Shown piece by piece: positions 1-64,000 of a stretch of DNA of 64,000 bases. Source of the stretch: Nannochloropsis salina CCMP1776. Lineage: Eukaryota; Sar; Eustigmatophyceae; Eustigmatales; Monodopsidaceae. A program made the translations under genes and the position numbers. The stretch lies in the NCBI GenBank assembly GCA_004565275.1, contig SDOX01000085.1, positions 51,173-115,172 of the forward strand. Direction: 5' to 3'. The notes beneath the pieces were generated by a model. The model did no database searches. It was not told the origin of the DNA and saw only the letters and a program-made list of their open reading frames with translations. Position 1 is the first letter of the stretch. The number at the start of each line of letters is the position of its first letter.

Positions 1-1047
1 AGAAGATTGCGGCACGGATGGAAGTTGAAAACCTTCATGTTCACTCTGAGAAGGGAGGGGCCCTGCGTGGAGCAAGGGCTCCTCGCATCGCGAAAGAGTC
101 TGTATTCTCACTCTTGGTCCCTCACCCCATGCCTCCTCAGCCCCTTCGGCACCTTTCTCCAACACGAAACAACCGGAGCGCCGTAGTGCCATGCCTGCCC
201 TCCCTATCTCCCACGTGCCCCAGGTAGGTTAGGACGGGGGGAGGCCGGAAGGAAGGAGGTGGCCAGCGGCTACGTATCCGATGGACGGTGGTAGCGACGT
301 CAGTGCAGTGACGGCCCTGATATATCCTTTCTTTTGTTGTGGAGAGGAGGGTTTGGGAGGAAAGGGGGGGCTTGAAGGGAGAGAGGACGGGGCGGAGTCA
401 GGAGACAAAGCGATGCAGGGGTGTGAGAATGAATGGGGTGCAAGGTATCGGATGACGGGGATACAAGACGTCGCCCTGAAAGCCAAACAGCGGAAGGGAG
501 CAGAGGCTTCCTCTGGGAGTAAAGCACAGCCACCTGCGGCTCCTCTTTCCATGTACGGAGGTCCCGAGAGTAATGTCCCCCCTCCCTCCCTCCCTCCCTC
601 CCTCCCTCCCTCCCTCCCTCCCTCCCTTCCTCCCTCCCTCGCTCTGTTCATTCGCACCCTCTTCCTGCTGGGCTCATTCTCTTGATGTCTGCACTTCCCT
701 CCTCAATTTTGAGCCTTGTAATGTTCACCNNNNNNNNNNNNNNNNNNNNNNNNNNNNNNNNNNNNNNNNNNNNNNNNNNNNNNNNNNNNNNNNNNNNNNN
801 NNNNNNNNNNNNNNNNNNNNNNNNNNNNNAGGGAAGGAGGACAGGAGAAATGAGGGAGGAAGGGAAAGAGGGAGGGAGAGGGGGAAACGACAGGAGGCAA
901 GAAGCTTGATGTCCGCAGAAAGTCCATGAGGGACCAGATGGCTTAAGAAAATACCTGAATCAGTGCCAAAATCTCCTGATTTTTCTATCCCTTCGACCCT
1001 CCCTCCCTCCCGTCCTCTCTCCTGCCTTATTTTTCCACCCCCTGCAG
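1..1047. other. Left edge, no exon assigned
   Basis: This stretch probably belongs to the 5' part of the PFK-2/FBPase-2 gene that continues downstream, but I could not place any exon here. It holds a pure CCCT tract around 582-640 and a 100-N assembly gap. The missing catalytic RHGE exon of the bisphosphatase domain and the whole kinase domain must lie in the gap, in unrecognised exons here, or to the left of the window. Confidence 0.5.
730..829. other. Assembly gap (100 N)
   Basis: Exactly 100 N, the usual placeholder for a gap of unknown size. It is bordered by CT-rich sequence on the left and GGGA-type sequence on the right. It lies within or next to the PFK-2/FBPase-2 gene and may hide exons. 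Confidence 0.95.
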
Positions 1048-2174
1048 GCTTGGCACCACCTGGACGAGCTCTTCGCGGGCGTGTGCGACGGCATGACCTA
1101 CGAGGAGATCGAGAAACACTACCCGGACGAGTTTGCGAGACGCTCCATCGACAAACTCGCCTACCGCTACCCCAGGTACCGAGCCTCCCCTCCCTCCCTC
1201 CTTCCCTCCCTCCCTCCCTCCGCATCTTCCTCCTCTGTGTCATAGGCTGTGGCGCCGGCTCTTCATTTGAGTAGGCCTCGACCCAACGTTCCTTCCCCCG
1301 TGTTTCCTCTCTGGGAGGCTCCCTTCTTCTTGTGGGATTTCCCTCGTCCGTGTCTTCCTTCCTTTCTCCCTCTCCCCTGCATGCCCCACATGCTCGACAA
1401 ATGCTGGCCTTGCTCTCGTAGGGCTCTCTCTCCCCCTCGACCGTCGAAGGAGCCCTCTCTTCACATCGCCTCCCCCTCCCTCCCTCCCTCCCTCCCTCTT
1501 CTCCATCTCGCGCAGAGGGGAGTCCTACCTGGACGTGATAGCCCGGCTCGAGCCCATCATCATCGAAATGGAGAGACATCGAGAGCCACTCCTCATCGTC
1601 GGCCATCAGGTTTGCCCTCTCTCCGCCCTCCCGCCCTCTCTCCTCTCCTCCCTCCCTTCCTCCCCTTCCCTCCCCCCGGGACATCCTTGCTTACCTTGGC
1701 CTCTACGAATCGTCAGCCTCGATCGTCGACACCGTCCCTTCTTACACCCTCCCTCCCTCCCTCCCTCCCTACCTCCTTCCCTTCCTCCCTTCCCCTTTCC
1801 TCCAGGGTATACTGCGCATCATCTACGCATTCTACATGGGCCTCACTCGAGCGCAAGCCCCCTACGTCTCCATCCCTCTCAACTGTGTCGTGCAGCTCGA
1901 GCCGAGTGCCTTCCATTGTCACGAGGAGGTGGGTCTTATCTTTTCTCTCTCCCTGTCTCCTTCCCTCTCTTGCTTCCTCTTCTTCCTTCTCTTCCTTCCC
2001 TTTTGCAGACGAGGCGTCCAACGACCAGCACGCCTCTCTCTCCCTTCCTCCTTCCCTCCCTCCCTCCCTCCGCAGCGCCACATCCTCTATACTCCCACGA
2101 AAGCTCTCCCCACGGACGGGCAGGACGAGCCGATCAACAAGTACGAGATGATGACCGACCCGCAGTCGCACTAG
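1048..2174 (+). CDS. 6-phosphofructo-2-kinase/fructose-2,6-bisphosphatase, C-terminal part
   Basis: Cytosolic bifunctional enzyme that makes and degrades fructose-2,6-bisphosphate, the regulator of glycolysis versus gluconeogenesis. Only the C-terminal bisphosphatase (histidine phosphatase) part is seen. Exons at about 1048-1175, 1516-1609, 1806-1928 and 2076-2174 splice in frame. They read through the family block VCDGMTYEEIEKHYPDEF, then YRYPRGESYLDVIARLEPII, then the second catalytic His in LLIVGHQG, ending with a TAG at 2172-2174. The first catalytic motif (RHGE) and the kinase domain are not visible, so the gene is 5' incomplete. Introns are filled with CCCT/CCTCCC tracts. A run of about 15 G follows the stop at 2276-2290. 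The family call is firm; whether the kinase half is present cannot be judged here. Confidence 0.88.
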
Positions 2175-3793
2175 ACGCGCCGCCCTCGCGCCTCCCCCTC
2201 CCTCCCTTCCTCCCTGCCTCACACCACGAGGGAAGTGCGGAGGGAAAGAGGGGAAGAGGAGGAGGCGTTGGCTCCGGGGGGGGGGGGGGGTAATGTGCGG
2301 CAGGGTCTTGTGATAGTGACTTGTAGTGGGTTCATGGAGAAAGGGGGCGAGAAGCAGCAGTGCGGTGGTAACGCTGATCATGGCAAAGCGCTGACCTGAG
2401 ACGATTATTGCTCCTGGGAGGGAGAAGAAAAATGGGCAGGTGGGGAATCGAAAGACTTTGTACAACATGAGGAGAAGGGGAGGGGAAGCGTTTGGGGTAG
2501 GAGGTGGATCGGGCAGAGTCGTGCTTTCCGTCTCCCCTCGTGCATCTGCATTGGAGATGTGGTGGGGAGGGAGGGGCGGGAAGGGCGAGTGGAAGGGGGA
2601 CGAGAGTTGGGAGGTCGCACGGGGCGGGTTTGCGCGGTGGCGGGAGGCGGGGGCGTGACCAGGCCAGGATGTTTTGAGTACGTGTGTGTATGCGTAGTGA
2701 GGTGTCGTGTGCGTCCTAGTGACGATGCACACATTGTCGTCGAGGCAAAGAGGAGCGGAGGCGGGAGGGACGGGGAGCGTCGCCCGCGGGAGGATCCGGA
2801 GAGGGAGGGGGTATGGGGAGAGGAGGATTGTGATGGGGGTTTTCCGCACAAGGACGGCAGGGAAGGCAAGCGCAAGGAAAGAAAAACGGTGCGTCGTAGC
2901 TTCCGATGAGCGGGTGAGGGATGTGAAGGTGGGGAGTGAAAGGAATGTGCGAGGTCGGGGGCGAGGGATGTGGAGGAGGTATGAGGTGGGGGAAAGGAAG
3001 GGGCTGGGAGAACAAAGAAGGAATATAAAGACAGTGGGTTCATAGGAGTCCAAGGTTAGAGGCGGTTCGATCCACGCAAAACGTTCCAAAAACTGTTCCT
3101 CTTCCAGTCCCGTCTTGCCTTCTTTCTTCCTTCCCTTTTGCCCTCCCCTTTCTTGCCCTGCCTTCCTTTCTCCGCCTCTCTAAGGGTAATGCTACATTGT
3201 ACCGTAAATCGTGATACTCCTATTTAGAGTCGAGAGGAGAGCGGGGCGTGTGCCAGTCGCGTCCCAGTCTTCGTCGCCGCAAGGGAAGATGAGGTTTCTA
3301 GGACCCTCGCGGACAATTGTCATGGGTAAGGCATTTCAGAGTTGAGATTCGGACGCTACTCACACCATTTTGACGCGCTAGATCAGTGCAAGGCATCAAG
3401 GAGGCTCACCTAGGGAGAGCTGTCATCCGTGGAAGGGAACTGCCGAAAGAATTGGGCGCAATGTTAACGAGACGTAAACTGACAATTCGGTCGATTGATT
3501 ACCTCTGTTATGACCATGTCCTCTTGGCATTGTTCTGGCTCTCCGACCTGGTGGTTTTCCCAGCCATCTCACAGGGTCGGTCCAACCGCCTCCATCCAGC
3601 CCCATCCTCCTTTTACGTCGCTGGCTTCCAGACACTTTAGCTATCCACTACCCCCGACATTTCCAAGGTTCAGCTCTCACTTCCTTCCAACTCCTTACCC
3701 TCTTCTCCCTCCCTCCCTCCCTCCCTTCCTCCCTCCCTCCAACCTCACTCGACCCACGCTCCCAACCGCGCGTCCCGGGCCCGACGTGCCTCC
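2175..3793. other. Intergenic between convergent genes
   Basis: Lies between the 3' ends of the PFK-2/FBPase-2 gene (+) and the EHD gene (-). Long open frames exist on both strands, but their translations are low-complexity Gly/Arg or Pro/Ser and resemble no protein family. No gene supported. Confidence 0.5.
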
Positions 3794-6700
3794 CTACATG
3801 ACATAAGCCCTCTTTCCCCTGGGCACGTAGGCATCGGGCAGGAATTCTGGCACCTCTTTTCCCTCTTTCACGTCCTCCACTAGTTGCATGGCCACTGTGA
3901 ACTCCTCCAGATCCAGCAGGCCTGGGAAGGGGAGGAGGGAGATGGGAAGATAGTATGTGCGCGACGTGTGAATGGTAGTCACGGGGTAGTGCAAGCAACA
4001 AGTGGAAGCGGAAAGGTTTTTCGATCGTCTGTGCTTGCCCTCTGGCTTCTTCTCGCCCTCCCTGCCCCCCTCCCTCCCTTCCTACCGTCCCTGTCCATGT
4101 CTGCCAACGGCCAAAGTTCCCTCAAAACTTTCTTGTCGACCCCTGTTTCCACCAACGCTTTCTTGGCGGCGGCGCCTTCGGAGAAGGAAAGGAGGGAGAG
4201 TGGAGGGGAGGCAACTTTAGTGCTTACAAAAGTGTAAAGATAGGCTTCACAGTAAAACTCGCCGAGAGGCTATTGAGACTTCAAGATGCTTGGAGTCAAA
4301 GATGAGCTAGTTCGGAAACGAAATTTACTATCGACACGCCAGTTGTAAGGCTGAGAGGAAGCGATGGAGGGAGGGAAGGGTGGCTGTTTACCACTTAGAA
4401 ATCCCTCCTCTGAGGGAGCATAGGAGGCAAATAAAGGTTGAAGCTCGAGCATCTTGGACGCGAGTACCCAAGGTCCTTCCTCCTTCCCTCCCTCCGCCCC
4501 GCCCTCCTCCTCCTCGTCGTCGAAAGGGTTGGCTTCTGCGGTGGGAGGGGGAGAAGGATCCTGGAGGCAGGCAGGAAGAGAGAGGGAGGGAAAGAGATAG
4601 GGATGGAGGGGAGTAGGGAGTGAGGGGGAAAGGAGAGCTTTAAGGCCCCGGGTAGGAGTACCTTTTGCGAACGAGGCTAAAGAGAAGACACTTCCTTATA
4701 CGGGACGTTAAATGAAAAAAAAGCGGAGGGAGAAAAAAATGGAGGGAGTGAAGAAAGGAGGGAGGATCTACCAGTCTTGTGCTTCCTCTCACGCCACCTC
4801 CAGAGTTCCGAAGGGCCGACTGACAGGAAGGAGCGCGCATCGAAGGGAGAAGGGGGGGGGAGGGAGTGTTATAGGGGAGGGGAAGAGGGGGGGGGGGGGA
4901 GATAAAGACGAGTGTGTCCGGCGAAAGCTCAGAGCAAGAGGAAATGAAGAGAGGGAACAAGAAAAAAACTAGTTACTTGAGCAAGAGGGGATGAGGAGAG
5001 GGAACAGGAGAGAAACTAGGTATGGACAGGATAAGGGAGGCGAGGACGGCGCAAATGCGTGTCGATTGCTCCCCCACCATGGTCTATTTTCATCCTCTTT
5101 CCCTCTGAGGCCCAATCCCAGATGAGACAAGACCTACCTGAGGCCTCTCTTGCTGGCGATTGGGCGAAGGATAGAGGGGAGGAGAGGGAGCTGCGTGGTC
5201 CGCCAAAGGCGGAGGCACGTAGTCGTCGGCTGGAAGCGGTGGGGAGGGAGGGAGGGAGGGAGTGAGGGAGGGAGGGAGGGAGAAGGGATGGGGAAATGGG
5301 TGTCGGTATGTGTATAGCAGGGTAAAAAAAGGACAGAAGACGAGGAAGAAAGAAGGGAGGGAGTGAGGGAGGGAGGGAGGGAGGGAGGGGGGGACTAACA
5401 TGCCCCGCTGGTTTTGTTCCATTTCTCCCCCGCGAAGGTTTCGTCGTAGTCGCGGACTGGCAGAGGCATCGAGTACGTGACCTCGTTCCCCTTCTCGTCT
5501 TTAAGGGCGGTCGTGGTCTTGGGGAGCCTGGTCGAGGCGGAGGGAGGGGGGGGAGGGAGGGAGGGAAGGAGGGAGGGATGGATGAATGTTCCAAGAACGG
5601 CTTTTCCATGCTGAGGTGGCTTTCAACACATCCTCCCTCCTTCCTCTCCTCTCGCCCTTTCCCAAGGCGCACCTTTCCATGAGCGCAGGAATTTGAGTCT
5701 CGAGGATGTGGGAGAGGTCAGCAAGCATCTTGTTTTTAATCTGAGGAAAGCGAGGGAGAGAGGGAGGGAAATGGAGGGAGTGGGAAAGGTCCGTGGCAAG
5801 GATGACCGTAGAGGGCGAAATAGAAGCGAGAGAGGAAAGGAAGATCAGAGGAGGCCGGATAGGCGGAAAAAGAGCAACCACAAGAGGAAGGGCGGCAGGG
5901 AAGGAGAAACCCACCTTGGGAAATTTCGAAAAATTCAGATCCAGGAGCTTGGTGCGAAAATTGTCCAGGTCTGTCCGGAGAAAGGGACGCAGAGAGGGGG
6001 GAGGAAGAGAGCCGTGAACATAAGGGGAAGGAACAAAGGGAGGGAGGGAGGGAGGGAGGGAGGAAGGGAGGGAGGAAGGGAGGGAGGGAGGGATGGCTTG
6101 ATACCTGGAAAATCGCCGGGGGCGAGGTGATGCTGTTTGAGGACGTTGCGAAAGACGGAGGGGAGATCACGAAGGAGGCGCTCCTGGGCGAAAAGGGGGA
6201 GAAACGAGCGGAGGAAAAGAGCAAGGGAGCGAATGAAGAGGTCAAGTCTAGGAAGGGAGGAGGAATGGCGTGAGGAGGAAGAATCGACACCCTCCAGATG
6301 TGTCCCACCCTTCTCAACATTCCTGCCCTCCCCCTTCCCCGTCCACCACCTTCCTTCTCGCCTGCACAGCGCATCCACAATATGAATGCCCACGTGCCTT
6401 CCCTCCCTCCCTCCCTCCCTCCCTCCCTCCCTCCCTCCCTCCCTCACCTGCATCTTCTCCCGGCCCATGAATATCGGCATCTGCTCCTTCAAGTACCCGA
6501 TTATGTAAGCATGTACTCGCAAGAGGCGCGTCCGCTTGACGAGCTCGTTGATCTTGCGCATGGCAGAGTTTCTGAGAAGGGAGGGAGGACGGGAGGGAGG
6601 GAGGGAGGGAGGGGAACGGGGCGGGCGGAGGTTAAGAAAGAGCAACGCGATTGAAAACGAAGGAGTTTCCCGTCAGCAGCGGACTTGGAAAGGGTGGGAA

Positions 6701-9042
6701 ATATAGGGTTGGAACAGAGGAAAGAAAAACAAAGAGTAAAAAGGGAGGGGGGCGGGTCGGAGGGAGGGAGAAAAATACCGGGGCAGGTCCTTCAAATCCT
6801 TCATCAAGTCTTTCTCCTCCATCTCGAAGAGCTCCTTGTTCTCCCTGTACATCAAGGGGTGGTCCCAGAACGAGCCCACGTAGACACGCAGGACCTCGGG
6901 CGTTTTCATCACCTGGCGGGGGTGGGAAAGGAAAGGAGGAAGGGGGGAAGGGAGGGAGGGAGGGAGGGCATGGAGCAGCCCGCATTTTATTTCGGCACAT
7001 CTCTCCGGAGACAAGCTCCTGAAAATCTTCTTTTGCCAAGACTCTTCCCAAGATTCCAACCTCGTGCCACTGCCCTCTTTCTTTGCCTCCCTTCCCTTTC
7101 CCTTCTTGCTCTGTCAAGTACCTTGCCCATACTCCACATGAGCGCGCCATATACCCGCATGAGCTTCTGCCGGTCCACCTAAAGATTTGGCAGCAACAAT
7201 TCAAATTTAGATTTTAAATTCAAATTCAAATTCGAATGAAATAAAGGGGATTTCCGTCCATGCTCCCCGCCCTGGTCCCACCCAGTCCTTGACCGACCTG
7301 GTCGGCCTTATTCAGGACACAGCGGATTTTGTCGTCGTGACCCCGAAGCTTCTCGATCACCTCCTACGGTCGCAGCAATAAGACGGGAAAGGATAGCGGA
7401 AAGGGAGGGAAGGAGGAAAGGCGGAAGGTTTTAGAAAAGAGGACGCTTTGCAATTGGGGCCCACCACGCCATCTCCTTGAAGCTGTCTCGCAACGAATGC
7501 TCGATAGCACAAGAAAGGCGGGGGAGGGAAGGGGGGGAGGGATGGGGAGGGAGGGGCGTGATGTACCTTGAATTCATCGGATATATCGAGCTTGTGCGCA
7601 TCGAAGAGAAGAAGGATGAGATCGGCCCGCTCTGCAAACCAGCCGCACACGTTGGTGAAGTCGTACCTGAAGAGGGACGACGTGGGAAATGATGGAAAAG
7701 GACCCCGGATGGAGGATGGTGTGAAAGAGGGTACAAGCCAATGCAAGGCAACGTTGCGTCGGGGAATCACGGGAACGACAATCAGGGACACACTGCCTGC
7801 CTTTTGGCCCATGCCCCCCTCCCTCCTCCACGTCCTCCTTCCCTCCCTCGATTACCCGCGAGCCACCGTCTGCTTGTTCCCAGCCAGCACCCCGGGAGTA
7901 TCCACAATGTGAATGTTGCGAAGCACTTCGGAGGGACAGACAGAGCCCTGACAATGGGGGGGGGGGAGGGGAAAGTGTTGTTGGAACTTGTCGCAGACAT
8001 CCCACACCGCGTCGACTTGCCAATCAGGTCTCCCTCCCTCCCTCCCTCCCTCCCTCCCTCCCTCCCTCCCTCCCATTTTTACCTCGAACCGGTTCAGGAA
8101 AGAGACACCGAAGCGATCCAATCCCCGAAACGGCAAGTTTCCCGCCACCGCCATGGCGTTCCCTGGGAGGGAGGGAGGAAGGGAGGGCATTTGGAAGGGC
8201 ATGGGGAGAAAGAGGGATGGAAAAGGATGGAGGGAGGAAGGAGGAGGAGGGAGCGAAGGTGAGGATCTCAGGGCTGTAATCTAACACAGCAAGACTTCAC
8301 GCCGCGGTGACCAGCCCGGAAAGAGAACCCCTCCCTCCCTCCCTCCTTCTCGTCTCCCTCCCTCCCTCCCTCCCTCCCTCCCTACCGGGGATCACCCTCT
8401 CCTCAGGCCCGTCCATGACCGCCACGAACCGGTCGGTCGTGGGCTCGGGACCAATGCGTTGCCCGGGAAAGTCGCGACCGATCAGGTACCGAATGAACTG
8501 GGGAGGGGGGGAGGGAGGGAAGTGGGACGCTGCGAATGGTCCTCCGTCATACAAGCAATGTGGTGAGTACAGAGCACGAGGGCGCGGTGGAAAGGGAAGG
8601 GGAGGGGAAAAGGGTGAGAGCGAGGAAGGGAAGGGGAGAGAGGGAGGCTTACCGAGGTCTTCCCGGTACTGTACTGACCCACAAGCATGACCATGGGTTT
8701 CGAGTCAAACTCGGAGTCCGAAAGTGCAGGAGAATAGAAGGCGTCATACATGTACATCTAGGATGAAACGCAAGGAAGCGGACCCGATAAGCTGCGATTT
8801 CATGATCTAACCCAGACTTTTCAGGGCAACAGTGCACCGAAATGCCACCAACACATGCACAAGATAACCCCTGCCATTGGTAATTAATTGCTTTGGTGCT
8901 CATGGTCCCCTTGTATCTCTAACTCTCGAGCTCCTCTCCTCACCTGCTCGAGCGGCAAAATCGTGCTTTTGTAAATATTTTTTAGCCCCTGAATGACGCG
9001 CCGCGTGGCCTGATCCCGGCCTTGGTCCGACTGAGTACTCAT
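3794..9042 (-). CDS. EHD1: EHD-family dynamin-like ATPase
   Basis: Membrane-remodelling ATPase of endocytic recycling (EHD/RME-1/PAST family), acting on endosomal tubules and plasma membrane. More than ten short exons read in family order. They start with MSTQSDQGRDQATRRV at 9042. The first coding block, 8653-8757, carries the P-loop GQYSTGKTS. Next come the segments FIRYLIGRDFPGQRIGPEP, the DTPG switch in HIVDTPGVLAGNKQ, DLILLLFDAHKLDISDEF, and the NKAD motif in CVLNKADQ near 7300. The helical segments VYGALMWSMGK and LLRVHAYIIGYLKEQMPIF follow. The C-terminal EH domain has a complete EF-hand loop, DMDRDGLLDLEEF, spliced across 3920-4090, and the protein ends KRAYVM with a stop at 3794-3796. 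All key nucleotide motifs are present, so it should be active. Exact boundaries of some middle exons are uncertain. Confidence 0.93.
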
Positions 9043-9742
9043 GGATCCTGTGACGATTGTGGCCAGGAACTAAGCGGAGAAAGAGCAGGAAAAGGAAGAG
9101 AGGAAGGGGGGGGGAAGTGAACAAGGGAGGGATGTGTAGTCTACACGGCGGCTAGCGATAAGCCTGCACTCGAAAAAAGCAAGATCCAGCAACGGAGGCC
9201 ATAACGATGACAAGTCGATGCAGTATAGCACGTCTTCAAGACATGTGCCCGTGTCTTCCATGGTGCCGCGGTGGTATAATGGGAGATTCCGATAGGGGAG
9301 GATGGAAGAAACATCCAAGTTGAGCCGAGGCGTTAAAACCGGCAGTCGCTGACCTTGACGAGCGAGGGCATAAAATAAAATGCCACCAAACCACAGGATG
9401 CCCACGTCAAGGCAACTTCATGAAAAGCATGCATGCCACTTGTAGTAGGGGCAGCTGAGCTACTGACTACTGGTGCACAGGGAAGTTTGCGTGCTCCCTT
9501 TGGTGGGATGTGGCCCTCCCTGCTTCAATTGGCCAACTCTCGGTATGCACGGGCTCCCCGCTTTTGGAGAATAAAAGTCCGGCGCTATACCTTTTCAATG
9601 ATGAAAGGGTTTTCATTGTTTTGGTGCGGTTCGCATGCGGAGCACATCTTTTTTCTGACAAATTCTATCGTTTTTCTCCGGCGTTATTGATGTCACACAC
9701 ACAGCCTTTAGTGAAGATACCAACCTGTCTCATTGAGCACGC
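9043..9742. promoter_or_regulatory. Divergent intergenic region EHD / AK6
   Basis: About 700 bp separating two divergently transcribed genes, so it should contain both promoters. No TATA box or other element can be assigned with confidence. A tRNA-like A-box string near 9270 lacks a partner B-box. Confidence 0.4.
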
Positions 9743-11216
9743 ATGGACGGAACTCGTCCACACAGAACGAATCCTCTCCTCCGCGCTAGCTTGAAAAGGC
9801 CCAACATTCTTATCACTGGTACGCCAGGTACGGGAAAGACGACCACTGCCCGCTATATTGCGGTACGTAAAGGAGCTCGGAAAACAATGGGCGAGAGAAT
9901 GCCTAGGGAGGCGACGACAGGGGTTGAGACGGCTGCGCACCTAATAGGAAGGAGATTGAGAATGAAAGGATGGAATAAAGTGGGAGATGTGCAAGGTAGC
10001 TAATCAGCAGTGGGGTCGAATCTTTGAGAGCGCGCTGTGGAGGCGACCCCCTGGAAGTCAGGGGCCTCCACCCGTGGCAGTGAACAAATTTATCGTGGAA
10101 GGATCCTCCGCGCTCCGCTCCTTTTGCACAAGACCAGCTTTCTCCATGCTTGTTGGCTCACGCCTGCCTTGCAATACACAGGAGGCGACCGGCTTAGAGC
10201 ACGTCAGTGTGGGTGACGTTGCCAAGGAGAAGGAGTGCTTTGAGGGTCGGGACGTGGAGCTCGACACCTACATTTTGGATGAAGAAAAGGTACTTCGAAT
10301 CTGCAATCTTGCATATATCTCCTCCTATGTCCTTTCCTGCGCTTGTGGGAACGCGAGGCATGCCCCCGACAGTCCTTGTAGTCTCCGGCGATTTGAATCT
10401 TGTGACTAAGACCGGGGCGTGTCCTCGTCTTGCTTATTCTTTCCAGTTACTAGACCATCTGGAAATTATTCTGGCAGACGGAGGGAAGGTGGTAGACTAT
10501 CACTCCTGCGAGCTTTTCCCGGAACGGTGCGTTTTGCCTTTTGCTCGTTCTTTTCTTCCTCTCCCCTGGCTGTTTTCAAGTCATGTCGTGTCATGGTCAA
10601 GTAAAATCAGCTGCGTGATGATATTACTGCTTTAGAGTAATCATCTCCACTGCCTTCGTACTTCTAGATGGTTCGATCTGATCCTCGTGGTGAGGGCGAC
10701 CAACGCAGTCCTTTTTGACCGGCTCTCTGCTCGAGGGTATAGCGCCCGGAAACGGGAGGAGAATTTGGAGTGTGAAATAATGCAGGTTAGTTTGTTGCAT
10801 ATCGGGAGGCTTTCATGTTCACAAAGGATCAGAAAAGAGGGGCTGAGCGTTGAGATATTGGTTCTTAGATGCTTCAGAGCATTTCGGTAGCTTTTCCGTC
10901 TTCAACTCATGGCCACCATCCCATCCAATCCTCTCTTTTGTTTATTTTTATTTTATTGTCCCCCTCTAGGTAGTATTGGACGAAGCCCTGGAGAGCTACG
11001 AGAAAGAAATCGTGCACGAAATTACAAGCGAGACAGAAGATGACTTGCAAGAAAATGCTCAACGTGTCAAGGATTGGTTGACGCAATGGAAGGTAGAGTA
11101 TTTGCTCAAATTTATGGGTTTGAGGGCCACGATATATTTATCTAATAACATTTTCGTGTCCATTGCAGGTTGATTGCCGGGATCGAGTCCAAAAGGCGGA
11201 GGGCATGGAAGAATGA
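9743..11216 (+). CDS. AK6: Adenylate kinase isoenzyme 6 / Fap7 homologue
   Basis: Small nuclear/cytosolic NMP kinase-like ATPase (AK6, hCINAP, yeast Fap7) with a role in 18S rRNA maturation and adenylate metabolism. The first exon has the Walker A loop in ILITGTPGTGKTTTARYIA. Later exons give the family blocks GLEHVSVGDVAKEKECF, ILDEEK, GGKVVDYHSCELFPER (NMP-binding region), WFDLILVVRATNAVLFDRL, ARGYSARKREENLECEIMQ (lid region) and VLDEALESYEKEIVHEI. The last exon, 11169-11216, continues in phase after ...DWLTQWK and ends GMEE-stop at 11214-11216. The start ATG at 9743 precedes the P-loop by about 20 residues, slightly longer than usual. Introns here lack the long CCCT tracts seen elsewhere in the window. 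Confidence 0.92.
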
Positions 11217-12040
11217 TCGGTATTTTAAATTGCGATGTTACACTTCAAAGACAAGCACATGAGTATACCTTGGCTGAGCTGCTGGAAATTCGCGATGAGG
11301 ATACATTTATCATGGCAAAAACATATAATAAAAAAAGAATCAACATGGAAACTTTTTGTCTGTTAGGGTCTGTGTGAGTTAGTTTCATTAATTGTGAGAA
11401 AACACGGATTCTCACTGTAGCCCCACAGTCAACGAGGACATACTGGGCATGACATTTGAACAAAAATTGGAGAACTGGGTAAATTCGTGTCTTCACCTTG
11501 CGAGCCTGCCTGCTCATATCGGTTCGCAGTTCAAAAAGTAACGGCCGTTAACGGCCCGACTCCTCCCCGATCCTTCTTTGAATCGCTGCATCTCTTGACT
11601 TCTCTAGTAACTTTGCCTTGGCCTCATTCCTTTCCCTCATAAATTGTTTTACAATTCATCATGTGTGATGGGAAGAATGCGTTAGAAATGTTAAAAATAT
11701 GGAGTGTGCCATGTTGTAAAACTTCTTGTTGCATCTTTATTCCTTGTCCGTTGGCATGTGCTCTCGCCCCTCAACGTACTCCTTACTCTACTATATCCTT
11801 GGAAGGATCGACTTAGACGCCGACTCCGATTTTCACTCGTCTTACACCCCTGGCTCCTCCTCTTTTGTAAACATAATGGACAGAGCACTTCAGTGCACTT
11901 TGTTCTTTCTTGATGAGGTCTTATAAATAAAATGCAGCGCACTTTGTACGCTTGATCTTTTCCTTATTGCATTTCCTTCTTCGACGTACAATCTTACATG
12001 TAGGGATTGGGCGCTGCATGCTGATTCAGTATCTCTCATA
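11217..12040. other. Intergenic after AK6
   Basis: About 820 bp of more AT-rich sequence between two genes on the + strand. Short open frames show no family resemblance. Presumably the 3' UTR of AK6 and the promoter of the next gene. Confidence 0.4.
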
Positions 12041-14746
12041 ATGGAGCCACAAGGACAGCATCCACAGCACGAGGGACCTCATCAGATTCCGTCCCCAATG
12101 GACGGCCTCCGTCGTAGATGGCAAAAGGCACGTCGAGGCCTACGCGAGGCCCCGGCTCCAGAGGAGGATACAGAAACAAGACGACAACCCCAAGAAGGTC
12201 AGCTTGCTGTCGATGCACAGGCCCAACATCACATTCATGGCATTTGCTCCCAGCAAGTGTTGCATCAGAAGGCCAATTCAATCGGAAAAACAGCAGAGGG
12301 TGCAGGCGCGTTGCTACTTCAAGACAGCAGCCGTAAAGAATCTGTTGGTTCAGACACAGCAGGCATTACTCAGTGCGGAGGGCGGGGGCGGGAAATAAGA
12401 ACGCATCGACGGCTTAGCACGGAAGGGGAGGTAGACGTGGCGGAAGACGACTTATGCTGCTTTGATTGGGGCCTGCTGATCGAGCCGGTGACCATGCTGT
12501 GCGGCCATACTTTTTGCCGGCATTGCGTGGGGATTATACTCGAGGACTCACAGATCAAGACGCAGGGAGGGACCCCTCATACACCTGGGGCGATGAAATG
12601 TCCCTTGTGCTGCCGTTCCCTCCCTGCTGTCTTGCCCCAGCCAAACGTCCGGCTACGCAACGAACTACGTGCAAAGTACCCGGATCTATACGCATACAGG
12701 TGCGTGGAGTAAGGTAAAGAAGGAAAAGGCTCTTGCGAGTGTTATGTTAGAAATCAATAAGCTTCCGGTACGAGACGGAAGGGAAAGGTTGGAGGACCAG
12801 CGACACATGTACTAAGCCTCGCCGACTCTGAAAACGCTGACATTTAAAACCCTTGCAACTGTCCTCCTCTTTTTACCCTGTTCTTACCTTTTCATCTTAT
12901 CTCTTTCGTGCGTTAGAATGGAGACAGTAGGCGCTGCTTTCGTGGAGAAGGAGAGCAAGATGAGGAGGCAGGGACAGAAGAGAGGTAGGTAGAAGAGGGA
13001 GGTCCGGGGCTACGACTCTGAACGTCTGTGAGTCAAGGGAATGGAAAATGGGGGGTTTCCCGGGAAGAGAGATTTTTGAGGCAGGAAATGTCTCGTATTG
13101 CATACTTGCAAGGGCTCAGCAATGTGTCTTTTCTTGCTCTGTCCCAGCCTAGCGTAGCGCTGAGATCCAGATCCAGACACTCTGTATGCAGCACTCCCCG
13201 TCCCGTTGCCCCGATGTTCACCACGGAATCAATGCCCACTGCGAGCATTGACGTGTCACGTCGTCTCATTCCTGGCTCCCCGTCCCTTTTCCCCTCGCTT
13301 CCAGGCACCATAATGACGCCAGAGGACCTGGAGGGCTTGCTAGCGGCGCATCAGCGTCGCGTCACGGCGGCAAGGCGGGAAGGGCTCGCGGGGGGGCAGC
13401 GCGCAGGGCCAAGGGGGGGAGGAATTTTACGATTCCTGCGCCGGCGCCAGATAGACGCCCTGGCCGTGGGGGAGGAGGGAGAGGAGGAAGAAGAGGAAGA
13501 GGAAGGTGGGAGAATGGCAGGGATAGAGGAAGAGGAGGAGGAAGGGATGGAGGTGGGGGAGGGAGACCCCGTGTTCGAAGCGGTGGAGTTGTTCCAATCC
13601 GAGCTCGTGCGAATATGGCGGTCCCGACGTTACTTGTGCTGGATCCTGAGCTTGTTTGTCTTGATGGTGGGTTTGCACCCTTTGCGCCTCGCACCCCTGC
13701 CAGGGAAAGCCGCCCAGGTGGAAGCTATCTTGCGTGTGGACACATGGAGGGAGTGGTTTTCTTTGGAACGTTGCTTGGCTGTGGGAGACACGGCGGGCGC
13801 CGTCGACGAAGACAGCAGGAGCTTGTCCTTCTGCCGGCTGATACGGCAAGAGTCTGTTTCCCCAAGACCCTCCTCAGTGCCGGCGAAGGACAAAGAAAGT
13901 CGGATGGACGACGACGTTCCCCCCCCCCACCCTCGACGCGGGCACGATCCGCCCTTGCCCTCCTCTTCCTCCCCGGCGTCCCGTCTGGAGGATACCGCTT
14001 TCCCTGGGAGCGAGCTTTTGGCCACCATTTACATGTACCCCTCGTGGGGTTGGATAGAACGCGTCTCGAGAGGGGTGGAGGGGACGGTGATTGACCTTCT
14101 CCGAGTGCTGCAGGCGCCGACGCCCGCCTCCATTCTGGGAGCGTTCCCTGGTTTCGGCATGGGGGTGTACGCCCTGGCACACCACGGCTGGTCCGCTCCT
14201 TTCCGGGAGCTGGTGGCTTTCTTGGCCATCGAAGGGGAGATTCGTCAATTTATGGCCGTCTGGACCGTCCTGACGATACCGACCCGCATTCCGCGCAACC
14301 CCTTAGACATTCCCCCCCTGGGAGATATGCCGGCGTACGCCTGGACCGTCCTGTCCCTGACCTTGGCACAGGGTGCCTACCTGCTTGCCTGCGAGATGTT
14401 TGCGACGCTCCTGGATGTGGTTGCCCTCTCCCCCATGCTCCTTGCCTTGACCCAGGGCACCTGTTGGAGAAGCGAAGCCTCTTTGATCGCCACCGTCTTG
14501 GTCCGCTTCTGGTTAATGTTGCGGGAAGATGTGCGAGCCCTGGAACCCTGCTTGGGGCGTTACACGGCCTTGGAGGCGACCATTTTGCGGCTCTTCATCC
14601 TCCTGAGTGTCTTCACGGCTCCCTTGTGGGCGCCTCGGCCCATGTTCAACGGATCGGATTTGGTCTCGGCACTGACGAGTGCAGGAGGAGAGGTGGTGAC
14701 AGAGATCATGGGTGAGATGAGACAGGCAGCGAATGGACGGGGGTAG
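12041..14746 (+). CDS. RING-finger protein with C-terminal multi-pass membrane domain
   Basis: Probable membrane-bound E3 ubiquitin ligase; the substrate is unknown. I join three exons: 12041-12699 (donor CAG/GTGCGT), 12917-12984 (after TTAG, donor AGAG/GTAGGT) and 13305-14746 (after CTTCCAG). All phases match and give about 722 residues. Residues about 145-190 form a RING: DDLCCFDWGLLIEPVTMLCG, then HTFCRHC, then MKCPLCC. Against the usual CPIC first knuckle, the second zinc Cys is replaced by Asp. After an acidic Glu-rich stretch (exon 3) come several hydrophobic segments, such as YLCWILSLFVLMVGL, FGMGVYALAHH, a long one around LSLTLAQGAYLLACEMFATL, and RLFILLSVFTAPLW. I do not recognise the membrane part. 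The alternative is two genes: a 223-residue RING protein and a 572-residue membrane protein starting at 13028. Confidence 0.65.
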
Positions 14747-15284
14747 GACAGCAAAGCGCGGCGGGGAGTGCAGGTAGTCCGTGCGTTGTAATAATCGATA
14801 GTTTCAAGTAAAGAGGTAGACACATGCTTCATATGCTTACAAGTGGCTAGAAAGCCTGGATGTCCAAGACCAATGACTGGAGCACTGACACAGTAAATTA
14901 ATCCACGTGAGAGTGGCGACTAGCTGATTGTAGGCGGATTTGTATCCTTCAAATCAAGACATGTCAGAGATTGGTTGCGACTTTATCTTATTTGATGTTG
15001 ACCTTTGACTTTCGCACGCCAGCATGAATCTTCGTGTCGCAACTTTGAAAACCAGAAAAGCTCTTCGGTAATCTCCCCGTAAAGTCACACACAAGCGATT
15101 CATCTCTAATCATTCTCTCAGCAAGCATTTACCCCCTTTGCCTTACCCAGTCTGTCGGCAACTTGATTACAAATGCCTGCACCGAGGGAAGGGCTGGATT
15201 GACTGACCAGCCCCTGCTTCTCTAAATCGTTTCGATGCCCATCTTCTCGTCCCCTGAGGAGGGCGGCTTCCGCCTGATGGCCCT
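14747..15284. other. Convergent intergenic region
   Basis: About 540 bp between the 3' ends of the RING/membrane gene (+) and the next gene (-). No coding or structured RNA feature seen. Confidence 0.4.
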
Positions 15285-16876
15285 TTAAAGACCTGCACAC
15301 TTACAGACAAAGCCGGGGTAGCCATGCAATATCGCCCCAACGTCCGCCGTTGCCTGCGCATACAATTTTTGTCCTACGGGATGGGTGGCTAGAAACCTCT
15401 TGACGTCGTCCGGTTTTCCTTCCACAGCAAAACTTCGATAATCCTTCCCCTCCGCTTCGACCAGGCAGTCCTCCACATGCACGCCTTCCGTGTCATACGC
15501 CTTGTCCACACGTAGCTGGGATCGAAGGAAGGGAGAGGAGTGAGACGGGTGAACAGATTGCAGTCTTTCGGATTGAAGGAGGCTAGGTCAGGGCGTGTGA
15601 TCAGATGGGTCGCTACGATTGTACTAGACTTATAAGCCAATGCGCTAGATCTCGCCCCCATGCACTAGGTTGGGAGCCTAGGAGATGATTTCAAAGAAGT
15701 CAGTACAAAAGGAGAGGTGTCACGAAACAAGTCATCTGCACCGTGAGAGGATTCGAGATACTTGAACAGAAGGAGGAAAATGTCGCCAAACACAACGCCA
15801 AAGTAACAAAAACGATTTTGCGAACCAGAAAGTACACATATCGGGGAGGGAAAATTGGAAACGCACATAAAAACATGCCGCACGCTCTTCAAAAAGAGAA
15901 AGGCTGGGCTTGGTCAAAGTCTTTTGAATTGAATAGATCCTATACCTTGGCCACCTCGACGCTCTTGGTCCCGTCCTCTGAGGCGAGCAGGGAGGTAACA
16001 TGACTGTCGATCAAGCCGTGGCTCTACCGTTGTATTAATGAAGGAGAGCAGGAAAATATAAGGGCACGTATAAAGACTGTGGGACATTGCTGCTCGTGAG
16101 TGACACGGGTAACACACGTCTCTGTATGACACGGCCACCTCCCAAGCGGTACCGACAGCTCCCATAGCCAGCCTATACGACAGTGTCTCGTACGCAAGAG
16201 TGATATGGAAAAACTGGTCGGTGTCATGATCTGCTTGGTTTGATTTATCAATTGGCTCAAGCACGCCACCCCGGGTTGACAGAGGACATAAAGTCCTCCT
16301 TCACAGACCTCCCTACCTCCAAGAGAGTATGTACATGAGCCAGGGATTCCTCCTCCGCAAGTCCCTTCCCGATCTATGATATTGAAAGGAGGAGTGTAAT
16401 CAGTCAAGAATATAGATTCTCCCTGCAGTCCCTCTGATTCTCGTGAGTCATCATGAGTTTCAATGAACGAATGCCTGCGCCGATATGGACACTTGCCTTG
16501 TATTTTTTCCAATGCTCGATACCCTTGATTCCTCCGTCCTCTGCTATCCCTCCTTCCGTCATAACTTTAAGTTCCACACGACCCTTGCTTCCTCTGCGTT
16601 TTAGACCAATGGTGGGGTTGACTGCAAGGTAGCTAAGGGAAAACGAAAACAGCAAGCCATGAACATGGAATCCACACTTAAATGTCAAAATTCCATCCGA
16701 CCTTTCAAACCAGATACGTACACATCGCGTCGCCCCACCATTCCATCTCCTTTTCGTTCATCATAAGCTCCATCAAAGGCATCTCCGAGTGCCGCTGATG
16801 TAAGTTTTGTAGGAAGAGGAAGAAAGACCCGCCACTCTGCGAGGGCATCCCTGGGCTCCGAAACAGCCGTTGCCAT
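15285..16876 (-). CDS. Conserved-looking protein of unknown function
   Basis: A predicted protein of roughly 210-220 residues, from about five exons on the minus strand. It starts MATAVSEPRDALAEWRVFLP (ATG at 16876). It continues RRDVYVSVNPTIGLKRRG, GRVELKVM and GIEHWKKYK, then IGKGLAEEESLAHVHTLLE, then GLIDSHVTSLLASEDGTKSV, then a long last exon DKAYDTEGVHVEDCLVEAEG ... GYPGFV with a stop at 15285. The pattern of paired basic/acidic strands (RRDVYV, GLKRRG, VELKV) resembles a beta-barrel of CYTH type, but I cannot assign a family. The intron after GIEHWKKYK appears to use a GC donor (AAG/GCAAGT). The last few residues (CKCAGL) may be intronic, because a GTAAGT donor lies just after GYPGFV. 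Confidence 0.55.
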
Positions 16877-17506
16877 TCTTGTCGGTACTGTGTATATAAT
16901 CAAAAACAAACCATTGAAAAACAAGAGATGGATAATGCTGAACATTTTTATGTATTACGAACATCATCTGGAATAATCCGAGGTGGCAACGGAAACGGTC
17001 CAGAGCGAATTTATCACCCCGTAGACCGCGCTTGCACTATTTAAGCATGCACGATGAAAACAGGCGGAGCACATTCGGTCGTAGGCCTCCGTCATGTTTT
17101 TGAAACAGGTGTATGCTTATGCACATGGCAATTATCCATACAAGGAAATGCATGACGCCCGTCTCAGACAACATGTGCGAACATGCAAGGAGAGACTCTC
17201 GGAGGGAGGAGGTTAAAGCGTGGCGGGCTTCGACACTTGGACTGATTGACAGCCATGTAAAACATTGTTTCCTGCATCCACATGGCATGTTCGGTAGTAT
17301 GTACGTTTAAGCAAGGATCTTTGATACATGGACAGCTTTTTGGAGTTTTGGGCTTGTATCCTTCACATTTAACGGGCATTCAAGAGTGTGACTGCTGTCC
17401 GATGTCCTGTGGCTGACGATCTTCTTATTCTGATCCTTTATACCACTGCACGGCCTCATACACAATGATGCACAACAATATTTAAATCAGTCCGCAAGTC
17501 ACAAAG
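16877..17506. promoter_or_regulatory. Divergent intergenic region
   Basis: About 630 bp between the start of the unknown minus-strand gene and the start of the t6A dehydratase gene on the plus strand. It should hold both promoters; no specific element is assigned. Confidence 0.35.
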
Positions 17507-20008
17507 ATGTCTCGCAGTTCTTCAGTACTTTTATTCATGGCGGGCGCTGCGACAGCCTCCGTCCTTTTCCTCGCCCTCCACCATCAGCGACGGCGGCAAC
17601 GCCATCAAACCGCCCCTTCCATATCTCAATGTTCACATTCCGCATCCTCCTTGCCGCCCTCGCTAGAACATGAGCTGTTCGCCCGAGTGATCTCTTTTTT
17701 CGGGGAGGAATCGTTTCCTCCCATCCAAAGAGCCTTCGTCGTCGTGGTGGGCCTGGGAGGGGTGGGTTCTCATACGGCACATATGCTTGTCCGGAGTGGC
17801 GTCCAAAGAATCCGAGTGATAGATTTTGATCAGGTAGGAGACACCTGTGAGAAGGAAAGCCTCGGTATGGACGTGATTGGCATGCCCGGAAGGGGGATTG
17901 AAACCCATCATCATAGTCTGCATATATAATGCATATTTATATCCACATACAGGTCACGCTTTCCTCTCTGAATCGCCACGCAGTCGCCGGTCTGAAAGAC
18001 GTGGGTCTATCGAAAGCCGAGGTCCTAAAAACGCGCCTGATGGAACTGGGATTGCCTCGCCTACAAATCGATGCTTGTCGAGCCCTTTTCAAGATGGAGA
18101 CTGCCTCCGTATTACTGGGCCCATGGAAAGAGACTGGAGGGGGAGAGGGGGAGGAAGGAGGTACGCGCATCGCATCAAGGGGGAAGCATGACGTGAGGAA
18201 AAATTTCTCTGTCGGTCTGTCCCTGCATGATCCCCGGCAGTCATGTTTTCAACTGTCTGTCAACCCGCATACCACCACGTGACCCTCCCTCCCTCCCTCC
18301 CTCCCTCCCTCCCCCTAACCATTCCTTGTCCCTCCTCACAGTTCTCCCCACGTACGTCTTCGATTGCATCGACGACGTGCAGACCAAGGCAGAGCTTTTG
18401 ATGTACGCACAAGATCACCATTTACGCGTCATTTCCGCCCTGGGAGCTGGCCTGAAAGCCGATCCCACTCGTCTCTGCATCGGGTGCGTGTCCCCGGACG
18501 CTCGAACGGATCGAAAAAGAAGCACGGCATTTCCCTTGCCCTCGACCCATTTCTGTTTCTCCCTCTTTTTGGCTTCTTCCTTATCCTCGATCAGGGAGCT
18601 TGACAACACCAAAAACGAGCCTCTGGCCATCAAGCTCAGATACCTCCTTCGGAAGCAGGGCCGCGCCTGCACAGGTACCTTCTGTCCCTTGCCCTCTTTC
18701 TCTCTCTTAATCCACGCTTGCCCTCTTTCTCTCTCTTAACCCACCCTAAGTCTTACCCTAACCTTCAGTCATTCCTCGGTCTTGGCCTATCACCCTCTTA
18801 TGCAACTCGCGCCATCCCGCCCCCTCATTCCCTCTATCCCTCCCTCCTGTCATCAGGTATCACCACCGTATACTCCCACGAGAAACCGCGCGGATCCCTC
18901 CTCCCTCTCACCGACGAGCAAGAAGCAGCGCCTTCCGAGTTCGGAATCCTGGAACACATGCGTCTGCGTGTCCTGCCTGTCCTTGGTATCTGCCTCATTC
19001 CTCCCTCCCTCCCTCCCTCCCTCCCTCCCTCCCTCCCTCCCTCCTTCTCTCTCGCCCATTTCATCTCCCTATCCCGAACTCCTCCCTCTGTTCACCCTTA
19101 GTCTTCGGCTCCGGCATGTGCTATGCTCCGTTCAAGTCCTCTTAGCTTCCATCTTTCCCTCCCTATTCCCCTCTCGTGCGCTCCTTCCCTCCTCCCCTCC
19201 CTCCCTGCAGGCACGATGCCTGCCCTCTTTGGTCAGGCTATGGCCGCCTTCGTCTTGTGCGAGCTCGCCGGACAATCCCTGCAGCCTGTGGCAGTGGTAA
19301 CCCCCTTCCCCATTCCCTCCCTCCTTGGTCGTCTCCAGATGGCTCGCTTGCTTGGGAAGATGCACACCCTTCCTTCAGGCTTTTCCCTCCTTCTCCTTCC
19401 CTGCCTCACTTTTCTCCTCACCCTGCGTACCCCTCCTTCTACTCCCAAGGCACTCAAACTCCCCCCCCCCCGCCCTCCCTCCCTCCCTGCCCCTCAGGAA
19501 GGACTTTCTCGCAACGTAAAGCACCGTCTCCTGCAGCATCTACGGAACCGCGAGCGCGTGACCTTCCAGAACCACGACACGTGAGGAACGAGGGAGGAAG
19601 GAAGGGAGGGCGGGAGGGAGGGAGAGCCCTGTGGTCATCGATGCAGGTCGTCTTCCTACGCCCACCTCTCTTCTTCTCTATCTAACCATTGTTCCACGCG
19701 CCAGGAACGACATCTCCATGCAGGACATCGAGGAGGTGTGTCAAGATATATGGTGCTGTCGCTGTGTGCTGACAGGGGCCCGTTTAGGAACCGGGAAGGT
19801 CTTTGCGCTCACACGGTACGCCTTCCCTCCCTCCCTCCCTCCCTCCCTCCCTCCCTCCAGTTGGGACAAGGAGAAACCCCCCTTGATCGAAAACCTAGTT
19901 CTCTTCTCCTCAGCGGCTCTAGCAGACAAATTCGACGTGGAAGGGCCCGGGATGCTTCCCAACGAGAGAAGAAAGAGGGTTGAAGCCCGCTTGAACCTTT
20001 TCACATGA
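17507..20008 (+). CDS. tRNA threonylcarbamoyladenosine dehydratase (TcdA/Tcd1-2 type)
   Basis: E1-like ATP-dependent enzyme that cyclises t6A37 in ANN-decoding tRNAs to ct6A; the yeast homologues sit in the mitochondrial outer membrane. Residues about 5-25 are a hydrophobic anchor (LLFMAGAATASVLFLALHH). The adenylation fold follows with the nucleotide-binding loop VVVGLGGVGSHTAHMLVRSG, then VIDFDQ, and after the first intron VTLSSLNRHAV. Further exons give YVFDCIDDVQTKAEL, VISALGAG, GELDNTKNEPLAIKLRYLLR and TMPALFGQAMAAFVLCELAG. The eukaryote-specific C-terminus has EGLSRNVKHRLLQHLRNRE, MQDIEEVCQDIW and RWDKEKPPLIENLVLFS. Exon phases agree at every junction I checked. The stop is TGA at 20006-20008. 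Introns carry CCCT tracts in the sense strand. Confidence 0.9.
18688..18745. repeat. Intronic 29-bp direct repeat, 2 copies
   Basis: A CT-rich unit (CTTGCCCTCTTTCTCTCTCT...) occurs twice with a 29-bp period inside an intron of the t6A dehydratase gene, followed by CCCTAA-like sequence near 18745-18765. Confidence 0.7.
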
Positions 20009-20289
20009 ACGATGTATCCCTCCCTCTCTTCCTCCGTCCTTCCCTCCCTCCCTCCCTCGTTCCTTTCCCGCTTCCTGCTGTGTCGACCGGCTGGCCTAAG
20101 GAGGGAGAAAGTATCCCTTCTTTCTTACCGGCCCCCCTCGGTCATTTACCACGGGAAAGCCGCATCGAGCAGGCAAGACTGAGCGACGACGACAAAAGTA
20201 ATTTGTACAAAGCAAAGAGAAACCTTCAGGACGACGGCGTTCATGGCGCTTTCTTTCCCTCCCTCCCTCCTTTCCTCCCTCCCTCCCTT

Positions 20290-22273
20290 TCAATCCAACA
20301 AACTCCGAACGAACTGCCCCAAGAAATACACGTCGGGGGCTTTGAAGCTGAGGCCCACAAAGGAGACTGTATGGTCCTCGCAGCTCTCCTTTTCCACCGT
20401 GGCGATCGCCCATTCCCTCTCCCGTTCCTCTCCCCCGCCCTTCGGCTTGACGTAAAAAGTCACCCCCGCCTCGACATTGAGGAGGGAGGCATGAGTCGTG
20501 TAGACTGGATGCCAGCTTGAGAGGACACCTGAGGGAGAATGGGAAGGCGGAAGGGGGGGAGGGAGGGGGGGAAGGAGGGGGGAGATCGGGTGGACAGAGA
20601 GTTAGAGCGATTAATGAGCGTGCCAGCCGGAGAAGAAGAGGAAAACGCCTCGGAGAGAGCCTGCCCCCCTGTCCCTCCCCTCCTTCCCTTCCTTCCCGCC
20701 CCCCTCCTCCCTCACTCACTCAGGCTCCCTTGCGGGAGGGAGGCCCGCCAGTTCTCGTCCGGTTCCTCGGTGTAAAAGGTGGTGTCCTCCGCGCTTTCCC
20801 ACAACAGGGCCCAGCGGCCCGTGCGTACACACCGCACACTCGCCCGTATCACCCATTTCAGAGCCGCCAGGGCGGGGAGCCGCGTTGGCTTGGAGACCGT
20901 ACTTCCCGGATACATGCTCTCCTCCTCCTCCTCCTCCTCCTCCTCCTCCTCCTCCTCGTCGTCGTCGTCGTCGTCGTCTTCCTCTTCCTCCTCTTCCATT
21001 TCCTCGTCCTCCTCCTCCTCCTTTTCCTCGTCCTCCTGCTGCACGCTCGTAGCGCTCCAGGTATGCCCCTCCCCTCCCTCCCTCCCCGCTTCCGTCTCGC
21101 CCCCTTCCTCTACCACCTTAGGTCGCTTCTGGAAGAAGTCTCGAATGTTCTTCAGAGCCTTCCTCCCTCCCTTCCTCCCTCTCCGTCCCTTCCTCCCCCC
21201 CTCCATCGGGTCGTACATACCCGCCGAAAACGCCCCCCCCGCCAACTCCCGACTATGCGTGCTCCACATGTGCAGATCGATGTGTAAGTCGCCCTCCTGT
21301 CCCGTCAAAAAAGGGCGGGGAGCGGGAGGAGGGCAGGCCGGCAGGAAGGCGAGTAACGGAAGGAGGGAGGGAAGGAGGGAGGAGGGGAGGGAGGGAGGAA
21401 AGGGAGCGCGCGAAAACACTTGAGATTTGCAGCTTCAAACCTCAACGATAAATAAAGAGCTCTCACCCTCTTTACGGGAGGGCAAAGCACGACATTGCCC
21501 CTTCCTTCTTTCCCTTCCCTCCCTCCCGCCCTCTCCCCCGCCCTCCCCCACGCCCTCACCGGATCCTCCGGGTCCTCTCGCTGGAACAAGTTTATGGCGC
21601 CCAAGCCCACGTACAGCCTCCTCCCGCTCTCCCTCTCGAACATCTCGAAACACACGAAAACCTCGTCCACCCACTGTCCAGAGAGCAGCCGCCGCCCCGG
21701 CCCGGCCAGCGCCATCCCGTGCTTCCTCATCAATTCCCGCCGAGACCATTGCGGCATGTGTTTGCCACCCTCCGGTCCGCCTCCCTCCTCCACCTCCAGC
21801 AAAGGGAGCGTCTCCCGACAGATTTCTTCCCACAGCGCGTCCCTCCAGGCCACCGCCTGCCACCACCGACACACCAAGCCCAAGACCCCAAGCGATTTCC
21901 GGGACGTCAGCCCGGCGGATTTACCGTCCACGAACCGGGCAAAAATTAATTGAAGGAGATCGGCGTCACCCAGGACGCGATCGATGGGAGGCCGGGCCAT
22001 CTCGTCTCCAGTTTCGTGAGGGGCTGAGGGCAGGGGGAGGGGGGGGAGGATGAGGGAGAGGTGGTTTTGCAGGTTCCGTAGGGTCAAAAGTTCGGGGTCA
22101 GATGGGTCTCGGCCCTTTAAATATAACGCAAGCGTGTCTGCATATTCGGTGGTGAGCGAGCAAGCAGAGCGGAGAAAACGTATGACGTCGCGACAGGCGT
22201 GTGAGGAGGCACGACTGAGGTTTGTGGCAGAGGACGTCGATGGGAGGGGTGGAGGTGGCACGTATTCTGACAT
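20290..22273 (-). CDS. F-box-like protein
   Basis: Probable substrate adaptor of an SCF-type ubiquitin ligase. It begins MSEYVPPPPLPSTSS at 22273. After about 110 residues an F-box-like helix set appears: LGDADLLQLIFARFVDG, then LGVLGLVCRWWQAVAWRDAL and WEEICRETLPLLE. A second exon (about 20730-21300) contains a long Glu/Asp run encoded by a CTC/GTC triplet repeat (20920-21030), then WVIRASVRCVRTGRWALLWE. A last exon reads WHPVYTTHASLLNVEAGV, TFYVKPKGG and APDVYFLGQFVRSLLD, with the stop at 20290-20292. This C-terminal part looks like a beta-rich substrate domain, but I cannot name it. The F-box match is by pattern only. The gene is convergent with the t6A dehydratase, 281 bp away. Confidence 0.62.
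20920..21040. repeat. TCC/TCG triplet repeat (codes for Glu/Asp)
   Basis: Imperfect (TCC)n followed by (TCG)n. It lies within the coding exon of the F-box-like gene and is read on the minus strand as an uninterrupted acidic Glu/Asp tract of about 35 residues. Confidence 0.85.
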
Positions 22274-22972
22274 TTTGGATGCCTTTTGCGTGGATATGAT
22301 GCCGATCAAGCACCTGTCATAGAAACAAGCAAGCATGATAATGTGCGAGAGCGTGTTTGGATAAGTTGGTATGCCTTTGGATGTCAGTCAGAACGACTTC
22401 AAAATACTCGCTAATTAGACTGCTGATCCTCCCCACGATGAGAACCAATCTGCCCTCGAAAAGTACCCGATACACCGATTATTACTCTCGTCTCCTCCTT
22501 CACCTTCACGATAGATGGCTTACTAAGATGAGCATAACATGGATTTGAAAGAACTTGTTGTTCCCCGCCTATTGTTGCAGTTCCTTCCAACGTTGACCTG
22601 AGACAGCGTTAACCTCCTCCCTCCTATGGAGTCACAACCATCCCTCTCCCCTACTTTCCGACTTTTAACATTTTGAGCCGTCCCCACGTTATCCTTGACT
22701 CTTTTTGACAGGCATGGAGGGGAGTGTAAAGGCACATCCGCCTCCTTTCCCTTCCTTGCCTGATAAAGAAACTTATGAGCATCAGCCCCCTCCACCAGAG
22801 GGCGCAAGCCACGTCATGTCTACTCGGAGGCAAGTAACACCTCGGAGGCGCATGACTCCAAGCATGCTGCATGCTGTAGCTTTGTTCTGGTCGCGATGTA
22901 TTTTTTACCTCGCCCCTTCATCGTGTTCTTCACCCTCCTTTCTCCCCCCCTCCTGGTCATTCTCTCAGCGGC
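22274..22972. promoter_or_regulatory. Divergent intergenic region
   Basis: About 700 bp between the F-box-like gene (-) and the J-domain gene (+). It may contain an upstream exon of the J-domain gene, since a splice-acceptor-like CTCTCAG lies just before its first recognised ATG. Confidence 0.35.
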
Positions 22973-24652
22973 ATGCTGGTGTTCGGGAGCGTCGTGCTCG
23001 CAGTGGCTGGCAATGTCTTGGTGGCCCGCCGATACGGGAGGCGAGTCATGAGCTGGGCGGTACCTACGGAGAACAAGCACAGTAGTTTCGTGAAAAGGGA
23101 AATGTACAAAGGTAGGTCTCCTCATCGACGATCCTCCTGTAGGTCAACTCCTAGCTCGTCCGGTCTGTGTCGGACATTTTCCGCAGAGCGCGGCGCGCAG
23201 AGAATGGAAGAAGACGAGAACAAGTTTTGCAGACCGTATCGTGTACGATATTGCTTGTATCTGCTGCCTAAAGAGTCGGTTCAGAGCAGTGTTGCGGCGT
23301 CACGCGACAGCAATGGGTCTCCTCCTAGCGCTTACTATTTCTTCTATTCCCATTCCCTCTCCTCCCTCCCTCCCTCCCTTTCGCCCCCCCCCCCGTTGTC
23401 CCCTCTCCCTCGGGCCCTCCTCAGAATACTGGGACCCGGCGTTTAAAAGGGCGCGATGGGAATCATACTTCTCCGCTGTGGCCGAGGAGGAAAGGCAACA
23501 GGCAGAAAGGATCTACGCATGGATGTAAGGGCAGTGGGGAAGTCGACGGGAGACGGGAGGAAGGAGGAATGGATGGAAAGTCTTTGTCGTCCTCTGTTTT
23601 GGTGCGGATAGGAAGAAGGCAGTTGAAGCAGTTGTACCCTACATTCATCCTCCCCTCTCCCAACTGCTCCGTCCGCCCCTTATATCCTGTCATGTCCCCC
23701 ACATCCCTTCTCTCTTACGTCTTTCCTCGTCTTGTCCCCATCTCTCTGGCTATTTATCCCGGGCAGGATGGAGGAACGAGAACGAGAGGCGTTGAGGGAG
23801 AAGCTTCACCGTTTCTACCACGAAAAAGTGGACGACCAGACGTATGACCCTCCCTCACTCCCTCCCTATCCCTCTGCCTCCCTTCCTCGCTATCTTCCCT
23901 TTTCATTGGATACTCGTCCTCTTCTCCTTGTCCCGTTCTTTTCTTCCTGACCCCTCTCCTCCTCTTTTCCCTTCCTGCCTCATCAGGTGGCAAGGCTTTT
24001 CTGCCGAGGATTTCTTTGGGGCTCAGTTCGGAGAAGAGGGCCGTAAGGGGTTTCGACGGCGAGCAGGGGCACGGGTGAGGATCGAGGGCGCGGGGGAGGG
24101 AGTGGGAGGGTGTCATGCCGCATTGCCCTCTCTTGTCAATCATTCTCTCATTCCTGACCTCCTGATTCACATATACTCGCCATCCAGCGCCCCCCCCCAC
24201 CTTCCACTTTCTCCCAACAGCGGGTTGAAGCCCTGAAGACGCTGGAGCTCTCAAGCAACCCTTTGGAGGAGTTAAAGGAGGAGACGGTGAAAGAGGCTTT
24301 CCGCAGGAAGGCCCTGGCATGCCATCCCGATAGGTGCGGAGGGAGGGCGGGTTTGAGGGTAGGGGGGGAATAAGAGCGGGACAAGAAACGACAGCAATTC
24401 GGTCGAAGATATTGCGTGGCTTTATGCATCTAGATTTCGTTGCTCGCATTTCCGTCCTCAAGTCCTGTCTGTGGATGTCTGAACCCCGCCCCCTCCCTTC
24501 ACTTTTTCCAACTCCCTCCCCGATCCGGCAGAGTATCCCCTGAACAACGCGCCAAAAGCAGCCAGGAGTTCAAGAAGGTGAACGCGGCTTTCACTTTCTT
24601 GATGGAAGAGGTGGTAGAAGGGAGAAAGAGGGAGGAGGAGGATGACTGGTAG
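22973..24652 (+). CDS. Membrane-anchored J-domain (DnaJ-like) protein
   Basis: Hsp70 co-chaperone, probably organelle or ER membrane-bound. The first recognised exon encodes a hydrophobic segment, MLVFGSVVLAVAGNVLVARR, then basic residues. Further exons join in phase: EYWDPAFKRARWESYF, MEEREREALREKLHRFYHEK, TWQGFSAEDFFGAQFG, RVEALKTLELSSNPLEELKE, then the J-domain helix II and loop TVKEAFRRKALACHPDR with an intact HPD. Helix III follows as EFKKVNAAFTFLMEEV. The stop is at 24650-24652. The J domain is C-terminal, unlike in classical DnaJ, and there is no Gly/Phe or zinc-finger region. Total is about 210 residues. The true start could lie in an upstream exon. Confidence 0.78.
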
Positions 24653-25309
24653 GGCAGGCAGGACGGAGGGGAGGAGAAAAAGGTTCTGTACAGACAGAGA
24701 TGTTTTATCCTAGCCGTGATGTGGAGTTCAAAAAAGTAAAGAAAAATATAAAACCAAAGGCACACTGTCGTGACTCCAAACGTCGCAACGCGAGCCCATC
24801 CTGCTGATACGGTTGCTTCAGTTTAGACTTTGAGTGGCAGTGTGGCTTGACTTTACAAGTCGGGGGCTGGATTGGAGACGTACTGGTCCCTATCGTCCTT
24901 CTGCACATGCATGGCTTTATTGTATGTTGACATGACTTGCTTTTATTCGCTATGGATTTTCTTTTGGGGGCTCCCCCGCGTCCATTCAACCTTCCCCTTT
25001 TTTCCTTCTCGCTTCAAGTGCCTCGTCCACGCACCCTCTCTTGGTTACTTTTCAAACAGATACATTCGTGAAGGGCCCTCAGAAAGGCGTCAGTACCCTT
25101 CAAAATGTCACAACATCCATCGCACACAACAATCAGTCTCGGATACGTCGCAGTCCACGCCATTTTAATCACAAAAATGGAGCAATACCAATCATTGTCA
25201 CCATCATTATCTCACCACCAGCACCATATTACCAATTTTCTTCCCTCTTACGTCTTTCCTTAGAACAGCACGACCTCCCTCATCCATCCTCCCTGGACAT
25301 GCCAGATGC
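24653..25309. other. Convergent intergenic region
   Basis: About 660 bp between the J-domain gene and the end of the large SET-domain gene. AT-richer; no gene seen. Confidence 0.4.
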
Positions 25310-28300
25310 TCACTTGGCATCGTCGTCCACTCCCACCGAGTCCTCTGCCTGCTTCTTATCCAGTGTTTTGTCCTCCTCCCTACTCCCGTCTCCTTCACTC
25401 CTCCCCCAACCATGGCTGTCCGACGCAAGCCCTCTCTCCTTCCCGCCCTCCCTCCCGCCCTCCCACCCACACTCCCCACGCTCTTCCGCCCGTCCCTCAT
25501 CATTTCTCTTCGATGACTCCCTCGCCCTCTTTTTCTCACAGCGTTCCCGCTTGGCTCTCAGGGACTCCTTCTTTGCTTCTTCCTTCCGTTTCACACACCG
25601 GCGCTTCCGCCGTCTACCTGGCTCCTCTTCACTGTACCGTAGGGAGAAAGGGAGGGAGGAAGGGAGGGAGGGAGGGAGGGAGGAAGGGAGGGAGGGAGGG
25701 AGGAAAAGGAAGCAGATCATGAGTGCACTGCTATTCTTTCCCCCTAGGGTTGCACGCGCTCCACTTGCCCACTTCCTTCTCACAGACGCACCTTTCCTCC
25801 TCCTCCTCTTGCTGTTTCTGTGCCTCGTCCTCCACCTCGTCCTCCTCCTCGTCCTCCTCGTCCTCCTCCTCGTCTCTCCTCTCCGCGCGCTTCCGTTTTA
25901 TGAAGTCCTAGAAATTTGGGGAGGGGATAGGGTTAGTGTTAGGATTTAAGTCATTGTGACAAAGAGGGAGGAGAAAGGAAGGAGGGCACAAAGTGTTGCC
26001 CTCTGAAAGGGTTTACCGAGCCGGAGAGAAACGGAGACAACACGGTAAAATGGACGGATCCCATCCGCGAACACACTGGGAGGAGAGAACAGATTGAACG
26101 AGAAAGCGAATTGATAGAAGAGGAGAGACGAGATGTAAGCTGCCTAGGAGGCGATACGTCATCCTCCGACCGAGATAGCGAGACGAAGGAGAGGTAAATT
26201 CGGCACTACATCCGTGAAAGCAGGACTGAAAAGAGGACAAGAGAGGGCGAAAGGCTACCTTTGTGACGGCAGTGAAGCACTTATGGGGCGCGAATCGTTT
26301 GGCTCGGAGAGGGATCCACTCGTCGTACTTGCTTGGCCATTTGTGGAAATGCACCTGGCGAGAGCGGGGAGGACCAGTAAGCACTTGAGAGGGAGGAAGG
26401 GAGGGAGGCAGAAAGGGAGGGAGGGAGGGAGGGAGGGAGAAAGGGAGGGAGGGAGGGAGGGAGGAAAAGCGCCACGTACCTTGACGACATCACCCTCCCG
26501 CTCGATGATCTTGCCTTCGTACCACACCTGCGGCATCAAATACCAGACACAGCGAGGATTGAAGCACTCAGCGGGCATCGCTCATGGCCCTTTGGACACG
26601 ACAAGTGTGTCGTGAACGAACGATGGCCCCGGCTCTCTCCGGGGCAAGCCCACCCTCCCCTCCCTCCCTCCCTCCCTCCCTCCCTACCTACCTTGTTGTG
26701 TTCGCACAGCACGTCCACCCAGTCATCGGGCTGGAGGGTGCTGAAGTCGTCCGAAAACTTGAGAGTGGCTTCTTCCTCCTCGTCCCAGGCCTCCTCCGGG
26801 GCCTCGCAAGACGCTTCGGATTGNNNNNNNNNNNNNNNNNNNNNNNNNNNNNNNNNNNNNNNNNNNNNNNNNNNNNNNNNNNNNNNNNNNNNNNNNNNNN
26901 NNNNNNNNNNNNNNNNNNNNNNNAGGGAGGGAGGGAGGGAGGGAGGGGCACGTTTATCCTTGAGATGCAAGCGGTCAGTATGCAAATCCTTTCCCTGCTA
27001 AGCCCACCATGCGTGCGTCCCTCCTTCTCTTTCCAGGAATCACAACAGAACCCTCTTTGCTTCCCTCTTCCCCGCCCTCCTCCCCCTCCCTTACGTGTTC
27101 AGCGCACAGAAGAAGGGAGAGGGCAACGTCTCTTCCTCGACAAACCAGGGCAGTCGCCGCCATTTCATACAGCTGGGTTCCTCGCACTGTGTCCCAGCGA
27201 GGGAGGAAGGGAGGGAAGGAGAGAGGGAGGGCGGGATGTTGAAGCAAATCTTCGTCACGGGTTCCGCGTCCCGATTTGGCAGCTCCTCTGTTTTCCTCCC
27301 GCCCGCCCTCCCGTCATCGCCCTCTTCGGCCCCTTCTCCTGTGTCCAAACTCACCTGCACCCACGTCGCAGGCGGGGCGGGCGGCAACTCCTCCCCTTTC
27401 TCTTCCTCGCCCTCCCTTCTTCCCCTCCCCACTTCCTCCTCCGCGCCTTCCCCTCCCTCCCCCAGTCCCTGCTCCCCGCTTTGCCCCAGCCCCTTCCCCC
27501 CGCTCCCTCTCACGCTGCTGCTGCTCGTACTGTTGTTACCCGCGTTGGGGGCGCCGGCGTAATAATTGGAGCTGTGCGTCTGACGCCCTCCACCTGGAAA
27601 AATAGGCAAGAGGAGGAAGGGAGGGAGGGAGGGAGGGAGGCGTGAGCTGTGATAAGATCAAGAGGGAGGAAGGGAGACAGGGTGGGAGAGCGGGTCGCAC
27701 CGGCAAGGAAGGAGCCTTGCGGCTGAATTTTCCGCTTGAGCGCCTCCACCTGTCGTCGGATGAAGAGGACGCGAAAGATATGAAAATGGAACGGAAACAA
27801 GGAGGGAGGGAGGGAAGGAGGGAGGGAGGGAGGAAGGGAGGGAGGCACGTACGGATGGGTTGCGGAGCTTGAGCTCGCCTTCCAAGGTTTCCACGACCTG
27901 CCCGACGGACCAACGATAGTTCAGCTCCCAGTCCAAGGCGGGGGCACCGTAGATCGGGAGGGAGGGAGGGGAGGAGGGAAGGAGGGAGGGCGGGAGGGGA
28001 GACTTCCCGTGCAGGGCTTGTTGAAGGGCTGCCCCAGGAAACAGGCAGTGAGAAGATCGGATCGGGTCACCTCCCTCCAGCGCTCTGCCTCTCGATGGCG
28101 TTCGTTCTCCTTTTTCAACTCTCCTCCTCCCTCCATCCCCCTCGTTTCCCTTTCCTCTCAACCTACCCGGAGGAAAGGGGGCCATGCGCGCGAATTTGTG
28201 ATCCAGGTGCTGATAGAGGAGCTCCCGCTTTTCCTTGGTGTAGATTTCCCCCTCCGCCGCGTACACCTTCACGAAATAGAGGGAGGAAGAAGAGAAAGGC

Positions 28301-31300
28301 GGGAAGGAGCAAGGGAGGGAGGAAGCGAGAGAGAAAGGGTAGGAGGAAGCAATGTATGAATACTAGAGAAATTGCAGGGAAAAAGCGTATATGGGGATGA
28401 GGAAAGGAAGGCTAGGAAGGAGGGGGGGAGGGAGGGCATGCCTGGTTGATGTCCGGGTTGAGACAGCTGCCCAACAGGTCTGGCCTCTTTGTCATTTGGC
28501 CGTTGTTGTACCACTGGAGGAGGGAGTGGAGGAGGGCTTCGGGACCGTAGCTGTTGAGGGAGGGAGGGAGGGAGGAAGGAAGGAAGGGGAGGAGGTCGCA
28601 TCCGATGGTCCGAGGCAAGAAGAGACACCTTTGCGGCAACACCTTCAGGCATGCGCACGCGCAACGCAAATTTACGCACCGTTGCGTGAAGACGTGGACG
28701 ACCTCGTTGGCACGACAGAACTTGTCGTTCTCCTTTTCCTTCCCTGCCTGGGCCCCGCCCTCCGTCCCGCCCTGGTCCAGGCCGGCCCCGGGAGGGGGAG
28801 GGCCAGAGGGGGAAGGAGCGCAAGCCTCCTCCTTCTCGGCCCACGTCGACGAAGGGACCAAGGAGGGCGGGAGGGAGGAGGCTGTGGGGTGGCTGTGGGG
28901 AACCGAGCACGGTCAGCAACACGACGAGGACGGGGACACAAAGCTTCAGAGGACCGAGCTCTCGGCCTTTCTCCCCTCCCTCCCTCTCCCCGTAGCCTCC
29001 CTACCTCTTGAGGGCGCGTTTGATTTTGGCGCGAAGGATGGGTTGACCCAGGTCCCGGGCTTGAACAGAAACAGGCGGCGACGTGACCAGGGCGTATGCC
29101 TGTGGGGCGGGAGGGAAGGAGGGAGGGCGGGAGGGAGGGCGGAGGAAGATACATAGTGAACAAGGTGGAGTACCCAAGACAAGTCCTCCGAGCGATGCAG
29201 CAGGTGAAAACCAAGAAAAAAGTGGGCGGGAGGGAGGGAGGGCCCTCGTACCGCCGGTTGGACCAAGGTGTCCGTGTGCGCAATGAGAAGGAGGGCGTCG
29301 GCGGCGGCCAAATGCCGAGTACGGCCCCCTGAGGCCCTGTCGAGGGCGAGGAGGAGGTCGCGGAGGCGGAGAAGTTCCTGACGCGCCCGTTCGCGGGAAG
29401 GAGGATGGATGGGCGCCTGGACGTGGAGGCCAAGGTCAGCGAGGAGGCGGGCCAGATCGGCTGGGAGGGAGGGCGGGGGGAGGTAGAGAGAGGCGTGGTG
29501 AGCGTCTGTTTCGGACATCGTGAGGCATCTCTCCACCTGAGCGCATTTTTCTTTTAATTCGTTTTCTTTTGTTCGCGGGAGGGGACCGGGACCTGCCTTG
29601 TTCCCTCTTGTTTACCTCGTTTTCGACGTTGAAACTCGCTTTCCGGATTCAAGTAATGAGAAGAAAGGAAGGACGTTGTGTACTGGGTGGCGGCCGCCTG
29701 GCGGGGCAAGGAGGGATGGAGGGAGGGAAGGAGGAAGGGGGAGAGGGGCAGACGTGAATGATGTCCCTTGCCTTGCTCATCAGCTGAGAGCACTACGAGG
29801 ATGGCGAATCGCATGAACTGTCCAGGTCCACCGTGCATCGAACAGAGGAGAAACGGATGGAAGGAGGGAGGAAAGGAAGGAAGGAGGGAGGGAGAGAGGG
29901 AGGGAGTACCAAGGTCGCTTTGGCTATTGAGCGTTCGCCGTTCCACAGGTACGAAACCACTTCTTCGGGGCCAAGATGCCGTAACGGATGAGGGGAGGAG
30001 GCGAGGGAGGACGAAGATGAGGAGGAGGAGGGTTGGTTGCTCAAAATGTAGCGAACCTGGGGGCAGAGAATGGAAGGGAAGAAGAAGAAGGAACACAAAG
30101 GCTGAAAATTTCCATGACCGAAAAGGGAGCAACGGACGCATAGGGAGAGCGTGGGAGGGAGGGAGGGAGGGAGGGAGGGAGGGAGGGCGAGGAGGGAAAG
30201 AGGCGAGGGAGGGAGGGAGGGAGAGTGGCGGTCTACCTGAGAGAGGACAGAGACGAGCGATTGTATGCGTTGCTCCATGACAGTCCGCGCCTCTTGGTCC
30301 GCGGTGGAATAGTTGTACATGGAAGGGGAGCCTGTGGGAAGGAGGGAGGAAGGGAGGGAGGGAATGAGGGAGGGAGGGAGGAAGGGGTCGAAAGACGAGG
30401 AAAAAAAGGAGGAAGAGGAAGGAGGGAGGGAAATGAGGGAAAGGGACGGACCGTCTGACAAGCTCTCCATCAGTTTGTACGGGAGGATGCGACGTTCAAA
30501 TTCCGCGAAACGGAGGACTTCTGCCGTGTACTTTTGGAGCCAGACCGGCATGTCCGCACCCTAGAGGGCAAGGAGGGAGGGAAGGAGGAAGGGGATGAGG
30601 CAGGGAGGGAGGGAGCGACCGAGGGGGCGATTCAGGCCTCAGAGATCTTTTAAGTCTCGCCTCAGGGGAAAATTAAGCTAGCCTCCTCATCCTTTCTCCA
30701 CATATGCGTTTCCCTCCCTCTCTTACTTGCCGATTTTCACCCTGTACCCCCCCTTTCCCCCCCTTGCTCTCTCCCTCTCTACCTGGAAAGCCGCTTTTCT
30801 GATCCCGTGCTTTGCTAGCGTATCCTGATCAAGCGTGGAGACCTTCATGCCTACAGCAAACCCAGTGAGGGAGGGAGAGAAGAAATAAGAGGGGGAAGAG
30901 GGAGGCAGGGAGGGAGGTAAAGAAAAGCAAGGCAGGCATCCACGAGTCCTTTGGTGACCAATAAGATGCGTCATCAAATCTTTCCTCCCTGTTCTCGGAA
31001 GACTGAGGCGGAGAGAGGAGGAGGTCGGGAAGAGGAGAAGGGATGGAAGGAAGAAGGGAAGGAGGAAGGGAGGGAGGGAGGGCTGACCTATGCCCGCGTG
31101 CATGAGGGTGGCAAATCGCTTGGAAGAGCCGTAGTTTTGCTCCAACACCTTGTGAAACATATCGTAGCCCGCGAAGTGGAGAAAGGAATTGCTGGAGGGC
31201 GGGAGGGAGGGCGGGAGGGAGGGAAGGGGTTGAGACGACAGAAGTCTTCCCTTGACCCTACCCTTCACTCCGGGCCCTAGGCACTCGTCTTAATCAGGAC

Positions 31301-34300
31301 CCTCAATTCTTCCCAGATGCCCAGAAGCAAGCCTTCGCTTGCATCTCTCCCCTCTCATGTTACTACCATGACGTCAAGTGGGGAATGGCATTCATGGCGG
31401 CCTGTTCCATTCCCCTTTCCTTCCCTCCCTGCCTCTCTCACCGGCAAATATGCGAGCCACAGAGACAGACGGCGGCCAGGTACTCCTCTTCCGAGTGGGT
31501 GAAGGAGCAGTAGTCCATCGTCAGCTCTTCGCCTGGGAGGGAGGGAGGGAGGAAGGGAATGAGGGAGGAAGGGAGGAAGGGAATGAGGGAGGGAGGGAGT
31601 GAATACGTGTTATATTGTAAAATATACAAGATGATGGTGTACTTGAATGATGGCGAGCAAACGTTGAACCATAAATTTAATTCAAGACCCCAAGTGATGG
31701 CCCCTCGTTATGCTCCAGCCACGGACAAATCTACCCAGAAAAGGAAGGAGGGAAGGAGGGAAGGAGGGAAGGAGGGAGGGAGGGAGGGTAGGGGAAGTCG
31801 CCACCAAGCCATCTCGGATCCACGCACCGTAGGCGACCTCCCTGTCCGAGCAGACCGCGATCGTCAACTTTCCCGCCTGGCCCACCACCTGTTGGTGCCC
31901 ATGGACAGGGTCAGCCCCAGCGCCTAGAGGTCTTCCTCCCCTCCCTCTACAATGCCACGGTACCTCAGTGTAGCAATTGGAGTTGCAGGAATGCGACAGG
32001 GAGGAGCCCAAATTGGCCTTCCGAGAGGCGTCGACAAAGGCGAGGCTGCGGGAGGGAGGGAGGAGGGGGGCCGCAAGGAGGGATGTGCCAGGGAAGGAGG
32101 GAATGAGGAGGTTGAGGCCATAGCGAAAACGCCCACAAGACATGCACCGCGGGAAAACGAGGGGAAGGAAAGGCAGGAAAGACAAGGCTGGAAAGCCAAA
32201 AAGCCAAGCGTGGGAACAAGAGAACGTCAGAGGCGGCGCCAGGATGGGAGCAAGCAGGTGTGAAGGCAGGAGAGAGAGAAGGGCAGTCAGGAGGGTGGGA
32301 CCTACCCATAACCGTTGGCGTCGCCGCGCGGTCGTTCGAGAAGGATGTTGTAGAAATCAGGGAGCGCAGGTTTGAGGTTGAGGGCCTGCATGAGGTAAGA
32401 AGCAAGGAGGGAGGGAGGGAGGGAGGGAGGGAGGGAGGGAGGGAGGGAGGCCAAGACTTGTGAAGATGCGTGTCCGAGCGCGGGACGGAAGAGAGAAGGA
32501 AGAGGAATGGGGAAAAGCAAGGTGGCAAGGGGAGGAAGATAGAAAAGCGAAAAGCAGACAGGCAACGGGGCAAGAAGAGGAACAGAGAAGAGAGAAAGAG
32601 GGAAAAAAATGAGGGAGCAAGGGGAGGAAAAGAGAACGGAGGAAAGAGGAAAAGAGGCAAGATCTCACCTGCAAGGCATCTTCGATCGCGTCTTGCTTCT
32701 CGCACCACCGCCAGGCCGGATAAAGCTCACCTGTACCAGGAGCGACCAGTCAGCGCACGACCCTCCTTTACCTCTTTCCTTCCCTCCCTCCCTCCCTCCT
32801 TCCCTCCTTCCCTCCTTCCCTTCCTCGAGTACTGCTTCCTACCGAGGTACTCAGTGACGAATTCGAAGGGGCGGATGCCCGAAGGCTCGATGCAAATGAC
32901 GCCAGTGCCCTTGGGATGGACGCGAAAATGCTCCTGAAGCGAAAAGGAGGGAGGGAGGAAGGGAGGGAGGGAGGGAGGAAGGGGGAAAGAAGGAGAGTGA
33001 GGGAAGGTCGGAGCAGTGCAAGCTTTCTGGCTAAATGCAAAGGTTGCCCTGGATATGAATGAAACGGCAGAGGTAGGGCGGGAAGATGGGACTTCAGGAG
33101 AGAGAGTGGGAGGGAGGGCAGGAAGGGGGGGAGGAAGGGTATACCTACCTGTCCCAAGTGGGCGATGGCCCTCTTCACCCGCGCACAAGCAGCTTTGTCT
33201 GCTGGAGAAGCGAGAGGAGAGGCCTACATGGAGGGAGGGAGGGAAGAAAGGAGGGAAGGACGAAAGGAGGAGGGGAATAGGTCCTGAGCGAGTGCGCAGC
33301 CATACGTTGGTAGACACTCCTGGCCTGGGACGGAGGGAGGGAGGGAGAGAGGGAGGGGATGGGTGGAGGGACGAGGAAGCTTCACTACCTGCATGCTGGT
33401 GAGAGCCTCGCGCAAGTCGTGGGCTTTATCCGCCGGCTGAATATTGATGGCTGGGAGAAGCTTCTGTCGCAGGGTCAGGGTGGAAGGGGAGGGAGGGAGG
33501 GAGGGTGGGAGGGAGAGGGGGATCAAGGAGTGAAAAGAAGATATGAGGAAAGGACTGACGCAAGAGCCGAGGGAGAAAGGTCAGCAAGTGCTTTCACACA
33601 TTAAGAAGAACGAGAATCGGGCATGCTACTGGAGGGAGCACCAAAGGAGGCCAGGAAAGAGGGAGGTAGGGAGGGAGGGGGGGAGGGAGGGGGGGCGGGC
33701 GGGACAAAGACAGGAAGGCAGGCGGGGAGGAGGACCTTTTCGATGAAGTGCGTGCAGGCGCTCTCCGTCAGGGGGCCTTCGCTCGTGTCCGTGACGGTTG
33801 TGAGGGCGTAATCGATCATCCTTCGCGTGTAGGCATCGATGCCCCAGACCGGACGCTCCTCCACCTGCTTTCCGATCACCTGAGGGAGGGAGAAAGGGAG
33901 GGAGGGAGAACAAGTCGGGTGATATGAGGGGGATGGAAGGAAGAATTACCTTTTCAAAGGATGCGCAGGAGCGAGAAAAGACAGAAGGGAGGGAAGGAGG
34001 GAGGGAAGGAGGGAGGGAGGACGGGGTACGTGTCACGCACCTTCTGAGGCTTCTTCAGCGTTTGAGCGGCGTTGTTGAGACGGTCCTGAATCTGTCGCAT
34101 CATCGAGTTCAAGACTTGTTGTACCTGAAGGTGGGGAGGGAGGGAGGGAAGGAGGGAGGCTGTCAGGGCAAGAGAGATCGAGGCGGGAGGAGAGGACCGA
34201 GGATGACGCAAGTCGAGGCGAGAGCGTGGGAGTGGACGACACAGGGTCTCAATGAGCGGCCGGGTGGCACAGAACAAACAGACGAAGGTACAAGACGGTG

Positions 34301-37300
34301 GGGAAAGCCGCCCCTGGGTAGGAAGGCACGGGGCCAAATATGGCGCGAAGGCCACTTCTATCCCGAGCCTTCTTCTCCCTCCCTCCCTCCTGCTCCCTCT
34401 TCATTTTCTTTACCTGCGCCTCCACCATTTCCTTATTCTGGTGCTTCGCCCCCCGTAACGAGTCATCCCCTGCCAGCGTCCGCATCCAGTGCTCCGACAG
34501 CTCCTGGTCGTCGTAGTTGTAGGGTTGTCCTGAGGGAGGGAGGGAGGGAGGGAGGGAGGGGGTGAGGCCGAAGGAGATGCCCGAACGCTCAGTCGGGCGG
34601 AAGACGGACCAAAGTGAGAAAAGAAGGACACGAATCTTCCGTTTGAGAGAAGACGCCGACAGACCGCACACACAGGGTGGCGGCACGGCCAGAGAGGAAG
34701 CGGAAGAAAGCAGTGTCCTCCCCCTTTCACTCTCCCTCCCTCCCATCCTACCCAAGAAGCCGTCCAGGTGGGTGTGCAAGTACTCGTCGCATTCCGCCGC
34801 GGTCAGCCCGTCGGCCCCTGGCACGTATTGGGCAATGGGGACGTACTCGCGGGGGGCGTAGGCCTTCGTCCGCCATTCCCCCCTTGAGGGGGGACGGGAG
34901 GGAGGGAGGGAGGGAGGGAGGGAGAAAGGAAGGGGGGGAGGGAGGGAGGGAGATGAGCTGGTGTGTGGAGCAGTGATTTGGTGATACGCCTTCAGAAACG
35001 CAGCAGGGGAAAAAAAGGGAGGGAGGGAGGGAGGTAGGGAGGGAGGGAAGGAGGGAGAGAAGGAGAGACGTACTGCCACGCAAAATTCGTTCATGCTGGC
35101 TTGCAACATATCAACCCGCTCCGCCCTCCGAGCTTCCTCCACCACCTTGGCCTGAGGAGGGAGGGAGCAGGAAAGAGGAAAGGAGAAGGGGGGAGGGAGG
35201 GCGACGGGGAGGATGGGACAGAGGCATCAACGGGGTGAGAGGAAATGAGACGGACAAGGAGGGGATGGCACAAGTGACAGAGGCATTGCAAGGCGGGAGG
35301 GAGGGAGGGAGGGAGGGAGGGAGGGCAGAGGGACACTGTACCTGTCGCTCCCTGCCGGCATCGAGGATGAGGCTGACATGTTCTAGAAGCTGCGGGGAAG
35401 GTCCCAGATAAGTAGAGATTATGATGGGATACGCCGTGCAGTCAAAGGTGTCAGACAATGGGGCGAGGGTTAGGGTTAACCCTAACAGGGCGAGGTGAGG
35501 ATCGTCGGTGCCATCGACTCTTCCGTACATGCAAATAGAGATATGACTACGTCGGTGCCATCGACTCTTCCGTACATACACATAGAGATATGACTACGTC
35601 GGTGCCATCGACTCTTCCGTACATACACATAGAGATATGACTACGTCGGTGCCATCGACTCTTCCGTACATACAAATAGAGATATGACTACGTCGGTGCT
35701 ATCGACTCTTCCGTACATGCAAATAGAGATATGACTACGTCGGTGCCATCGACTCTTCCGTACATACAAATAGAGATATGACTACGTCGGTGCCATCGAC
35801 TCTTCCCCTCCCTCCCAGCGCTGTCGACCGACCGCACACACGCTCTGCCCTACAGACGTGCCCCTGTCCCTTGTCGGCGGGCACACTCATTGTCCCTCTT
35901 CAACTTTCCGCCCACCTTGCTCCGACACCCCCTCCACAATTTGGTCCCTCACAGGAGAACCCCCTCCCTCCCTCCCGCCCTCCCTCCCGCCCTCCCTCCC
36001 TACCTTGCGGGTCGCGTAGCCCAACGTGCCTCTCTCTGTCTGGTCCATCTCGGGATCCTCCTCCTCCAGGGCCTTGGCCACCTGCAGGGAGGGAGAGAGA
36101 GAGGGAGGGAGGGAGGGAGGGAAGGAGGGAGGGAGGGAAAGAGGGCGGGGAGGGAGGGAGGGAGGAAGGGAGGGAGGGGACAGGGCAGTGGAGAAGGCAG
36201 GGCGATCAGGGGAGAAGGCGAGAAGGAGTAGAGAAAGGAATAGGAGAGGGAAGGAGGAGGAAGGACGGGAAGCTATCGAGGAGAGGGCAGAGGGAGGGAG
36301 GGAAGGAGGGAGGAAAGGAGGGAGCGAAGGAGGGGACGCACGCACCAGCATAGCCTCCTGGAACATGCTGTGAATATCGCTTCCGACTTTCTCCCAGTCG
36401 ATGGCGGGTTCGATAGAAGAAAGGTTCGACGCCGTTCCCTCCCTCCCTCCCTCCCTCCTTCCCTCCTTCCTCCCATGGGCACCGGAGGCAGGGGGGGGAT
36501 CAGAGGGCAGCGGGGTAGGAGGAAGGGAGGAAGGGAGGGAGGAGGAGGAGGAGGGGAGTGATGCGTCTCTGGGAGGGGGAGGAGGTTGTGCAGAGGGGGA
36601 GGGAAGGGCCGAGACCTCGAGCGCCGTCGTGGCGGGGGACGTGGAGGGAGGAGGAGGGGCGTCAGGGACGGGGGGAGGGGGAGGACGAGGGAGGGGAAAC
36701 GAGTCGGAAGGAGGAGGAGAAGGAAGGGTGGCTGGCGTGCAAGCCACCGTAGTAGGTGGAGACGCTGCCGGAGGGACCGAGGGAGGAACCTCGCCAGCCT
36801 GCATTCCTTCCTCCCTCGGTCCCTCCTTCGGCCCCTCCCTCGGCTCCTCCGCCGTGGTCGACCGACCTTCCTCACCCTCCGCCCCATGCCCCCATCTTCC
36901 CTCATTCAACGGTCCCGGCCGCTCAGGCTCGCTGGGAGGTAAAGGAAGCACCTCCCCCGTCACCCAGCTGTATCGCTCCCACTTCCTGTATTGCTTCGCC
37001 TGCGAGGGCGGGAGGGAGGGAGGGCGGGAGGGAGGGAGGGAGGGAGGGAGGGCGGGCGGGGAGGGAGGGAGGGTTAGCGAGGCGGCGAAGAAAACGACTT
37101 CGATTATCTTTCGGGGAGGTAGGAAGAACGGGCGGGAGGGAGGGAGGGTACCTGGACGCGCTGACGCAGTTCGATGAAGGAGCGAAGGCCCGTGTAATGA
37201 TCGCGGGGTTGCCAGGCGTCTAGAAAGAAGGAGGGAAGGATGAAGAGAGGGAGGGGAGGGGAGGGAAGGGAAGGAAGGGAAAGGGTTAAAGGGAGGAGGG

Positions 37301-38165
37301 AGGCAGGGAGGGATGAGGAAGGGAGGGAGGGAGGGAGGGAGGGAGGGAAACCCTACCAGGTTCTGAGAAGAAGCCAAACTTGTCTTGGCGCTCAAAGCGC
37401 GTGATCAGACGTTCGAGCTCCTTACACAGCAGATCTTCCAGCGACTTGCGCTCTTTCTTGGGCTGGAAAGGGAGGGAGGAAGGGAGGGAGGGAGGGAAGG
37501 AGGGAGGGAGGGAGGGCGAGTGAGGAGGGTGGCCGGGCGAACAAGTGCTCCCCTCCTCGTCAGGCACGTACCTCGATGTCCTGCTCCTGACTGCTCGGCT
37601 CGCTTCCCGCTACTACCGCCCTNNNNNNNNNNNNNNNNNNNNNNNNNNNNNNNNNNNNNNNNNNNNNNNNNNNNNNNNNNNNNNNNNNNNNNNNNNNNNN
37701 NNNNNNNNNNNNNNNNNNNNNNGAGGGAGGGAGGGAAGGGTCCCGAGGAGACCGCGGGGAGGGGGAAAGAGGGCGATGAAAGGGGTGAGGAGGCGATGTG
37801 GCCCGGGGATGGAGAAGGTAATAATCGTCCCGCACAAATTACAGCCCGGCTCCTCTTTCCCTCCCTCCCTCTTTCCCTCCCTCCCTCCCTACCTTGACGA
37901 TCCTGGCCACCCCTCCTCCTCGATAAACGCCGGGTCTCGTGTCCTCCACCACTTCCACGACCTCCCCTACTCGGAACGCCAACGCGGGGGAGCTCACAGG
38001 ATGGGAGGAGGTTGTGCGCGAAAGATCTTGTATTTCTTTGTCCTTCAGCTCTTTCGCTTCGTGATGTCCGGTAGCGGATGAAGCGGTGGGAGGGTGGGGG
38101 AGGGGAGGAGACTCGTCCACGTCGATGGGCGCAGGGGGAGGATCACGCCTGTTGGAGTCTACCAA
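25310..38165 (-). CDS. SET-domain histone H3K4 methyltransferase, ATXR3/SDG2 type, with terminal Tudor-like modules
   Basis: Nuclear chromatin enzyme. About 25 short exons run from [19 protein letters not shown] (38165) to a lysine-rich end (stop 25310-25312). Near the N-terminus (37880-37990) is a Tudor-like motif, [20 protein letters not shown]. The SET core is split among exons. [20 protein letters not shown] lies at about 32850-32930. [17 protein letters not shown] and [17 protein letters not shown] follow. Next come [20 protein letters not shown] near 31990 and [20 protein letters not shown], then CLCGSHICR at 31444-31536 (post-SET). The following family-specific helices match plant ATXR3: [71 protein letters not shown]. 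The C-terminus adds a second Tudor/chromo-barrel motif, [10 protein letters not shown] plus [11 protein letters not shown] (26290-26560). Two gaps interrupt it, and the N-terminal start is uncertain. The C-terminal Tudor part could be a separate gene. Confidence 0.8.
26824..26923. other. Assembly gap (100 N)
   Basis: 100 N in the C-terminal half of the SET-domain gene. It begins directly after coding sequence (exon with [20 protein letters not shown]) and is followed by a GGGA repeat, so part of an exon or intron is missing. Confidence 0.95.
35469..35486. repeat. Head-to-head telomere-like palindrome
   Basis: The perfect 18-bp palindrome GTTAGGGTTAACCCTAAC consists of TTAGGG-type units meeting CCCTAA-type units head to head. 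It sits in an intron of the SET-domain gene, 20 bp before the 47-bp tandem array. Confidence 0.85.
35506..35807. repeat. 47-bp tandem array, about 6.4 copies
   Basis: The string CGGTGCCATCGACTCTTCC restarts at 35506, 35553, 35600, 35647, 35694, 35741 and 35788, an exact 47-bp period. Copies differ only at a few positions (CATGCAAATAG / CATACACATAG / CATACAAATAG, and one GCTATC). There are no spacers, so it is a minisatellite, not a CRISPR array. It lies inside an intron of the SET-domain gene. Confidence 0.95.
37623..37722. other. Assembly gap (100 N)
   Basis: 100 N inside the 5' half of the SET-domain gene, bordered on the right by a GGGA tract. The flanking exon ([12 protein letters not shown]) is next to it. 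Confidence 0.95.
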
Positions 38166-39985
38166 CGCTGCTACCGAGGATGCCGGAGGAGAATGGGGGC
38201 ATGAGAAGGATCGTGGTGTGCGTACATGTCGTTATGGCGGAGTGCTACCACCTCCAACCTCTCGTTTACTCTGTGCTGCAATTCATCATACTTGAAACCC
38301 CGCACTTTTCCCCCCACGAATTCCTTTAAGCCAGTGAATGCCGATATGTATTGCCACGCCGTGTTTCTCCTTCCCCCCCCTGAAATACCCGCAGATGTAA
38401 CGTACCTGTCTGCTTTTTCTCCTCTTCCCCTACCCCAGCTCCTCCTTCCCCCTTCCCTTGCGTCTCGCTTGTTTTCCGGCTAAAATAACTATCCAGCGTA
38501 CGCACAGGTACGGAAGGTAACCCACGTCCTATCGAGCCATTCTGGCGAGGAGGATGCTTCATCCTACCCGCGGTATTTCGACCCGGATGCAGGAGGGAAA
38601 AGGGAGGGAGGATCAAGGGAGGGAAAGACACTTAGGAGAAGGATTGGATGGAGCTGTGCCTGACTGGCGTTTGGGCATCATCACACGCGCCATTGATACG
38701 AAAATGGCACCGTGCACAGCAGATTTTCATGACCACGGTCGCAAACCTGCCTGTCGCGGCTCGTCTTTACGGTTGGTCTTTGTTTTGTACAGTCGTGTCG
38801 CTCAGGCAACGAAGAACATAGCGGTCTTGGCGAGTCGGGGTACGCCTCCCGAGTCTTCGAATAAAAAAAAGCCGCGCGCGCCGCGCCGGCAACATGTTGG
38901 TAGTGATGGAGACGGGGACGTGACACGAGGAGTGCCGAGGGAAAGGCCTTTGTCATGCGCACGCCAAAAGTACTTGTGAGGCTCTGGGTGCCTCGGCACG
39001 ATCCAGGTGGTGCCTGGCAATAATAATTACAAAAAGGGGTAAAGATCATTCTACCTCCCCAGCTCTGATAGAAATTAGGATCTCAGGGGCGCAGAGAATT
39101 CCTGTCTGGGCATGGCCTTCCCACTGGCTAGGTCTTTATTCGATTTCTATTGACTGTAACGTACATGCGACAAGTCCTGGTGGTGTCAGCCTCACGCCCC
39201 CGCATTTGGAGATCGCCCCCGCGTCCCATTGCAGATATAAACCCGCACGCAGAAAAGTATTGAGCACAGGACGCTTGTTGTAGACAACTCATCACACGTT
39301 CTACAACCCATGGTTTGAAAGCACAAGCATCAAAAAGAAAGTCGGCCAAAACATGTGTTCTTGTGCTTCAGTGCAGCCAAAACTGTCCTCGTTCTTTTAC
39401 TGGTCAATGTCGCCCCTGTGAACCCTTTCCTTGTCTATGAATCTTGCACATGCAGCCTGGAGGTGTTCGCTATCATCTTGCTCCTCAACAAGTGTGCCAT
39501 CCATTCTCTTCCCTCCATTCTCTTCCCTCCTTTATCCTGGTATTCACCTGTTTCAGGCACCACGCACCAGCTTCCTTACTTTCAGAGCCTCCCACACGGT
39601 AGCCCAACAAGTCTGTCCGTAGTCCCCAGACCCTCGCCCTGCCCGTACCTCCGTCCAAAATTGCATGCAGCCACGAAGACATAGCATATACTTTCCCGTA
39701 CATTTTTTTTGTACACACGTGCACGTCGGCCCCTCCCTCCCAGGTGCCTCAGTCTCAAAAATTCCTTCCCCTCACATGCTTGGAATCCTCACACATGGTC
39801 TCCGACGCTCAGTTATTCCGATGCCCCTATCCCTTCCCATTTTTGCTTTGCAACACCCACCATCATTCCCTCCTATCCCTCCTTCGAGGGTGAAAATTCC
39901 TCCGAGCCCGCCAGGTCATACAGGGTGCGGCGGTCAACCTGACCCTCCCTCCCCCCCTGCCTCATCCTCGCCCTCCGCCCTTCCC
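38166..39985. other. Intergenic upstream of the SET-domain gene
   Basis: About 1.8 kb. It should hold the promoter and perhaps a 5' exon of the SET-domain gene and the 3' UTR of moaC (both minus strand). Open frames up to about 140 codons are present on both strands, but none has recognisable composition or domain. Confidence 0.4.
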
Positions 39986-41603
39986 TCAAATTGTGTAGTC
40001 CATGATACAAGCTTCCCTGTCTCTCCGCTCCTTGTCCTCCCGTCTCTCTTTCTCCTCTTCTCCCTCTTCCTCTTCATCCTTCCGGGAGGAGGAAGAGAGC
40101 GCGCGCATGGTCCGTCGACCTTCCCTCCCTCCCTCCCTCCCTCCCCCACCTCCTCCTCCTCCCCCGCTCGTTCCTCCTCCCCCGCCCACATTTTGCCGCG
40201 GGCGAGGGACAGGGGACGCGGGAGGAGGAGCCATGGGGGAGGGATGGAGGGTGGGAGGGACAGAAGCAGGGAGGGAGGAAGGGGGGAAGGGGATGGTGGT
40301 CACGACCTCACGTCGTTTCACGTCGCGTTTTCCGCCGCTTTTGGAGAGAAGTTGCAGGTCCTACGCGTGAGAGAAAAGATCAGAAAAGCAGACGGAAATA
40401 AAGGAGTGGGTGGGTGGGTGGAAGAAGGGAGGTGCCATGAGCGCCCGAGCTACCAGCTGGCCGCTGGGGATATATGATGGAAAAGGTACCTTGATGAGGA
40501 TGTCGTGGCTGGTGGCTTTGCACATGTCGTAGATGCAGAGGGCGGCCATGGAGGCGCCGGTCAGGGCCTCCATCTCCACGCCCGTCCGCCCCACGACACG
40601 GACGGTGCAGTCGATCAAGACCTGTTCAATCGCGCCGCAGGAAATGTGAATGATACAGACATATTCAACAAGGCGGAGCGCAATCTTCCAGCCATACCCA
40701 CAAGGGCAGAATCCGCCGGGTGTGCACTCACGCCCTGTCCGAGACCCCGTCCAAGCCAAGACCTTCCCGCCCTCGTTACCTCGTTCGGCCGGTTCAGGTC
40801 CTCGTCGAAGCGGACATGCAGGTGGCAGTCGTCGAGGGCGAGGGGGTGACAGAATGGGATCAGCTCCGACGTCTTTTTCGCCCCCATCACCCCCGCCACT
40901 GCCCACAGGAAGGAGCCAGAGGGACAAGGGTGCAGTGAGCAAGGTGTTGCCAACGCGCCATTTTGTAAGGGGGAACTAAACCGAAACGGGCGGGCAACAC
41001 AACGCCACCCTCCCCCTCCGCCTCCACCAGACTGTCTTCCCTGCACCATCCACAGGCGCGCTCACCTATGGCTGTGCTAAAAACAGGGCCCTTACTGCTC
41101 ATCAGCTCCTTCCGCCCCTCGTACTGAAGGACGCTACCCATGGTTTGTCTCGGGAAGACGACGCGGCAGCGGGCTTTGGCCTCGCGTGAACTTGTGGTCT
41201 AAAAACAAAAGAATGTTTTTTTTCCCGGTTTTTTTCGGGGAAGAAAGCGAGGCAATGTGGGTCGAAAAGGTTAGAAAAAGACTCGGTCGAAGTTTGGATA
41301 TCGAAGAGGAATTCAGGGTAGAAGCATGGGTCAGGGTTGACGGGAGACAGCATACCAAGAGAGACAATACATACACAGGAGAGATGGATCGTCCGAGCCA
41401 CGGGACGCAAACAAAACAAGGTTCCCCCGCCCTTCTCCGCGTTTCCCCGTGCGGTACCTTTCCGCCCACGTCCACCATGGTGGGCTGTCCCTGCCGGTCC
41501 ACATGAGAGAGGGACCCGGACGCGGTGGACGAGGACGGTGGGAGGGAGGAGGAGAAGGAGACCGAGTGGGACGCCGCGGCCGTGAAGTTCGCCGAGGCAG
41601 TCG
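39986..41603 (-). CDS. CNX3: Cyclic pyranopterin monophosphate synthase (MoaC/CNX3)
   Basis: Converts 3',8-cyclo-7,8-dihydro-GTP to cyclic pyranopterin monophosphate in molybdenum cofactor synthesis; in eukaryotes this is mitochondrial. The first recognised exon reads [17 protein letters not shown]. Then come [52 protein letters not shown] (active-site His), [40 protein letters not shown] and [20 protein letters not shown] with the catalytic lysines. The exon starting at 41603 has no in-frame ATG and follows an AATAG acceptor, so a 5' exon, presumably the mitochondrial targeting peptide, is missing. After the normal end (LLSKSGGKR) the frame continues about 115 residues as Pro/Gly-rich then charged sequence, ending MDYTI with a stop at 39986-39988, an unusual extension. 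Confidence 0.9.
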
Positions 41604-44600
41604 CTATTGCATGTGTGGGAAAGATGAAGGTTCGATATTGCTGGCTTCGACCTGTTTATAACGGCGCGCATGCGTAAGATGATGATGACATCGAGCCGGG
41701 ACGGAGGGAAACGAAAGGGGCGTGTTCACGTTTCGAGAAATTTGCAAAGAGATCAGAAATTCCATCAAATGGACACTACGCATAGTAAAAAGGTCTGGAT
41801 TTCATGAAAGAGCGGGTATGCCATGAAAAAAACCCTCTTTGAACGCACCGGGGCCGTCGGCCAAAGCCAGGTGCATGCCATCCTCCCTTCTCTGCGTAAA
41901 GACCCCTCCAGTGACATGCGCTGGTCGACCCAGACCTCTGTAATGCGTATACAGGATTGAACATATCAGCACACATACTCTCTTTGTACCCCAATCTATT
42001 TTATCCTTTTCCCTGGTGGGAGGGTGGGGCACAAGAAGTACTGACGAACGCGAGGCCGCACATCAAGTTGAATTGAAGGGCCTTGGAACGTTCCTCCATT
42101 CCCACGCTACTGCCTCCACCACAAGGTACTCACCTGATTGCTGCACCCTTTGAAAGACAGGGACGCATTGTTGATGCGTGTGTATCGTCCTATCGGTGGT
42201 GTGGGGCAATGTATGGGTCCAGGGCGGGTGCACGGACGTGAACATTCTTACATTCATCCTGCTTCCTAGCGGGCGAGAAAACCCGCACACGCACGGTCCG
42301 GGATGAATTCAGCAAGCATCCAACGCGACAAGGTATTGTGACACTATAAGAGCCAATAGTTACATGCTGCATCCTATACAAGGAGGCGCGTCATTCCCGG
42401 ACCCATGCGGCTCTACAACGTCGTGCAACCATGTAAAGTTCGTGTGAATTCAGCACGGGCGGGAGCTCGCACTGGGGCGGACATAACAGTAGTGACGTCA
42501 CAAAACAAAACCAACAACTAAGCAAAACTCCTGTCGCCGCATCAGCGCATCCCAGGCTAAATGATTGAGAAAGAAGAGAAGAGAGTACAGAAAGTATATT
42601 CAATGTACAAAAATTGAATTGTGGGAGCCATGTCTTTAGGTTCTAGACTACGGTAGTCAGGGCGCCTCTCTGCCTGTTGTAGTAGTACGATGGCCCGCGC
42701 CCGCGCTTAACACGGCGGCAAAACAATATTTGACGCCACAAAACAACCACACTAGATTTTCTCCTGGAATTTTTGCATTTGAAAATCTGATTGAGTAAAT
42801 GGAATAGCTGCAAAGGTCATGATATATGAAAAGTGCTCGAAACTTGTTGAGGTGTTCAGCCAGCCAGGCTTGTGCATGACATACATTTAATAATTGATAG
42901 CTCAGAAACCGGCCGCCAGTCTATTCTTCGGAATTTAAATTTGCCGTAATATTGCAATGATACAGGGAGGAAACGGCACGTCACAATTAACAAAAGTGCA
43001 CTTCGAAGGTGAACTTATTTCCTTTAACTGCTCCAAGATGAAATTGAAATTGCTTAAGCGCCCCAGCCCTCTCATCACCGTCTTCATTTAAGTGCTTATT
43101 ATATTCCAAGTATAAAAATCCTTGATTTAAATCGGTAAAATGATGTCGAAGACTCAAGGTAATACTAAGTCGAGTAAGAGATGTTGAGATGATTGATACG
43201 GTCGCGGAGAGAAAAGTACCTCACATCACAAAAAACATGACACGCTTCCCTTTTTCTTGTGCTATTATTTGCTCCATGGATTGCCTCAGAAGCAAAATAC
43301 ATAGTTCCGTAAAGGTTTGTATTCAATTTGAATTGAACAGAGATCCTTTCTCAACCGCTGCATTGAGCAGCATGTGTTTTGCGACACGGAAAGATCAATG
43401 TGTCCCCTATGATCGATGCAAAAGAGACAGATTAGGGAAGAAAAATAGTCCTTTGGCGCCGCATTCTCTTCAATGATGCGGATTTGGGGAAGTGAGGCGT
43501 CATAACGATTCGTAAAACGAGGGGAAAGACAAAAGACCGGTCACATGCTTTCTTCATAGGTGTGAATTGTAATGATGACCCCTCGCCTGTACGAACACAT
43601 AGGGCAAAACAGAGTTCTGTATCAAATTCTGGATTGAATTCGACCGTCTTTTGGCAGCGATGGGACGTGTTTCAAGCTATTCACCCATTTGATACCTTAA
43701 TCCTTAAACGCTGTGAACAGACAGGACAAAACGATATCCTTGTCATAGAAATCTGCGTGATTAAAAACAAAAAGATGTGTATGGTATCATCACCAGAAAT
43801 TTGTTTAAGAAGAAGTGTAGGATGTGAAAGACAAGTGTCGCTTGCTTGTGTTTCAAGCCAAGCAGGTACATAGTTGAATAAGCCTGTCGGATCCAATAAA
43901 GAACACCTAACACGCGCAATCATGGACATTTAATTCAGAGATTTCCTTTGTGCCTCCCCGTTTGAAAAATTGCGGTAAATTAAGAAAGGAAAAACTTCAC
44001 AAAGCAAAGAGTATGAATTTAACCTCCTCCTGAATGCTAGGGTGGTCATAGACAAAAGCCGGTCTTTGAATAAGCCTACGATCTATCCCTCTTCAGAATC
44101 TAAATCTTCAATCCTACACCACAAACCAATGTAATCAAGCTGAATTCTTTCCCATTATCCACAAGCCACAAAAAAACAGGAAATTTTCTATCTTGAAAAC
44201 GACCTTTATTTCATGTCGTTTTCCGCGGCTCGGAATCCACAAGAAAGCCGACGAAGCTGCACGTTGAAGACGTTACCAGCCAGGATATGCACCTCAATCA
44301 ATCCAGCAAGCCAACCCTATGTACCAGCATGTGCCCTGAGACCTTGTACATAGCCGACCAATTCCTGATTGATGGAAAAATTGTCATGTCTGCGTTTGTG
44401 TCGTTGCAAAGGTGAAACAAAACGTGGCAAAAATCTCGATTCGACAACCCCCTCAAGAACGAGCAGAGCAATCTTACCTCTCAAGTGGGAAACTGTTTCG
44501 TTTGTACCTTCTCCTAATATCATCACACTTAATTCATGTCCTCCTGAAATGGGTATCTCACACTCCCATTTATGAATTGGCAACTTTGTATACTTTCTTT

Positions 44601-44749
44601 GGCATGTTTGTTTACATGTCGACTTTGTTGTAGTAGTGGTTTTAAGCCATCTGCAGCCTTATCCATGCCTGCCATCATCTATTCGATCTCAGCATATGGG
44701 TGATTTGACCTCAAGAACAACTCTGAACACAGGTTTTTTCCATAGAAAT
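41604..44749. other. Gene-poor, AT-richer region
   Basis: About 3.1 kb between moaC (-) and the LHC gene (+). It lacks the CCCT tracts found elsewhere and contains only short, family-less open frames. It may hold the unseen 5' exon of moaC and the promoters of both genes. Confidence 0.45.
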
Positions 44750-47474
44750 ATGAAGTGCATCGTATTTGCGGGCCTGCTGGCGTCTGCCACTGCTTTTATG
44801 GCTCCTGCTCCCCGTGTTTCGGTAAGTCCCCCATCTCCGATCTGATTCTGAGGCCTGGGGCGGGAAGCAGGGAAAAAGTGAGATAGATACGGGAAAATGG
44901 CCCATCAAGGCACGAAAATAAGCTGTACCAAGGCGTACTTACACACTTTACGCCTCATACAGTCTCGCTCCGCGTTGAGAATGGGACTGGAAGGCCAGGT
45001 GGGCTACGATGTCGAGACTGGCGGTAAGCCCTCCCCCTTTCCTCCCTCCCCATCTCCGTCTTCTCCTCCCTCCCTCTTCCCTCATCTCCCCGTCGCTGCT
45101 GTGCTCTTCCTTTCCTTTTCATGTCCATCTCGTCCCCGCTCATGCGTCGGGGGTCCTTCTGGCATGCGCAGGCAAGCCATGGGACCCGCTGGGCCTCGCC
45201 GGGATCTCGGAGCGCAACAACTTGGGCATTAACCCGCACATCAAGTGGCTGCAGGAGTCCGAGGTAGGGCACAAAGGGAAAGGGATTGAGAGGAGGATCA
45301 GCCTATACGGAGGAGGGGAGAGGGAGGGATGGAAAGGGAGGAGAGGGAAGATAAAGGGGGATAAGGGGAAAGGGCGACGGCTCCGTTTGTGGATGCATTC
45401 GAGCGCTTGTGCAAGAATACATGTAGCATATATATGTATATATGTATATACATATAGCATGAACAAGAGAAGCTTTGAATATGATTGTGCCTTGAAGGAT
45501 AAAGAGGGAGGGGCATCATTCTTGGGGGGGTAACGTGTCTGTCCTTTCTTTCCCTGAACTCTTGTTCCCTGCCCGTCTTGCCTGTCAAAGCAAGCGCTGA
45601 GGGCCCCAACATCTCCCTCCCTCCCTCCCTCCCTCCTTCCCTCCCCCCCTCCCTCCCTCGCTTCCAGATCAAGCACGGACGGACCGCCATGCTGGCCTTC
45701 CTCGGTGTGATCGTGCCCGGATCCCTCGGTGTGTATGTGCCCACCTACCCCCAGGTACAGAGGGAGGGAGGGAAAGAGAAGGATGATAATTTGGGAGATG
45801 GATGGGACTGGCCAGGTGGGGAGCGGGCGGAGAATCGGCGAAGATACTGTGGGCAAAGGGATCAAGGAAGAGGGAAGAAGGCGGACAGAGGAAAAGGAAG
45901 ACAGAAGGATAGCTCCCTCCCCCCCACGTCTCTCACCCTTGCGGTGTTTCTCGTCCCACCCCTCCCTTCAGGAGCCTGACTTCACCCAGGCCTTCTACAA
46001 GGCCTTGCAGAACAATCCCTTGGGCATGGCGGTGCGTGTGGATGGAGCCAGCGGCCCTCCCTCCCTCCCTCCCTCCCTCCCTCCCTCCCCCCTCCCCTCC
46101 TTCCTCCCCTCCCTCCCGTCCTTTCGACATCAACCATACTTTGCCCTCCCCCCCTTTTTTTTCCTCGCCCCCTCTCTTCACATGCTTTACTTATCCTCCC
46201 CCCCTCGCTCCCGCTTCCCCTATCTCGACGTTTTCTCAGCAAATTGCCCTGGCTATTGCCATCATCGAAGGCCATTACTACGCCGGTAAGCCCTTGTTTT
46301 CCTCCTGCCCTCTTCAACTCCTTCCTTCCCTCCATTTCTCCCTCCCTCCCTCCCGTCGACATTCCTCTATTTTTCTCACCCTCCCCTTCTTCCCTCCCTC
46401 CCTCCCTCCCTCCCTCCCTCCCTCCCTCCCTATATACCTGCTTCTGACCAAGTCGCGTGTGGGACATCATCCACCACACCTGTTGACCGGACCCCCTTCC
46501 CTCCTTCTCTCACTTCCTCCGTCACTCCGTTCCTCCCTACCTCCCTTTCTCCTGCCAGGCGAGCGAGTTCCCCGAGTCCCACCCGTTGGCCCTAGGCGGA
46601 GGGAAATCGGTCCACAAGAAGACGCGGCGACGGCTGCAGATCGACCCGGAGGACGACGGGGTAGGGGGGGAAGGGAGGGAGGGAGGGAGGAAAGGGCGGA
46701 GGGGAGCCTTGCAGACATGCTGCCTGACTCCGGGCAAAGAACTGTCTTGGCTGCCGTCGGGAGGGATGGAGGGAGGACGGGGCGGAGGCAGGGGAGGAAG
46801 GCGGCTTGGGTCGGAAAGCGGCCGTGTAGGTCTCACGCTGCACCTTCTCCCTTCCTCCCTCCCTCCCTCCCTCCCTCCTTTGCTGCCTAGTTCTACCCCA
46901 AGACCTACCTGTACGCGACGCCAAACACGGTGGCAGGCATCCTGACAAGTAAGGAGGGAGGGAGGGAGGGAGGGGGGGAGGATGGACGCGGCAGAGGACG
47001 TCAGCGGGTGACCGGCTGTGGAAGAAGGAAGACAGCTCGTGGCACCCTCCGACGAGACGCTTGGCGAAGGACCGTGCCCCGACCCTTTCCTCCCTCCTCA
47101 TCCCCTCCATCCCTCCCTTTCCAAGTTGCCTTTATGTTCGCAGCTACCTACCTGGGCGTTCAGGTTCTCCTTGGGCTGCAGGTACGGGAGCAGGGACGCG
47201 GGGAGAATTCGGGTTTTGTGGGTTTTTTTCGGGGCAGAATTGGGGTAATGAGCCTGGGAAAGTTCCTGGAGGTTTTAACATGGATGCGGTCAAAAAGCGA
47301 CGATACTGTCTCGGATGAGGGAGGCCATTGGGGCTCGTTGAACCCGGAGGGGCGACAGCAGCGCCGTATCGACTCATGACCCTTACCAAAATCATTCTTT
47401 GTTTCCCCTCACGTTACGTTCAGGGCCCCTCCAAATTTATTCACGGGAAAATCCCGGAGGGTAAAGAGTATTAA
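44750..47474 (+). CDS. Divergent light-harvesting complex (LHC) superfamily protein
   Basis: Plastid thylakoid pigment-binding protein. The N-terminus, MKCIVFAGLLASATAFMAPA, is a signal peptide followed by a transit peptide with the Ala-Phe junction of red-lineage complex plastids. Exons then give the LHC entry motif KPWDPLGLAGISERN, followed by helix 1 with the chlorophyll-binding Glu/His/Arg set, EIKHGRTAMLAFLGVIVPG. A second hydrophobic helix follows, QIALAIAIIEGHYYA. A short basic segment (SVHKKTRRRLQIDPEDDG), YPKTYLYATPNTVAGIL and a third helix, IAFMFAATYLGVQVLLGLQ, come next. The last exon is GPSKFIHGKIPEGKEY with the stop at 47472-47474. The third helix lacks the usual E..N/H..R pair. 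The junction after HYYA is problematic: the best reading frame needs a GC donor (TAC/GCCGGT), because the GTAAGC donor one base later breaks the frame. Confidence 0.85.
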
Positions 47475-48509
47475 GTTCAACCAAGCTGACGAGGATTTTT
47501 GAAGGAAAGACAGGGTGTAAGGGGAACATAAAAATCTTGAGAAGAAGAGCGGGAACGGGAGGAGGGGAGATCTTAGGGAGGAGACAGTGGCAGAGGCCTC
47601 AGTGAAAACAGGCGATGCGAAGGACTTGAGATGGGATAATGGCGGAAAGAAATTGAAAAAGCCCGCGGAGCGAGGGAAGTCACTGGGCAAATACCGCAGC
47701 TCAATGCTGACAAGTGGAGAACTTGGTGAAGGTATTTCTTTTGCTACAATTATACCTCCTTAGCCCCAAGTGTGCTTGTCGACAGGCACACGTGAAGGCC
47801 CTCCCCCTATTCTGACCCTGAATTTAATCTTTTAAGCATATAAGGTATCTTTGTAGGACTCAGGGTAACGTTTCTCCTCCTATATCCAATCAGATGGCTT
47901 TCTCTTTGACAGGCGTGTAGTAGAACCTATGGCCCAAGTCCATCGGCGACACGAGAGGAGGGCCGTTAAGAGTAGGTGCGGCCTGCTTAAAATGCACTTC
48001 CACCGTCCGCAGCCAAAACATGCCATCGAGGCAGTATGTTGGAGTGTACTTTGGCGTGTGTATAATTGGCGGTAAAAAAACCGCGGGCATAAAAAGGCAT
48101 GAAAAGGAAGGCAATACTTCGCTTTACCCCCCCACTGCCCGGTACAAGATCGGCTCATGTGTCCGTGGTGCGTACGCGCTTTGTGACTTAATGATGCCTG
48201 TAATCTCCTGGTAAAATCCCTCCCCACATGCGTGTGACCACTTGGTAAGTCTGTAAGGTGCGTTTCAATGACACGTTCCAAGACGGGGTTGAGATTATCG
48301 TTTATGCGACAAGCTGGCTTTGCATGGCTCGCCAACACCTGAGGTCGCCTCGTTCTTCCTCCTCGTGGCCCGAAATCCTGGGTTTCTTTGACCATTTTTG
48401 ATGCCTGCACAGCCTACAACGTCGAACTCATCCTATTTTCGGGATGTGCTCATCTGTTAGATAGGCATCATGCCAAAATTGTGCTCACGAGCTGATTGTG
48501 TGATAGGCA
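47475..48509. other. Intergenic after the LHC gene
   Basis: About 1 kb between two plus-strand genes. No supported coding region. Confidence 0.4.
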
Positions 48510-50351
48510 ATGATTGTGTGTTTAGCTGGCCCACAAAATTCGAATTTCTCAGTCGTACACTCCGCGAACCTTTTCAAGTGTCTAGTCGGCCGCTTTCTGC
48601 CTCCTATGGAAGTGGTGCCAAGCCGTCGGGGCACAGCGCAAATCGCAGTGGAAATCGAGGAAGAGAAGGAAGCAATTTGCGTGCAAAAAGCGCTTGGGGC
48701 CTCCTTATCCTTGCTCCATGTCTTGCGACAGAAGCAGAAGCCCAGCCGTAGGCCGGAGGCGGAGGAATGGAGGGATCATTCGGTGCGATACGTTTCCCCT
48801 TCCTCGATGCCAGAGTCTTCCTCACCGAGTCACCTCGACGCTACCGTGTTGTCCCGCTCGGCTGGTTTTCAGGCCTTGCGGGTGTGCTTGGAAGAGATTC
48901 TGACCCTTCCCATGGCCCTGGAGCGGGAGCGAGAGGGCCTGGTCGCGACGGAACGGGCGTTTAAAGACGGCATGGGACCGTTTGCAGCGCCCGAGGGAGT
49001 AATCAAAAGCGACAAGGACACCAAAGTGAGTCTGCGGGACGATGAAGATTCCCTGTAGGCGTCCTTTTCCTCTTCCCATGCCTTCCCTGCCATATCCATC
49101 TCTCCCTTTCGCCTCCTCACCATGCCCCTACTGCTCTTTTTCTCCAAGCTTCGCTATCCTATCCCCGACTCTCCATATCTAATATTTGTGTTTCATATTA
49201 CGCCTCCTCGCCGTGCCCCTTCCCTCCCCCACTTTCTTACCAGACCACATAACCCTTTCCCCTCCCCTTTCCCTCCCTCGGTGCCCTCCCTCCCTCCCTC
49301 CTTCAAGCCCGACGTCCCCCAACCCTTCTCCCTCGCCCCCTCCCTCTTCGAGGCAGCGTCTACCGCCAGCCCCACCCCATCGGAGAGCAGCCACAGCGGC
49401 ATGGATCTCTCCCCTCCCCCCGCCTCGACGTGCAAGAGGCGCCGGCGTATGTGGTCGTACCATGGAGAGGCAGGGAGGGACGGGGCACAGGAGAAGGCGG
49501 GAAGGAGGGAGGGAGGGAGAGGGGGAAGGGGGGAGGGTCTCTTGCGAAGATCCCTCAGCGCGGGTTCTCTGCACGTCTTGGACACAGAGGAGGTGGAGAC
49601 CAGGAACGTGGAGGAGGAAGGAAGGGAGGGGGTGGAAGAGGAGCCCCTGCGCCCCCCGCCACACTGCGCCCTCCCCGCCCTCCCCAAGAGCCACGCCCAG
49701 ACCCATACTGCTTCCTGCCTCACTCCTTCTCCTCCCCCCTCCTCCCTCCCTGCCCGCGATACCTTCACCTCCACGACCGACCTGCTCCGCCTCACCGTCC
49801 ACTTCCTCCTCGTCGGGGACGCTCCTTCCCCCCCGCCTTCGTCCCCGCCCTCCCTCCCTCCCTCCCACCCACCCCCTCCCTCCGAGACCCTCTCCCGGCA
49901 TGACCGGCGGTGCCTGACCACCCTCTCGCTCGTTTGCAAGGCCTGGAAGGACCTCGCCCGAGAGCCTTGCTTTTGGCGCCCCATCCTCAAAGCGGTGCTT
50001 CCCGTGGCTGATGCGGAGGCGGAAGAACAGGCACCATGGCGGCGGTGGGAGGAAGGNNNNNNNNNNNNNNNNNNNNNNNNNNNNNNNNNNNNNNNNNNNN
50101 NNNNNNNNNNNNNNNNNNNNNNNNNNNNNNNNNNNNNNNNNNNNNNNNNNNNNNNNACGGGGGCTGGTACCATTAACTCGCATGGTAATGATTTTCATTC
50201 AGCATCTAAAACATTTCCCCCCCTCCCCCCTCCTCCCTCGCCTCCCTCCCTCCCTCCCTCACGACTCGCCATGGCCGCTTTCGCTTCGGAGAAGCTGATC
50301 CCGGGATCCGTGCCGCTCCTGCACAGCGCCTTCCCCACTCTGCCCATTTAA
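48510..50351 (+). CDS. F-box-like protein, interrupted by an assembly gap
   Basis: Exon 1 (48510 or, more likely, the ATG at 48606, to 49025, donor AAA/GTGAGT) joins in phase to exon 2 (from 49308, after TTCAAG): ...KSDKDTK + PDVPQPFSLAPS. The first part has ALRVCLEEILTLPMALERE. Exon 2 carries a basic patch, KRRRRMWSYHGEA, and an F-box-like segment: TTDLLRLTVHFLLVGD, then LTTLSLVCKAWKDLAREPC, then FWRPILKAVLPVADAEAEEQ. This resembles the F-box region of the minus-strand gene at 20290-22273 (LGLVCRWWQAVAWRDALWEE), so the two may be paralogues. The reading then enters a 100-N gap. After it an open frame ends ...LLHSAFPTLPI at 50351, but the real splicing there is unknown. Confidence 0.5.
50057..50156. 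other. Assembly gap (100 N)
   Basis: 100 N directly after coding sequence of the second F-box-like gene, at a GGGAGGAAGG border. Part of that gene's C-terminal coding region is missing. Confidence 0.95.
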
Positions 50352-51060
50352 ACTGTCCGGATGGAGAAAGGGGAGGGAAGGAGGGAGGGAGGGGGGGAGG
50401 AAGGGGGGGAGGGAGGGAGGGATACAGTGATGTAGCTATGGGAAGAGCGGATGGGAGATGATGCGATGGTGGACGAGAGGAGGAAGACAGGGGGATAGTG
50501 CGAAGGGAACCAATGGAGAGAGCTTTTAAAAAGAATGACAGCAGCTTCGTTCAAGGCAGCGAATATGACGAGATCGTTTTTCTCTTTCTGTGTGTGTGAA
50601 CCTCGCCGGCATTTAAAGCTCTCCGAGCAAAATCAGAGAGGACAGGATGAGATATTTTTAATTAAAATAGTGTAAGGCGAGTTCTCCACCTGGGCACGTC
50701 TTCAGCAGTAAGTGCTCTCCAAGGTTGGTTCAGCAGTAAGTGCTCTCCAAGGTTGGTTCAGCAGTAAGTGCTCTCCAAGGTTGGTTCAGCAGTAAGTGCT
50801 CTCCAAGGTTGGTTCAGCAGTAAGTGCTTTCCAAGGTTGGTTGACAAGACACGATGGATCCCGACGACGGTGCATCGTAACAACCACACCAACGCAACAA
50901 GTATACAGCTGTGTCGAGGAACAGCATGAAGACAAAGTTTCCACCTGCAACCTATTCTTTGGCGTCTTTTTATCCCCTTCCTCCCCCCCGACCACCCTTC
51001 CTGCTCCGCCCCCCCGCCGCCCAACGGCCTCCCTCCCATTCCATCCCACCAAACCCCCAC
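50352..51060. other. Convergent intergenic region
   Basis: About 700 bp between the 3' ends of the second F-box-like gene (+) and the NDUFB8-like gene (-). It contains GGGA tracts (50370-50420) and a 28-bp tandem array. Confidence 0.5.
50703..50842. repeat. 28-bp tandem array, 5 copies
   Basis: The unit beginning CAGCAGTAAGTGCTCTCCAA restarts at 50703, 50731, 50759, 50787 and 50815. The first four copies are identical and the fifth has one C-to-T change. Each copy contains CAGTAAGT, a 5' splice-site-like string on the plus strand. It is located just downstream of the NDUFB8-like gene. Confidence 0.97.
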
Positions 51061-51930
51061 CTACTCCTCTTCCTCCCCCTCCTCCTCCTCCCCTCCCTCA
51101 GGGCTGCCCCCTGTGGGGAGGAAGGGGAGGCCCAGGTCGGGCATGGTCTCGGCTTTATTCACGCAGGGGTTCACAGACGCTGGGTCTGTGAGGGCCACCA
51201 GGCCCAAAAGGCCGAAGAAAAACCCGAAACCGCCCAGCCACCATCGAAACGCCTGGAAGGGAGGGATTAGGAGGGAGGGAGGGAGGGGGGGAGGGAGGGA
51301 GGACCGTTGAGTCTCAAGAGTGACCTGGCCCCTCTCCCTCCCTCCCCTCCGTCCCGCATGCCCATGGCAAAGACAACTGCCCCCTCTCTTTTCCCCCATC
51401 CTACCTCCCTCGTGGGCACAAAGCTGGCGTCGAAATCAATGCACATTTCCGCAGCCACACGGTCGTCCCAAATCAATTCGTGCTCCTCGTACAGGGGCCC
51501 TTCGGGCATTGCTGTCCTTTTGAATGGCTGCATGGGGGGACCAGGATTGTGGCCAGCCCCGCCGCCTGGCGTGCAAGAGGAAAGGGCGCAAAGATGGGAG
51601 GAAGAAGGCGATGGATTCCTGGGTGGCACTCGTCCTGAACTGGGTATCCCTCCCCCTCCCCTCCCTTATTCACGCCACTACTTCTCCCCAAATTCTCCCG
51701 TGATGCCGGTTTCCCATCGATGCCAGCATGGTACACCGCGCCAAGCTTTGTTCACCCTGTCATGCGTCGGGGTCACGGCCGCCGGGCGGCTCTTCCCTCT
51801 CAAACCCCTTCTCATCCTGGCATTACTGACCTGCACGAACAGCCGAGCGTGTGAACGACCTGCACCCAGACGGCACGGGCCGCCGGGCTAGAAGAGTCGC
51901 CCTCTTGGCAAGGAGGGAAAGAGAGGACAT
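51061..51930 (-). CDS. Mitochondrial complex I subunit, NDUFB8 (ASHI)-like
   Basis: Accessory subunit of NADH:ubiquinone oxidoreductase in the inner membrane arm. Three exons splice in frame. Exon 1 (start ATG 51930) encodes a classical mitochondrial presequence, basic and serine-rich, with RPVPSGCRSFTRSAVRAG. Exon 2 reads GAGHNPGPPMQPFKRTAMPE then LYEEHELIWDDRVAAEMCID, close to the WDDGVAxExxxD pattern of the ASHI family. Exon 3 has one membrane helix, FRWWLGGFGFFFGLLGLVAL, then DPASVNPCVNKAETMPDLGL, and an acidic tail ending at a TAG at 51061. Total is about 155 residues, as expected for the family. Identification rests on the WDD motif, the single TM and the presequence. Confidence 0.72.
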
Positions 51931-52572
51931 GGTGTCTTCCCCTCTCTTCCTCTCCTGTGGGCAACGGAAAGGAAATGCGGAAGCTTGTGAATCACGGCGG
52001 CTTAGAAGGAGCCACGCTGAGAAGGAAGCTTGTGAATCACGGCGGCTTAGAAGGAGCCACGCTGAGAAGATAAGGGGGGGGGGGGCAAGACGTTTGAAGT
52101 CGTGCATGTTTCATCCAAACCAGGTCCTCATGGTCACTCGGTGCCTCAAACACGTCCTGGAAAATGGCAGGAGAGGGGTGGGGACAGTGGACGAGGCCCG
52201 TGTTTGTGTTTTGTCGGGGAAACGAGGGTTTAGGCGGTGCGCTAGGGCCTTGGCGCTCCTTTCCTCATACATCTCTGAGGCCCAACCCCCATCTCGCCCA
52301 TATACGATAAAACCATACCACAAGCACCCTCCTCCCCGCCGCATCCCTGCCCCCACGGTATACCACAGATAATTTTCAGGCGGCGAGTGGCGGTTGTCTG
52401 TTTCGTTTGGGAATTTGTCTATCGGGGCACTTTCCGGGCAGATATCAGCTCCGAGTGTTCTTGCCATGTTCATCGATTCCTACTCGCTTGCATCTCGTTC
52501 GGATGTAAGGGATGCACCGTCATCGTAGTCAATGTTTCACTTCTCTTTTCCCTCAACGCACACATCACCAGG
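51931..52572. promoter_or_regulatory. Divergent intergenic region with 45-bp duplication
   Basis: About 640 bp between the NDUFB8-like gene (-) and the next gene (+), and so it likely holds both promoters. It contains a 45-bp tandem duplication and a run of about ten G at 52075-52084. Confidence 0.45.
51981..52070. repeat. 45-bp tandem duplication
   Basis: The unit starting AAGCTTGTGAATCACGGCGG occurs at 51981 and again at 52026, with the two copies essentially identical. It lies 50-140 bp upstream of the NDUFB8-like start codon, probably in its 5' UTR or promoter. Confidence 0.95.
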
Positions 52573-54550
52573 AATGCGACGGCTAAGACCATTTTTCGCC
52601 TTCCCATGCTGCAGTCTCCTCTTCCTCCCTCTCCTCTCCTCCTTCCTGCCTGCAGCCGCCGAGGAAGCTCCTCTATGTGGCGCTTCTCCAGCTTTCTTAT
52701 GGGGCGGTCGTGAAAATTACTTTGGGGGAAGGGAAGAGTATGCGTTCAGCAGGTAGGGGACCGGCAGGGCAAGTTGAGGGGCGGGAATGGAAGGGGATGA
52801 CAAGGACTCTCGGAGGAGATTCCAAGTGGTTTTAACTTCATAGGGTTTATCATTTTTTCTCATTCATCCAGTGTCGGTCACGACGAAGTTGTGGAGAGCG
52901 TCCGGAGTCTTCAACGCCTAGAAATGCCACCTGAGGTAGGAGAATTGGGAGAGGCAGGGGCATGGCCACAAGGCCGTAAATTTTCTTCCAACACCACAGA
53001 GTCTTATAGGGTGCCTGGTCAAACACGTGTACCGTCGCCCTCCTGGCTTTCCCTGCCTTCATACATACCAGCAACATGCTCGTTCCCACTTCCCTCGCAC
53101 GTATTAGTCTATTTCCTGACCCCAAGGTCCAGGAGTGAGCGTATGGAGCCTCCTCTGCATCTTTCCTTTCTTTCCTACCCGTCGCCTCCTCACCCTGATA
53201 TTCAAACTCACAGGTGGTCGTCGTCCTTGTGACATCTGCCTCCCCGGACGTCCCCTCCCCATCCTCCCTCCCGTCCTTAAAAGCGGCCGTCCAGGAAGCG
53301 GTCTCCTCGCGAGTCATTCCCTGCCTGACCAGGTGAGGGAGGGAGGGAGGGAGGGAGATAAGGAAGGAAGGAGGGAAGGAGGGCGGGAGGGAGAACACCT
53401 GATGAGACAAAGTGTTGGGCTCCTGATCGCATCAAGCCTTTCTCTTAAACTCCTTTTGGCGTCATTCCTTCCATTCCCTCCTTCCTTTCCTCCCTCGGCC
53501 AGGTCCTCTCTGGCCCCTCTCGGCAACGGCTACAAGGATGCCCAGCTCGTGCCGTCCTCAGACCTGCTCGCTTTTGTGAAGGAAGGCGTGCTTGTGGGGT
53601 AGGGCGGGAGGGAGGGAGGGGGTTAAACACCTGATCAGCATCCCTCATAAGCCTCCCTCTTCCATCCCTTCGTTTCCCAGTCCCCTTCCCCCTCCGCACA
53701 AGCCTTCCTCCCTGCCCGTTCGTTTTTTGTGCGCTCGGTCGGGTGGACTGCTATGAACCTTCTGACCGTGGGAGCAGGGAGGGAAGGAGGGCGGGAGGGA
53801 GGTGCCGGCGGAGGCACGGGGGCGACGGACGGCCTGGTCAACCCCACGGCTCCCACACACCCGTCGCTCTTCATGCCACTGCCTTTCAACGGAATGGCCG
53901 GGGGAGGGATGGCGCTAGGACAAGGGGGAGGAGGGGGAGGAGGGGGGGCGAGCGACGGGAGTGAACGTGGACGATGCCGTCCAATGGCCCGTGCTCCAGC
54001 ACTCCTCCTCTGCCTGTCTCGGTACGTTCCTCCCCTCCCTCCCTCCCTCCCGTCCTCCCCTCCCTCCCTCCCTCCCTCACTTCGCCCCTCCTCCCTCCCA
54101 GCCCTCCCCTCCTCCCGCCCCCTGGAAGCCCGTGTCGGTTTCTACGTCCAGCCAGCCATGCCCTCCCACATCAACCACGACGGCCTCCCCCAGGCGGAAA
54201 AACTCTGGCGATTGGCGGGTGGAGACGAAGAGCGGTGAGATGAAAACGTGGTTTTCAAGCCTTCCGTTCATCATAGCGTGGCCCCTGGATCTCAGCCTTT
54301 TTTGGTTCATTTTGTGAGGGGAGACAAGCACGTGGTCATTCCTCTTGATATGTTCCCCTCGGCGGGTGAAGTGAGGCCAACCCCGTGGGACCTCCAGACT
54401 GTCTCACCCTGCCCCTGTACCCCTCCCTCCGCCCCTCCTTCCTCTCGGCCATACCGCAGGTACCCCGAACATGGATCCTTCATCCGCCTCGGCTTCAACA
54501 CCGACGACGTCAGGGCCGTGGGGCGCTTCCTCCAGTCCCTCCGGGGATAG
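52573..54550 (+). CDS. Secretory-pathway protein, possibly V-ATPase accessory (Ac45)-like
   Basis: Function not firmly recognised. The first exon starts MRRLRPFFAFPCCSLLFLPL and continues to a likely signal-peptide cleavage site at LPAAAEEAP, then CGASPAFLWGGRENYFGG. In-phase exons follow: SVGHDEVVESVRSLQRLEMP, then VVVVLVTSASPDVPSPSSLP, AAVQEAVSSRVIPCL, LAPLGNGYKDAQLVPSSDLL and AFVKEGVLV. The order of signal peptide, tryptophan-rich opening and a V/L-rich strand before a helical segment recalls the luminal domain of Ac45/BIG1-type proteins, but this is weak. Later exons are uncertain: a Gly-rich piece with NPTAPTHPSLFMPLPFNGMA, VGFYVQPAMPSHINHDGLPQ, and the last, SFIRLGFNTDDVRAVGRFLQ, with a stop at 54550. 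Confidence 0.5.
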
Positions 54551-55525
54551 GACATTCCCTTCCTCCCTCCCTCCCTCCCTCCCTGCCTCCCTGCCTCCCT
54601 GCCTCCCGTCTTTTTTTGCATGTGTTGGGCGGTCTGTGGTGGGGATTCCGTGCCGTTGCTGTATCCTCGTCATCCATCCCTGAAAATTTTTACTTGCCGG
54701 TTCACTTTGAGCATTTCAGGTTTCTGTTGTCACGTGTGGACCCGAGTGGCCTTAAGATGCACTTTCCCCCATATTGGGGAACGACGCGATTGTCGAGGAA
54801 TTAAACGGGAGGGGAAGGAAGAGGGCAAAGCCATGTCGGGCATGATACAAACATGAGGTTTACATGCTCTTTGCCTGCCTCCAACAGGAGGTTGTAAGGA
54901 TGTAGGAGAGTACGTGGAACCGGTGAATGTAACCGGTGTAGCATTGTAATCAAAAGAAAGGTATGCACGGACTCGAGGAGAAGGTGGGTATCGTGGGTTT
55001 TTGTCAAACAATATCAGCACAGTAGACTGTGTGCATGTTTGCATGCAATCCCTTTAACGGAATAGGAGGCTTTATCAAGCGTTCAGAGCACATGCATTTT
55101 GGCGGCGCGAAATAGAAAAAAGGTGCATTCGAGGGAAGGGAAAGACATAAAGGACGCCAGTGTCTTCATGCCTGTAATATAGGACTCCATAGCAACGAAC
55201 GTGTTTCCCGGCCAGAAGAGAATCAAAAAGCATGTAGAATACACTATATCATGAGGATACCGAGCAATGAGGATAAAGAGTTCATATAACAAAACTTGCA
55301 GTCGTTTCCTTACTTTTTCCGTAATTTCTTTCAAAATTTCAAAATTTCAAACATTCAGCGGTCAAGCTGAGGCACGTGAAAAACTAAATGTAATGCGTTC
55401 ATGGCACGTGACAGCATGAAAGCATCCTTCGAAGTTAGAGTTTTTCGCGCACTAGAAAGTTGCATCATCATCTATTCCCATGTCTCGTTGCTCCTTCACA
55501 GCACAGAGTAACAACGCCGGCCAGG
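54551..55525. other. Intergenic, AT-richer
   Basis: About 975 bp between two plus-strand genes. Here the sequence changes from CCCT-rich to more AT-rich. No gene seen; it should include the promoter of the following secreted-protein gene. Confidence 0.4.
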
Positions 55526-56683
55526 ATGGTAGATAAACAACCTCCCCAAGGCACCAGCTTTCCCCTCTCACTTTGTTTATTGGTACTGTCATTCGCTGGA
55601 CATGCATTGAAAATCCAGGGTCATACACTGTTGGAAAACATGAAAACGCTGTCTACCGCAGCACCCTCAGAATATGTTGACCCTCAAGAGACAATTACAA
55701 CAAAGGCGAACAAGCAAATTTTCATAGGATATGGCGCCGGTTGGTACGAGAATGGCCTGGGAAGCAATTATCATAGCAGTTATCCCTATCCTCCAGATCC
55801 TTTTCTCGCTGACTTCCAGTATTGGCCGGATTATGGCTGGGATCACCGCCATGACTTCCCTTACGTATGGGCGGGGCACAAGGATGTTTTCGATCAGGAA
55901 AGAGGTGGAACCATCAAAGACGGAAAAAGGCGTAGTGAAAATAGCAGAGCCTCTGAAGACATTCCAGGCCATGAACGGCTCCTCCAAGAAGAAGCGCAAA
56001 GGGAAGACGCGGAGCCATTGGAACCATCAGGGCAAGAAAATCAGATTGATACACATGAGCACGCAGGTCAACCTAGCCAAAAAAGCGATGTCAGCATCAA
56101 TAACAACCAGCCCTTTAAAGTTCAGAGACCGAAATCAGATTCTCACGTCAATGATATCGCCGCAGTAACTCACTCGGAGGGCGAAACATTTGCAGCTGGC
56201 CCTGTATTCGTGCCCGAGAAAGATATAAAGACAAAGGAGGAAAAGACAAGCGACAATTTAAGTACAGAAGGGATGTTCTCGAAAGGAGTGACGGGTTCCA
56301 GTGATGACCTATCTTCCATAACAGACAAGCAACACTATGGCGGGGGAGGATACCCCCCTTCAGGGTTATACTTCGGAGATGGGTTCATCAATGCATACTG
56401 GCACAAAGGCCGGAATGGGGCCGGTATCAGTCTCGGAGGAAATTTGGGTGACGGAAGCTATGGGATGAGATACGATCCTTATGCATGGAGGGGCAATGGC
56501 CCTTACTCCGGTGCCTACGATGGATATGGTCGCGGTAACCATGCCAACGGGAGGTATGGAGGCTACGGTAGATACATAGACTATGGCGAATACGGGGGGG
56601 GGCATGGGGTGACTGGGACAGGATGCTGCCGTCGTTTGCGTGGATCCTTCCGTAACATTGGAGAGAAAGATCAGAAACATTGA
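55526..56683 (+). CDS. Secreted Tyr/Gly-rich protein
   Basis: Intronless, 385 residues from the ATG at 55526. I prefer this to the upstream in-frame ATG at 55460 because it places a signal peptide at the start (FPLSLCLLVLSFAGHALKIQ). An N-terminal aromatic region has IGYGAGWYENGLGSNYHSSY and FQYWPDYGWDHRHDFPYVWA. A polar, charged middle of about 170 residues follows. The last 100 residues are a Tyr/Gly-rich module, with GGGGYPPSGLYFGDGF, GMRYDPYAWRGNGPYSGAYD and GYGRGNHANGRYGGYGRYID. It ends with a basic patch, GCCRRLRGSFRNIGEKD. I do not recognise a family. The composition fits a structural wall, mucilage or adhesive protein. It converges on the tyrosinase gene, whose stop lies 221 bp away. 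Confidence 0.72.
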   Translation: MVDKQPPQGTSFPLSLCLLVLSFAGHALKIQGHTLLENMKTLSTAAPSEYVDPQETITTKANKQIFIGYGAGWYENGLGSNYHSSYPYPPDPFLADFQYWPDYGWDHRHDFPYVWAGHKDVFDQERGGTIKDGKRRSENSRASEDIPGHERLLQEEAQREDAEPLEPSGQENQIDTHEHAGQPSQKSDVSINNNQPFKVQRPKSDSHVNDIAAVTHSEGETFAAGPVFVPEKDIKTKEEKTSDNLSTEGMFSKGVTGSSDDLSSITDKQHYGGGGYPPSGLYFGDGFINAYWHKGRNGAGISLGGNLGDGSYGMRYDPYAWRGNGPYSGAYDGYGRGNHANGRYGGYGRYIDYGEYGGGHGVTGTGCCRRLRGSFRNIGEKDQKH

Positions 56684-56904
56684 AAAAAAGATAATTTCAT
56701 GAGGCCACGCTCGTCAGATGAGAGCGCATCACTGGCCATGAAAGGATGCCCTCCAAGAGCTCTGCAAAGCCATGTTTACATTCCATTACTGCACTTGCAA
56801 TCGTTGCATACATCTTATTAATCCTTTGCTTTTATATTACACATCGCCCTGATGCTTATGGTCTTTCATTCTTACAATACAACATCTCACGCGCTGAAAT
56901 TTTG
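56684..56904. other. Short convergent intergenic region
   Basis: 221 bp between the stops of the Tyr/Gly-rich protein gene (+) and the tyrosinase gene (-). Nothing else seen. Confidence 0.6.
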
Positions 56905-59856
56905 CTACTTAGTCCTATTCGGGTCCCACCGCTTCCCTCCCCAATGTACGAGGTCATCATAGACATAGGGAAGGGACGGGTGGAGCGGGTGCATGAGCTC
57001 GTCTATTTCTTTCATACTGTAGTGCCGCCCTGGGTCTAGATCTTGCTCATTGGTAACCCTCTCTTCCTCTTCCTCATCGGCGGCTGCCATCAGATACGGT
57101 GTGAACGGCGAAGGGTCCGTGTATCGACCGCCAAGACAATCGCGCATTTCGCCGTCAGACGCAATGCTCTCTTTGGGGGAATCCCAATCCTTCGGTACAT
57201 CTCTTTGTTCGACTTGCTGGGTTGCTCCTCGGGCGCTCGAAGTCTCCCGTTCCCCTGCTTCCACCCGTCTCCTCAACCGTCCGTGTCTATGTCTCACTTG
57301 TCGATTCCTTGCCATAACATCGTCTTCGATTTCTCCTCTCCCTTCAAAATCTCTTTCCCAGTCAGCGTCGTCTCCTTCCCTCTGTCGATCTTTTCCCTCT
57401 CCCTTCTCTTGCAGCCCCTCTTCGCCGCCTTTCGCCTCACTCCAAGTTCGATTGAAACCGCGCTCCATTAAGGCCGGTGACAAGGCCAAGAAATGAGAGA
57501 GGCGGTCGAAATACACATGTGCAGCATAAAAGACTGGGTCGTTGATGGAGGCCATGGAGACAAAATGTCCGTTCACGGCTGTTTCGCACCATACACGTGC
57601 CACCATCCGCAGTAAGCGGTCTTGGTCTTCCCAGTCGTGAAAATTTCCGTCGTTTTTCAAAAACCGGAGCTCTTCTGTCCCTCGGTAGGGTGCCAAGAAG
57701 AATTCTCCAGGCCAAGCTCGCCTGACTTGGCGCAAATCGCTGGCGAGAAGCCGGTACAATTTGTAATATGGCATGTTCTCCGAGTCCAGTCCTGGACAAT
57801 GACAGCGACCAGCCTCCCTATCGCATTCCCGGAACCTTCTCAAGCCTTGAGCACGACCTGAAACGCCTAAAAAAGAGAGGAGCTCGGAAGAGTATTGAGG
57901 AAATGACTTTTGAAATTCCTTCAGGTTGACCCCACAATTCCAAGCGCCGCCTCCAAAGTGCGAGTGTAGCTGCAGATGTACCTGCATGTACAGGCAGGTG
58001 GTGGCTTCTTTCCACGTATTAAAGCTGTCGTAGCAGTCAAAGAGGTTCTGCGCCGGTGCCATTGGCAGGGCCATGGGCAAGCCGCACACAGTCTCACTGC
58101 GGGTGACAAAAGGGCTGGAGTTCAAAGTAAAAGATTTGGACGTGACAAATCCATAAGCATCTACACCGGGATCGTACGCCCGCATCACGTCTTCCGGCAG
58201 ATCTTCCGCTCGCACCATCGGCATCCGGGCAAAGCGACCACATCCCTCCACGACATGACCAGTGGTGGGACTGGTCTCCATGGGTCCGAACCCTTCGTTG
58301 TCGTCGGTTTGAAAGAACGGGTTGCCCCACCACCAGGTGGAACCAAGCGTCTGTGTGTCAATGTGGAAATCCCAGTAGGGGATAGCGCCCAAGGCAAGAT
58401 GAGGGACATGTGCTGATTTTTGTCCGACCGAACGGAATGGAGCGGTCTCATTGAGCACAACCGGTTGCCTCTTTCCGTCGGCTTCGCTTTCTTTCCCACT
58501 CTGTACGGCACTGATCCGCTTCATGTTCTGCTCCGCCCAGTGCATAAAAGCAGAGTGGACAGCCATAAACTGGTTGGGATCATGCAAGCACCATATTTCA
58601 CTGCTGTGTGCAGCGGTCAAAAGTGCATTGTTTGCGAATCGAGGCCCGTAACGCGCCCGACCGTCTGCTAGAGGTATTCGGTAAAAGATGTCAAGGCTCT
58701 CCAGGTACGTCTGACGATCGTCCCGCGTCAATGTCCGCATTTCGCGCCGCACCTCCTTACAAACGGCAGAGAGGGTCCGGTAGCTTCGGAGGGAAGGGCG
58801 CTCGATAACCTGGACGGTGAGCGTGCTTCCGGCCTGGGTGCAGGTGACATCGTGAACCAGGCGGCCGACGCCACGGCGAGAGAACACAACCTTACCACCC
58901 TCCTCTTGAACCTCGAAATCGTACGTCATATCTTCAAAAACATGATCCCTACTGGAGGAGGTGCGACGGGTGGGAGGACTTGACGGTGGAAGTGAATCTA
59001 GTGTGTGGAGAGGGTTCAGGACACGCAGGGTCGTAGGACGTTTTGCCTCAATGATCATATCCCAGCCATAAAGCTGCAGAGTCTCTTCAGCTATTGCTCC
59101 GTAGTCAGCACTGTAAGCTTGAATATGTAAAGGAATTTGGGCCAAGTCGTGGGTGGGTTTCGAACCCGAAGGTGAGATGATAGAGGCATGAGAAGTCGAG
59201 GATGATATGAAGTTGGAGGGAGAGGCGCCTGGAGGAACGGAAGGCATGGAAGAGGAGGACGACGTCGATTTTGGCTGGGTACCAGATGTATTTCGACCAT
59301 CATGTAATAAAATTTTAGTCCAATTGGAGAAAGCTGATGATGGAGAGGGTGGCATGTCAGCGGCTTTGGAAGAGGGAGTAAGCGACAGGTTGTGATAACT
59401 GCTAGATGGCACTTCAGGTAAGTGTGAGGTCTCAAATACCTTGACCGGCGGGTGAATGTTTTTATTTGGATCGCGCACTTGGGTATAAAATGATGATTTA
59501 CTATTTAGCGAGGAACTGTTGAATGAAATATTCATGATGGCATCAGGCGGACTCGAGTTGTGCTGAGAATGTATGTACGACCGGGCACCAAGGTATAAAG
59601 CTCCGAGTGTTACTAGGGCGTAATAAGGAGTGAGGCGATGGCAACAACTTGAATAGGGTTGCATAGTTGCTTGATCTGGGGGAGATGTTCTTGCTGGAGT
59701 AGGAAATTTACCGTCATTGGGTGTTTTCGAAGAGGGCGACGGGCCTGCCCAGGCCGATTTTTCCAACAAAAAGGCCTCGCTGTCATCTACTTCTCCATCC
59801 GTGACACCACTTATTCCAATGTCATCACTTTTATCGTCACCACAAGCTTCTCCCAT
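56905..59856 (-). CDS. Membrane-anchored tyrosinase (type 3 copper oxidase)
   Basis: Type 3 copper enzyme oxidising phenols or tyrosyl groups to quinones. The gene is intronless, 983 residues. It has an acidic N-terminus (residues about 1-60), a hydrophobic stretch near residues 75-92 (YYALVTLGALYLGARSYI) suggesting a type II membrane anchor, and a Ser/Pro linker. The copper domain follows. The CuA candidates are the His of LLTAAHSSEIWCLH and the pair in LHDPNQFMAVHSAFMHWAE, spaced nine residues as in bacterial tyrosinases. CuB has H-x3-H in VHLQLHSHFGGGAW, and the third ligand in NDPVFYAAHVYFDRL. All six copper ligands can be placed, so an active enzyme is plausible. The C-terminus is charged and ends near YDDLVHWGGKRWDPNRTK, recalling tyrosinase tails. 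The lumen- or outside-facing orientation is inferred. Confidence 0.88.
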   Translation of the reverse strand: MGEACGDDKSDDIGISGVTDGEVDDSEAFLLEKSAWAGPSPSSKTPNDGKFPTPARTSPPDQATMQPYSSCCHRLTPYYALVTLGALYLGARSYIHSQHNSSPPDAIMNISFNSSSLNSKSSFYTQVRDPNKNIHPPVKVFETSHLPEVPSSSYHNLSLTPSSKAADMPPSPSSAFSNWTKILLHDGRNTSGTQPKSTSSSSSMPSVPPGASPSNFISSSTSHASIISPSGSKPTHDLAQIPLHIQAYSADYGAIAEETLQLYGWDMIIEAKRPTTLRVLNPLHTLDSLPPSSPPTRRTSSSRDHVFEDMTYDFEVQEEGGKVVFSRRGVGRLVHDVTCTQAGSTLTVQVIERPSLRSYRTLSAVCKEVRREMRTLTRDDRQTYLESLDIFYRIPLADGRARYGPRFANNALLTAAHSSEIWCLHDPNQFMAVHSAFMHWAEQNMKRISAVQSGKESEADGKRQPVVLNETAPFRSVGQKSAHVPHLALGAIPYWDFHIDTQTLGSTWWWGNPFFQTDDNEGFGPMETSPTTGHVVEGCGRFARMPMVRAEDLPEDVMRAYDPGVDAYGFVTSKSFTLNSSPFVTRSETVCGLPMALPMAPAQNLFDCYDSFNTWKEATTCLYMQVHLQLHSHFGGGAWNCGVNLKEFQKSFPQYSSELLSFLGVSGRAQGLRRFRECDREAGRCHCPGLDSENMPYYKLYRLLASDLRQVRRAWPGEFFLAPYRGTEELRFLKNDGNFHDWEDQDRLLRMVARVWCETAVNGHFVSMASINDPVFYAAHVYFDRLSHFLALSPALMERGFNRTWSEAKGGEEGLQEKGEGKDRQREGDDADWERDFEGRGEIEDDVMARNRQVRHRHGRLRRRVEAGERETSSARGATQQVEQRDVPKDWDSPKESIASDGEMRDCLGGRYTDPSPFTPYLMAAADEEEEERVTNEQDLDPGRHYSMKEIDELMHPLHPSLPYVYDDLVHWGGKRWDPNRTK

Positions 59857-60821
59857 ATCACTTTTGTTCTTCCTGTAAAAATGAAAAAGGAAAAAATGTG
59901 AACGGATCGAATTTGCGTGGAAGAAGTAGAAGAGGACCTTTGAACTGCAACCCAGACAGAAATGTACGACACATTGTAGAAAAAGACACGAATGGTTACG
60001 GATTCAACGAAAAAGGAAAAGAAGTAAGGTTTTGCCTCCGACCCGCTCAGGAAAATGTGCCGCATCGTTTCAACTTGCGCCCGGTTCGATAGAAAGCCAA
60101 GCGGCGGCAGGGCAACGTTTCCGATTCGTGCTGAGATAGGGCGACAGCTGACGGTCGTGCCCGAGATGGTCATGATTTGACAAAATGTGCCGCGACGCGA
60201 CGCGTGCAGTGATATGACAATGAATTAAAATGCAATTTTATCTAAATATACTTATAAATATATAAATTTTCGACTACGGTCTTGCCTATGCATTGGTTGG
60301 CTCAAATTTTGGAGTGGGCGCGGTATTCGCCTGGAACAGACTTTTTTCAGCCCGGCCTTAACGGCTGAAATTTTGGGACTCCTGAAAATTTAGCCTGGTT
60401 TTTTGCCTGCGTGTAGGCACTCTTCACTTGCTCTTCTTTTGTTCACCTTGTGCTGCCTTTCTCTTTGTTTGTACGACAAATGTATAGCATGTTTTTATCT
60501 TGCATGACGCACTCTTTACATGGTGCATTATCGTGTTGTGTTCGATGAACCTCCTCCCTATGTCATCCGTGTACCTGCGAGAGGAGCATCCCCGTTCTAC
60601 CACATGGACCGCGAAGCAGTTTGTTCTGCTTTGTTTATGCAATGGTATAGCATGTAGTGAATACAGCTGACAAGATCATACAATTGGAGACATTTCTGTC
60701 AAATGAGATGCAGTATTCGATTTGGCAAAGTCTTTTTAATAACTAACTTACGCTTGCTTTTCTTTCCTTTCCCGACAAATATGTAAAAGCCTCAACCAAA
60801 ATTTCAAGACCAACCATCAAA
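59857..60821. promoter_or_regulatory. Divergent intergenic region
   Basis: 965 bp between the tyrosinase start (-) and the small Trp/Gly-rich secreted protein (+). The middle (60225-60275) is strongly AT-rich. It could act as a shared bidirectional promoter. Confidence 0.4.
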
Positions 60822-61232
60822 ATGAACACTTATTGTTCATGTCGTGTTCTCTACCTCGCTCTCTGTCTTCTCCTCTTGACTTTCCACGTGGCCGATGCGC
60901 AGGAGGCCTCAAATACGCTTGAGGCTACAGACGCCCTGTCCGTTGTCAGTCCCAGCCTGCGCGGCGGCTCAAAAGGACAAAAAGAAGTTGCCAATGACCA
61001 CAATAAAGTAAATGTCAAGGACGCTATGCGTCTCATCGACACGTTGGACTCCGTGTCTTCCCAACCGGAGGCGGAGAAAATGACGACTGTAAAAACAGAC
61101 AGGGAGGAAGCGGACAAAGGCTACTATAAGAAGAAAGGTTACGGCTGGGGCCGCGGGTGGGGACGTGGGGGCTGGGGACGTCGAGGTGGCTGGAGTGGTC
61201 GGGGTGGCTGGGGTCGTCCGGGGTGGCATTAA
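60822..61232 (+). CDS. Small secreted Trp/Gly/Arg-rich protein
   Basis: Intronless, 136 residues. An N-terminal signal peptide, VLYLALCLLLLTFHVADAQE, has a likely cleavage after ADA. The middle is polar with a predicted helix (VKDAMRLIDTLDSVSS). The C-terminus is a low-complexity module starting GYYKKKGYGWGRGWGRG and continuing with repeated GGW/GRGGW units to the end. No known family. Strong positive charge plus Trp and Tyr suggest binding to acidic polysaccharides or an adhesive/wall role. It lies divergently next to the tyrosinase gene and has the same secretory design (signal peptide, polar middle, aromatic Gly-rich tail) as the protein at 55526-56683. Confidence 0.72.
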   Translation: MNTYCSCRVLYLALCLLLLTFHVADAQEASNTLEATDALSVVSPSLRGGSKGQKEVANDHNKVNVKDAMRLIDTLDSVSSQPEAEKMTTVKTDREEADKGYYKKKGYGWGRGWGRGGWGRRGGWSGRGGWGRPGWH

Positions 61233-61960
61233 GCGTCCTTCCTACTGTTTCTTTGTCAACATTGGTCGGGGAGCAACGAAAGACTACATGGTCATCATGG
61301 TCAGGATTGCCGGACCTACAAAATGAGAGAAATGGGGATGTGAATGAAGTTCAAATGCTTATATGGGAGTCAATTAAGTTTGAATCGATAAAAAAGACTC
61401 AGTGATTGAGAGAGGCCGCGATTTTCCTCGGGAACAGACATGTCACGACGGGCAAGAGGGATGACGTCGCCCACAAGCGAGACAGATATACGATGCGACG
61501 ACGAGCGTCACACAGGAGCAAGGGGCCATGTGGGACCGACGACGTATGTCTCGCATCGACGAAGAAACAAAAAAAAAAGACCGACGATACGTGACGGCCG
61601 AGTATTTTGGATAGACTTGGGCTCGACAGTGACAAGGGCACAGTCATACGTTGCAGGCATATTCTGAAGTTGATCCGTGAGAGGAGGGGGGAGAAGTTGA
61701 ATGAATGGCTTACGTCAAAAGCATCGACGCGACGAGCGTCTTCCTTCTTTATGCCTTTTGTTTTGTGCCCTTTGTCACGTCCGCTTATTTTACATCATGT
61801 ACACAGAGAAAGAGACTACATAGAGAAAGAGACGCCAACAGGGATTTTACAGGGCTTCAAAAATAACCCGTTTCCCTCCTCTGAGGCCGTTTATTCCGTA
61901 CTTTGTCAAGGTTGCTTATATACACGATGCCTATAGAGACAGCCAGACCTGCCCGAGGAG
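61233..61960. other. Convergent intergenic region
   Basis: About 730 bp between the small secreted protein gene (+) and RMI2 (-). No coding feature seen. Confidence 0.4.
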
Positions 61961-62754
61961 TCATGCCGACAGGGGGGTGGCTTCCTTCCCCCAGGCATGC
62001 AGGACCTCCAGGTTCCACATCGCCTCCCTCAACGGGTCGGCTTGAGAAAGATCAATGGCTTGGTGGGCCATCACGACGCGCTGCGCCTGGCGGTGCGGTG
62101 TCCTTTCCGGTCCCAAATTCCCCGCGGGCATGGGGCAGAACTCGTCGTAGGGGCGACCGATGATCAAGAGGTACTGGCCTGAGGTATAAAGGATAGGAGG
62201 AATGGAAAGAAAGAGGTAGGGGGAGAAGACACATGAAAGGGAGGAAAGAAGAGGCGGGGTCGGTGTCCAGAAAGGCCATGAAGCCGGATCCAAACTCTCA
62301 AATAGCATCTCTTGCAGTGACAAGACGCGCATTTTCATGTTTACTATCCTTTTTGTACTCATCCCTCTCTTATTCACCTTTTCTTATGTCGATGGGCACC
62401 ACCACATCAGTAAGGACGACATTGAGGAGGGCGGTGCTGTCATCTAAGCGTAGCCGGTCAGGTTGCAAATCGACCACTGTGCCCTGTGGAAGAATGTGAA
62501 ACGCAAGGCACATTATCAATGTAAGTATAGAGGATGTGCATGACGGTGTGTGCACGGTGGTTTGGCGCATTGTTCCCGATACGTGCCTGCACCCACACTC
62601 GCTCTGGTATCTCCGTCCCTCTCCAAACGTAAACAATCGAAGGCGATGACGTGGAAGAAGAGGCAGTGAGGGATGGAGAGTTTGAGCAGGTAGACGAGGA
62701 AGAAGGAGGGCGAAGAGTAGCCTCGAGGAGCTGGCGGAGAAAAACCTTTTGCAT
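61961..62754 (-). CDS. RMI2: RecQ-mediated genome instability protein 2 (RMI2) homologue
   Basis: OB-fold subunit of the BLM/TOP3A/RMI (BTR) dissolvasome that resolves double Holliday junctions in the nucleus. Three exons are seen. The first starts MQKVFLRQLLEATLRP, followed by a Ser-rich stretch and WRGTEIPERVWVQ. The second is GTVVDLQPDRLRLDDSTALL then VVLTDVVVPIDIRK. The third is GQYLLIIGRPYDEFCPMPA, then AHQAIDLSQADPLREAMWNL and EVLHAWG, with a stop at 61961-61963. The end closely follows the human RMI2 pattern (KxxDLS..P..ExMWxLEV). The first intron begins CAG/GCACGT, a GC donor. An upstream in-frame ATG at 62817 is possible, but 62754 fits the family start better. Confidence 0.82.
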
Positions 62755-63523
62755 GCTGTAGGGTGGGGAAAGGAGTGAGGACGAATGGTATTTCACAGGA
62801 TGGAATAAACCATCCACAGTGTTATCACATCCAAGGAGGGAAGCCGATTGAAGGACAGATGAAAGAACAGAATTTCTTATCTCCTAACAAATTGGTTTTC
62901 CTTCATGTGGCTATCGAAATTCCAAGGAACGTAGGGTATACTTGCATCAACGAGGCAATAAGTGGTCGCTTCCGGGATCAGCGAGGGGTCAAAACCGCCT
63001 TCGGTTAAATCAGTATCACGTTCACAAACGCATCGTGTCGGGAATTTTAGGGGGGTTTAAAGAAGCCATACGTTTCAATGACCAAGAAATAAGGACAGTA
63101 GGCTTGATAGGCAAGTTGGATCACAATATCTGGCAGTGGAATGAGATTTCGAGAGGGGAGAGGAGGTTATTCCCAAGCACGCGGGAAAAAGTCTTGTCAT
63201 GCCCATAATATTTATGAAGAGGCATTAACTTCTCTATGATTGCACGAAGGGAAGGATCATGACAATTCAAAGTTCGACCGTGAGATTGGACTTTAAGAAA
63301 GAGAACCCACCCAGCTCAATCGTCTGTCGCGGGAGGATGCAAGGCAGGAGGGGTAGATTCTCAGCATCGTATACAATCAAAGTGTCCTGTCCTTTGTTGG
63401 CTTCAACAGATTGGACTTGGATTACGCACGATTGCTGCCACTCGATCACCTCCTTCTTCATCCCCTCCCCCCACGCCTCCTTGACCTTTCAAAAGAATGC
63501 TTCTCCTCAAGATTTATCCGTAC
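62755..63523. other. Intergenic with a possible extra exon
   Basis: About 770 bp upstream of RMI2. On the minus strand, 63267-63490 holds an open segment after an acceptor-like TTTTGAAAG: VKEAWGEGMKKEVIEWQQ, then SCVIQVQSVEANKGQDTLIV and ILPRQTIELGGFSFLKSN. It reads like real protein and may be an alternative C-terminal exon of the next gene or part of another gene. Confidence 0.35.
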
Positions 63524-64000
63524 CTAAATGCGATCATTCGCTTCCTCCCCTCCCTCTCCTTCTTCTACACTCCTCCCGCCACCGCTCCCCATCCCACCTC
63601 CTAGCGCACCCATGAGACCCCCAATATCGGGCATCCCCCCTCCTCCTCCTCCTCCTCCTCCTCCTCCTCCTCCCATCATCCCTCCCATCATTTGCGACAT
63701 CTTTTACCAGGAGATATGATATGCACGAAAGATATGCAAGAAGTGTGAGTAAAAAGTCGTCCCACATCCCAAGTGAATCAAACACATGCTCGCGACCCTC
63801 CTCCCTCCCTCCCTCTCTCCCTCCCTCCCTCTCTCCCTCCCTCCCTCCCTCCCTCCCCGCCTGCCTCGTACCTGCGCCAAGGCATTGGGATCCTTCATCA
63901 TCTGCGCCGCCTTCTCCCGCATACCCGGCGCCTGCATCATCGACTGCGCCCTGTGAGACACGCACCGAGTGGGAGGGAAGGAGGGAGGGAGGGAGGGAGG
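63524..64000 (-). CDS. STI1-like co-chaperone domain protein, 3' part
   Basis: Runs off the right end of the window, so only the C-terminal part is seen. An exon at about 63875-63955 reads HRAQSMMQAPGMREKAAQMM then KDPNALAQV, a methionine-rich helix pair like the STI1 (Hop/SGTA/ubiquilin/Tic40-type) Hsp70/Hsp90-associated module. After a CCCT-rich intron, the last exon (starting after GTAAAAG) reads MSQMMGGMMGGGG. It continues with a polyglycine run encoded by a CTC triplet repeat, then MPDIGGLMGALGGGMGSGG and EEGEGGEEANDRI, with a stop at 63524-63526. The exact family and the full domain set cannot be judged from this piece. Confidence 0.6.
63638..63676. repeat. CTC triplet repeat (codes for Gly)
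   Basis: About a dozen CTC/TCC triplets, read on the minus strand as a polyglycine run in the C-terminal exon of the STI1-like gene. Confidence 0.85.

Follow-up and report, generated by a model that had tools for sequence, protein, structure and literature searches.

Structural proteins are cured by DOPA/quinone chemistry in mussel byssus, insect cuticle and the schistosome egg shell, where a secreted Tyr/Gly-rich protein is paired with a phenol oxidase. In type-3 copper proteins, HisB2 and HisB3 normally lie about 20 to 35 residues apart. Membrane-anchored members of the tyrosinase family include the human melanosomal enzymes TYR/TYRP, with a lumenal copper domain, a C-terminal anchor and close CuB spacing. 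Chytrid fungi have tyrosinases fused to CBM18, a chitin module (PMC3569864). The Nannochloropsis wall is described as cellulose inside and algaenan outside, with struts to the plasma membrane, and walls of this type as robust and an impediment to extraction of cell contents (PMC10305002); the red body has been proposed as the carrier of algaenan precursors to the wall (PMC11211512). Neither that red body study nor the genome paper on N. oceanica (PMC3499364) mentions tyrosinase in its main text.

Here, we describe three adjoining genes in a 64,000-nucleotide stretch of the Nannochloropsis salina CCMP1776 genome (the window), which the initial annotation had tentatively read as an oxidase with its secreted substrates. 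All three open reading frames (ORFs) are uninterrupted and correctly placed (Table 1). Gene 1 and the oxidase gene are convergent (stop-to-stop gap, 221 bp), and the oxidase gene and gene 3 are divergent (start-to-start gap, 965 bp); with its genes oppositely oriented, the trio is no operon. These orientations had gone unremarked in the initial annotation. Relatives of 983 aa (94 to 95% identity) and 1,025 aa back the proposed lack of introns in the oxidase gene, and P0011 to P0015 (37 to 40% identity in the alignment; 29 to 34% in local BLASTP) do so for gene 1. As had been described, the block is less GC rich (0.501, versus 0.559 elsewhere in the window; equally low in 9 of 234 overlapping 5.7-kb windows) and free of CCCT tracts: none of the 233 CCCT/AGGG tandem tracts of the window fall inside 55526 to 61232 (~21 expected by length), which lies within the longest tract-free stretch, 54584 to 63548.

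Table 1. Features of the locus, in window coordinates
Feature	Coordinates	Strand	Description
Tandem motif upstream of gene 1	55332-55349	+	Two overlapping CAAAATTTCA copies (motif search)
Gene 1	55526-56683	+	Uninterrupted ORF, 385 aa
Conserved aromatic block of gene 1	55739-55876	+	Residues 72-117: 7 Tyr, 4 Trp and 6 Pro in 46 (alignment A1, composition)
Oxidase gene (middle gene)	56905-59856	-	Uninterrupted ORF, 983 aa
Divergent intergenic region, oxidase/gene 3	59857-60821	none	965 bp; TGAAATTTTG at 60366, CAAAATTTCA at 60797
Gene 3	60822-61232	+	Uninterrupted ORF, 136 aa

The flanking proteins are Gly/aromatic rich and carry predicted signal peptides, as first annotated. By peak 40-residue Gly/Tyr/Trp fraction they take the first two places (gene 1, 0.57; gene 3, 0.62; next ORF, 0.40) among 49 signal-peptide ORFs in 248 kb of genome, which were selected with a crude rule and of which many are mechanical ORFs, not genes. 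An LRG/RxLR-like processing motif common to gene 1, gene 3 and the oxidases was also considered; it occurred in 4 of 24 crude signal-peptide ORFs versus 7 of 105 others, and the idea was dropped because this contrast was too weak.

Judged from its sequence, the middle gene product is an atypical, tyrosinase-like type-3 copper protein. It passed the Pfam tyrosinase model PF00264 weakly (27.3 bits; cut-off, 22.6) and scored 17 bits against the NCBIfam MelC2 equivalog NF047834, under the curated cut-off of 450 bits. Relatives were compared in alignment A2 (window protein plus 9 relatives; 10 rows, none dropped), with truncated P0002 and P0005 retained and omitted only from counts at positions they do not cover. 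The six copper ligands, previously called placeable, were all placed and are conserved in every row covering them (CuA H417, H425 and H434 in 9/9; CuB H627, H631 and H780 in 10/10), even in relatives at 22 to 26% identity. A Cys precedes HisA2 in 9/9 covering rows, with C-x-H spacing in seven and two further residues in P0008 and P0009. PYWDF, HxxxHxxxGG, DPxFxxxH and a C-terminal YxY/YxF motif are present, which we take to be tyrosinase-family signatures. With hhalign, the CuA histidines aligned with those of a second tyrosinase of this genome; the CuA half alone aligned, and the CuB half gave no alignment. The CuB ligands are thus putative assignments, made by motif and conservation.

HisB2 and HisB3 lie 149 to 171 residues apart in 10/10 rows, versus 22 residues in the second tyrosinase, which makes the oxidase a variant and not a standard member of the type-3 family. 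The intervening insert contains an invariant Cys trio, and this split-CuB group stands apart as a form of its own within a well-studied enzyme family. When the oxidase profile was searched against solved structures, all 35 sequences at E≤0.01 were named hemocyanin or phenol/aminophenol oxidase. Hemocyanins ranked first (E, 6.7e-41), partly because their chains carry many domain repeats. Modelling of the copper domain was poor (mean pLDDT over the whole protein, 38.5), and Foldseek returned no structural match to the model at E≤0.001. Its weak matches (best E, 0.036) included many fibronectin-III-like domains, presumably from the beta domain.

The predicted order along the oxidase is an acidic N-terminal tail, a possible signal-anchor helix (residues ~72 to 97), a Ser-rich linker, a beta domain (~240 to 367), the copper domain (~370 to 800), a variable charged linker and a conserved C-terminal PYVYDDLVHWGG motif. 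In the model, the helix at 72 to 97 has pLDDT below 50 save at ~80 to 84. Its best 19-mer has a hydrophobicity of 0.88 (window protein) or 0.83 (P0001), and an internal stretch near residue 590 scores no lower (0.89 in both). In the six other N-terminally complete relatives (P0003, P0004 and P0006 to P0009; P0002 and P0005 lack the N-terminus and stand outside this comparison), the N-terminal hydrophobic stretch reaches 1.28 to 2.34. A single membrane helix near the N-terminus probably anchors the oxidase, a candidate type II membrane protein. In P0008 the stretch starts at residue 17 and could be a cleaved signal. Neither the split CuB site nor the probable anchor figured in the initial annotation.

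Gene 1, present at a single locus in its own genome, encodes a signal peptide, an aromatic block, a variable charged middle, a Gly/Tyr tail and a terminal CC-RRLRG. In alignment A1 (6 relatives plus the window protein; 7 rows, none dropped), P0011, P0013 and P0015 support its start codon, and 15 of 30 Tyr+Trp positions are invariant, versus 75 of the 355 remaining positions (Fisher p, 0.0008); Gly positions are also enriched (28/55). The alignment thus points to an orphan, probably secreted family in which Tyr and Trp are preferentially invariant, chiefly in the block of ~46 residues. The protein is probably disordered. The AlphaFold mean pLDDT was 30.9 over the whole protein from 7 sequences, a value that neither demonstrates nor rules out a fold. 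A likeness to azurin, which accounted for all of the best 60 of 73 PDB profile matches at E≤1 and fell in the variable middle (best E, 0.014), was rejected. Among 23 stretches of viral contigs that fitted a pattern, none was a gene 1 relative.

Gene 3 has the composition first ascribed to it, that of a small Trp/Gly/Arg-rich secreted protein (136 aa), and is poor in Tyr (5/136). A search of its own genome returned itself and one weak match (E, 0.063). The sole relative found is 99% identical, so conservation does not extend to the trio as a whole, and gene 3 appears lineage restricted.

The 10-mer CAAAATTTCA occurs upstream of all three genes, with five sites within or next to the cluster and none elsewhere in 248 kb of genome; genome-wide there are 144 sites, versus 30 for the reversed control. 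In a post hoc shuffle test, any 10-mer common to the three upstream regions arose in 2/2,000 (600 bp) and 10/2,000 (965 bp) shuffles, and no common 10-mer was present at 400 or 482 bp. The one outside site that was opened, the same tandem stretch on C42, lies (by eye) close ahead of the 3' splice site of an apparent intron in a carrier-like gene, and the motif is therefore not promoter specific. The pair upstream of gene 1 may be the end of a 5'-UTR intron instead of a promoter element, and as a sign of shared regulation of the trio the motif is a weak hint.

We tentatively favor a reading in which the oxidase cross-links the gene 1 protein in the wall. The enzyme, on this reading a type-3 copper phenol oxidase, would expose its copper domain to the secretory lumen or the cell exterior and act on secreted phenolic side chains, with the gene 1 protein as leading candidate substrate. 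Through the resulting quinones (or through oxidation of DOPA already present), the gene 1 protein would become joined with itself, with its pair of C-terminal cysteines or with further components of the wall, so that the wall is toughened or attached; gene 3 would possibly be a later, lineage-specific addition. Substrate identity, quinone chemistry and wall role are all inferred. Adjoining, oppositely oriented genes need not have a common function.

The enzyme could instead oxidise small phenols or catechols in the secretory pathway or at the surface, in pigment, antioxidant or defence chemistry, and lie beside unrelated secreted proteins by chance, a reading to which the opposite orientations lend support and which we regard as a serious possibility, also short of probable. 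It is favored by HisB1+1, which is Leu in the window protein and Leu, Ala or Gly across 10/10 rows of A2, never Asn; catechol oxidases with Ile, Thr and Gly at this position are among those tabulated in PMC8049008. With Leu there, the Tyr hydroxylation needed for cross-linking appears less than assured. The residue is not decisive against monophenolase activity, since Asn is described as frequent, not exclusive, in tyrosinases (PMC8049008).

Against a small-molecule oxidase stand the position of one gene between two Gly/aromatic outliers and the probable retention of one of these neighbours elsewhere. Oxidase relative P0005 and gene 1 relative P0014 have identical contig statistics (5 members, 3 contigs, longest contig 8629), so that gene 1 probably still lies beside the oxidase gene in one or more further species. 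The conserved neighbourhood that the initial annotation proposed checking therefore probably holds for this pair in a second species and fails for gene 3. P0005 is the only one of five oxidase relatives at ≥54% identity with contig statistics equal to a gene 1 match, which again suits a small-molecule oxidase: no gene 1 match shares the longest contig of P0003 (741728 bases) or P0004 (597381 bases), and none fits the contigs of the distant relatives P0006 to P0009. A missing contig match is a weak test, because the 92 to 99% relatives of the trio genes likewise have no common longest contig (9113, 9769 and 4014).

The second tyrosinase, on another contig, is fused to CBM1 and has a signal-like N-terminus; a six-frame search detected no CBM1 elsewhere in the genome. 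Its tyrosinase domain scored 115.2 bits, and against NF047834 it too fell under the 450-bit cut-off (115.8 bits). A secreted enzyme of this kind makes tyrosinase chemistry at the cellulosic wall independently likely, at a different locus. Gene 1 and gene 3 might thus be wall proteins cross-linked by this cleaner enzyme, with its 22-residue CuB spacing and its own cellulose-binding module, or by a peroxidase, leaving the window's oxidase incidental. We consider this unlikely: the CBM1-tyrosinase lies on a different contig from both genes, and gene 1-oxidase adjacency would go unexplained. The CBM1 enzyme also has no secreted aromatic neighbour, its neighbours looking housekeeping by eye; tyrosinases here are therefore not generally found beside substrates, a point in favor of a small-molecule role for the window's enzyme.

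A non-oxidase role, either carriage of oxygen or copper in the manner of hemocyanin or sensing through a split site of weak catalytic power, would suit the top profile matches and the interrupted CuB, but is improbable given that the copper ligands are all strictly kept and that some oxidase activity is usual for type-3 proteins whose site is open.

Cross-linking of gene 1 remains our leading reading, by a very narrow margin over the small-molecule oxidase, and because one neighbour seems kept beside the oxidase in a related species, the two may contribute to hardening of the cell wall. The proposal of an enzyme with extracellular substrates accordingly survives in part, through the invariant aromatics of gene 1, its probable adjacency to the oxidase in a second species and the existence of the CBM1-tyrosinase; gene 3, Leu at HisB1+1 and the opposite orientations speak against it. 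A bolder version, which we think distinctly unlikely, would be a eustigmatophyte protein-tanning system, in which the split-site oxidase, anchored at the surface, cures a dedicated aromatic protein inherited along with it at the plasma membrane and the cellulose-bound tyrosinase acts likewise in the wall, so that the two would weld cellulose layer and membrane together, for instance at the wall "struts". A quinone-curing route would bring a protein chemistry to this wall, and its two enzymes and single candidate substrate could each be knocked out.

The oxidase resembles the tyrosinase/polyphenol oxidase family (PF00264) in its six histidines, the Cys before HisA2 and the family signatures, and differs in the split CuB with its Cys trio, the N-terminal extension (probable anchor and beta domain) and the weak Pfam score. 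Molluscan hemocyanin functional units are its top profile matches among solved structures, whereas the oxidase is a single domain with a probable membrane anchor and a split CuB. It is like human TYR/TYRP in anchoring and unlike them in the anchored end (probably the N-terminus) and, again, in CuB. Compared with the DOPA/quinone-cured systems, the candidates here are adjoining genes in an alga, and the enzyme is probably membrane anchored. The chytrid CBM18-tyrosinases, fungal and with a chitin module of a kind that the window's oxidase lacks, are described as joining a polysaccharide-binding module to a tyrosinase domain, as does the second enzyme of this genome (PMC3569864).

The three genes of the block are real. 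Gene 1 (a 385-aa Tyr/Gly-rich protein) and the oxidase gene (a 983-aa tyrosinase-like protein) are convergent, with stop codons 221 bp apart, and 965 bp separates the starts of the oxidase gene and the divergent gene 3 (a 136-aa Trp/Gly/Arg-rich protein). The window is part of one contig in an assembly of 26.5 Mb and 103 contigs. As claimed in the initial annotation, the block lacks CCCT/AGGG tandem tracts (the window has 233, of which ~21 would be expected here by length) and is GC-poorer (0.501 versus 0.559 in the rest of the window).

Coordinates of the genes and other features (window positions unless another stretch of the same genome, prefixed L, is named)
Feature	Position	Strand	Description
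Gene 1	55526-56683	+	Open frame
Oxidase gene	56905-59856	-	Open frame
Gene 3	60822-61232	+	Open frame
Longest run without CCCT/AGGG tandem tracts	54584-63548		8964 of 64000 bases; 233 tracts elsewhere in window
Runs of exactly 100 N (four)	730-829, 26824-26923, 37623-37722, 50057-50156		Assembly gaps or masked stretches
TTTCAAAATTTCAAAATTTCAAAC	55329-55352	+	Upstream of gene 1
TTTCAAAATTTCAAAATTTCAAAC, second copy	L025:2001-2024	-	Apparent intron of carrier-like gene, just before 3' splice site
CBM1-tyrosinase	L001:706-2625 = L006:5251-7170	-	Contig C15; signal-like N-terminus, CBM1, tyrosinase domain
ORF pair	L015:4166-4843 and 7335-8012	+	225 aa each, crude signal-peptide rule, identical scan values, starts 3169 bases apart

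Gene 1 is single-copy in its genome and has six relatives, one at 92% identity and five at 37 to 40% in the alignment (29 to 34% in local BLASTP). The family shares a signal-like N-terminus, an aromatic block with few exceptions (GWYENG-GSN-HS-YPYP-DP---D-Q-WPDYGWD-R--FPY), a variable charged middle, a Gly/Tyr-rich tail (12.7 to 16.4% Tyr and 27 to 32% Gly over the last 110 residues, 7/7 rows), and a C-terminal CC-RRLRG (with one extra Arg in relative P0013). The initial annotation had singled out the tail, which is indeed Tyr-rich, but the aromatic block forms the longest conserved stretch. In the window protein, invariant positions comprised 15/30 Tyr and Trp residues versus 75/355 others (Fisher p = 0.0008) in rows that are not independent, since the five distant ones resemble one another; Gly was likewise enriched (28/55). 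No Pfam or NCBIfam family passed its cut-off for gene 1, and its solved-structure matches were rejected as chance-level.

The gene 3 product has a signal-like N-terminus; its tail is rich in Trp, Gly, and Arg (6, 16, and 6, respectively, in 37 residues). One relative was found (99% identical), by a search that can miss low-complexity relatives, and its own genome returned only gene 3 itself plus one marginal match. Judged from these sequences, gene 3 is lineage-restricted as the data stand, so the trio proposed as a protein cross-linking cluster is not a conserved unit. What survives of that proposal is one neighbor of the two: oxidase relative P0005 and gene 1 relative P0014 have identical contig statistics (5 members, 3 contigs, longest 8629). 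The simplest reading is that both sit on the same contigs of a species whose oxidase is ~60% identical, and gene 1-oxidase adjacency is thus probably kept in one other species. None of the six gene 1 matches fits the contigs of oxidase relatives P0003 (741728), P0004 (597381), or P0002 (4930), which alone says little because the 92 to 99% relatives of the three genes also differ in longest contig (9113, 9769, and 4014). The contig evidence for grouping is stronger than that from Gly/Tyr/Trp richness, in which gene 3 (0.62) and gene 1 (0.57) ranked first and second (next, 0.40) in an after-the-fact comparison of 49 signal-peptide ORFs (crude rule, 248 kb of genome), many of which are not genes. 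In the L015 ORF pair, the downstream member is probably a tandem copy of the other on one contig.

Upstream regions of all three genes share the 10-mer CAAAATTTCA, which genome-wide is ~5 times commoner than its reversed control (144 versus 30); it counts for little because the one outside site examined falls in an apparent intron. TTTCAAAATTTCAAAATTTCAAAC may belong to a 5'-UTR intron of gene 1, or it may be a dispersed short element.

Our leading reading, held tentatively, is that the oxidase would act late in the secretory pathway or on the cell surface, its targets being phenolic side chains of the gene 1 protein, a plausible candidate substrate, whose two terminal cysteines and many Tyr and Trp residues would be coupling partners; this chemistry, and a role in the wall, we infer. 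Secretion is probable. The oxidase runs from an acidic tail through a predicted helix (residues 72 to 97), a Ser-rich linker, and a beta domain (~240 to 367) to the copper domain. The beta domain was best modeled at 311 to 360 (block pLDDT 76 to 86, predicted structure), and the whole model gave weak fold matches, including many fibronectin-III-like domains. A membrane anchor is probable yet uncertain: the putative anchor stretch has a hydrophobicity of 0.88 (0.83 in relative P0001), at least equaled by an internal stretch (0.89), and six relatives score 1.28 to 2.34 near the N-terminus. The main rival, an enzyme that oxidizes small-molecule phenols or catechols and whose neighbors are unrelated to it, is a serious possibility, short of probable. 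It is strengthened, and the leading reading weakened, by the long contigs of oxidase relatives without a matching gene 1 relative and by the equally hydrophobic internal stretch.

Independently of the window, wall quinone chemistry is a reasonable idea given a second, cellulose-aimed tyrosinase. A six-frame whole-genome search with PF00264 gave one locus at E≤0.001, that of the CBM1-tyrosinase; the window oxidase gene was absent at this threshold, its separate pieces presumably scoring too low. This second enzyme has a CBM1 cellulose-binding module (29.2 bits; cut-off, 20.6), detected nowhere else in the genome by a six-frame search blind to introns, and a tyrosinase domain of normal spacing (115.2 bits). 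CBM1 is present in oomycetes but was not found in the brown alga or either of the two diatoms analyzed, according to the portion of PMC3532174 consulted. The neighbors of the CBM1-tyrosinase gene, named by eye, look like an adenylosuccinate lyase, a CDK-type kinase, and an AAA protease, and hence there is no substrate cluster at that locus. By title, the literature matches listed were extract or inhibition studies, reviews, and unrelated papers, with none on a tyrosinase of Nannochloropsis or eustigmatophytes, and the word tyrosinase is absent from the main text of PMC11211512 and PMC3499364; within this literature, the searches show a eustigmatophyte tyrosinase to be undescribed.

The oxidase passes the Pfam tyrosinase model (PF00264) weakly (27.3 bits; cut-off, 22.6), and the profile of it and its nine relatives (one at 95% identity, four at 54 to 61%, four at 22 to 26%) matched 35 solved-structure sequences at E≤0.01, every one named hemocyanin or phenol/aminophenol oxidase. 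All six copper ligands could be placed, as first annotated: H417, H425, and H434 of CuA are kept in 9/9 covering rows and align with those of the CBM1-tyrosinase, and H627, H631, and H780 of CuB are kept in 10/10. A Cys precedes HisA2 in 9/9 rows (by two residues in seven, by four in P0008 and P0009). Immediately after HisB1, near relatives have Leu and distant ones Ala or Gly; Asn is often, not always, found there in tyrosinases (PMC8049008, in the part consulted), and tyrosine hydroxylation by the oxidase is therefore only a possibility. The oxidase is an unusual enzyme form, its group set apart by the N-terminal parts ahead of the copper domain and by an insert splitting the CuB site, in which Cys678, Cys685, and Cys687 are invariant (10/10 rows): HisB2 and HisB3 are 149 to 171 residues apart in all ten rows, whereas the spacing in the CBM1-tyrosinase of the same genome is 22.
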